Positions 1 to 33,585 of a DNA stretch of 33,585 nucleotides are shown here, piece after piece. Numbering within the stretch: position 1 is the stretch's first letter; the number at the start of each line of letters is the position of its first letter. A model generated the notes under the pieces. The model was given only the letters and a program-made list of their open reading frames with translations. It was not told the origin of the DNA and did not search any database. The position numbers and the translations under genes are program-made. Source of the DNA: Bacteroidaceae bacterium (GTDB lineage Bacteria > Bacteroidota > Bacteroidia > Bacteroidales > Bacteroidaceae). Location: positions 1 to 33,585 of the forward strand of contig JAFUVZ010000003.1 of NCBI GenBank assembly GCA_017471185.1, read 5' to 3'.

Positions 1-1
1 G

Positions 2-3000
2 CTGAAGGAAGACGCTGAGACGCTGGATGAGGTCGTAGTCGTAGGTTACGGTACTCAGGCTAAGAAGGATATCACCGGTTCTGTAGCTGTGGTATCTCGC
101 GACGCTATCACCGAGCAGCCTGTGGCAACCTTCGCTGAGGCATTGCAGGGTCGTGCATCTGGTGTGTACATCAACAACGCCGGTGGTCCTGCAGGTGAAA
201 CCACCATCCGTATCCGTGGTGTCGGATCTGCCAACGGTTCTGACCCTCTGATTATCGTGGACGGTGTGCAGGGTGCTGACATCAGCTCTGTGAATCCTAA
301 TGACATTGACACCATGAACGTGCTGAAGGACGCTGCTGCTACCGCTATCTACGGTGCCCGTGCTGCTAACGGTGTCATCATCATCACTACCAAGCAGGGT
401 AACAAGGAAGGTAAGGTTCGCGTATCTTACTCTGGTTACGTTTCTGCATCTACACTGACTAATGACGGTTACCACATGCTGGGCGCATGGGACTACATGA
501 AAGCCGAGCAGCTTTCTCAGGAGAACCGTGTACAGTATCAGGGTGAGAGTATTGACGCAGTGGGACACCCACAGTTCGGCTCTATCGCTGATGGCGATCT
601 GAAGATGCCTTATTCCATCGTGCCTCAGGGCAAGTCAAAGGATGAAATCATCGCTCAGTACGGTAGTGTTGACAACTGGATTAACTCATATAATGCAAAC
701 ACCGGCCCTTATTTCGCTAAATCCGCTTACTATTATATGCTGGAAGACGAAGGTAAGAGCGAGGCCGATGCACGCGTAGGTACCGACTGGCTGTCATACG
801 TTAAGCGTACGGGCGTTTCTCACAACCATGAGCTTTCTGTTCAGGGTGGTGGCGAGAAAGGACAATACGCAATGTCAGCTGGTTACAGTAACCGTCAGGG
901 TCCGATCAAGGGTTCTATGTTTGAACGCTATAACATGCGTCTGAACACCACTTTCCATCCTACCAAGCACTTCACCATCGGCCAGAACACCAATGCCGCT
1001 CTGATGGAGCTGAACGGTGAACGTGGTAGCCAGGGCGATGACAACCTGTTCGCACGTACATATACGGTTGTTAACTGGGCACCACCTTATAACGTTTCAG
1101 GTACATTCGCTGGTACCCAGGGTGGTGGTGGCCGTGCCGACACTTCACTGGCAGGCGCTTTGAACGTTAAGAACGATTGGACTCGTAATTTCCGTTTGCA
1201 GACCTCATGGTTCGCAGAACTGAAGGATCCATGGATCAAGGGTCTGACACTGCGTTCACAGTTCTCAGTGAACCTGAACGGCAGCTGGAGCTTGGCAATG
1301 AACGAGCGTACTATTGAATGGAACAAGGAAGGTTCAAATCAGAACTCTCTGAGTGAAAACGCAAGCTGGTCTTTTGGTTGGCAGTGGACTAACACCGCTA
1401 CTTATAAGTTCAACATCGCTGACAAGCATGATATCACATTGCTGTTCGGTACAGAGGCTCTGAAGCAGAACTTAGGCCGTAACCTCAGTGCAAGCCGTTA
1501 TGACTATGCATTCGAGCGTGATCCTAACACATGGACCATCAACAACGGTTCAACTGTGAACCTGAGCAACGGTGGCAGCATGGGTAGCAAATATACCATG
1601 TTCGGTTACTTCGGACGTGCCGACTATTCTTACGAAGGCAAGTATTTGGCTACATTCACCATCCGTCGTGATGCCGTTTCTAAGTTCTCAAGCAAGAACC
1701 GTTGGGGTACCTTCCCTTCAGTATCTTTAGGCTGGCGTGTTTCTGACGAGCCATTCCTGCAGAAAGCTCGCGCTTCTTGGCTGGATGACTTGAAGCTCCG
1801 CGCTGGTTACGGTACAACAGGTAACTCTAACATCGGATCTTTCAACTGGGCATTCCAGTATGCTGCAGGTGCACAGTATAACTATGGTATCCCTGGTACC
1901 GATGCTGCTGCAAATGTCGGTTATGGTAACACAGCACTCGGTGATACTAACGCTAAGTGGGAGACCGTGAAGATGTTCAACGTTGGTTTGGACTTGACCG
2001 CATTCAACAACAAGTTGACTTCAAGCATTGACTTCTACGTCAAGAAGACTTCTGATATGCTTATTCGTGCAAATTGGACCGCTTTGGTAGGTTCCGGCAC
2101 ATGGCCTAATGTAAATATTGCCGACATGAAGAATACCGGTATCGACTTCTCTATCGGTTGGAGAGATCGCATCGGTCAGGTGTCATACAACATCAATGCT
2201 AACGCTTCCTGGTACAAGAACAAAGTTACTAAGTTAGGTTCTTCTGACCTGTTTACCAGTACTCGTATCAACGAGATCAGTATCACAACAGTTGGTCAGC
2301 CTATCGGTATGTTCTACGGCTACGTACTTGACGGCCTGTATAAGAGCGCAGACGAGGTTCGCAGCTACGGCGTGCTGCCATACGGTGAGGCAAACTGGGA
2401 GAAGGCTAATCTTGATTCTTGGGTAGGTCACTATAAGTTTAAGGATCTGAACAATGATGGTAAGATTGACGCAACCGACCGTGAAATCATCGGTAATCCT
2501 CACCCGGATCTGACAGGTGGTTTCAATGTTGGTCTGCAGTGGAAGGATTGGGATCTGAGCACTTATCTGTACTACTCTCTTGGCAACGACATCTACAAGA
2601 TGTATGAGTACTATACTTATTACGGTGCATTGGCAACTAACTTCAGTGAGGAACGTGTAAACAAAGCTTGGCATCCAACGCTGAATCCTAACGGTACTTT
2701 GCCTCTGTTCACAACCAATAACACCAAGCCTGAAGCTGGTCAGAGTACCTCTGGCTACATAGCAAACGGCTCTTACCTGCGTATGCAGACCTTGACATTG
2801 GGTTACTCTTTGCCAAAGAAGATTGTGAACAAGATTGGTCTCAGCCGCATCCGCTTCTATGCACAGATGTCTAACGTATTCACCATCACAGGTTACAAAG
2901 GACTTGATCCTGAAGTGAACAGCTTGAATATCAATGGTGACCGTGGTAGAGGTATCGACTACGGTGGCTATGGTGTGCCTCGTCAGTACCTCTTTGGTGT

Positions 3001-3016
3001 GAATGTTGACTTCTAA
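2..3016 (+). CDS. SusC/RagA-family TonB-linked outer membrane protein (5' end outside window)
   Basis: TonB-dependent outer membrane porin that imports glycans or other oligomers with its SusD partner, powered by TonB. The frame is open from base 2, so the signal peptide and N-terminal carboxypeptidase-like domain lie to the left. About 1004 residues are visible. Near the start is the SusC signature LDEVVVVGYGTQ, followed by the plug domain with GVGSANGSDPLIIVDG and a KDAAATAIYGARAANGVI segment. The C-terminus ends in aromatic F (VNVDF), as expected for a beta barrel. A GTG inside the frame at 89 is not the start. The susD-like gene follows after 138 bp. Nothing here reveals the substrate, and no glycosidase or peptidase gene follows directly. 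The family call is firm; the substrate is unknown. Confidence 0.97.
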   Translation: MKEDAETLDEVVVVGYGTQAKKDITGSVAVVSRDAITEQPVATFAEALQGRASGVYINNAGGPAGETTIRIRGVGSANGSDPLIIVDGVQGADISSVNPNDIDTMNVLKDAAATAIYGARAANGVIIITTKQGNKEGKVRVSYSGYVSASTLTNDGYHMLGAWDYMKAEQLSQENRVQYQGESIDAVGHPQFGSIADGDLKMPYSIVPQGKSKDEIIAQYGSVDNWINSYNANTGPYFAKSAYYYMLEDEGKSEADARVGTDWLSYVKRTGVSHNHELSVQGGGEKGQYAMSAGYSNRQGPIKGSMFERYNMRLNTTFHPTKHFTIGQNTNAALMELNGERGSQGDDNLFARTYTVVNWAPPYNVSGTFAGTQGGGGRADTSLAGALNVKNDWTRNFRLQTSWFAELKDPWIKGLTLRSQFSVNLNGSWSLAMNERTIEWNKEGSNQNSLSENASWSFGWQWTNTATYKFNIADKHDITLLFGTEALKQNLGRNLSASRYDYAFERDPNTWTINNGSTVNLSNGGSMGSKYTMFGYFGRADYSYEGKYLATFTIRRDAVSKFSSKNRWGTFPSVSLGWRVSDEPFLQKARASWLDDLKLRAGYGTTGNSNIGSFNWAFQYAAGAQYNYGIPGTDAAANVGYGNTALGDTNAKWETVKMFNVGLDLTAFNNKLTSSIDFYVKKTSDMLIRANWTALVGSGTWPNVNIADMKNTGIDFSIGWRDRIGQVSYNINANASWYKNKVTKLGSSDLFTSTRINEISITTVGQPIGMFYGYVLDGLYKSADEVRSYGVLPYGEANWEKANLDSWVGHYKFKDLNNDGKIDATDREIIGNPHPDLTGGFNVGLQWKDWDLSTYLYYSLGNDIYKMYEYYTYYGALATNFSEERVNKAWHPTLNPNGTLPLFTTNNTKPEAGQSTSGYIANGSYLRMQTLTLGYSLPKKIVNKIGLSRIRFYAQMSNVFTITGYKGLDPEVNSLNINGDRGRGIDYGGYGVPRQYLFGVNVDF

Positions 3017-3154
3017 TTGATAATTGACAATTACGAGCTACGCTCGTGAAACTTGGCTTCGTCTCAGCATAGTTCAAGCAAGCTTGACTCTGCATTCGAC
3101 TTGCTCAAGTTTTGACAATTAAGAATTAAAAACTAAAAAACAATAAAGAATAAT
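3017..3154. repeat. SusC-SusD linker with interspersed repeat
   Basis: This 138-bp linker begins directly after the SusC stop codon. TTGATAATTGACAA (3017-3030) is the reverse complement of 27007-27020. The 10-mer TTGACAATTA occurs twice (3024-3033 and 3112-3121) and brackets about 78 bp. That insert contains a short perfect hairpin, ACGAGC-TAC-GCTCGT (3033-3047), and several CTTG/CAAG-rich dyads. TTACGAGCTACG is shared with the hairpin at 25891. The arrangement looks like a small interspersed element inside the operon. Whether it is mobile, or lowers SusD expression, cannot be told from one copy. Confidence 0.6.
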
Positions 3155-5011
3155 ATGAAAAAAGCAATATTATATTCAGCAATGGCACTCGCTACGATGA
3201 GCTTGAGCAGTTGTGGTGATGACTTCTTGACGGTTGAAGCTGCCGGTGCCGTGAGCGAGAGCACTTTGATGAACGATCAGGGTATCGAGTTCCTGCTGAC
3301 TGGTGCTTACTCATCACTGAATGGTATGATACCAGGTCAGTGGTCAAATCCAGCCAACACATTGGCAAACCCTGTATTTGGCGACATGTTGGGTGCAGAT
3401 ACCAACGAAGGTACTCAGGCTGGTGACCAGCCTGATTGGAACGCATTGGAGGTATATTCCATCACAGCGGCTAACCCATATATCTTACAGAAGTGGCAGG
3501 CTATTTATGAAGTTGTGAAACGTTGTAACAATATCCTGTCAATCTTGAACAGAACTGATGCCATTAGTAACCCTGACCAAATTGCAGGACAGGCTCAGTT
3601 CATCAAAGCTCTCTGGTTATTTGAGGGTATCCGTATGTTTGGTGCAGCAATTCCTTACGTTTCAGTAGAAGACTATGATGCAAACGTTGACCCACAGGTG
3701 TCTAATGTTGACGAGAGCGGCAACTATGTTTATATCTGGGATAAGGTTGAGGCCGACTTGAAGGATGCAATCAGTAAGCTGCCTGCAACATGGGGAGAAG
3801 GTAACTATGGCCGTGCTACATCATGGATGGCTAAGGCACTGCTAGGTAAGGTCTATCTGTACTGGTCATCTCCTTACACTGGCCATAATGGTACAAACGC
3901 ATCAAAGCTGAGTGAAGCTAAGTCTCTCTTGTCAGAAGTACTGAACAGCGGTGTAGATGCAAAGGGCCAGAAATATAAGATGCTTGACGACTATGCAGAC
4001 TTGTTCGCTGCAGGTCATGACTGGGACGGTGAGTCAATTATTGACATTCAGCTGACTCTCGACGGCTCTTCAATTTTCACTTCTGCTGTATATGGTGGCT
4101 ACTACACTGGTTTCAACAATACGGGTGGTACTGGTATCAACACCGGTTGGGGCTTTATTCAGCCTACATATAATTACGTGAACAGTATGTATGTTGACGC
4201 TAATGGTCTGCCAGTTGCCGACTTTGAAAGCCGTGACGTTCCTACCAAGTTTACTGAAATCTATGAGACTCAGCCTGATGGTACAGAGAAGCTGATCGAG
4301 CGTTCTATCGCTACTGACCTGACTCTCGCCGTTGACCCACGTCTGGATATCAGCATGGGCCGTGCAGGCGTTCCGTTCTTGGATTGGGGTGTGGCTCCAG
4401 AGGCTGCTTGGATTCGTTCATTCACCAACGCTGGTGTATATGTAACTAAGAAACACATCACTCGCGTTTCTGAGCTTGGTGGTCAGGCTCTGACTAACTT
4501 CGGTACATCTAACGTGAAGAACCATCACTTGATGCGTGTTGCTGACGTGAAGTTGATGCTGGCTGAGATTGCTATCCGCGAGGGTGACCTGAACACAGCT
4601 CTCTCACAGATCAATGATGTTCGCCGTCGTGCTGCTAACAGCTATATTACTGCTCTGTCTGGTGTAACGAAGGGTTCTTATACATATCAGGATAAGGTGA
4701 ACGGTACAACCCACAATGATGCCGCAGGTAACTACATCATCGGTTTGTATCCTTCATTCTCAAGTGAGTCTGAGGCTTGGACAGCTCTGAAGCGTGAGCG
4801 TCGTGCTGAGCTTTCATTCGAAGGTCACCGTTTCTTCGACTTGGCTCGTTGGGGTGATGTTGGTGAGACTCTGGGTAAGTATGTTGCTTTCGAGCGCCAG
4901 TATCTGGCTAAATATACTAACAACCCAGGTAACTTCACCTGCTTGCCAATTCCTTTGAATGAAATAAGGTCTGCTGAAGGTCGTTTCGTTCAGAATGAAG
5001 ACTGGAAGTAA
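3155..5011 (+). CDS. SusD/RagB-family nutrient-binding outer membrane lipoprotein
   Basis: Surface lipoprotein of 618 residues that forms the lid and ligand-binding partner of the preceding SusC-like porin. The N-terminus is a lipoprotein signal with Cys20 in SLSSC, followed by GDDFL; acidic residues here resemble the surface-export signal described for Bacteroidota lipoproteins. The helical TPR-like body is typical: FIKALWLFEGIRMFG, ATSWMAKALLGKVYLYW, LMLAEIAIREGDLNTALSQI. The C-terminal family signature ERRAELSFEGHRFFDLARWG is present, as is the ending IPLNEI...QNEDW. Length and domain order are normal. A strong hairpin terminator follows, so the operon visible here is susC-susD only. The ligand cannot be inferred. 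Confidence 0.97.
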   Translation: MKKAILYSAMALATMSLSSCGDDFLTVEAAGAVSESTLMNDQGIEFLLTGAYSSLNGMIPGQWSNPANTLANPVFGDMLGADTNEGTQAGDQPDWNALEVYSITAANPYILQKWQAIYEVVKRCNNILSILNRTDAISNPDQIAGQAQFIKALWLFEGIRMFGAAIPYVSVEDYDANVDPQVSNVDESGNYVYIWDKVEADLKDAISKLPATWGEGNYGRATSWMAKALLGKVYLYWSSPYTGHNGTNASKLSEAKSLLSEVLNSGVDAKGQKYKMLDDYADLFAAGHDWDGESIIDIQLTLDGSSIFTSAVYGGYYTGFNNTGGTGINTGWGFIQPTYNYVNSMYVDANGLPVADFESRDVPTKFTEIYETQPDGTEKLIERSIATDLTLAVDPRLDISMGRAGVPFLDWGVAPEAAWIRSFTNAGVYVTKKHITRVSELGGQALTNFGTSNVKNHHLMRVADVKLMLAEIAIREGDLNTALSQINDVRRRAANSYITALSGVTKGSYTYQDKVNGTTHNDAAGNYIIGLYPSFSSESEAWTALKRERRAELSFEGHRFFDLARWGDVGETLGKYVAFERQYLAKYTNNPGNFTCLPIPLNEIRSAEGRFVQNEDWK

Positions 5012-5043
5012 TCTTACTTTCAAATAAGTGATTTAAAAGTGTT

Positions 5044-5080
5044 GAGGGGGTGAACCATTCGGTTCACCCCCTCTTCTATA
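5044..5080 (+). terminator. Rho-independent terminator after susD-like gene
   Basis: Perfect 13-bp inverted repeat, GAGGGGGTGAACC (5044-5056) and GGTTCACCCCCTC (5061-5073), with a four-base ATTC loop. It is followed by TTCTATAG, a weak T tract. It lies 32 bp after the SusD stop and 31 bp before the 3' end of the convergent lipoprotein gene, so it can serve both directions. Confidence 0.85.
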
Positions 5081-5104
5081 GTGTCTTTATTAACCTCGCT
5101 TTGA

Positions 5105-5953
5105 TTATTGATTGTCTTTCTCTTCCGCTGCTTTATCTGCAATGCGTTTTTCGATATAGCGAATCTTAAGCTGTGCCTCTTCCTTGGTCTTGTTCAGCTC
5201 TGTCACTCTATTTAATAAGGTAGCGAGTTCTCTGATAGAAGCCGCAGCCTGACGGTCCGGAGCAGTCATGGAAGTGTTGAAATTACGATCACCTATAAAC
5301 TGAACCTTGAGATTCTCGCCTTGATGAGCTGCGATAAAATCTATTACACCACCGTCTTCACCATATTTATAATCAGCTTTCTCGATATGCTCTCCCAAGT
5401 CAGTTGTCTCATAACTGTCCTTGGAATTGGGTGTCTCTGCATAAGAACCGTCAGGAGCAGTTACCTTCACGGCTGTATGGTGGATGTTGCTGGCGCCACA
5501 ATAGATGGAGGTCATACTCAGCTTACCCTCCTCACTTACCTGAAAACGCAGGTAAGAACGGTGGATATTATTTTCTACGGTTTGTGACTTAGCCATGTAA
5601 TTACCGATTCGCTGATACTCAGCATCTTTTTCCAAAACGAACTTGTCCTGTAGCTCGGTTATCGCCTGCTGTTTCTCCTCAACCTCTGCGTCAATATCAG
5701 CAATCAGTTTCTGCTGTTCTGCCAATTCCACCTCTTTCTGTAAATCAAGGCTTGCATGACGGGTGTCGAATGCCTTAGGATACAATACCTTGATACTGTC
5801 TATCAGTTGCTTCGCATGTGTAAAGTTACCCTGTTGGAAAGCTGCTTTCGCTTCCTGCAGTTTGGCGTCAGCCTGTTTCTCTACATCATTACAGCCAATG
5901 AGGCAGGTAGATGCTATCATCATCGTCACAAAGGGAAATAATCTTCTTTTCAT
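5105..5953 (-). CDS. Coiled-coil lipoprotein of unknown function
   Basis: I do not recognise a named family. The ATG at 5953 was chosen because it gives a clean lipoprotein signal, MKRRLFPFVTMMIAS with Cys21 in LIGC, and lies downstream of a promoter at 5978-5985; the open frame runs on to 6013 but that part overlaps the promoter. The 282-residue product has a short TPR-like stretch (about residues 25-60), a charged coiled coil (about 70-115), a central beta-rich region with TSIYCGASNIHHTAVKV, and a second coiled coil at the C-terminus (about 240-278). It is probably periplasmic, anchored in the inner or outer membrane. It is transcribed divergently from cca. Function is not predictable. Confidence 0.85.
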   Translation of the reverse strand: MKRRLFPFVTMMIASTCLIGCNDVEKQADAKLQEAKAAFQQGNFTHAKQLIDSIKVLYPKAFDTRHASLDLQKEVELAEQQKLIADIDAEVEEKQQAITELQDKFVLEKDAEYQRIGNYMAKSQTVENNIHRSYLRFQVSEEGKLSMTSIYCGASNIHHTAVKVTAPDGSYAETPNSKDSYETTDLGEHIEKADYKYGEDGGVIDFIAAHQGENLKVQFIGDRNFNTSMTAPDRQAAASIRELATLLNRVTELNKTKEEAQLKIRYIEKRIADKAAEEKDNQ

Positions 5954-5973
5954 ATCGTTGTCATAAAGTTTAT

Positions 5974-6005
5974 TTTGCAAAGATAGAAATAAAATCGTAT
6001 CTTTG
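5974..6005. promoter_or_regulatory. Divergent back-to-back promoters for lipoprotein and cca
   Basis: Plus strand: TTTG (5974-5977), 20-bp spacer, TATCTTTG (5998-6005), an exact match to the Bacteroidota pattern TTTG-N19-21-TAnnTTTG; the cca start is 26 bp downstream. Minus strand: TATCTTTG read from 5985 to 5978, 24 bp before the lipoprotein ATG. The minus -7 box abuts the plus -33 box, so the two polymerases would compete for the same DNA. Confidence 0.8.
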
Positions 6006-6030
6006 CACGCCATTAAATGATTTTAGCATA

Positions 6031-7467
6031 ATGATATACCTGACACCCGAAGAATTGAAAGAAAAGTTCACTGGCAAGATATTCCAGCTGATAAAGCAGA
6101 CGGCTGACGATTTGCAGCTGGAATGCTATGTGGTTGGTGGCTATGTAAGGGATTTGTTCCTTGAAAGACCGTCAACGGATATTGATGTGGTGGTGGTTGG
6201 CAGTGGTATCAGTATGGCTGAAGCCTTGGGCAAAAGGCTGGGTAAGGGTGCGTATGTGTCTGTGTTTCGTAATTTTGGTACCGCCCAGGTAAAATATAAA
6301 GGGCAGGAGATTGAGTTTGTGGGAGCCCGTAAGGAATCTTATACCCATGATTCTCGCAAACCTATTGTAGAGGATGGCACGTTAGAAGATGACCAGAACC
6401 GTCGTGACTTTACCATTAATGCGATGGCTGTCTGCCTGAATGCTGACAGATTTGGCGAGTTGGTTGACCCTTTTGACGGTTTGGAAGACCTCAAAGAGCG
6501 GACGATACGCACCCCATTGGATCCTGATGTTACTTTCAGTGATGATCCGTTACGCATGATGCGTTGCGTGAGGTTTGCCACTCAGTTGAATTTCTATATT
6601 GAGGATGAGACTTTCGATTCCTTGACTCGTAACAGAGAGCGTATCAGCATCATATCTAAAGAACGTATCAATGATGAGCTGAATAAGATTATCCTATCAC
6701 CAGTTCCATCCAAGGGCTTTGTGGAATTGGACCGATGCGGACTGCTGGAACTGATATTCCCGGAATTGGTGAAGTTGCAAGGTGTGGAGACGAGAAACGG
6801 ACGAGGACACAAGGATAATTTCTATCACACCCTTCAAGTGCTCGATAATGTAAGTAAGGAGAGTGACAACCTGTGGTTGAGATGGGCTGCTTTGCTGCAC
6901 GACATCGCCAAGCCTGCCACCAAACGCTGGGAGCCTGGCATCGGCTGGACATTCCATAACCATAATTTTATTGGCGAGAAGATGGTGCCGCAGATATTCA
7001 AGCGCATGAAGATGCCATTGAATGAAAAGATGAAGTATGTGCAGAAGTTAGTAGGGCTTCACATGCGACCTCAGGTCATCGCTGATGACGTGGTGACCGA
7101 CTCTGCCGTTCGTCGTCTGATGTTTGAGGCTGGTGAGGATATCAATGACCTGATGCTGCTTTGTGAAGCAGACATTACCAGTAAGAACCTGGAAAAGAAA
7201 AAGCGTTTCCTCCATAACTTCCAGATTGTCCGTCAGAAGATGGAGGAGCTGAAGGAGAAAGACCATCGCCGTAATTTCCAACCAATAGTGGATGGCAATG
7301 AAATCATGCAGATGTTCGGACTGACACCCAGTCCGGCCGTGGGCATCTTGAAGGATGCGCTCAAGAATGCAATCCTGGATGACAACCTTCCTGATAACCG
7401 CGAGGCAGAAATTGACTTCCTCCTCAAGAAAGCCACATCAATGGGGTTGGCTCCTGTAGTGAAATAA
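6031..7467 (+). CDS. cca: CCA tRNA nucleotidyltransferase with HD domain
   Basis: Adds or repairs the 3' CCA end of tRNAs in the cytoplasm. The 478-residue product has the class II nucleotidyltransferase head: VVGGYVRDLF (GG at 36-37, RD at 40-41), STDIDVVVVG with the metal-binding aspartates at 50 and 52, then RRDFTINAMA and DPLRMMRCVRFA. A C-terminal HD domain follows with LLHDIAKP at about residues 289-296 and FHNHNFIGEK, so the enzyme may also have phosphohydrolase activity. The start at 6031 is set by the promoter ending at 6005; the frame is open upstream to 5911 but that part is untranscribed. A sister poly(A) polymerase assignment is possible from sequence alone, but a single such gene in this phylum is normally Cca. 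Confidence 0.93.
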   Translation: MIYLTPEELKEKFTGKIFQLIKQTADDLQLECYVVGGYVRDLFLERPSTDIDVVVVGSGISMAEALGKRLGKGAYVSVFRNFGTAQVKYKGQEIEFVGARKESYTHDSRKPIVEDGTLEDDQNRRDFTINAMAVCLNADRFGELVDPFDGLEDLKERTIRTPLDPDVTFSDDPLRMMRCVRFATQLNFYIEDETFDSLTRNRERISIISKERINDELNKIILSPVPSKGFVELDRCGLLELIFPELVKLQGVETRNGRGHKDNFYHTLQVLDNVSKESDNLWLRWAALLHDIAKPATKRWEPGIGWTFHNHNFIGEKMVPQIFKRMKMPLNEKMKYVQKLVGLHMRPQVIADDVVTDSAVRRLMFEAGEDINDLMLLCEADITSKNLEKKKRFLHNFQIVRQKMEELKEKDHRRNFQPIVDGNEIMQMFGLTPSPAVGILKDALKNAILDDNLPDNREAEIDFLLKKATSMGLAPVVK

Positions 7468-7531
7468 TCGGATGAACATGCGGTTATTTCGTAGAGACCA
7501 TATATAACAAGTTCCCACTTAAAAGTTCATG

Positions 7532-10249
7532 CTAATGCTTGCCAATCTCTGATGAAGGATAGTTGTGGAACACTGGAGGTGCCCCATGTTTCACTTTGCT
7601 TTCAGGTAGTTTCTCTACATAATTGCGGGTGATAACCTGCAAGTTTTTCTTGTCATACTGCAAGAATGAGTCAAAGCTATAGTTCTCTCCAGCCAACTCC
7701 ATCAGGCGCTGATATATCGCCCAACGGCTGGGAGCATTATAAGCACCCACATTGTCCCTCATTATACTGTTAACAGTCGGTCTGTATATGCCGTGGGTAT
7801 AGTTCGCATAACCGCCCTCATATACGCCAATAGACTCAACGGCATAGTCTGGGTTACTAATAAAGTCAGCCCAAAGCACTTCTGATGGATTGCTGTGATA
7901 ATCCACATTCATGTACCAGTTCATATTGTGCATGTTGTCAAGATCAGACCAACTGCTTTTCGGGAATGCTGTATCAGATTGGTCATCAGCCCAATACTCG
8001 TCTGCCAGATGACCGAAGCCGTGTCCGCCAATTTCGTGGTTGATCTCTTCCTGCATACCCTCAGAAACAGTACAAAGCCCTATAGAGAAACCGTCATCAT
8101 ACATGTTGCAATATACCCTGCCCCCACTCACAGCATCATTGAGGATTACAAGGGCAGTAATATTGTTCAAATCAGCCCTCCCAAGGTTGTTCATGATGAA
8201 ATTAGCGACAGCATCCACGTTGAAATTATATTTGTCACCAGAAACCTTTGTACCGAATTGGGTATCAGCTCCGATAACTGCATTCTTGGAAACTGCAGAA
8301 ACAGCGTACACATCAAAATAATCTCGATAAGTAGCATAAGGTTCCTTGGCAAAGAAATATTCAGTAGCCTTATCAGCGTAGTTGTCAAACGTACCGTCAG
8401 CAATCAGTCTGTCAGTAAAGGCATCGCCTGTAATGACGAGTTTGATGCCATTGCCCTTGGTATGATTCTGAATCTCCCTAACATTACCGTCTTTTGAGAA
8501 ATCGGCTGAGGTGTAAAGCCCCTCAATAGTCAGTCCATATCCGTCACGCTGTGACATAGAGACTTGTACTTGGCTCCACCAGTCGGACTTATACATCTTT
8601 TCAGTGATGGTACCGCTCATGCAGTTGCCAGATATATTCATCCAAGTCAGGTTAGACAGGTTCATGAATGAATCAGGAATACCCCCCGTAAGCTGGTTCC
8701 CTTCCAGATAAATGCCTTCCAGGCTCGTCATGTTGCCCATCGATGCAGGCAGGTCGCCCGAGAGATTATTCCATCTTACCATGAATACCTTTAGCTTCTT
8801 CAGATTGCCAATGCTTTCTGGTATTGATCCAGACATTTTGTTTCCGCACATCCTGATGTCCTCCAGACTCTCCAGATTGCCGAGGCTTTCTGAGAAACTG
8901 CCAGAGAAGCTACAGAATGCGATAGAAACGATTTCCAGTTCTTTCAATGTATAGAAACTCTCAGGAATCGGTCCGCCAATCTTTGAGCACTGGTACAAAC
9001 CTAAATAATACAGATGAGTCAAGTCACCGATATTATCTGGCAAAGAGCCTGATAAGCCTGTATTGGAACTCAAGTCTAAGCCTCGCAGTTCTGTAAGTGT
9101 CCACAATTCATCAGGTATGCTGCCCGATAGTTTGTTATCGCCTAAGTAGAGATAATGCAGATCCTTCAGTCCACCAATGCTTCTCGGTATATATCCAGTC
9201 AGATTATTATTGTTTAAATTCAATCCATAAAGCGTGCCGTCATAAGCTGTCAATACACCATGCCATTCACTGATAGGTTTGTCACTGCCCCAGTTGGTGT
9301 TGTCTGTCCAGTTATCACCGCCTGTAGCATCATAGAAATTCATCAGGATAGATCTGATATCTTCAGCCACTTCTTGCTGTGCATCCAGTTCTGCATTCAC
9401 ATCGATCAATGCGAAATTCCTTACCTGTGCACGTTCAACGACCAATTTATTGGTAGTGGATTTGCTGACCTTATAATCATTCCCACTTGAGTCAACACCT
9501 TGGATGTCGATGGTAAATCCATTTTCAAAAGTTTGGGGAGGAACATAGAAATAGATGTCTTTAGTTTCAAATTCCTGATTATTTTTGACAAAAGAAACAG
9601 AGATGCCTGTGTACTTCTGATGATTGGCATCATCGTAGAAGTGGAAGACAGGAGAGCTTTCTGACAAATCTATGTAGCCATCTCCTGCGACATACTCACC
9701 GTTATTACTTCGGAAAGTAACCTTGGTGATTTTAGCGACATTGCCAATCTCCACATGAATCATACCAGTTACCTGCTTGAAAACAAAGTTATTGTCAGCA
9801 CTAACAGCCACCATTGGTGCGTGATGAGGGTAACCATAATCCTTATGAGACACTCCATTCATTGTGATATTCAGTCTGTTTGAGCTCTGCTCATCCAACG
9901 AACAGTTCCAACCTGCCGTGTAGACAGCATAAAACTTATTGCCACTCACCTCATCGCCCCCGAATGTAGCCACATTGTTCTCTATGCCAGACATACTATA
10001 TTGGACTAATTCTTGCTGAGTATCACTTGACAAATAGATATAATCATCATTGTCCCAAACTACCGCTTTGCCACCTGAAGCCGCATCAGCCAAATGGGCA
10101 CGGGTAGTTGCTATTTCACTGATGGTAGCCTTAGCTGTAGTGAATGAAGTCAGCTTCTGTTGCGGTTGAACTTCTTTTGTGAAATCATCGTTGGAGCAGC
10201 CAGCTAACAGCAATAAACCTGCTACAATTCCAATATATTTATTCTTCAT
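7532..10249 (-). CDS. Exported lipoprotein: fimbrillin-like domain, leucine-rich repeats, M64-type metallopeptidase
   Basis: A 905-residue three-part surface protein. Residues 1-18 are a lipoprotein signal (GLLLLAGC, Cys18, then SNDDF, acidic residues typical of surface export). Residues about 30-290 form a fimbrillin/Mfa-like beta domain homologous to that of the upstream gene. After a capping segment (NFYDATGGDNWTDNTNW, 304-320) come eight to nine 23-24-residue repeats (about 336-548) of the type LxxLxLxxNxLSGxIPxxIGxL. The C-terminal third carries a zinc-peptidase signature, HEIGGHGFGHLADEYW (738-753), as in IgA peptidase M64 proteins. The first two histidines are one residue further apart than in HExxH. 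A rare strong Shine-Dalgarno, AGGAGG, precedes the ATG. A role in binding and cleaving host or bacterial glycoproteins is inference. Confidence 0.9.
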   Translation of the reverse strand: MKNKYIGIVAGLLLLAGCSNDDFTKEVQPQQKLTSFTTAKATISEIATTRAHLADAASGGKAVVWDNDDYIYLSSDTQQELVQYSMSGIENNVATFGGDEVSGNKFYAVYTAGWNCSLDEQSSNRLNITMNGVSHKDYGYPHHAPMVAVSADNNFVFKQVTGMIHVEIGNVAKITKVTFRSNNGEYVAGDGYIDLSESSPVFHFYDDANHQKYTGISVSFVKNNQEFETKDIYFYVPPQTFENGFTIDIQGVDSSGNDYKVSKSTTNKLVVERAQVRNFALIDVNAELDAQQEVAEDIRSILMNFYDATGGDNWTDNTNWGSDKPISEWHGVLTAYDGTLYGLNLNNNNLTGYIPRSIGGLKDLHYLYLGDNKLSGSIPDELWTLTELRGLDLSSNTGLSGSLPDNIGDLTHLYYLGLYQCSKIGGPIPESFYTLKELEIVSIAFCSFSGSFSESLGNLESLEDIRMCGNKMSGSIPESIGNLKKLKVFMVRWNNLSGDLPASMGNMTSLEGIYLEGNQLTGGIPDSFMNLSNLTWMNISGNCMSGTITEKMYKSDWWSQVQVSMSQRDGYGLTIEGLYTSADFSKDGNVREIQNHTKGNGIKLVITGDAFTDRLIADGTFDNYADKATEYFFAKEPYATYRDYFDVYAVSAVSKNAVIGADTQFGTKVSGDKYNFNVDAVANFIMNNLGRADLNNITALVILNDAVSGGRVYCNMYDDGFSIGLCTVSEGMQEEINHEIGGHGFGHLADEYWADDQSDTAFPKSSWSDLDNMHNMNWYMNVDYHSNPSEVLWADFISNPDYAVESIGVYEGGYANYTHGIYRPTVNSIMRDNVGAYNAPSRWAIYQRLMELAGENYSFDSFLQYDKKNLQVITRNYVEKLPESKVKHGAPPVFHNYPSSEIGKH

Positions 10250-10252
10250 ATT

Positions 10253-10262
10253 CAGTTCCTCC
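10253..10262 (-). promoter_or_regulatory. Strong Shine-Dalgarno before the LRR-M64 gene
   Basis: On the minus strand AGGAGG lies about eight bases before the ATG at 10249. Such a close match to the anti-Shine-Dalgarno sequence is unusual in Bacteroidota. It also sits in the 18-bp gap right after the stop of the upstream, frameshifted paralogue, so it would let the downstream gene be translated independently. Confidence 0.7.
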
Positions 10263-10267
10263 TATTA

Positions 10268-11759
10268 TTACCATTTGTCATTAACGCCAGTATAATCCTC
10301 CGTATTGCCTGTAAGGCTGTTTATAGAGCCGTCCAATGCACGAATGTCATATTGACTCCACGCTGAATCATTCTTGTAAGCATCTAAATATCCTGCTGGC
10401 ACATAGACAGTAGCATTATAAGGGAATACAGAGAAAGATAAAGCAGGAGGCGTAGTGGCTCTCACAATAACTGTAGATAGCGCATTACAGCCATTAAAAA
10501 CAAATGCTTCCTATGCTTTCCAATGTTGAAGGCAGTTCAATAGCCGTTAATGCAAAACACTGCGAGAATGCATAATTACCTATGGCAGTCACTGACTTCG
10601 GTAAAATGATACTCTCCAGATTTGAGCATAATGAGAATGCGTCATTTTGAATTTCCTTCACTCCCGTGAAATACTGAAACTCATTGAAGGATTTCATATC
10701 CTTGGTTATTGTTGATAGATTTAGAGAAGGATCCCCTTCCGAATTGTTTCGGAATAGCGTACCGATATCAGTAACAGCTGCTGCTTCATCATAGCCCAGT
10801 TCACCATCGCCATTGGTATCCCAATTTTCAATGCAAATCTGCTTGGCAATAGGATCTGCGAACACAATATTCTCATTAGTCTGTGCCTTCAACTCTGCAC
10901 TGATATCCACTAATGAGAATTTGGAGAGTGTACCAACCTTAACTTCAAACTTGGAATTGTAACTTTTCTTGAACGTTAATTCATTGCCATCCTTATCAAC
11001 TACTTCAGCTTCAATACAGAAACCGTTTTCAAGCACCATTGGTGGGATGAAAAAATAGATATCCAGATATTTGTCATCAAGATTACTAAAACCTCCTCCG
11101 AAGCCAACGATGTTTGCTCCCGCATCAAGCCTCATCACAGGCTGCTTTTCTGACAAATCTACGGTGCTATTCTCGCCAAAAGGTTCATTCTTGTTACCAT
11201 TTAAAACAATATCACGAATCCGATGGACATTACCTACCGTAATTTGAATGATACCAGTTGTCTGTTTAAAGACAAACGTATTATCTGTAGAGAGGGAAAC
11301 TATAGGACCAGGGAAGAAAACATCAGAATCCTGTGTGGTTGACATTCGAGAACCACCTCTGTTAAAATGCACCACGTTTGGATTCTCTGTGTCAACAGTA
11401 TATTGATGTTCGGGTGCATATATGGCATAAAACTTATGACCAGACACCTCTTCACCTGTAAATGTTGCCTTAAGACCATCGGATAGACTTGTCAGCACAA
11501 ACTCTTTCAGTTCTGTATCGGTATCACTATACACAGATATCACATCACCTTCCTCCCAAAACGCCCGCCTTACGCCATTGGAAGACGATGCCACCAAGTA
11601 GGCACGAGTCACTGCCAAACCATCAAGTGTAGCAGTGAAGGAAGTGAATGACTTCAGTTCTCTGCCAACATCTTGCTGTTCAAATGCTTTGTCGTCATTA
11701 GTACATCCTGCCAATAAAAGTAACAGTCCCGCTACGAAGCCAAAAAGTTTCCTGCTCAT
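10268..11759 (-). pseudogene. Frameshifted paralogous lipoprotein: fimbrillin-like domain, EF-hand-like loop, BspA-type repeats
   Basis: The 5' reading frame (11759-10494) encodes 421 residues: lipoprotein signal with Cys19 (LLLLLAGC, then TNDDK), a fimbrillin/Mfa-like domain (about 35-292) homologous to the downstream gene, an EF-hand-like loop DTNGDGELGYDE (314-325), then BspA-type LRR_5 repeats such as LPKSVTAIGNYAFSQC. It stops abruptly after SIGSICF. Removing one base from the A5 run at 10496-10500 (T5 on the coding strand) lets reading continue FNGCNALSTVIVRATTPP and on to the stop at 10268, including the typical ending VYVPAGYLDAYKND. The repaired protein would be 496 residues. It may be a sequencing error, phase variation or a real knockout. 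It forms an operon with the LRR-M64 gene. Confidence 0.85.
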
Positions 11760-11805
11760 AGTATTTAGTTGTTTAATGTCCTGAAGATAAAACTCTCCAC
11801 TTGTG

Positions 11806-11813
11806 CAAATTTA
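11806..11813 (-). promoter_or_regulatory. -7 box for the paralogous lipoprotein operon
   Basis: On the minus strand the sequence reads TAAATTTG, matching TAnnTTTG, 46 bp before the ATG at 11759. No clear TTTG is visible at the -33 distance. It would drive both fimbrillin-like lipoprotein genes. Confidence 0.55.
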
Positions 11814-11951
11814 ATGAATTATTTGGATAGAGTGTTGCTTTTAATGTTTTTTTCCCCTCCAACTGCATTTTTATCATGTTTCCCCCTAATAGCTTTGAAA
11901 TGTACTATGACGCATTGACATAAAATAATGGCACGTTGTTGGTTCACTCTT

Positions 11952-12015
11952 GCATACTGTTTGAGCGAACGAAAAGCATGCTTAGGGTATGCTTACTGGC
12001 TGACTAAGGCATGCT
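11952..12015. other. Mutually exclusive inverted repeats in the long gap
   Basis: GCATAC (11952-11957) can pair with GTATGC (11987-11992). GCATGCTTAG (11976-11985) can pair with CTAAG-G-CATGC (12004-12014), with one bulged base; the left arm is itself part of the palindrome AAGCATGCTT. The two stems overlap, so only one can form at a time. No promoter or reading frame tells which strand is transcribed. Confidence 0.4.
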
Positions 12016-12091
12016 AAAAGCATAAAATATCACTTTTTTTGAAAAAAAGACAAGTAGATATTTGGAAGTTCGGGAACTTATCTTAACTTCG

Positions 12092-12225
12092 CGCCGCATT
12101 GGAATGATGGACCGAACTTTTATTCATTCATAACAATGAAGTTTCCGAACTGATGATCTGTTCGTAAATCATCATTGGTTCATTCAAACAATGCGGTGGA
12201 GGGGTGCATGGGCATCCCTCCTTTC
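12092..12225 (+). ncRNA. Candidate structured small RNA with terminator-like 3' hairpin
   Basis: Closing stem: CGCCGCATTG (12092-12101) with CAATGCGGTG (12189-12198), ten pairs including one G-U. It is stacked on GAATGA (12102-12107) with TCATTC (12180-12185) and ACC (12111-12113) with GGT (12177-12179). Inside are two hairpins: AACTT/AAGTT with CATT/AATG (12115-12143), and TGATGAT/ATCATCA (12151-12174). A ten-pair GC-rich hairpin follows, GGAGGGGTGC (12198-12207) with GCATCCCTCC (12212-12221), loop ATGG, then TTTCC. The upstream TATCTTAACTTC (12079-12090) could be a weak -7 region. The minus strand could fold similarly, so strand and transcription are inferred. I recognise no Rfam family. 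Confidence 0.45.
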
Positions 12226-12375
12226 CATTTGACGTACACCAGTGTCCACTGAATAAAATTAAGAGTTTGATTCAGAGTCCTAAGAACCGTGAGTCTTCCT
12301 CCAGAAGAACAGCATAAACGCAGCAACGTTGAGGCGGCCATGTTCCAGTACAGAACTTATAATGTTGGCAAAAAG
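12180..12375. other. Possible transposase relic or conserved non-coding segment
   Basis: In the plus frame from about 12280, codons read PPEEQHKRSNVEAAMFQY (ending near 12351). The NVEA-xx-FQY part resembles the C-terminal region of some Bacteroidota DDE transposases, but TGA stops interrupt the frame upstream (near 12252 and 12270) and no other transposase part is present. On the opposite strand a 53-codon frame runs 12341-12180, starting MAASTLLRLCCSSGG; it has no signal, domain or ribosome site I can support. The two readings compete with the RNA interpretation of the neighbouring bases. The remainder of the 11760-12434 gap holds no gene I can support. Confidence 0.3.
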
Positions 12376-12376
12376 T

Positions 12377-12407
12377 TTTGCCATTTCATAAAAAATGCAT
12401 TTCTTTG
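12377..12407 (+). promoter_or_regulatory. rfbA promoter with palindrome over the -33 box
   Basis: TTTG (12377-12380), 19-bp spacer, TTTCTTTG (12400-12407), one mismatch from TAnnTTTG, 27 bp before the rfbA ATG. The -33 box sits in the palindrome GGCAAAA-AG-TTTTGCC (12367-12382), which could be an operator. The promoter position rules out the longer upstream start at 12378. Confidence 0.65.
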
Positions 12408-12434
12408 TACGCTAATAAGAAAAACAGACTGTTT

Positions 12435-13310
12435 ATGAAAGGTATCATTCTTGCAGGTGGCAGTGCCACCAGGCTCTATCCTCTCTCTAAGGCAATCTCC
12501 AAACAGATTATGCCCGTGTATGATAAGCCTATGATTTATTACCCTCTGTCAACGCTCATGCTGGCTGGCATCCGTGAGGTGCTTGTCATCTCTACGCCTC
12601 GTGATTTGCCTATGTTCCGTGACCTGTTGGGCACGGGTGAAGAACTGGGCATGAAGTTTGAATATAAGATTCAGGAGAAGCCTAACGGACTGGCTCAGGC
12701 TTTTGTGCTGGGAGCTGAGTTCCTGAACGGAGAACCTGGTTGCTTGATTCTGGGTGATAACCTGTTCTATGGACGTGGGTTTGGCAGTATGCTGAAGAAC
12801 GCGGCTATGATTGAACGTGGCGCATGCATCTTCGGCTATTATGTGAAAGACCCTCGCGCTTATGGTGTCGTAGAGTTTGATGCAGATGGAAAGGCTGTCT
12901 CATTGGAAGAAAAGCCAACTGTTCCTAAGAGCAATTATGCTGTGCCAGGCTTATATTTTTATGATAATACGGTTACTGCCAAGGCTGCTTCATTAAAGCC
13001 ATCTGCCCGAGGCGAATATGAAATTACTGACCTAAACAAACTTTATCTTGAGGAAGGAACACTGAAGGTAGAAGTGTTCGGACGCGGTTTCGCCTGGTTA
13101 GATACAGGTAATAGTGACAGTTTGCTGGATGCCTCTAATTTTGTGGCTACCATTCAAAAACGTCAGGGTATGTATGTGAGTTGTATTGAGGAAATCGCAT
13201 GGCGTAACGGATGGATTAATACGGAGCAACTGAAGGCACTGGGCGAAAAACTGAGTAAGACAGCTTACGGACAATACCTGATAGACCTTGCGAAAAACCA
13301 TAAAGCCTAA
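12435..13310 (+). CDS. rfbA: Glucose-1-phosphate thymidylyltransferase
   Basis: Makes dTDP-glucose from dTTP and glucose-1-phosphate, the first step toward dTDP-rhamnose and related surface sugars. The 291-residue length is normal for RmlA. Visible are the nucleotide-binding loop [12 protein letters not shown] (8-19), [28 protein letters not shown], the metal-binding LGDN (Asp108), and [10 protein letters not shown] near the C-terminus. The ATG at 12435 was chosen over 12378 because the promoter ends at 12407 and residue 1 then begins MKGIILAGG, as in the family. rfbB follows after 29 bp in the same direction. The genes rfbC and rfbD are not in the window. Confidence 0.96.
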
Positions 13311-13338
13311 CATTATTCATTATCCATTATCCATTAAA
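13311..13338 (+). repeat. AT-rich CATTATCC linker repeat between rfbA and rfbB
   Basis: Starts at the base after the rfbA stop codon and fills the gap to the rfbB start. It consists of CATTATTCATTATCCATTATC and a further CATTA, a short degenerate CATTATYC repeat. Related linkers lie at 15393-15457 and 18421-18452. Confidence 0.6.
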
Positions 13339-13339
13339 T

Positions 13340-14479
13340 ATGAAATCTTATCTTGTTACAGGAGCTGCAGGTTTTATCGGCTCAAATTTCGTGAAGTATA
13401 TGCTGAAAAAGCACGATGACGTAATGCTCGTGGTGCTGGATGCTTTGACATACGCGGGCAATCTGGGAACGATTGCTAAAGACATTGATGACGAATGTTG
13501 TTTCTTCGTAAAGGGAGACATCTGCGACCGTGCTTTGGTGGATGAACTGTTCACAAAGTTCAAGTTTGACTATGTGGTGAACTTTGCGGCAGAAAGCCAT
13601 GTGGACCGTAGTATAGAGAACCCGCAGCTGTTTCTGCAAACCAATATCCTGGGTACGCAGAACCTGTTGGATGCTGCCCGTCGTGCCTGGGTAACAGGCA
13701 AGGATGAACATGGTTATCCTATCTGGCGTAAAGGCGTACGCTATCATCAGGTTTCAACTGATGAGGTGTATGGAGCGTTGGGGGCGGAAGGCTATTTCGT
13801 TGAGACTACGCCTATTTGTCCTCATAGCCCTTATAGTGCTTCAAAGGCTTCTGCCGATATGGTGGTTCAGGCATATCGCGATACTTATAAGATGCCGGTC
13901 TCTACTACCCGATGCAGCAATAATTATGGGCCATATCATTTCCCGGAGAAACTGATACCGCTGATTATTAAGAATATTCTGGAAGGAAAGAGCCTGCCTG
14001 TATATGGTGACGGCAGCAATGTGAGAGACTGGCTGTATGTGGAGGACCATTGTAAGGCGATTGATATGGTGGTAAGTCACGGGCGAGCAGGAGAGGTGTA
14101 TAACGTGGGCGGTCACAATGAAAAGACTAACCTGGAGATTGTGAAACTTACCATTGCTACTATTCGGAAGATGATGGAAGATCACCCTGAGTACAGGAAG
14201 GTGTTGAAGAAGCAGGTAATGACAGCTGATGGTCAAATTGATATCAGCTGGATTAACGAGGGTTTGATTACTTTCGTGAAAGACCGTCTGGGGCATGACC
14301 AGCGTTATGCCATTGACCCTACCAAGATTAAGAACGAACTGGGCTGGTATCCTGAGACACGTTTTGAGGTGGGTATCGTCAAGACCATCGAATGGTATCT
14401 GAACAACCAGGACTGGGTAGAGCAGGTAACCAGTGGCGATTATCAGAAATACTACGAACAGATGTATGCAGGCAGATAA
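13340..14479 (+). CDS. rfbB: dTDP-glucose 4,6-dehydratase
   Basis: Short-chain dehydrogenase that converts dTDP-glucose to dTDP-4-keto-6-deoxyglucose, using bound NAD. The Rossmann motif GAAGFIG is at residues 8-14, the catalytic segment STDEVYG at 139-145 and the YxxxK pair at Tyr165/Lys169 (YSASK). Also visible are NFAAESHVDRSI, RCSNNYGPYHFPEKLIPL and VRDWLYVEDHC. The 379-residue length is slightly above the usual 330-360; the extra residues lie at 117-133 (WVTGKDEHGYPIWRKG) and around 285-310. It is the second gene of the rfbA operon. Its stop is one base from the 3' end of the convergent menA, so any terminator must lie inside menA (see 14521). Confidence 0.96.
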   Translation: MKSYLVTGAAGFIGSNFVKYMLKKHDDVMLVVLDALTYAGNLGTIAKDIDDECCFFVKGDICDRALVDELFTKFKFDYVVNFAAESHVDRSIENPQLFLQTNILGTQNLLDAARRAWVTGKDEHGYPIWRKGVRYHQVSTDEVYGALGAEGYFVETTPICPHSPYSASKASADMVVQAYRDTYKMPVSTTRCSNNYGPYHFPEKLIPLIIKNILEGKSLPVYGDGSNVRDWLYVEDHCKAIDMVVSHGRAGEVYNVGGHNEKTNLEIVKLTIATIRKMMEDHPEYRKVLKKQVMTADGQIDISWINEGLITFVKDRLGHDQRYAIDPTKIKNELGWYPETRFEVGIVKTIEWYLNNQDWVEQVTSGDYQKYYEQMYAGR

Positions 14480-14480
14480 G

Positions 14481-15392
14481 TCAGCAGACGATTGCCAGAC
14501 TTAACAGAATACCGAATAACAGCATATTGCGCGAGTTCTCGCCCAATATGCTGTTTAGTTTCTTGCCACATCGTATTTCACACATCTTCTTCCAAGTGTG
14601 GTAGTGTAGGGTCAGGTAAACGCCTGCTGAGACGATAAATCCATAGATACTGACCGTGCCATCAATGAGCAGAAATATAGTTAAAAGGGCACTGACTACT
14701 CCTAATAATAAATAGGCGTATCGTCCGAAAGGCTCTCCGAAACGAACAACCAGTGTCATCTTGCCACTGATGGTGTCTTGCTCTCTGTCACGATAGTTGT
14801 TCACCATCAGCAAAGTGTCGATGACCACTCCACTGATAACGGAAACAAGCAGCACGGCAAGGCTTAGATCGTGTACCTGGAGATAATAGGTTCCACATAC
14901 GGGGATGATGCCGAAGAAAACCAATACTAACAGATCACCCCAACCTAAATAGGACAGATAAGTGGTATAAAGGAAACAGAAAACCACGCATAAAGCTCCG
15001 ATAGCTATTATTTCCCAACCCTGATACTTCAATTCGTTAACCTCCAGGAACAAAGCCGTTAGTCCAATCAGGCAGGAAATAACCAGTGTGACAGTGATAC
15101 CAATCTTCATGGCTTTGAGAGAAACCCAGCCTTGCGCACAAGCACGTTCTGGCCCTAAACGGTCTTCACGGTCAGTTCCTTTCTTGAAATCATACCAGTC
15201 ATTGATGAAATTGGCGGCTATCTGCATGCCACAGGCAAACAGCCCACAAAGGAAGGCTGTCAGCCAATGAGGCTGACCTTCATGAAAAGCCAACGCCGTT
15301 CCCAACATTACAGGGATCAATGCACCCGTCAATGTTTTCGGCCTTGCTGCCAGCCACCATGCTTTCAATGAATTTCTCTTAACCCCGCTCAT
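14481..15392 (-). CDS. menA: 1,4-dihydroxy-2-naphthoate polyprenyltransferase
   Basis: UbiA-family membrane prenyltransferase that joins a polyprenyl chain to dihydroxynaphthoate to give demethylmenaquinone; menaquinone is the quinone of anaerobic respiration in this phylum. The 303-residue protein begins SLKAWWLAARPKTLTGALIP, typical of MenA. The first aspartate-rich motif is NDWYDFKKGTD (64-74) and the second VNNYRDREQDTISGK (about 197-211). About eight or nine hydrophobic segments fill the rest. It lies 61 bp after the receiver/PEP-binding gene in the same direction and may share its transcript. No other men genes are in the window. Confidence 0.95.
   Translation of the reverse strand: MSGVKRNSLKAWWLAARPKTLTGALIPVMLGTALAFHEGQPHWLTAFLCGLFACGMQIAANFINDWYDFKKGTDREDRLGPERACAQGWVSLKAMKIGITVTLVISCLIGLTALFLEVNELKYQGWEIIAIGALCVVFCFLYTTYLSYLGWGDLLVLVFFGIIPVCGTYYLQVHDLSLAVLLVSVISGVVIDTLLMVNNYRDREQDTISGKMTLVVRFGEPFGRYAYLLLGVVSALLTIFLLIDGTVSIYGFIVSAGVYLTLHYHTWKKMCEIRCGKKLNSILGENSRNMLLFGILLSLAIVC
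14521..14552 (+). terminator. Hairpin inside the menA 3' end, possible rfbAB terminator
   Basis: AGCATATTG (14521-14529) pairs with CAATATGCT (14544-14552), and inside it GCGAG pairs with CTCGC around a TT loop, with one C-C mismatch. On the plus strand it is followed by GTTTAGTTTC. It lies 42 bp past the rfbB stop, in the coding sequence of the convergent menA, where no intergenic space exists for a terminator. Confidence 0.5.
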
Positions 15393-15457
15393 ACCTCATC
15401 CTCATTTTTCATTCTCCATTCTCCATTCTTCATTCTTCATTAATCATTCTCCATTAA
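15393..15457. repeat. AT-rich CATTCTCC linker repeats between receiver/PEP gene and menA
   Basis: Plus strand: several copies of CATTCTCC and CATTCTT, ending in CATTCTCCATTAATC. The last copy supplies the stop codon of the receiver/PEP-binding gene (TTA on the plus strand at 15454-15456), and the array reaches the menA start at 15392. Confidence 0.6.
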
Positions 15458-18420
15458 TCAGGCATCATCACAACTCCCGTCTTCTTTTTACCATCCATCT
15501 TTGCAACAAGAGGTGTGTCAAAATGAACGTGGCGCAGATATTTCGTTTCCTCAGCTGCTGGCTGCGCGTTGAGGAATTCCTGATTATAGATACCGTCATT
15601 CATATAGGCGTTGATGGTGAAGTATCCAACACCAAACGAAGTGAGATTCTGGAAGAAATGCGTGCCTTGACTCGGATCTACTCTGTAGTTGGTCAGGCCG
15701 GCTTCCACGATAATACGTGCCGCACTGATATGAGGCCATTTAACAGGGATACCCAGCCAGGTATCGCTGCTTCCCCATCTTCCGGGGCCAATGAGAATAT
15801 AATTCTTATCTTCATTCAGGAACTTCTGGTTGATTTTCTCTATTTCCCAGGCGATTTCCTGATTATTTTGGGCATTATAGTTTTCTGTCTTTACATATAT
15901 TATGTCTTGAATCTCGTTCATGATACCATGCCCCAGTGAGTTGTTAGACTTGAGCAGCAACTGGTCTTCAGGTATGACGGAAAGATCTTCCTCCAGATTC
16001 TCCTTGGCATCTACGATAGGCCTGATCTGCAACAGGTAGAACGTGCTGATTTCATTCTTGTCCTTTGCCAGTTTTGCAGCGAATTCGATCTCTACAGGAC
16101 GACGCATCTCTTCCTGCCCGTATTTCAATGAGAGTTGCAGGATACGTGGCAATGGGAAAATGTCATGCTGCAAGATATTGGCGAAAGTAATCACCTTCCT
16201 GCCACCTGGGTAAATGCCGTCACGAATTACCTGGTCGTACGGGTCGAAGGTAGAGGCGATGTAATTCAACGCTCCGTCTTTTTCCGCATCCTTCACACTC
16301 AATTTCAGAAGGTTGAATCCGTCATTGATAGAGAAATTCTGACCGGTATTTGCCATGTCAAGTGCATAGAAACGCGTCTGTGTCTCACGCAAGGCAAGAT
16401 CCAGTTCACTGGTTTGCAGTACTTTGGTGGGATGATACGGTGAGAATCGCAAAGTGAGTCCTCCGTCAACGATATATTTGCCAAGACCTAACGCCAGACT
16501 TACTGTTCCTTCTTCTGGCTTCTCGTCGCCTATAGGGTAATAGTTCAGAGAACGTCCCACACCTGAAAATGAAGGATAATAATGGTCGCCATATTGCGTG
16601 CCCACCACTTCCTGCAGGATGACAGCCATCTTCTCTTGGTCAATCACATTACTGGTAGCCTGCATGTAGGCTTTGGAATCCTTGAAATATACAGAAGCAT
16701 AGACACCTTTGATAGCATCACTCAACATTCTTAACATTTCATACTTGTCATCCCTGTATGGAATCATGTAAGTGCTGTATATACCAGCAAATGGCTGGTA
16801 ATGTGAGTCTTCTAATAAAGATGAAGAGCGTATGGCGATAGGTGACTTAACCGCATCGAAAAATGTAAAGAAATCTTCTACGAGACGCTCTGGAAGCCTT
16901 GCTTTGAGGAAATACTTCAAGATGGTTTCATCGCCAGCATCTGACAAGGCTATTTGATAGAGGTCGTTACTTGCCATAAACTCATCGAATACATCAGTGC
17001 ATAGTACGACAGTCTTGGGCACAATGATGCGTGCGTTATCAAACTCTTCAAACTCACTATGCCTTTTCAAGAAATTGTCAATAAATGCCAGACCTCTGCC
17101 TTTACCACCTAACGAGCCCTCACCGATGCGAGCGAAGTTAGAGTAACTGTCAAACCTGTCTCTCTTGAAGATGGCCACAACGCCCTGGTTCTTCATCTTG
17201 CGGTATTTCACGATGGCGTCAAAGATAATCTGACGGTGAGCGTCAACATCTTGCAAACTGTTCCAGGTGATTGGCTTGAGGAACTCTGCAATAGGGAATA
17301 TGGCTCTTGAATACAGCCAGCGGCTCATGTGGTTGCGGCTGATATGATACAGGAATGATTCTGTTGGGATGGCAAACAGGATGTGCTGCAATTCCTTCAG
17401 GTTCTTAACAGTGGCAATCTTTTCATGCGTGATGGGGTTGCGGAATACGAAATCTCCGAATCCAAACTTCTCTCTCAGGATCTTGCGTAGATCCAGATCC
17501 ATCCGCTTGGAGTTCTTGTCGATAAAGGCTGCCCTGTATTTCTTGGCATACAGTGTGTTCTCCATCTCTGAAGACTGGATGATCAGTGGCACGAACGGAT
17601 CATTCTTCCGTACATGCTGGCAGAACTTGATGCCTGCCAACGGATCTTTCTCACCACCTTCAGTCTGTGGGAAACGAACGTCGGTTACCACACCTAATAT
17701 ATTATTCTTATATTGCTCGTAGATTCCTACAGCTTCTTCGTAAGTACGTGCCAATGCGATCTTTGGACGGCCTCGCAATCGCAGTGTACGCTGATGTTCA
17801 TTCAATGCCTCCGTAGCAAACTCCTGGCTTTGCTGCAGAATGAATTTGTATAGGTTTGGCAAGATTGATGAGTAGAAGCGGATGCCGTCTTCCACTAATA
17901 AGATTACCTGAACACCCACTTCCTGCACGTCATGCTCCAGGTTCATCTTGTCTTCCAATAGTTTCAGGATAGACACGATCAGGTCTGTGTTGCCTAACCA
18001 GCAGAATATATAGTCGAAAGCACTCAGGTCTTCGTTTGCCATACGTTTGGTAATGCCATGACTAAATGGGGTCAGTATCACCATCGGTATGTCAGGATAC
18101 TGTATCTTTATGCTACGTGCCACGCCAAAAGTTTCATTGTCACCAGTGCCTGGCATACAGATAACTAAATCGTATTCCAGCATCGCCAACTGCTCTATAG
18201 CCTCTTCGTATGTGCTTACCTGTGTAAATCGGGGAGGATAGCGTAAAGACAAAGAAGAATACTCGATGAATATCTTCTCTTCAATGCGTCCGTCGTCTTC
18301 CAGCATAAAAGCGTCATACGGATTGGCAATCAGCAATACATTGTAGATGCGCTTCGTCATCAGTTTGGCAAACTGTGTATCGCGCAGGTATAGTCTGTTT
18401 AAATGTTGTTTACTAAGCAT
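15454..18420 (-). CDS. Two-receiver / PEP-pyruvate-binding domain protein
   Basis: Cytoplasmic 988-residue protein of unclear role. The ATG at 18420 was chosen because the longer frame to 18480 would overlap the upstream gene. N-terminal receiver-like domains occupy about 25-155 and 170-315. The second keeps the acidic pair Glu177/Asp178, Asp247 (VVTDVRFP), Ser283/284 and Lys302, a full receiver set; the first lacks the acceptor aspartate. Residues about 430-805 form a PPDK/PEP-synthase nucleotide-binding domain: GEGSLGGKGRGLAFI (433-447), AIRSSSLLEDSHYQPFAG (529-546), LLQIRPI (796-802). The phosphohistidine swivel and PEP-binding barrel are missing, so it is not a PEP synthase. A conserved tail has GPGRWGSSDTWLGIPV (878-893). 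It follows the YARHG gene after 34 bp. Confidence 0.85.
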   Translation of the reverse strand: MLSKQHLNRLYLRDTQFAKLMTKRIYNVLLIANPYDAFMLEDDGRIEEKIFIEYSSLSLRYPPRFTQVSTYEEAIEQLAMLEYDLVICMPGTGDNETFGVARSIKIQYPDIPMVILTPFSHGITKRMANEDLSAFDYIFCWLGNTDLIVSILKLLEDKMNLEHDVQEVGVQVILLVEDGIRFYSSILPNLYKFILQQSQEFATEALNEHQRTLRLRGRPKIALARTYEEAVGIYEQYKNNILGVVTDVRFPQTEGGEKDPLAGIKFCQHVRKNDPFVPLIIQSSEMENTLYAKKYRAAFIDKNSKRMDLDLRKILREKFGFGDFVFRNPITHEKIATVKNLKELQHILFAIPTESFLYHISRNHMSRWLYSRAIFPIAEFLKPITWNSLQDVDAHRQIIFDAIVKYRKMKNQGVVAIFKRDRFDSYSNFARIGEGSLGGKGRGLAFIDNFLKRHSEFEEFDNARIIVPKTVVLCTDVFDEFMASNDLYQIALSDAGDETILKYFLKARLPERLVEDFFTFFDAVKSPIAIRSSSLLEDSHYQPFAGIYSTYMIPYRDDKYEMLRMLSDAIKGVYASVYFKDSKAYMQATSNVIDQEKMAVILQEVVGTQYGDHYYPSFSGVGRSLNYYPIGDEKPEEGTVSLALGLGKYIVDGGLTLRFSPYHPTKVLQTSELDLALRETQTRFYALDMANTGQNFSINDGFNLLKLSVKDAEKDGALNYIASTFDPYDQVIRDGIYPGGRKVITFANILQHDIFPLPRILQLSLKYGQEEMRRPVEIEFAAKLAKDKNEISTFYLLQIRPIVDAKENLEEDLSVIPEDQLLLKSNNSLGHGIMNEIQDIIYVKTENYNAQNNQEIAWEIEKINQKFLNEDKNYILIGPGRWGSSDTWLGIPVKWPHISAARIIVEAGLTNYRVDPSQGTHFFQNLTSFGVGYFTINAYMNDGIYNQEFLNAQPAAEETKYLRHVHFDTPLVAKMDGKKKTGVVMMPD

Positions 18421-18454
18421 TAAAAAATAGATAATGGAAAATGAATAATGGGTG
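18421..18454. repeat. AT-rich linker repeat between YARHG gene and receiver/PEP gene
   Basis: On the minus (coding) strand it reads CCATTATTCATTTTCCATT then ATC and a run ending in TTTTTTA. It begins two bases after the upstream stop and ends at the downstream ATG. It matches the rfbA-rfbB linker in sequence and orientation relative to the genes. Confidence 0.55.
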
Positions 18455-19543
18455 TTAGTTTTCTTCCAACCGGTCTTCAACGGCTTTGATGAGGCTGACG
18501 TTCAGCATTTCCAACCCTGTCAGAGGAGACGGGTTAGCTGTAGCTTTATACCAAGGCTGATTGTCGAAGTATGCCTGAATGGTTGCATCGCTGCTGAACT
18601 TCACTCCATGCCGGGCATAAATCTCATTTCTCATAAGACGCAGAATCTCCTTGGGGAAATGAATCAACATCATACGGTTTAAAGGCCTTACAGACGCGAA
18701 GGTCCAGATACCGTTGATCCCTTTGAAAGGAGTCTGTATTTTTGTTAGGGTGAATTCCTCTGTTATTCGGGGGTTGTGGTCAACTGTTGGCTCGTCGTGC
18801 AGCACTTTGCCTGTCAATCCCTTGTCCGTAATATTTAAGCCCCATTCCATGGGACCCATGATGGCTCCTGCGCCACCGGCCCCAGGCATGTTGCGTTTTT
18901 CCGGATCCTCTACATATCTGCCGTGACTGATTCTGCCATCACCATATAATATCCTGTAGTTCCAGGTGTCATCCATAGGGTTGGCACTCTGTGGAACCAT
19001 GAATACCCCCGGGTCTTCAGTGTATTTGGTAACTCCTTCAAACATTTCAGGCAGACCGAACACATATTGCGTGTTGTCTGGTGTAATATAAAGCCCGTCA
19101 AGCACATCGTGTGTGTCTATGAAATGCCAGGATGTCAGTTGGTCAGGAACTTGTATGAAGATGTCATACATCTTACCTTCTTCTTTAGCAACCAACAACA
19201 TGGTTTCCCCCATTTTATGCAACGTGAATGTCAATCCTGATTCTTTCGCAAATCCTGTTTTACCCTCTGTCTTTATCGTGGCGAAAACAGATCCAGTCTC
19301 AGGGTTATACATCTCGAAAGACTTGCCGCCTTCATCTTCATCTATCAGCACCATCAGGGAGTTGCCATCCCACCAGGTTACAGACTTGCCGCTCAGTACA
19401 CTGAAGTTCAAACTGCTCATGGGCTTTTCTTTCTGCTGCAAGATGTGATTGCGCCAAACCAGAAGTTCTTTCACTTCGTCTTTCTGGCTGAAGCCATATA
19501 CAGAAGATACTATCATAACCAAAAAAAATATAATTCGTTTCAT
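18455..19543 (-). CDS. Exported YARHG-domain protein
   Basis: A 362-residue protein with a cleavable signal peptide (MKRIIFFLVMIVSSVYGFSQ), so probably periplasmic or surface-located. The body is beta-rich and has no motif I can name. A YARHG domain closes the protein: MRNEIYARHG (304-313), a phenylalanine spacer, and QPWYKA (329-334). In this family the domain is an extracellular module of unknown function. A glycine-rich loop GAGGAGAIMG lies at about 221-230. It is the first gene of a likely three-gene minus-strand operon with the receiver/PEP protein and menA. The domain call is firm; function is unknown. Confidence 0.85.
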   Translation of the reverse strand: MKRIIFFLVMIVSSVYGFSQKDEVKELLVWRNHILQQKEKPMSSLNFSVLSGKSVTWWDGNSLMVLIDEDEGGKSFEMYNPETGSVFATIKTEGKTGFAKESGLTFTLHKMGETMLLVAKEEGKMYDIFIQVPDQLTSWHFIDTHDVLDGLYITPDNTQYVFGLPEMFEGVTKYTEDPGVFMVPQSANPMDDTWNYRILYGDGRISHGRYVEDPEKRNMPGAGGAGAIMGPMEWGLNITDKGLTGKVLHDEPTVDHNPRITEEFTLTKIQTPFKGINGIWTFASVRPLNRMMLIHFPKEILRLMRNEIYARHGVKFSSDATIQAYFDNQPWYKATANPSPLTGLEMLNVSLIKAVEDRLEEN

Positions 19544-19574
19544 ATCTCAACAATGCTAACTGTCTTTTGGGTTA

Positions 19575-19582
19575 CAAAAATA
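19575..19582 (-). promoter_or_regulatory. -7 box for the YARHG-PEP-menA operon
   Basis: Minus strand TATTTTTG, an exact TAnnTTTG match, 31 bp before the ATG at 19543. At N20 upstream the -33 position reads ATTG, one mismatch from TTTG. Confidence 0.6.
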
Positions 19583-19634
19583 ATAAATTTCAATATTTCT
19601 GACAATAAATTTCGCAAATTCAAAAAAATATCAT

Positions 19635-19759
19635 TACATTTGCAGCGTGATACTTGTGTAGAGTTCTTTGAAATACTAACCTGAACCTGACAAATTAATG
19701 TTAATAGTTCTAAATATTTAAGCAAAAAGGACGAAGTACTGAAATTTTCCGTATATTTG
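19635..19759 (+). promoter_or_regulatory. Tandem promoters upstream of gdhA
   Basis: Two exact -7 boxes: TACATTTG (19635-19642) and TATATTTG (19752-19759). Both are followed by the same CAG(C/T)GT. The distal one has TTCG 20 bp upstream as a near -33 box; the proximal one has no clear -33. Leaders would be about 180 and 62 nt. Confidence 0.6.
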
Positions 19760-19827
19760 CAGTGTCTTTTGGTGACAAAATGACTGAGAGACTTTAAATG
19801 TAGAAAAATCTTTAAATCCTATATGCT

Positions 19828-21165
19828 ATGAATATAGATAGAATTATGTCGAATTTGGAGGCAAAACATCCAGGCGAATCTGAATACCTCCAGGCTGTAA
19901 AAGAGGTTCTTCTTTCAATCGAAGACGTTTACAACCAGCATCCTGAATTTGAGAAGGCTAAGATTATTGAAAGATTGGTTGAACCAGACCGTATCTTTAC
20001 TTTCCGTGTAACTTGGGTTGATGATAAAGGTGAAGTGCAGACTAACTTAGGTTATCGTGTACAGTTTAATAACGCTATTGGCCCGTACAAGGGAGGATTG
20101 CGTTTCCATGCGTCCGTCAATCTGTCAATCCTGAAGTTCTTAGGTTTTGAGCAGACTTTCAAGAATGCATTGACTACATTGCCTATGGGAGGTGGTAAAG
20201 GTGGTTCTGACTTCTCTCCACGCGGTAAGAGTGATGCTGAGATCATGCGTTTCTGCCAGGCATTTATGTTGGAGCTCTGGCGTCATGTAGGTCCTGAAAT
20301 GGACGTTCCCGCAGGTGATATCGGTGTGGGTGGCCGTGAAATAGGTTATGTGTTCGGCATGTACAAAAAGCTGACTCGTGAGTTCAACGGTACCTTTACT
20401 GGTAAAGGCTTGGAATATGGTGGTTCTCTGATTCGTCCGGAAGCAACAGGTTTCGGTGCTCTGTATTTCACCAAGCAGATGATGGCTACCCGTGGTCTTG
20501 ACCTGAAAGGTAAGACAGTCGCTGTTTCTGGTTTCGGTAATGTGGCATGGGGCGCTGTAACAAAGGCTACTGAGTTGGGAGCCAAGGTCGTTACTATCTC
20601 TGGTCCTGACGGATATGTTTATGATCCGGATGGTATCAGCGGTGACAAGATAGACTATATGCTGGAGTTGCGTGCTTCAGGTAATGATGTGGTTGAACCT
20701 TACGTTGAGCAGTATCCTAACGCTAAGTTCTTCCCTGGCAGGAAACCATGGGAGCAGAAGGTTGATGTGGCGCTTTGCTGTGCTACTCAGAACGAGCTGA
20801 ATGGTGATGATGCACAGATGCTGATTGACAATAAGACGCTTTGTGTAGCTGAAGTTTCCAATATGGGCTGCACGCCAGAAGCTATTGACAAGTTTATCGA
20901 GCACAAGATGCTGTTTGCGCCGGGCAAGGCTGTCAATGCCGGTGGTGTGGCTACTTCTGGTCTGGAAATGTCGCAGAACGCTATGCACTTGAGCTGGAGT
21001 GCCGCTGAGGTAGATGAGAAACTGCATACGGTTATGCATAATATTCATGAGCAGTGTATCAAGTATGGTACTCAGCCTGATGGTTATGTTAACTATGTAA
21101 AGGGCGCTAATGTGGCAGGCTTCATGAAAGTGGCTCACGCCATGATGGCTCAGGGTGTTATCTGA
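19828..21165 (+). CDS. gdhA: Glutamate dehydrogenase (hexameric, probably NADP-dependent)
   Basis: Reversible reductive amination of 2-oxoglutarate to glutamate, the main ammonia-assimilating step in many Bacteroidales. At 445 residues it has the length of the hexameric family. Motifs: VQFNNAIGPYKGGLRFH (78-94), the lysine loop MGGGKGGSDFSPRGK (120-134), PAGDIGVGGREIGY, and the Rossmann fold VSGFGNVAWG (233-242). The segment after the second strand, TISGPDG, has serine and no acidic residue at the ribose-binding position, which favours NADP(H). Two promoters precede it and an intrinsic terminator follows. It faces ddh, another ammonia-fixing dehydrogenase. Confidence 0.97.
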   Translation: MNIDRIMSNLEAKHPGESEYLQAVKEVLLSIEDVYNQHPEFEKAKIIERLVEPDRIFTFRVTWVDDKGEVQTNLGYRVQFNNAIGPYKGGLRFHASVNLSILKFLGFEQTFKNALTTLPMGGGKGGSDFSPRGKSDAEIMRFCQAFMLELWRHVGPEMDVPAGDIGVGGREIGYVFGMYKKLTREFNGTFTGKGLEYGGSLIRPEATGFGALYFTKQMMATRGLDLKGKTVAVSGFGNVAWGAVTKATELGAKVVTISGPDGYVYDPDGISGDKIDYMLELRASGNDVVEPYVEQYPNAKFFPGRKPWEQKVDVALCCATQNELNGDDAQMLIDNKTLCVAEVSNMGCTPEAIDKFIEHKMLFAPGKAVNAGGVATSGLEMSQNAMHLSWSAAEVDEKLHTVMHNIHEQCIKYGTQPDGYVNYVKGANVAGFMKVAHAMMAQGVI

Positions 21166-21240
21166 CACGTGTATTTTTAGTTGTAAAAATAGATTCTATA
21201 AAAGAAACTTTGTTTAGTTGTATTTGTATTTGTGGTTTGT

Positions 21241-21279
21241 GCTGCTTATAGTCTGTGAAGATAGTAAGCAGCTTTTTTT
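21241..21279 (+). terminator. gdhA rho-independent terminator
   Basis: GCTGCTTA (21241-21248) and TAAGCAGC (21265-21272) form an 8-bp stem with a 16-nt loop, followed by seven T residues (21273-21279). It lies 75 bp after the gdhA stop. Confidence 0.88.
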
Positions 21280-21283
21280 GTAT

Positions 21284-21317
21284 AAAATAAGGAGGCGACT
21301 GCCAGAGCCACCTCCTT
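21284..21317 (-). terminator. ddh rho-independent terminator
   Basis: AAGGAGG (21289-21295) pairs with CCTCCTT (21311-21317). On the minus strand the stem is followed by ATTTTAT. It lies 27 bp after the ddh stop. Confidence 0.7.
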
Positions 21318-21343
21318 TATCTCACTTATAATCCGCTTACTGA

Positions 21344-22243
21344 TTATACCAGATGCCCTATCCATTCGTCTTTGTCACCAGGCAGAAGATCAACCACAGG
21401 AATCTCAATCATCGTGTAGCAACCGGGTTCACGACGCATAGCGGCACGTGCAGCGCATACCAGGACCTGGCCTGTCAACGCAGGATTGTTAATGTGCATA
21501 TTAAATTCAAACAGCTGGTTTTGCGTCTTTCCTGATACGCCTTTACGAGTCAGGTTGACCCCATGACCCATATCTTTCAGGTCATCAACGCATGGAACTT
21601 GCATGACATGGGTCTCGTCTGAGGCGAAATATGGATCGGTCTTGATGGCACGTTCTACATCTTCAAACTTATATCCGTCTTCCAACTCTACATAAACCAT
21701 GCGGCGATGGATGCCAGTACCCACAGGGATAGTCATTGACAATGCCGCTTTCACACCTTCCTTCGATTTGACGGCGACGGTGTGTCCCATACTCATGCCA
21801 GGGCCAAAGTTGGTATAGCTGATGCCTTTAGGTGCAATGGCTTGCAACAGTGTGCGTACGATGGAATCAGAACCTGGATCCCAACCGGCTGAAATGACAG
21901 ATACTGTATTGTGTGCTTTGGCTACTTCTTGCAGTGATTTGCGCAAGGCTGGAATCTGTGTGTGTATGTCAAAGCTGTCAACAGTGTTGATGCCAATTGC
22001 AAGAATGTCTTTAGCGTATGCTTCTACGCTGCGAGTCGGTGTGCTGAGAATTGCTACGTCCACGTCTTTCAGTTCGCGGATATCCTTCACGACAGGGTAG
22101 TTCTTCAATTCTTCAGGACAATTATCTGCGCCTGCTCGACGAACGATGCCTGCAATTTCGAAATCTGGTGCGGCTTGCAATGCTTCTAAAGCGAAGCGTC
22201 CGATGTTGCCATAACCAACTATGGCTGCTCTGATTTTCTTCAT
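21344..22243 (-). CDS. ddh: meso-Diaminopimelate dehydrogenase
   Basis: NADPH-dependent enzyme that makes meso-diaminopimelate from tetrahydrodipicolinate and ammonia in one step, feeding peptidoglycan and lysine synthesis. It starts MKKIRAAIVGYGNIGRF with the Rossmann GYGNIG at 10-15. DVAILSTPTRSVE, NTVDSFDIH, SAGWDPGSDSIVRTL and TNFGPGMSMGH are characteristic of the family, and the 299-residue length is normal. It is divergent from ruvA, with the two -7 boxes 13 bp apart. Whether the succinylase or aminotransferase routes are also present in the genome cannot be seen here. Confidence 0.95.
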   Translation of the reverse strand: MKKIRAAIVGYGNIGRFALEALQAAPDFEIAGIVRRAGADNCPEELKNYPVVKDIRELKDVDVAILSTPTRSVEAYAKDILAIGINTVDSFDIHTQIPALRKSLQEVAKAHNTVSVISAGWDPGSDSIVRTLLQAIAPKGISYTNFGPGMSMGHTVAVKSKEGVKAALSMTIPVGTGIHRRMVYVELEDGYKFEDVERAIKTDPYFASDETHVMQVPCVDDLKDMGHGVNLTRKGVSGKTQNQLFEFNMHINNPALTGQVLVCAARAAMRREPGCYTMIEIPVVDLLPGDKDEWIGHLV

Positions 22244-22280
22244 AACATTTCGTGTATTTGTTGTATAAACCTATTGTTTG

Positions 22281-22313
22281 GTTGCAAAAATACATAAATA
22301 ATCCGTATATTTG
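22281..22313. promoter_or_regulatory. Divergent promoters for ddh and ruvA
   Basis: Minus strand TATTTTTG (22285-22292) lies 41 bp before the ddh ATG. Plus strand TATATTTG (22306-22313) lies 28 bp before the ruvA ATG, with GTTG at N21 as its -33 box. That -33 box abuts the minus -7 box, so the promoters overlap. Confidence 0.7.
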
Positions 22314-22341
22314 CATCATAAAAACAAAAAAAGTTCATTTT

Positions 22342-22947
22342 ATGATAGATTATGTTAGAGGTGAACTGGCTGAACTGGCGCCGGCCAATGCTGTTGTCGA
22401 TTGCAATGGAGTGGGGTATATGCTGAATATCTCGCTGAATACATACAGTGCCATTCAAGGTAAGAAGGAGTGCAAACTTTATGTCTATGAGGCTATCCGT
22501 GAGGATGCTTACGTGTTGTTCGGTTTTGCCACCAAGCAGGAACGTGAATTGTTTCTGTTGCTGATAACCGTATCTGGAATCGGTGGTAACACGGCAAGGA
22601 TGATTCTGTCAGCCCTTTCTCCTAATGAGCTGGTGAATGTCATAAGCTCTGAAAATACCAATATCTTGAAATCTGTTAAAGGTATTGGCTTGAAGACGGC
22701 TCAGCGTATCATTGTAGAACTGAAAGACAAGATTAAGACTGACGGTCTGGTAATGGGTGATGCCACTATGGTTGACTCGCCGAAGCAGGATGTTGTGAAT
22801 AGGGAAGTACAGCAGGAAGCGGTTGCTGCGCTTACTATGTTGGGCTTCCCGGCGGCTCCTTCTCAGAAAGTGGTTTATACTATTTTGAAAGAAGAACCGG
22901 ATGCTGCTGTGGAAAAGGTAATCAAACTGGCCTTGAAGAGGCTGTAA
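22342..22947 (+). CDS. ruvA: Holliday junction branch migration protein RuvA
   Basis: DNA-binding subunit of the RuvABC Holliday junction machinery. The ATG at 22342 is set by the promoter at 22306-22313; the frame is open further up to 22252 but that part is not transcribed. The 201-residue product has the N-terminal OB domain ([14 protein letters not shown] to [11 protein letters not shown]), two helix-hairpin-helix motifs ([18 protein letters not shown] at about 75-92 and [20 protein letters not shown] at about 112-131) and a C-terminal domain ([14 protein letters not shown]...) that contacts RuvB. The usual RuvA length is about 200. Neither ruvB nor ruvC is in the window. Confidence 0.96.
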
Positions 22948-22972
22948 AAATACAGGTTGTTGGCCTTTTTCT

Positions 22973-23050
22973 CCCTCACGAGGAATTTTTTTGTCCCTCG
23001 TGAGGGATTAATTTTTTTCTCGTGAGAGATTAATTTTTTCCTCACGAGGG
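22973..23050. repeat. Array of four CTCRYGAG palindromes (double terminator)
   Basis: Four quasi-palindromes start at 22973, 22995, 23018 and 23040: CCCTCACGAGG, CCCTCGTGAGGG, TCTCGTGAGAGA and CCTCACGAGGG. They are separated by AT-rich spacers with T6-T7 runs, giving a 22-23-bp period. Units 1 and 2 form an 11-bp hairpin; units 3 and 4 an 8-bp hairpin. They lie between the convergent ruvA and S41 peptidase genes, where they can stop transcription from both sides. The regular period is more than termination needs, so a protein-binding role is possible. Confidence 0.7.
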
Positions 23051-23070
23051 ATGTATAATGGGTGAAAAGC

Positions 23071-24582
23071 TTATCTGAAGCTTTCAAAAGGACGGTTCAT
23101 AATTCGCTTGCCGAACTTGTACTTGTTATGCATTGGCAGTAAGTCCAAACGTGGGCGGGTCTCCAATGACCTGGTTTCAGCGTAAGTCTTTCCGGCTGCT
23201 TTCAAGGCTGCCTTCAGCATGCTTTCGTTTTCGTCACCCAAGTCGTAACCCTCCCAAGGTGTATCTTCTGCTGCCGTGCCAGGGGTGATGCCGTTCGGAC
23301 GAGCCATATTCTTGCCGTCTTTATCAGAGTATGTGCCTACCATTACATAGATACCCCACTTGCTGATTACTGACGGTACTTTCTCATAAACATTGTTCAC
23401 ACCTAAAATATAGCCGGTGCAGAACTTGCCATGAGTCTGCTTTCCGATGGTCTCGACGTCCATAAACGGATTCAAGCCAACCAGCAGAGACTCTGATGCA
23501 GACGCGGTGTTTGAACTGACAATGGCATAAATCTTATTCAAACCAATGTTTGCCCCTTGGGTAGATAGCTTCTTGTAATCCTTGTCGCTGCTTGAGCCGA
23601 ATTCATGGGTGAAAGAGAAATAAGTTTTGTTGAAATCAGGGTCGTCCTTGCTCCAGGCGTTAGTCAGAATGCTGTTGAATTCTTCTTTCTGGTAGAGATC
23701 TCCTGCCGTTACATTCGCCTCTGGAGCCAGCATAGATGCCAGCAGCTCTTCCGTAAATACATAGCCTCCTCCATTATAACGCAGGTCAAGAACCAGCTCT
23801 TTTACACCCTCAGCCTTAAACTGCTTGCATACCTGAATCAGTTTCTCCGCAGAATCCAGGTCGAAGCTGTCATACATCAGATATCCCACTTTCTTGCCGT
23901 TCACATCGAAAGTCTTGCTGATGATGACAGGATCCAGGTACAACTTGACAGGAGTCAGTGATACGCTTTGGTTCATATCCTCAATGCCTTCGTCAGTCCA
24001 TTTCCCTAAACCGTATGAAGCTGTTCTGGTGCCATAATATGCGTCTTCCAGATTTGACTGGTTGATATCGCCACCATTATAGGATATGATGATGTCGCCA
24101 CGCTTAACGCCCGCTTTCTCGGCAGGGCTGTTGGCATAGACCAGATTCACGATGAAGAAGAATGTCTCAGTGTTGGTAAATCTACCTACAGAAAGGTTCA
24201 TGCCATGAGTGGTAGAGATGCCTTCCACTGACTCTTGCATGACAGATATATCGTCAAATAACTGAGTCCAACGGTCTTCCTTATATCTGATTTCTGTCAC
24301 TGTGGTAATAGGATCCTTGCAGACACTGGGGGCAAGCTTGTTCTTGATGTCATCGGCAATGGTAGTGTTCCATAGATAATAGGTGTCGAGCGCATTCTGT
24401 GCAAACTCGTCAGCCTTCTTGATTTCCTCGCTGATAGTCTCAGCAGGCGTAGGGTCAGTGCTCCCGTTTCCACTGTTGCCGTTATTAGGATTGGTGTTAG
24501 GTTCATAACTCTCCTTGCTACATGCTCCTGCAATAGCCAAAAGCATGAGCAGGAGGCCTGCTGTTTGAATCAATTTCTTCAT
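23071..24582 (-). CDS. S41-family C-terminal processing peptidase lipoprotein
   Basis: Envelope serine protease of the tail-specific (CtpA/Prc) family. The ATG at 24582 gives a lipoprotein signal with Cys21 (LLAIAGAC). A low-complexity Asn/Gly/Ser linker (about 28-45) tethers the enzyme. A PDZ domain spans about 125-215 (YANSPAEKAGVKRGDIIISYNG, 149-170). The catalytic core has LVLDLRYNGGG (263-273), Ser361 in TASASE and Lys386 in THGK, 25 residues apart as in E. coli Prc, so the Ser/Lys dyad is intact. The 503-residue length fits Bacteroidales members. Substrates are unknown. It is divergent from the MscS gene. Confidence 0.92.
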   Translation of the reverse strand: MKKLIQTAGLLLMLLAIAGACSKESYEPNTNPNNGNSGNGSTDPTPAETISEEIKKADEFAQNALDTYYLWNTTIADDIKNKLAPSVCKDPITTVTEIRYKEDRWTQLFDDISVMQESVEGISTTHGMNLSVGRFTNTETFFFIVNLVYANSPAEKAGVKRGDIIISYNGGDINQSNLEDAYYGTRTASYGLGKWTDEGIEDMNQSVSLTPVKLYLDPVIISKTFDVNGKKVGYLMYDSFDLDSAEKLIQVCKQFKAEGVKELVLDLRYNGGGYVFTEELLASMLAPEANVTAGDLYQKEEFNSILTNAWSKDDPDFNKTYFSFTHEFGSSSDKDYKKLSTQGANIGLNKIYAIVSSNTASASESLLVGLNPFMDVETIGKQTHGKFCTGYILGVNNVYEKVPSVISKWGIYVMVGTYSDKDGKNMARPNGITPGTAAEDTPWEGYDLGDENESMLKAALKAAGKTYAETRSLETRPRLDLLPMHNKYKFGKRIMNRPFESFR

Positions 24583-24674
24583 ATAATTGCTGTTTTGTTT
24601 GTTTCTAAACTGCGAAGTAAGCAATTATTCGTGACATTTTACGTTTTTTTTGCAGAAATCTTTCGATTTATGCC

Positions 24675-24682
24675 TATTTTTG
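24675..24682 (+). promoter_or_regulatory. -7 box for the MscS gene
   Basis: TATTTTTG, an exact TAnnTTTG match, 33 bp before the ATG. TTTG at 24649-24652 is 22 bp upstream, one base longer than the usual spacer. Confidence 0.55.
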
Positions 24683-24715
24683 CATCGCAAACAGGCAAAA
24701 TAATAAATAAAGAGT

Positions 24716-25882
24716 ATGAAAACACTGAGTCATTGGATGAATGATTGGCTGCTCAGCATGGGAGTTTCTGCGGAGTATGCGAATCTCTTGGATGAATATT
24801 GTATCGCATTAATGATAGTGCTGATAGCATTGGCGTTAAACTATGTATTGCAGGAAATCATAGCTGTCAGCATCACACGGTTTCTCAAGAAAAGACCTGT
24901 TCCTTTCTTGAGACACATGGTAAATCATAAAGTCATCCATCATGTATTACATCTGTTTCCCGGAGTGCTGATGCAGCTGGGGCTTCCATTGGCTTTCGTG
25001 GTGCATACTGACGCATTGGCTTTTTGCCAGAAGCTGGTGTTTGTGTATATGATAGGGACGGTAATGGTAACACTGAACAGCTTGCTGAAAGCATTCAATG
25101 ACTGGTATGACGAGACATATCTCAAGAATGGCAGACCTATCAAGAGTCTGGTGCAAGTTATACAGGTAGCTATGTTCTTTATCGGAGGCATACTGATTGT
25201 GTCTGTCTTGATAGACAAGTCACCTGCCACTCTGTTTGCAGGCTTGGGTGCTTCTGCAGCCGTACTGATGTTGGTGTTCAAAGACAGCATCTTAGGCTTT
25301 GTTGCTGGCATTCAACTGTCTGGCAATGATATGCTGAGGGTAGGCGATTGGATTCAACTCTCTAATGGAGCGGCTAACGGTATCGTTACGGAGATAACGC
25401 TTAACACTGTGAAAATCCAGAATTGGGACAAGACTATCACTACTATCCCCCCCTACACCTTAGTTAACACGACCTTCCAGAATTGGCGAGGTATGCAGGA
25501 GAGTGGGGGACGTAGAGTGAACAAGCTGATATATTTGGATTTAAACACATTGAAATTCTGTACACCGGATTTTTTAGAGCGTATCAAGAAAGAGATACCT
25601 TTGATGGCTGATTATGAGCCAGCTAAAGGGGAGACTCCTACCAATGCCCAGTTGTACCGTGCGTATGTGGAGCGTTATCTGGAGGCTTCACCTCTGGTGA
25701 ATACTGAGATGCAGATGGTGATAGGACAGAAAGAACCTACTCAGTTTGGCGTACCGGTGCAAGTGTATTTCTTTATGCGAAATCAGGTGTGGCGTGAGTA
25801 TGAACGTTTGCAGTCTGACATTTTCGACCATCTGTTGGTAATGGTTCAGGCTTTTGACCTCAAATTGTATCAGTACCACTAA
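24716..25882 (+). CDS. MscS-family small-conductance mechanosensitive channel
   Basis: Inner-membrane channel of 388 residues that opens on membrane tension to release solutes during osmotic downshock. Five hydrophobic segments are visible at about 28-50, 76-98, 103-125, 148-166 and 170-190. The last is the pore-lining helix (FAGLGASAAVLMLVFKDSI), running into the conserved beta domain LRVGDWIQLSNGAANGIVTEI and NWDKTITTIPPYTLVNTTFQNW. The five-helix layout and the long cytoplasmic C-terminus are closer to E. coli YbdG than to MscS itself. It ends in a large inverted repeat shared with the convergent nuclease gene. Confidence 0.9.
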   Translation: MKTLSHWMNDWLLSMGVSAEYANLLDEYCIALMIVLIALALNYVLQEIIAVSITRFLKKRPVPFLRHMVNHKVIHHVLHLFPGVLMQLGLPLAFVVHTDALAFCQKLVFVYMIGTVMVTLNSLLKAFNDWYDETYLKNGRPIKSLVQVIQVAMFFIGGILIVSVLIDKSPATLFAGLGASAAVLMLVFKDSILGFVAGIQLSGNDMLRVGDWIQLSNGAANGIVTEITLNTVKIQNWDKTITTIPPYTLVNTTFQNWRGMQESGGRRVNKLIYLDLNTLKFCTPDFLERIKKEIPLMADYEPAKGETPTNAQLYRAYVERYLEASPLVNTEMQMVIGQKEPTQFGVPVQVYFFMRNQVWREYERLQSDIFDHLLVMVQAFDLKLYQYH

Positions 25883-25889
25883 AGCTACA

Positions 25890-25939
25890 AGTTACGAGCT
25901 ACGAGTTACAGGTATAGGTTTTACTCGTAGCTCGTAACT
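25890..25939. terminator. 17-bp perfect inverted repeat between convergent genes
   Basis: AGTTACGAGCTACGAGT (25890-25906) and ACTCGTAGCTCGTAACT (25923-25939) are perfect reverse complements around a 16-nt loop. It lies 7 bp after the mscS-like stop and 1 bp before the 3' end of the nuclease gene. There is no long T tract; TTTT lies in the loop. The core TTACGAGCTACG recurs at 3031-3042 in the SusC-SusD linker. Confidence 0.65.
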
Positions 25940-25940
25940 A

Positions 25941-26993
25941 TCAATATTTCAGTATAAAGTCAGCGAAGATGGGCAGGTGGTCGCTATATCCACCTTTATA
26001 TTTAACCCCTGAAAATGTTCTGAATGGCAGTTTGCCTCCGTAACGGTCATCGTCTTCTAATAAAAAATCAGCCTTGAAAACATCTGCTTTGACAAAGAAA
26101 CCGTCATCTGCAGGCATAATATGAAATGAACCTTTTTGCCTGAGTAGCCTGCCGTTCACAATCAAGTGATCCAGTGAATTCCATTCACCGTGATACCGAT
26201 AGCTGCCATAATCTTTTTTAGCAGTCTCTTTGGCCGCTAACAGATGGTATAATGTTTTCTTATCAGCTTTCAGGGTAGATATGTGTTTTGCGCCGACCAC
26301 TTCAGTTACGCTTCGGTTATTATGGTAGTCGTTAAAATCACCCATGATGATGATCTGGGCATTCTTTCTTGCCTGCATCAGGCTATCCACCGCTTGCTTC
26401 AGAACGCCTGCTGCTAACAGCCGGTATGGCTCCGACTCTTTTTCACCACCGGAACGAGAAGGCAGGTGGCAGACGAACACGTCGAGCAGAGAATGGTTAG
26501 GCAATTCGCCCGTTACATGCAGAATGTCGCGGGTAGCGTTGCGAGTCTTTGATAAAGGCGGTATTCTATAGGTGTTCACGTTTACAGGCTTGAACACTTC
26601 ACGCTGATATAGCAAAGCTACATCTATGCCACGTTGGTCTGGTGATTCCGTCATAGCGTAGCGGTATCCCGCTTCTTTCAGCACGGAGTTGCGTGTCAAG
26701 TCTGTCAGACAATGCTCATTCTCTACCTCGCAAAGTCCCACTAAGGCAGGCGGAGTCCATTCTCCTGTAGCAATGATGACACGCCCCAGGTCATCGAGCT
26801 TCTTCTGATATTTCTGTCTGTCCCAATGCCGGACGGCGTCAGGAAGGAACTCGTAGTCGTTCTTCAGTGAGTCATGCTGGTAGTCAAACAGATTCTCAAC
26901 GTTATAGCTCACCACTCTAAAGCGGTAGCTGTCTTGCGCAAGACAGCTACACGCTATAGCTACCAGTGTGAACAATGATAGTAACCTTCTCAT
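25941..26993 (-). CDS. Exported endonuclease/exonuclease/phosphatase-family protein
   Basis: A 350-residue EEP-fold hydrolase, the fold of DNase I and sphingomyelinase. The N-terminus is a signal sequence (LLSLFTLVAIACSCLAQD); it could be a lipoprotein (Cys15 or Cys17) or be cleaved after LAQ. Catalytic residues are visible: Asn31 in VVSYNVENLFD, Glu89 in GLCEVEN, His176 in VCHLPSR, Asp219/Asn221 in MGDFND, and Asp338/His339 in YSDHLPI. Whether it cuts nucleic acid or removes phosphate from lipids or sugars cannot be told. It lies 30 bp behind pepD in the same direction. Confidence 0.9.
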   Translation of the reverse strand: MRRLLSLFTLVAIACSCLAQDSYRFRVVSYNVENLFDYQHDSLKNDYEFLPDAVRHWDRQKYQKKLDDLGRVIIATGEWTPPALVGLCEVENEHCLTDLTRNSVLKEAGYRYAMTESPDQRGIDVALLYQREVFKPVNVNTYRIPPLSKTRNATRDILHVTGELPNHSLLDVFVCHLPSRSGGEKESEPYRLLAAGVLKQAVDSLMQARKNAQIIIMGDFNDYHNNRSVTEVVGAKHISTLKADKKTLYHLLAAKETAKKDYGSYRYHGEWNSLDHLIVNGRLLRQKGSFHIMPADDGFFVKADVFKADFLLEDDDRYGGKLPFRTFSGVKYKGGYSDHLPIFADFILKY

Positions 26994-27002
26994 ATTCAGT
27001 CG

Positions 27003-27030
27003 TCAATTGTCAATTATCAATTGTCAATTA
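27003..27030. repeat. Tandem 14-mer overlapping the pepD stop codon
   Basis: Two perfect copies of TCAATTGTCAATTA, at 27003-27016 and 27017-27030. The second copy encodes the last two codons and the TGA stop of pepD on the minus strand; the first fills most of the gap to the next gene. The junction 27007-27020 matches 3017-3030 in reverse complement. Confidence 0.75.
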
Positions 27031-28487
27031 ATTTCTGGTGTGTGCTTCAAGATGTCCAGCAGATGCTGCCAGAACAGCTCAACGGTAGGTATAAGCATCC
27101 TTTCGTCAGGTGTATGCACGCCTCGGAGGGTAGGGCCAAAGGAAATCATGTCAAGTTTCGGGTACTTGTCCAGGAACAGGCCGCATTCCAATCCGGCGTG
27201 AATAGCCTTTACCGCAGGTTCTTTACCAAACAGGCGCTTGTAACTTTCTACTGCAACGGTCAGGATTTCGGAGTGAGGATTAGGCTTCCAACCGGGATAA
27301 CCGTCTCCGTGACTCACTTCCGCACCGCCCATCTCTAATACAGTACGTACCATTGTGGCGATGTCATCCTTGGAGGACTCTGTAGAGCTTCGCTGGCTTG
27401 TACCTATGATAACCTGATGCTCGGCGGGATTCATCTTGATGGTGGCGAGGTTTGTGCTGGTCTCAACGAGTCCTGGCACGTCCTGACTCATGCAGAATAC
27501 GCCGTGAGGCAAAGCATAGATCGTTTGGCACAAGCGTTTAGCCGTGTCGCAGTCGATGGCGGTCTTTGGCGTAGCCACTGTTTCCATCACGATCTGCAGG
27601 CCTGGGTCGGTTACATAATACTCAGCCTGTACTTCTGCCGTAAATACATTCAACAATGCACGCAAGTTGTGCTTGTCACTTTCTGGCAAAGCAACTACAG
27701 CCTGTGCTACAGCAGGAATCGCATTGTGCAGGCTACCGCCACTGATTTCACAGAGATAGAGATGATATTGCTTAACTGCCTTCATCAGGAAACGGTTCAG
27801 GATTTTATTGGCGTTGGCTCTGCCACGAATGATATCGTCACCTGAATGACCTCCCAGCAGACCCTTCACCTCAATGTGGCAGGCATAATAATCAGCTGGC
27901 ACTTCTACGTCCCGGTAGGTGAACTTGCCTACAGAATCAACGCCGCCAGCGCAGCCGATAAAGATTTCTCCTTCGTCCTCAGAATCCAGGTTCAGCAGAA
28001 TGTCTCCATGCATGAAGCCCTCTTTGATTTCAAAAGCTCCTGTAAGACCGGTCTCTTCATCGCGGGTGAACAGGCACTCTAACGGTCCGTGTTCAATGGT
28101 ATCACCAGCAAGAACAGCCAGTCCTGTAGCCACACCGATGCCGTTATCAGCGCCTAAGGTAGTGCCTTTGGCTTTCAGCCACTCACCGTCAATCCATGTT
28201 TCAATTGGGTCTTTCAGGAAGTCATGCTCCACATCCTTGCGTTTGTCGGGTACCATATCCATGTGTGCTTGCAGTACTACCGTCTTACGGTTTTCATAGC
28301 CGGGAGTGGCAGGCTTCTCTATCAGTACATTGCCACATGCATCCGTTGTGGTCTTCAGATTGTACTTCTTTCCAAACTCTTGTAAATACGCGATAATCTT
28401 CTCCTCATGCTTTGAGGGTCTTGGAATCTGACAAATTTCCTCAAAAAATCTGAAAACTCCAGCAGGTTTTAGTTCTTTTTTTTCCAT
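27024..28487 (-). CDS. pepD: Aminoacyl-histidine dipeptidase (M20C)
   Basis: Cytoplasmic zinc dipeptidase of 487 residues, the usual PepD length. Metal and catalytic positions of the M20 family are visible: His75/Asp77 in VVLQAHMDMVPD, Asp114 in TTLGADNGIGVA, Glu144/145 in FTRDEETGLTG, Asp168 in LLNLDSEDEGEI, and a late histidine in AIHAGLECGLF. The dimerisation lid contains VKGLLGGHSGDDI. The ATG at 28487 was chosen over 28514 because it fits the promoter and gives the family N-terminus (LKPAGVFRFFEEICQIPRPS). The exported EEP protein follows 30 bp downstream. It supplies amino acids from peptides, in keeping with gdhA in the window. Confidence 0.95.
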   Translation of the reverse strand: MEKKELKPAGVFRFFEEICQIPRPSKHEEKIIAYLQEFGKKYNLKTTTDACGNVLIEKPATPGYENRKTVVLQAHMDMVPDKRKDVEHDFLKDPIETWIDGEWLKAKGTTLGADNGIGVATGLAVLAGDTIEHGPLECLFTRDEETGLTGAFEIKEGFMHGDILLNLDSEDEGEIFIGCAGGVDSVGKFTYRDVEVPADYYACHIEVKGLLGGHSGDDIIRGRANANKILNRFLMKAVKQYHLYLCEISGGSLHNAIPAVAQAVVALPESDKHNLRALLNVFTAEVQAEYYVTDPGLQIVMETVATPKTAIDCDTAKRLCQTIYALPHGVFCMSQDVPGLVETSTNLATIKMNPAEHQVIIGTSQRSSTESSKDDIATMVRTVLEMGGAEVSHGDGYPGWKPNPHSEILTVAVESYKRLFGKEPAVKAIHAGLECGLFLDKYPKLDMISFGPTLRGVHTPDERMLIPTVELFWQHLLDILKHTPEIN

Positions 28488-28503
28488 ATTCAATATATTG
28501 TTG

Positions 28504-28529
28504 TATCTTTGCAAGCTGTTGCAAAGATA
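28504..28529. promoter_or_regulatory. Face-to-face overlapping promoters (pepD / 67-aa gene)
   Basis: TATCTTTGC (28504-28512) and GCAAAGATA (28521-28529) are perfect reverse complements separated by 8 bp. Each is an exact -7 box: the left one fires to the right toward 28585, the right one fires to the left toward pepD. Each promoter's start point would fall in the other's -7 region, so they cannot be used together. Confidence 0.65.
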
Positions 28530-28584
28530 GGTTCATGTTTATCATGGCTTATACATTGGCAAAAGTAAGAAAAAAAAACGAGAT

Positions 28585-28788
28585 ATGCTATATACGGTGC
28601 TTTTAACATTAGCGATTGTTGGCGTTTGCGTGCTCTTTTTGGGCGTAAAGGTGTTCTTTACGAAGGCAGGCAAGTTCCCGCATTTCCACATCAGTGGCAA
28701 TAAGGAGATGCTCAAGAGGGGCATTGATTGTGTGGAGTCGCAAGACCGTAATGCCAGGAAACCGTCCCGTTTGGCCGTGAAGGAATAA
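28585..28788 (+). CDS. Small single-pass membrane protein, unknown function
   Basis: A 67-residue protein with one membrane helix (LYTVLLTLAIVGVCVLFLGV, 2-21), then a basic cytoplasmic or periplasmic tail. The tail holds KFPHFHISGNKEMLKRGI and DCVESQDRNARK. I believe short proteins with a similar GVKVFF...GKFP.xHxSGNK pattern are widespread in Bacteroidales, but I cannot name a function. A -7 box lies at 28504-28511. The OmpH-like gene starts 43 bp downstream, so they may be cotranscribed, which would place both in the envelope. It is short but has a promoter, sensible composition and position. Confidence 0.75.
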   Translation: MLYTVLLTLAIVGVCVLFLGVKVFFTKAGKFPHFHISGNKEMLKRGIDCVESQDRNARKPSRLAVKE

Positions 28789-28831
28789 TATTAGCAATGA
28801 AATAAGAACAAAAATAGAACTAAAAGTGATT

Positions 28832-29422
28832 ATGAAGAAAATGAAGAACCTTATCATGGGGTTGGCAGCTTTGTGCTGCGTCATGATGTTTGCACAGTGT
28901 GCGGGCAATCAGAATAGTCAGACAACTTCTGAGCCGGTTGCTCAGGGTAGTGTGTCTGGCTTCAAGGTGGCATACGTGGAGATTGACTCATTACTGTCTA
29001 AGTATAATTTCTGCATTGACCTCAATGAGGCTATGGTTAAGAAGAGCGAGAATGTGCGTCTTCAGCTGAATCAGAAAGCTCAGGATTTGCAGAAGCAGCA
29101 GAATGAGTTCCAGACAAAGTTGCAGAACAACGCTTTCCTCTCTGAAGAACGTGCACGGCAGGAGTATAACCGCATTAACAAGCTGAGCGAGGATTTGCAG
29201 ACTTTGAGCGACAAGTTGCAAAGTGAACTGGCGGCTGAGAGCGAGAAGAACAACCTGCAGTTGTCAGATTCTATTAAGAATTTCTTGAAGGAATACAATA
29301 AGACTAAGGGATTCAGCCTGATTATCAGCAATACGGGTATGGATAACCTGCTGTTGGCTGATGAGGCTCTGAATATCACCCAGGAGGTGCTGGATGGTCT
29401 GAACGCCCGTTATTCTAAGTAA
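28832..29422 (+). CDS. OmpH/Skp-like periplasmic chaperone lipoprotein
   Basis: A 196-residue OmpH-family protein; Skp-type trimers hold unfolded outer-membrane proteins in their coiled-coil arms. The ATG at 28832 (MKKMKNLIMG) is preferred to the GTG at 28826 two codons upstream. The signal ends in FAQC (Cys23), so it is probably a lipoprotein, which is unlike soluble E. coli Skp. Then come the family start VAYVEIDSLLSKY, a long charged coiled coil (about 75-145: QLNQKAQDLQKQQNEFQTKL and onward) and the ending DEALNITQEVLDGLNARY. It is possibly cotranscribed with the small membrane protein and followed by a strong terminator. Confidence 0.9.
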   Translation: MKKMKNLIMGLAALCCVMMFAQCAGNQNSQTTSEPVAQGSVSGFKVAYVEIDSLLSKYNFCIDLNEAMVKKSENVRLQLNQKAQDLQKQQNEFQTKLQNNAFLSEERARQEYNRINKLSEDLQTLSDKLQSELAAESEKNNLQLSDSIKNFLKEYNKTKGFSLIISNTGMDNLLLADEALNITQEVLDGLNARYSK

Positions 29423-29446
29423 TTTACACCTTATAGTAATAAGAGG

Positions 29447-29488
29447 AGAGAGGCGGAACAATCTATTGCTCCGCCTCTCTTTATTTTG
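29447..29488 (+). terminator. Terminator after ompH-like gene
   Basis: AGAGAGGCGGA (29447-29457) and TCCGCCTCTCT (29470-29480) form a perfect 11-bp stem; CAAT and ATTG extend it inside the loop. The plus strand continues TTATTTTG. The convergent gcvT ends at 29517, so it could also act on gcvT, though with a poorer T tract. Confidence 0.85.
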
Positions 29489-29516
29489 ACCATTGAAGAT
29501 CTCCCTTGCTGACAGG

Positions 29517-30614
29517 CTATTCTGCTTTCTTGCGGAATGGAGGACGTGCCACAACGGCCTTGAGCTTTCTGCCACGCATATCAATCAGAATGTCCGTGCC
29601 AGCTTTACTGTAGGCGGTCTTTACATAACCTAATCCGATTCCAATCTTACGGGTTGGTGACATAGTACCACTGGTTACTTCGCCTATCTCCTCGCCGTCG
29701 GTATTGAGCAGTTTGTAATGCTCGCGAGGAATGCCGCGGTCTATCATTTCAAAGCCTACGAGCTTGCGGGAAACGCCCTCTTGCTTCTGGCGTTCCAGCT
29801 CGGCACGGTTGGTGAAGTTCTTGCCATCCACAAACTTGGTAATCCAGCCCAAACCTGCTTCAATAGGAGAGGTGGTGTCATTCAGGTCATTGCCATAGAG
29901 GCAGAACCCCATTTCCAGGCGCAGGGTATCGCGTGCTCCCAGTCCGATAGGCGCGATGCCAAATTCCTTACCAGCCTCAAACACAGCATTCCAGATCTGT
30001 TCCGCGTCCTGCGGATAGAAGTAAATCTCGAAACCTCCTGCACCCGTGTAACCCGTGTTGGAAATGATGACGTCTTTCACGCCTGCGAACTCACCATGTG
30101 TGAAATGATAATAAGGTATAGTGCTCAAGTCGATAGATGTCAGCTTCTGGAGGGTAGCCAGTGCCTTAGGACCTTGCACTGCCAGTTGGGCCGTGTTGTC
30201 AGAAGAGTTCTGGAGTTCAGCACCTGCTTCGTTATGGCTCACGCACCAGTTCCAGTCCTTGTCTATATTGGCGGCATTGACAACCAGGAGATACTTTTCT
30301 GGCTCATAATAATAAACGATGAGGTCATCCACGATGCCTCCCTGCTCATTGGGGAAACAGGTGTATTGTGCCTGGCCCAGTGTGAGGGCTGCCACGTTGT
30401 TAGAAGTCACTTGCTGCAGGAATGCCAGGGCATTGGGGCCTTTTACCCAGAACTCACCCATGTGAGATACGTCGAACACACCCACGCCGTTGACTACGGT
30501 CATGTGCTCCTGTATGATACCTGTCGGATACTCAATAGGCATATTATAGCCTGCGAACTCATGCATCTTAGCGCCCAACGCTATGTGCTTTTCTGTAAAT
30601 GGAGTATTTTTCAT
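29517..30614 (-). CDS. gcvT: Glycine cleavage system T protein (aminomethyltransferase)
   Basis: Transfers the methylene group from the aminomethyl-lipoyl H protein to tetrahydrofolate and releases ammonia. The 365-residue length is normal. The folate-binding N-terminus reads [20 protein letters not shown], followed by [16 protein letters not shown], the family motif [51 protein letters not shown] and the C-terminal [11 protein letters not shown]...IGLGYV. gcvH, gcvP and lpd are not in the window, so the system is dispersed. It lies 70 bp behind rpmE across a terminator, so its own promoter or read-through must supply transcription. Confidence 0.97.
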
Positions 30615-30625
30615 GATATGTTGGA

Positions 30626-30662
30626 TTTAAAAAGGGGACATCTCTTGTGGAGAAGTCCCCTT
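30626..30662 (-). terminator. rpmE terminator
   Basis: AAGGGGAC (30632-30639) pairs with GTCCCCTT (30655-30662); TCTC and GAGA extend the stem. On the minus strand it is followed by TTTTTAAA. It lies between the rpmE stop and the gcvT start. Confidence 0.8.
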
Positions 30663-30684
30663 GAGTGATTTAACAAGAAGTCGA

Positions 30685-30936
30685 TTACTTCTTTACATGA
30701 CCGTAGCGGCTCATGAAACGATCTACACGACCAGCGGTGTCAACCAGCTTGCTCTTGCCCGTGTAGAAAGGATGAGAAGTGCTTGAAATCTCAAGCTTTA
30801 CTACAGGATAAGTCTCACCTTCGAACTCAATGGTTTCAGTGGTCTTGCAAGTAGAACGGCTCAGGAACATGTCACCGTTTGACATATCCTTGAATACTAC
30901 CGGACGGTAATTTGTAGGATGAATACCTTCTTTCAT
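30685..30936 (-). CDS. rpmE2: 50S ribosomal protein L31 type B
   Basis: Ribosomal large-subunit protein of 83 residues: [54 protein letters not shown] and [12 protein letters not shown]. The zinc-binding CxxC pairs of type A L31 are absent, with a single cysteine in RSTCKT, and the length is that of type B. In many bacteria type B is the low-zinc paralogue, but in Bacteroidota it is often the only L31, so its presence does not by itself imply zinc control. It has its own promoter and terminator. Confidence 0.97.
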
Positions 30937-31008
30937 TGTTTTTATCTTTTTTAATTTTTAATCAATATATAATTGGCAATAGTGTAATGGTCTTTCGCAA
31001 TTCGACCG

Positions 31009-31055
31009 CAAAGATAATGCTTTTATCTGAAACCCGAAAAGATTTTGCAAAAATA
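31009..31055 (-). promoter_or_regulatory. Candidate rpmE promoters
   Basis: Two exact -7 boxes on the minus strand: TATCTTTG (31016-31009) and TATTTTTG (31055-31048). The nearer gives a leader of about 65 nt. No convincing TTTG -33 element is visible for either. Confidence 0.5.
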
Positions 31056-31089
31056 GTGTAATTTTTTTTATCTTTTGAAATAGAATGCT

Positions 31090-31097
31090 TATTTTTG
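31090..31097 (+). promoter_or_regulatory. -7 box for the class II aldolase gene
   Basis: TATTTTTG, an exact match, 41 bp before the ATG. The -33 position lies in a T8 run, so the TTTG element is only approximate. Confidence 0.55.
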
Positions 31098-31138
31098 CGG
31101 TTGAAAGAAACGATTAGTAACTTAATATAGTAAACAAA

Positions 31139-32146
31139 ATGGTTAATTACAAAGAATTAGGCTTGGTAAACACCCGCGAGATGTTTAAGAGAGCCATTGA
31201 AGGCGGTTACGCCATTCCTGCATTCAACTTCAACAACATGGAGCAGCTGCAGGCTATTATCAAAGCTTCTTCTGAGCTGAAGTCACCGGTCATCCTGCAG
31301 GTTTCCAAGGGTGCCCGTAATTATGCTAACCCTACACTGCTGCGCTATATGGCTCAGGGTGCTGTAGAGTATGCAAAGGAACTGGGTTGCGCTCATCCTG
31401 AGATCGTGCTGCACCTTGATCATGGTGACAGCTATGAGCTCTGCAAGAACTGCATTGATTTGGGCTTCTCTTCTGTGATGATCGACGGTTCTTCACTGCC
31501 TTATGATGAAAACGTTGCTTTGACCCGCAAGGTTGTTGAGTATGCTCATCAGTTTGATGTAACTGTTGAGGGCGAGCTTGGCGTGCTGGCAGGTGTTGAG
31601 GATGAGGTTCAGGCTGAAGAGTCTCACTACACCAAACCAGAAGAGGTGATTGACTTCACTTCTAAAACTGGTGTTGACAGCTTAGCTATCTCTATCGGTA
31701 CTTCTCATGGTGCTTACAAGTTCAAGCCAGAGCAGTGCACCCGTGACCCGAAGACTGGTAGACTGGTTCCTCCTCCATTGGCATTTGATGTGCTCGACGC
31801 TATCATGAAGCAGCTGCCTGGATTCCCAATCGTGCTGCACGGATCATCTTCTGTTCCACAGGAGTATGTTGACATCATCAATGCTAACGGCGGCAAGTTG
31901 CCTGATGCAGTAGGTATTCCAGAGGAGCAGCTCCGACGGGCATCTAAGAGCGCTGTTTGCAAGATCAACATCGACTCTGACTCTCGTCTGGCGTTCACCG
32001 CTGCTGTACGCAAGGTGTTCGCAGAGAAACCAGGTGAGTTCGACCCACGTAAGTACTGCGGTCCTGCTCGCGACCTGATGGAAGAGCTCTACAAGCACAA
32101 GATCACAGACGTGCTGGGTTCTGACGGAAAGCTGGCTCAGTGCTAA
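31139..32146 (+). CDS. fba: Fructose-bisphosphate aldolase, class II
   Basis: Zinc-dependent aldolase of glycolysis and gluconeogenesis. The 335-residue product shows IPAFNFNNMEQLQAI (26-40), LHLDHGDSYE (91-100) with catalytic Asp94 and zinc ligand His95, VEGELGVLAGVEDE (143-156), ISIGTSHGAYKF (185-195) with His190, and VLHGSSSVP (232-240) with His234 followed by the phosphate-binding loop. An insertion around 193-212 (KFKPEQCTRDPKTGRLVPPP) is usual for the longer class II forms. It is monocistronic, between its own promoter and a strong terminator. Confidence 0.96.
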   Translation: MVNYKELGLVNTREMFKRAIEGGYAIPAFNFNNMEQLQAIIKASSELKSPVILQVSKGARNYANPTLLRYMAQGAVEYAKELGCAHPEIVLHLDHGDSYELCKNCIDLGFSSVMIDGSSLPYDENVALTRKVVEYAHQFDVTVEGELGVLAGVEDEVQAEESHYTKPEEVIDFTSKTGVDSLAISIGTSHGAYKFKPEQCTRDPKTGRLVPPPLAFDVLDAIMKQLPGFPIVLHGSSSVPQEYVDIINANGGKLPDAVGIPEEQLRRASKSAVCKINIDSDSRLAFTAAVRKVFAEKPGEFDPRKYCGPARDLMEELYKHKITDVLGSDGKLAQC

Positions 32147-32171
32147 TCTGAAAGCTGTATTTATTTAAGGG

Positions 32172-32198
32172 GGGCTGTGCCAGGCACAGCCCTTTTTT
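32172..32198 (+). terminator. fba rho-independent terminator
   Basis: GGGCTGTGC (32172-32180), loop CAG, GCACAGCCC (32184-32192), then six T residues (32193-32198). A textbook intrinsic terminator 25 bp after the stop. Confidence 0.93.
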
Positions 32199-32234
32199 CA
32201 TAACACCGATATCTATTTTTAATAAAGCAATGAT

Positions 32235-33545
32235 ATGAAAAAACTGTTGTCATTGGTGGTTTTGCTTGCAACTGTCCTCGCTTGCACTCCCACCCGGAAA
32301 AAGGGTTATACCCTGCCTGACCCTCATGATGTGGTGATGTATGAGGTAAATCCGTTGGTTTTTGCGCAGAAAAACGCCTTTAATGTGATTGCTAATCGTC
32401 TGGACTCTATTCGTGACCTGGGGGTAAACGTAATCTGGTTCATGCCGACATACGAACAAGGTGTGGAAAAAGCGAAGAACTCTCCTTATTGTATTAAGAA
32501 CTACAAGGCTGTCAACCCGAATTACGGTACACTTGAAGATTTCAAGCGCCTCGTAGATCTTTGCCATGAGAAGGGTATGAGCGTCATCATGGACTGGGTG
32601 GCTAACCATACTTCCTGGGATAATGTGTGGATGACTGAACATCCTGATTGGTACACCCATGATGAAGAGGGTAATATCATTTGGCCCGCTACCACAAATT
32701 GGGAAGATGTGGCTGATCTTAATTTTGACAATGCTGACATGCGTCTGGCTATGATTGATGCCATGAAATATTGGGTAACTGAGGTGGGTATTGACGGATA
32801 TCGTTGTGATGCTGCTGATTTTGTGCCTTTTGATTTCTGGAAGCAGGCTGTTGATTCCATGCGTGCCCTGCCCAAGCCTTTGCTGATGTTGGCAGAAGGT
32901 AAGCGTGCGGATCATTTTGATGCAGGATTCGACATGAACTACTCCTGGGATTATATGAATGCCAATCGTGATGTATTTCAGCGTGACAGCAGTGCAGTCA
33001 AACTGTTTATGACTGATTATGCTGAATATGATACCATTCCTCAAGGTAAAGTAAAACTGCGTTTCATCACCAACCATGACGAGGCTGCTGGTCGTTCTCC
33101 TGTTCAGGAATATGGCGGTGTTCGTGGCTCTATGGCTGCTTTTGTAGAGACGGTATTTATTCGTGGTGGTGCCCTTCTTTATGGCAGTCAGGAAGTTGCT
33201 TATCCTGAACGCCTCAATTTCTTCCATTGGAAACCCATAGACTGGATGTCTAACCCTGAGATATACAACGAGTACAAGCAACTTCTCGGCCTATATAATA
33301 AATATGGTGCTTTGAAGTGGGGGCAGTTGATTGGCTATCCTGCCAAAGATGTCATGGTGTTTGAGAAACTCCATGAGAAGCAGGATTTCCTGGTGCTCGT
33401 CAATGTACGTAATCATGATTCGCAAGCTATTATTCCGCAAGAATGGCAGAATAAAAAGGTTGCTGACATGATGAATGGTGGTAAGGTTGAACTCCCTGTG
33501 GTGTTCACCCTCAAGCCTTATGAGTATTACATTTTGAAGAAGTAG
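32235..33545 (+). CDS. GH13 alpha-amylase-family lipoprotein
   Basis: Exported alpha-glucan-active enzyme of 436 residues. The signal ends at Cys17 (LLATVLAC), so it is membrane-anchored. The GH13 barrel motifs are in order: region I DWVANH (120-125), region II GYRCDAAD with nucleophile Asp192 (188-195), region III LLMLAEGK with acid/base Glu221, region IV FITNHDE with Asp282. All three catalytic acids are present. A short beta domain closes the chain (VFTLKPYEYYILKK). Specificity (amylase, glucosidase or neopullulanase-like) cannot be read from these motifs. It is far from the SusC/D pair and has no porin of its own here. A possible promoter, TATTTTTA, lies at 32214-32221. Bases 33546-33585 hold nothing recognisable. 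Confidence 0.93.
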   Translation: MKKLLSLVVLLATVLACTPTRKKGYTLPDPHDVVMYEVNPLVFAQKNAFNVIANRLDSIRDLGVNVIWFMPTYEQGVEKAKNSPYCIKNYKAVNPNYGTLEDFKRLVDLCHEKGMSVIMDWVANHTSWDNVWMTEHPDWYTHDEEGNIIWPATTNWEDVADLNFDNADMRLAMIDAMKYWVTEVGIDGYRCDAADFVPFDFWKQAVDSMRALPKPLLMLAEGKRADHFDAGFDMNYSWDYMNANRDVFQRDSSAVKLFMTDYAEYDTIPQGKVKLRFITNHDEAAGRSPVQEYGGVRGSMAAFVETVFIRGGALLYGSQEVAYPERLNFFHWKPIDWMSNPEIYNEYKQLLGLYNKYGALKWGQLIGYPAKDVMVFEKLHEKQDFLVLVNVRNHDSQAIIPQEWQNKKVADMMNGGKVELPVVFTLKPYEYYILKK

Positions 33546-33585
33546 CATCTTTTTCATTGTTGACTTGATAATGGGGGAGACCAAA

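Follow-up and report, generated by a model that had tools for sequence, protein, structure and literature searches.

The locus and its predicted transcript

The window, that is, the whole 33,585-nt stretch of DNA analyzed here, belongs to a 2.76-Mb draft genome that is 80% complete (G000). As a sequence-only reading of this DNA had described, a 675-bp gap lies upstream of rfbA (Table 1) and holds a strongly structured segment: positions 12060-12260 of the forward strand fold at -63.2 kcal/mol (z -4.28), with 0 of 200 shuffles as good, and the same check on the reverse strand also gave -57.9 kcal/mol (z -3.52, 0/200). Restricted to the predicted transcript (12091-12226, forward strand), the fold reached -53.7 kcal/mol (z -5.70, 0/200), and the body minus its terminator scored z -3.90 (0/300). 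Judged from its sequence, 12092-12226 very probably encodes a real small RNA gene, hereafter RNA-A.

The -7 element that had been picked out just before the closing stem is well placed, being separated from the upstream TTTG by 19 nt, and TTTG-N19-TAnnTT(T/C)G recurred in all seven RNA-A promoters checked. TAnnTTTG is the consensus for Bacteroides-type promoters quoted in the part of PMC7366714 available to us. The same motif occurs 5' of tRNA-Pro (L028) and tRNA-Val (L035) genes and is therefore of a general type; both loci, returned by pattern matching, were rejected as RNA-A relatives because they are tRNA promoters. At the other end, the ten-pair terminator-like hairpin seen in the initial reading was recovered in the minimum free energy (MFE) fold, followed by a short T-tract of only TTT. 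Both internal hairpins were likewise recovered. Nine of the ten pairs proposed for the closing stem formed in the MFE; the tenth (12092-12198) could form, but 12198 belongs to the terminator hairpin. The inner stem, read as carrying two three-base bulges, was instead predicted as an uninterrupted run of ten pairs that follows a 4x4 loop. The initial reading had matched this segment to no RNA family, and Rfam gave no useful match: no family, 6S RNA included, reached its gathering score in the window, and the three matches at E <= 5 across 11800-12440 involved only eukaryotic families, none with E below 0.95.

Two further stretches lie between RNA-A and rfbA. Positions 12235-12353 have short matches to G086:C22 and G123:C28 and are possibly insertion-sequence remnants, and 12361-12425, directly 5' of rfbA, resembles an rfbA promoter; G063 and G069 preserve it at 85% identity across 52-67 nt.

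Table 1. Features of the RNA-A locus, in window coordinates.
Feature	Position	Strand	Details
Gap	11760-12434		675 bp, flanked by a leucine-rich-repeat protein gene and by rfbA
A-tract and GACAAGTAGATATTTG	12040..12064	+	Includes the -33 element, TTTG (12061-12064); common to RNA-A relatives
-7 element TAACTTCG	12084..12091	+	Consensus TAnnTTTG
RNA-A (predicted small RNA and probable RNA-B sponge)	12092..12226	+	Ends approximate; from fold and full-length relatives
Closing stem	12093-12101/12189-12197	+	MFE, 9 pairs
Inner stem	12106-12115/12175-12184	+	MFE, ten unbroken pairs past a 4x4 loop
Site 1, ATTCATTCATAACAATG	12122..12138	+	Exact complement of RNA-B CAUUGUUAUGAAUGAAU
Two internal hairpins	12123-12128/12135-12140, 12141-12153/12157-12169	+	MFE
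Site 2, TTCATTCAAACAATGC	12179..12194	+	Pairs with the same RNA-B seed, one bulged base
Terminator-like hairpin and TTT	12198..12224	+	10 pairs, 12198-12207/12212-12221, MFE
rfbA/rmlA	12435..13310	+	NTP_transferase, E 2.3e-71; neighbor outside the proposed system

Relatives of RNA-A

Relatives were sought by BLAST of the gap against 158 genomes of the genus (short matches), some of which were read by locus. Five RNA-A sequences (window, G069, G071, G053, and G099) were used to build a search model, R2, which added G065 and G082 as full-length RNA-A. The copy in G063 is partial, G000:C31 and G063:C37 match only the first half of R2, and the R2 search found no RNA-A in G097 or G100. Among the matches listed, RNA-A was found in none of ten outgroup genomes at E < 1e-6, and the exact motif was absent from the outgroup R2 matches L224, L225, and L226. 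BLAST of the window's own genome found no second full copy, and 12040-12360 had no match among plasmids. Three further pattern matches (L029, L030, and L036) were dropped as relatives.

The relatives have an A-tract-GACRAGTARATATTTG-N19-TAnnTTTG promoter, an otherwise unlike downstream sequence that keeps ATTCATTCATAAC, and a terminator hairpin at the end. What they retain besides promoter and terminator is the motif AUUCAUUCAUAACAAUG, whose 17 nt are exactly complementary to the seed of another RNA (RNA-B, below); these complementary sites had been missed by the initial reading. The three-way junction in which that reading placed the stems did not prove to be a conserved feature. Across the seven relatives, the terminator helix was paired in 90% of cells, the inner stem in 73.2%, and the closing stem in 43.5%, the least of the three. 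Covariation, which had been suggested as a check on the closing stem, was not convincing for the proposed stems; the closing stem showed both-sided change at three of nine pairs, and the score over all 29 pairs beat 500 of 500 shuffles, yet pairs slid by +3 scored higher than the true ones (0.220 vs 0.200). RNA-A bodies folded better than shuffles (p < 0.05) in five of the seven relatives, and the excess of long-range closing pairs over shuffles reached p < 0.05 in just two of them, G099 and G082. A structured noncoding RNA, on the forward strand and equipped with a promoter and a terminator of its own, is supported; a conserved junction is not. The neighbors of RNA-A are aroB (G065 and G069), a sigma-factor gene (G071 and G082), an lptF/lptG-family gene (G053), and rfbA (window).

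RNA-B, a predicted partner RNA

A search with the pattern WTTCATTCATAACAAT matched 14 of the 158 genus genomes, the matches comprising RNA-A, unrelated places, and ten loci on the opposite strand that define RNA-B. RNA-B is predicted to be ~80 nt long. It comprises a GUUCCAA-loop-UUGG hairpin at the 5' end, the largely single-stranded seed GCAUUGUUAUGAAUGAAUUAAUUG, and a terminator. Nine of the ten loci have the promoter and the tenth follows a tRNA. Across the ten rows, the seed and 5' hairpin were near-invariant and the terminator sequence variable, the identity of the seed being a product of selection since its core was the search pattern. A model of RNA-B, R1, found it in 10 of 158 genomes at E <= 1.1e-6, which were taken as the RNA-B genomes, and in 43 of 158 at E <= 0.01; the 33 genomes with weaker matches (E up to 0.01) were kept outside this set, G076 alone among them being read. 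R1 was used for searching only, its RNAalifold structure differing from single-sequence folds. Nine weaker R1 places were read, of which L101, L102, and L105 look like diverged RNA-B copies and L103, L104, L106, L107, L108, and L081 were dropped, having mainly the terminator in common. Full-length RNA-A occurs in 7 of the 10 RNA-B genomes, five of which supplied R2 and two of which were found by it. At the RNA-B loci L055, L067, and L069, only the tRNA family reached its Rfam gathering score.

Beyond the genus, a draw of 399 genomes of the family (E <= 1e-5) placed RNA-B in G000 and in G158, a member of another genus. An RNA-B variant near an M15-peptidase-like gene, whose Pfam matches fall just below the cut-offs, has near-identical surroundings in these two genera (L066 ~1475-1550, G053:C19:27245-27319; L241, G158:C7:366-440), and by eye a similar copy lies beside a similar protein end in G099 (L128). 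With L055:1400-1570 as the query, RNA-B matched two plasmid records (39% and 23% of the query) and one phage record (38%). A 24-base RNA-B pattern occurred in no viral contig, and a 17-base pattern occurred in 13, none with RNA-B surroundings by eye.

One of the two RNA-B copies in G000 lies directly 3' of a tRNA-Gly gene. G069 has a diverged copy after tRNA-Gly and a related segment after tmRNA, and copies in these positions (L069 1456-1612; L101 133-290; L142) appear as if released from stable-RNA trailers. In G065 and G099, RNA-B is flanked by a GH20 gene and an aspartate-alanine-exchanger-like gene, divergent to the GH20 hexosaminidase-family gene at L063 and L057. Competence in Vibrio is induced by chitin, so a regulatory link between RNA-B and GH20 is conceivable.

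Predicted pairing between RNA-A and RNA-B

Same-genome duplexes of RNA-A and RNA-B were predicted at -29.9 to -38.3 kcal/mol in six of seven genomes, each being matched by 0 to 4 of 1000 RNA-A shuffles. The exception was G082 (-18.0 kcal/mol, z -0.6, 233/1000 shuffles as good), where the seed of the best RNA-B copy is shortened (AUGAUGAA). The radC, HhH (a helix-hairpin-helix gene), and comM sites of this genome are unchanged, so no in-step change of partners was seen; a search of G082 for compensating changes among RNA-A, RNA-B, and targets found none. Beyond the seed, pairing in G069 and G099 also involves the RNA-B 5' hairpin. Besides its main site, the G099 RNA-A (L141) carries AACAATTAATTTATTC, a possible second one that, with one G.U pair, is complementary to a different part of RNA-B.

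The window copy offers RNA-B two predicted sites, an exact 17-nt complement and a second with one bulge, which alone pair at -22.0 (12116-12142, site 1) and -23.7 kcal/mol (12174-12197, site 2). In the MFE of free RNA-A, site 2 is paired within the stems and site 1 is partly paired. Among 13,418 40-nt segments of the 33.6-kb window, the RNA-A sites ranked third and fourth for pairing with RNA-B, behind those at 8636 and 8641 on the reverse strand. These fall at 8636-8680, inside a gene of the LRR/M64-peptidase family, where pairing with RNA-B (-31.4 kcal/mol) is probably due to chance.

The 12 transitions counted in 19 variant sites are A>G or C>T changes without exception, with T>C absent, and each of them can still pair through G.U. 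The same sites hold 23 transversions, and these disrupt pairs if no bulge is permitted. That such G.U-keeping changes reflect RNA pairing is suggestive only, because the 12 transitions collapse to five locus-position classes.

Motif sites before transformation genes

The exact 12-mer TTCATTCATAAC occurred at 37 sites in the ten RNA-B genomes vs 4 for its reversed control. Thirteen of these sites are RNA-B copies or variants and six lie in RNA-A; another 15 are just 5' of a possible start codon, and the last three are inside open frames of 136, 242, and 980 codons. The start-codon sites precede radC (six), HhH (six), comM, a PDDEXK_2 gene, and a 30-codon ORF (one each), the Pfam families being RadC, an HHH_3 protein, ComM/YifB, and a PDDEXK_2 protein. 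In Riemerella anatipestifer, also of the Bacteroidota, transformation requires a helix-hairpin-helix protein and is reduced in YifB mutants, according to the part of PMC8459023 available to us; the HhH gene found here is a candidate counterpart of the former.

Upstream sites were then scored as ungapped changes from the 12-mer. A radC match was present in 26 of 30 genomes (none in G000, G063, G071, or G064), an HhH match in 21 of 24, and a comM match in 23 of 24. The radC site differed by 0-1 changes in 7/7 RNA-B genomes having the gene and by 3 to 6 in 20 outgroup loci. The HhH site differed by 0-1 changes in 7/7 RNA-B genomes and by 2 to 5 in 13 outgroup loci, where the 200-nt stretch was counted from the first aligned residue (query residue 1-29), so that the true start may lie up to ~90 nt further upstream. 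For comM, 9 of 10 RNA-B genomes had 0-2 changes (G082 exact), G000 had 3, and 13 outgroup loci had 3 to 6, with G101 and G010 the best (3). No outgroup locus passed the same cut-offs (radC 0/20 at <=1, HhH 0/13 at <=1, comM 0/13 at <=2). These counts leave out L171 (radC, G043) and L215 (HhH, G076), and they ignore kinship among the RNA-B genomes, which are related to each other and hence are not independent trials. Moreover, radC and HhH were chosen through their exact sites; radC in G053, HhH in G100, and 9 of the 10 comM sites did not come from that search.

In G000, radC and HhH were not found in the 80%-complete draft. Its comM site, with three changes, is by this count no better than the best outgroup loci; it abuts the ATG and pairs with RNA-B at -17.1 kcal/mol. 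In the same genome, a PD-(D/E)XK transposase-family gene (G000:C52:17515; L132 1501-1512) carries an exact RNA-B site 11 nt 5' of its ATG, and this leader pairs with RNA-B at -30.9 kcal/mol, the predicted pairing spanning the start codon.

Proposed function of RNA-A and alternatives

On balance, we favor the reading, drawn from sequence features, that RNA-A is a sponge for RNA-B and that RNA-B is a trans-acting sRNA silencing radC, comM, and HhH. RNA-B would pair with TTCATTCATAAC at the ribosome landing site just 5' of the three start codons, where it would probably block translation. One or more copies of this motif occur in RNA-A, oriented as in the target mRNAs; through the motif RNA-A could therefore pair with RNA-B and not with the mRNAs, and would compete with the transformation mRNAs for RNA-B. 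When RNA-A is made, RNA-B would be titrated and the transformation genes translated. Promoter, terminator, fold, and complementarity can be read from the DNA, as can the sites kept in RNA-B genomes and unseen in the outgroup read; transcription, repression rather than activation, titration, and an effect on natural transformation are what we infer. The direction, repression and its relief, would follow from the position of the sites and from known sRNAs. Several observations count against this reading: the G082 exception, the three RNA-B genomes in which no full RNA-A was found, the occupation of site 2 and part of site 1 by the free fold, the short T-tract of the window copy, the poor comM site and missing radC and HhH of G000, the transversions among the variant sites, the better-pairing segments at 8636 and 8641, and the kinship of the RNA-B genomes.

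An unlikely alternative is that RNA-A is itself a target or regulated partner of RNA-B and acts through its fold, not as a titrating decoy. Pairing alone is directionless, and since five of seven RNA-A bodies fold better than shuffles, the scaffold may matter; however, fold details and neighbors vary among relatives where the RNA-B sites persist, and RNA-A has three such sites in G065 and two exact ones in G069. It is less probable still that TTCATTCATAAC is a protein-binding site, RNA-A a protein sponge, as CsrB is for the protein CsrA, and RNA-B an antisense RNA to RNA-A. The motif does occur both at start codons and in RNA-A, but conservation in RNA-B extends beyond the motif, pairing in G069 and G099 runs into the RNA-B 5' hairpin, and the A>G and C>T changes preserve pairing.

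An ordinary structured 5' leader of rfbA, to which the position of RNA-A upstream of that gene on the same strand would point, is very improbable given its own terminator-like hairpin followed by 200 nt of gap, the rfbA-adjacent stretch kept in G063 and G069 without RNA-A there, and the other copies adjoining aroB, a sigma-factor gene, and an lptF/lptG-family gene. We give equally little credence to a folded mobile-element remnant or functionless chance fold: the reverse strand folds too and 12235-12353 may be insertion-sequence remnants, but the copies in six other genomes retain the promoter spacing, the terminator, and the RNA-B site, and BLAST found no other full copy in its own genome.

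Comparison with known RNA regulators

The closest analogue of RNA-B, if it acts as a silencing sRNA, is RocR of Legionella pneumophila, which with the chaperone RocC post-transcriptionally represses comEC, comEA, comFC, and comM, and homologues of which also occur on mobile elements (PMC7811196, seen in part). Like RocR in that account, RNA-B would pair near the starts of several transformation genes, comM in both cases; it has predicted complementarity to the 5' regions of radC, HhH, and comM. By analogy with RocR homologues, the RNA-B variant with near-identical surroundings in G053 and G158 may travel on a mobile element. In contrast, RocR, compared here with RNA-B by description, belongs to another phylum and has no sponge mentioned in the available part of PMC7811196. 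Bacterial sRNA sponges are mentioned as a class in the portion of PMC7366714 available to us; RNA-A resembles them in carrying predicted target-like sites for an sRNA and differs in its sRNA, its host group, and its putative titration. FopS/GibS sRNAs of Bacteroides thetaiotaomicron, as described in part of PMC11697453, share with RNA-B a Bacteroides promoter, a single-stranded seed, start-codon pairing, and several paralogues, but target polysaccharide-utilization genes, unlike the transformation-gene sites of RNA-B. The literature matches listed, which cover few subscription papers and preprints, contained no report of competence in Bacteroidota being controlled by an sRNA or a sponge.

We tentatively extend the sponge reading, with rather less confidence, to a post-transcriptional RNA switch for natural transformation in Bacteroidota that would be convergent with RocR: an sRNA silencing comM, radC, and HhH, opposed by a sponge that is maybe an inverted copy of the sRNA, an idea based on the extended pairing with the RNA-B 5' hairpin in G069 and G099. 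If true, this would be a second, independent case of sRNA-run transformation, RocR-like with a built-in RNA antagonist, and would provide a concrete, testable RNA circuit deciding the timing of DNA uptake in these bacteria.
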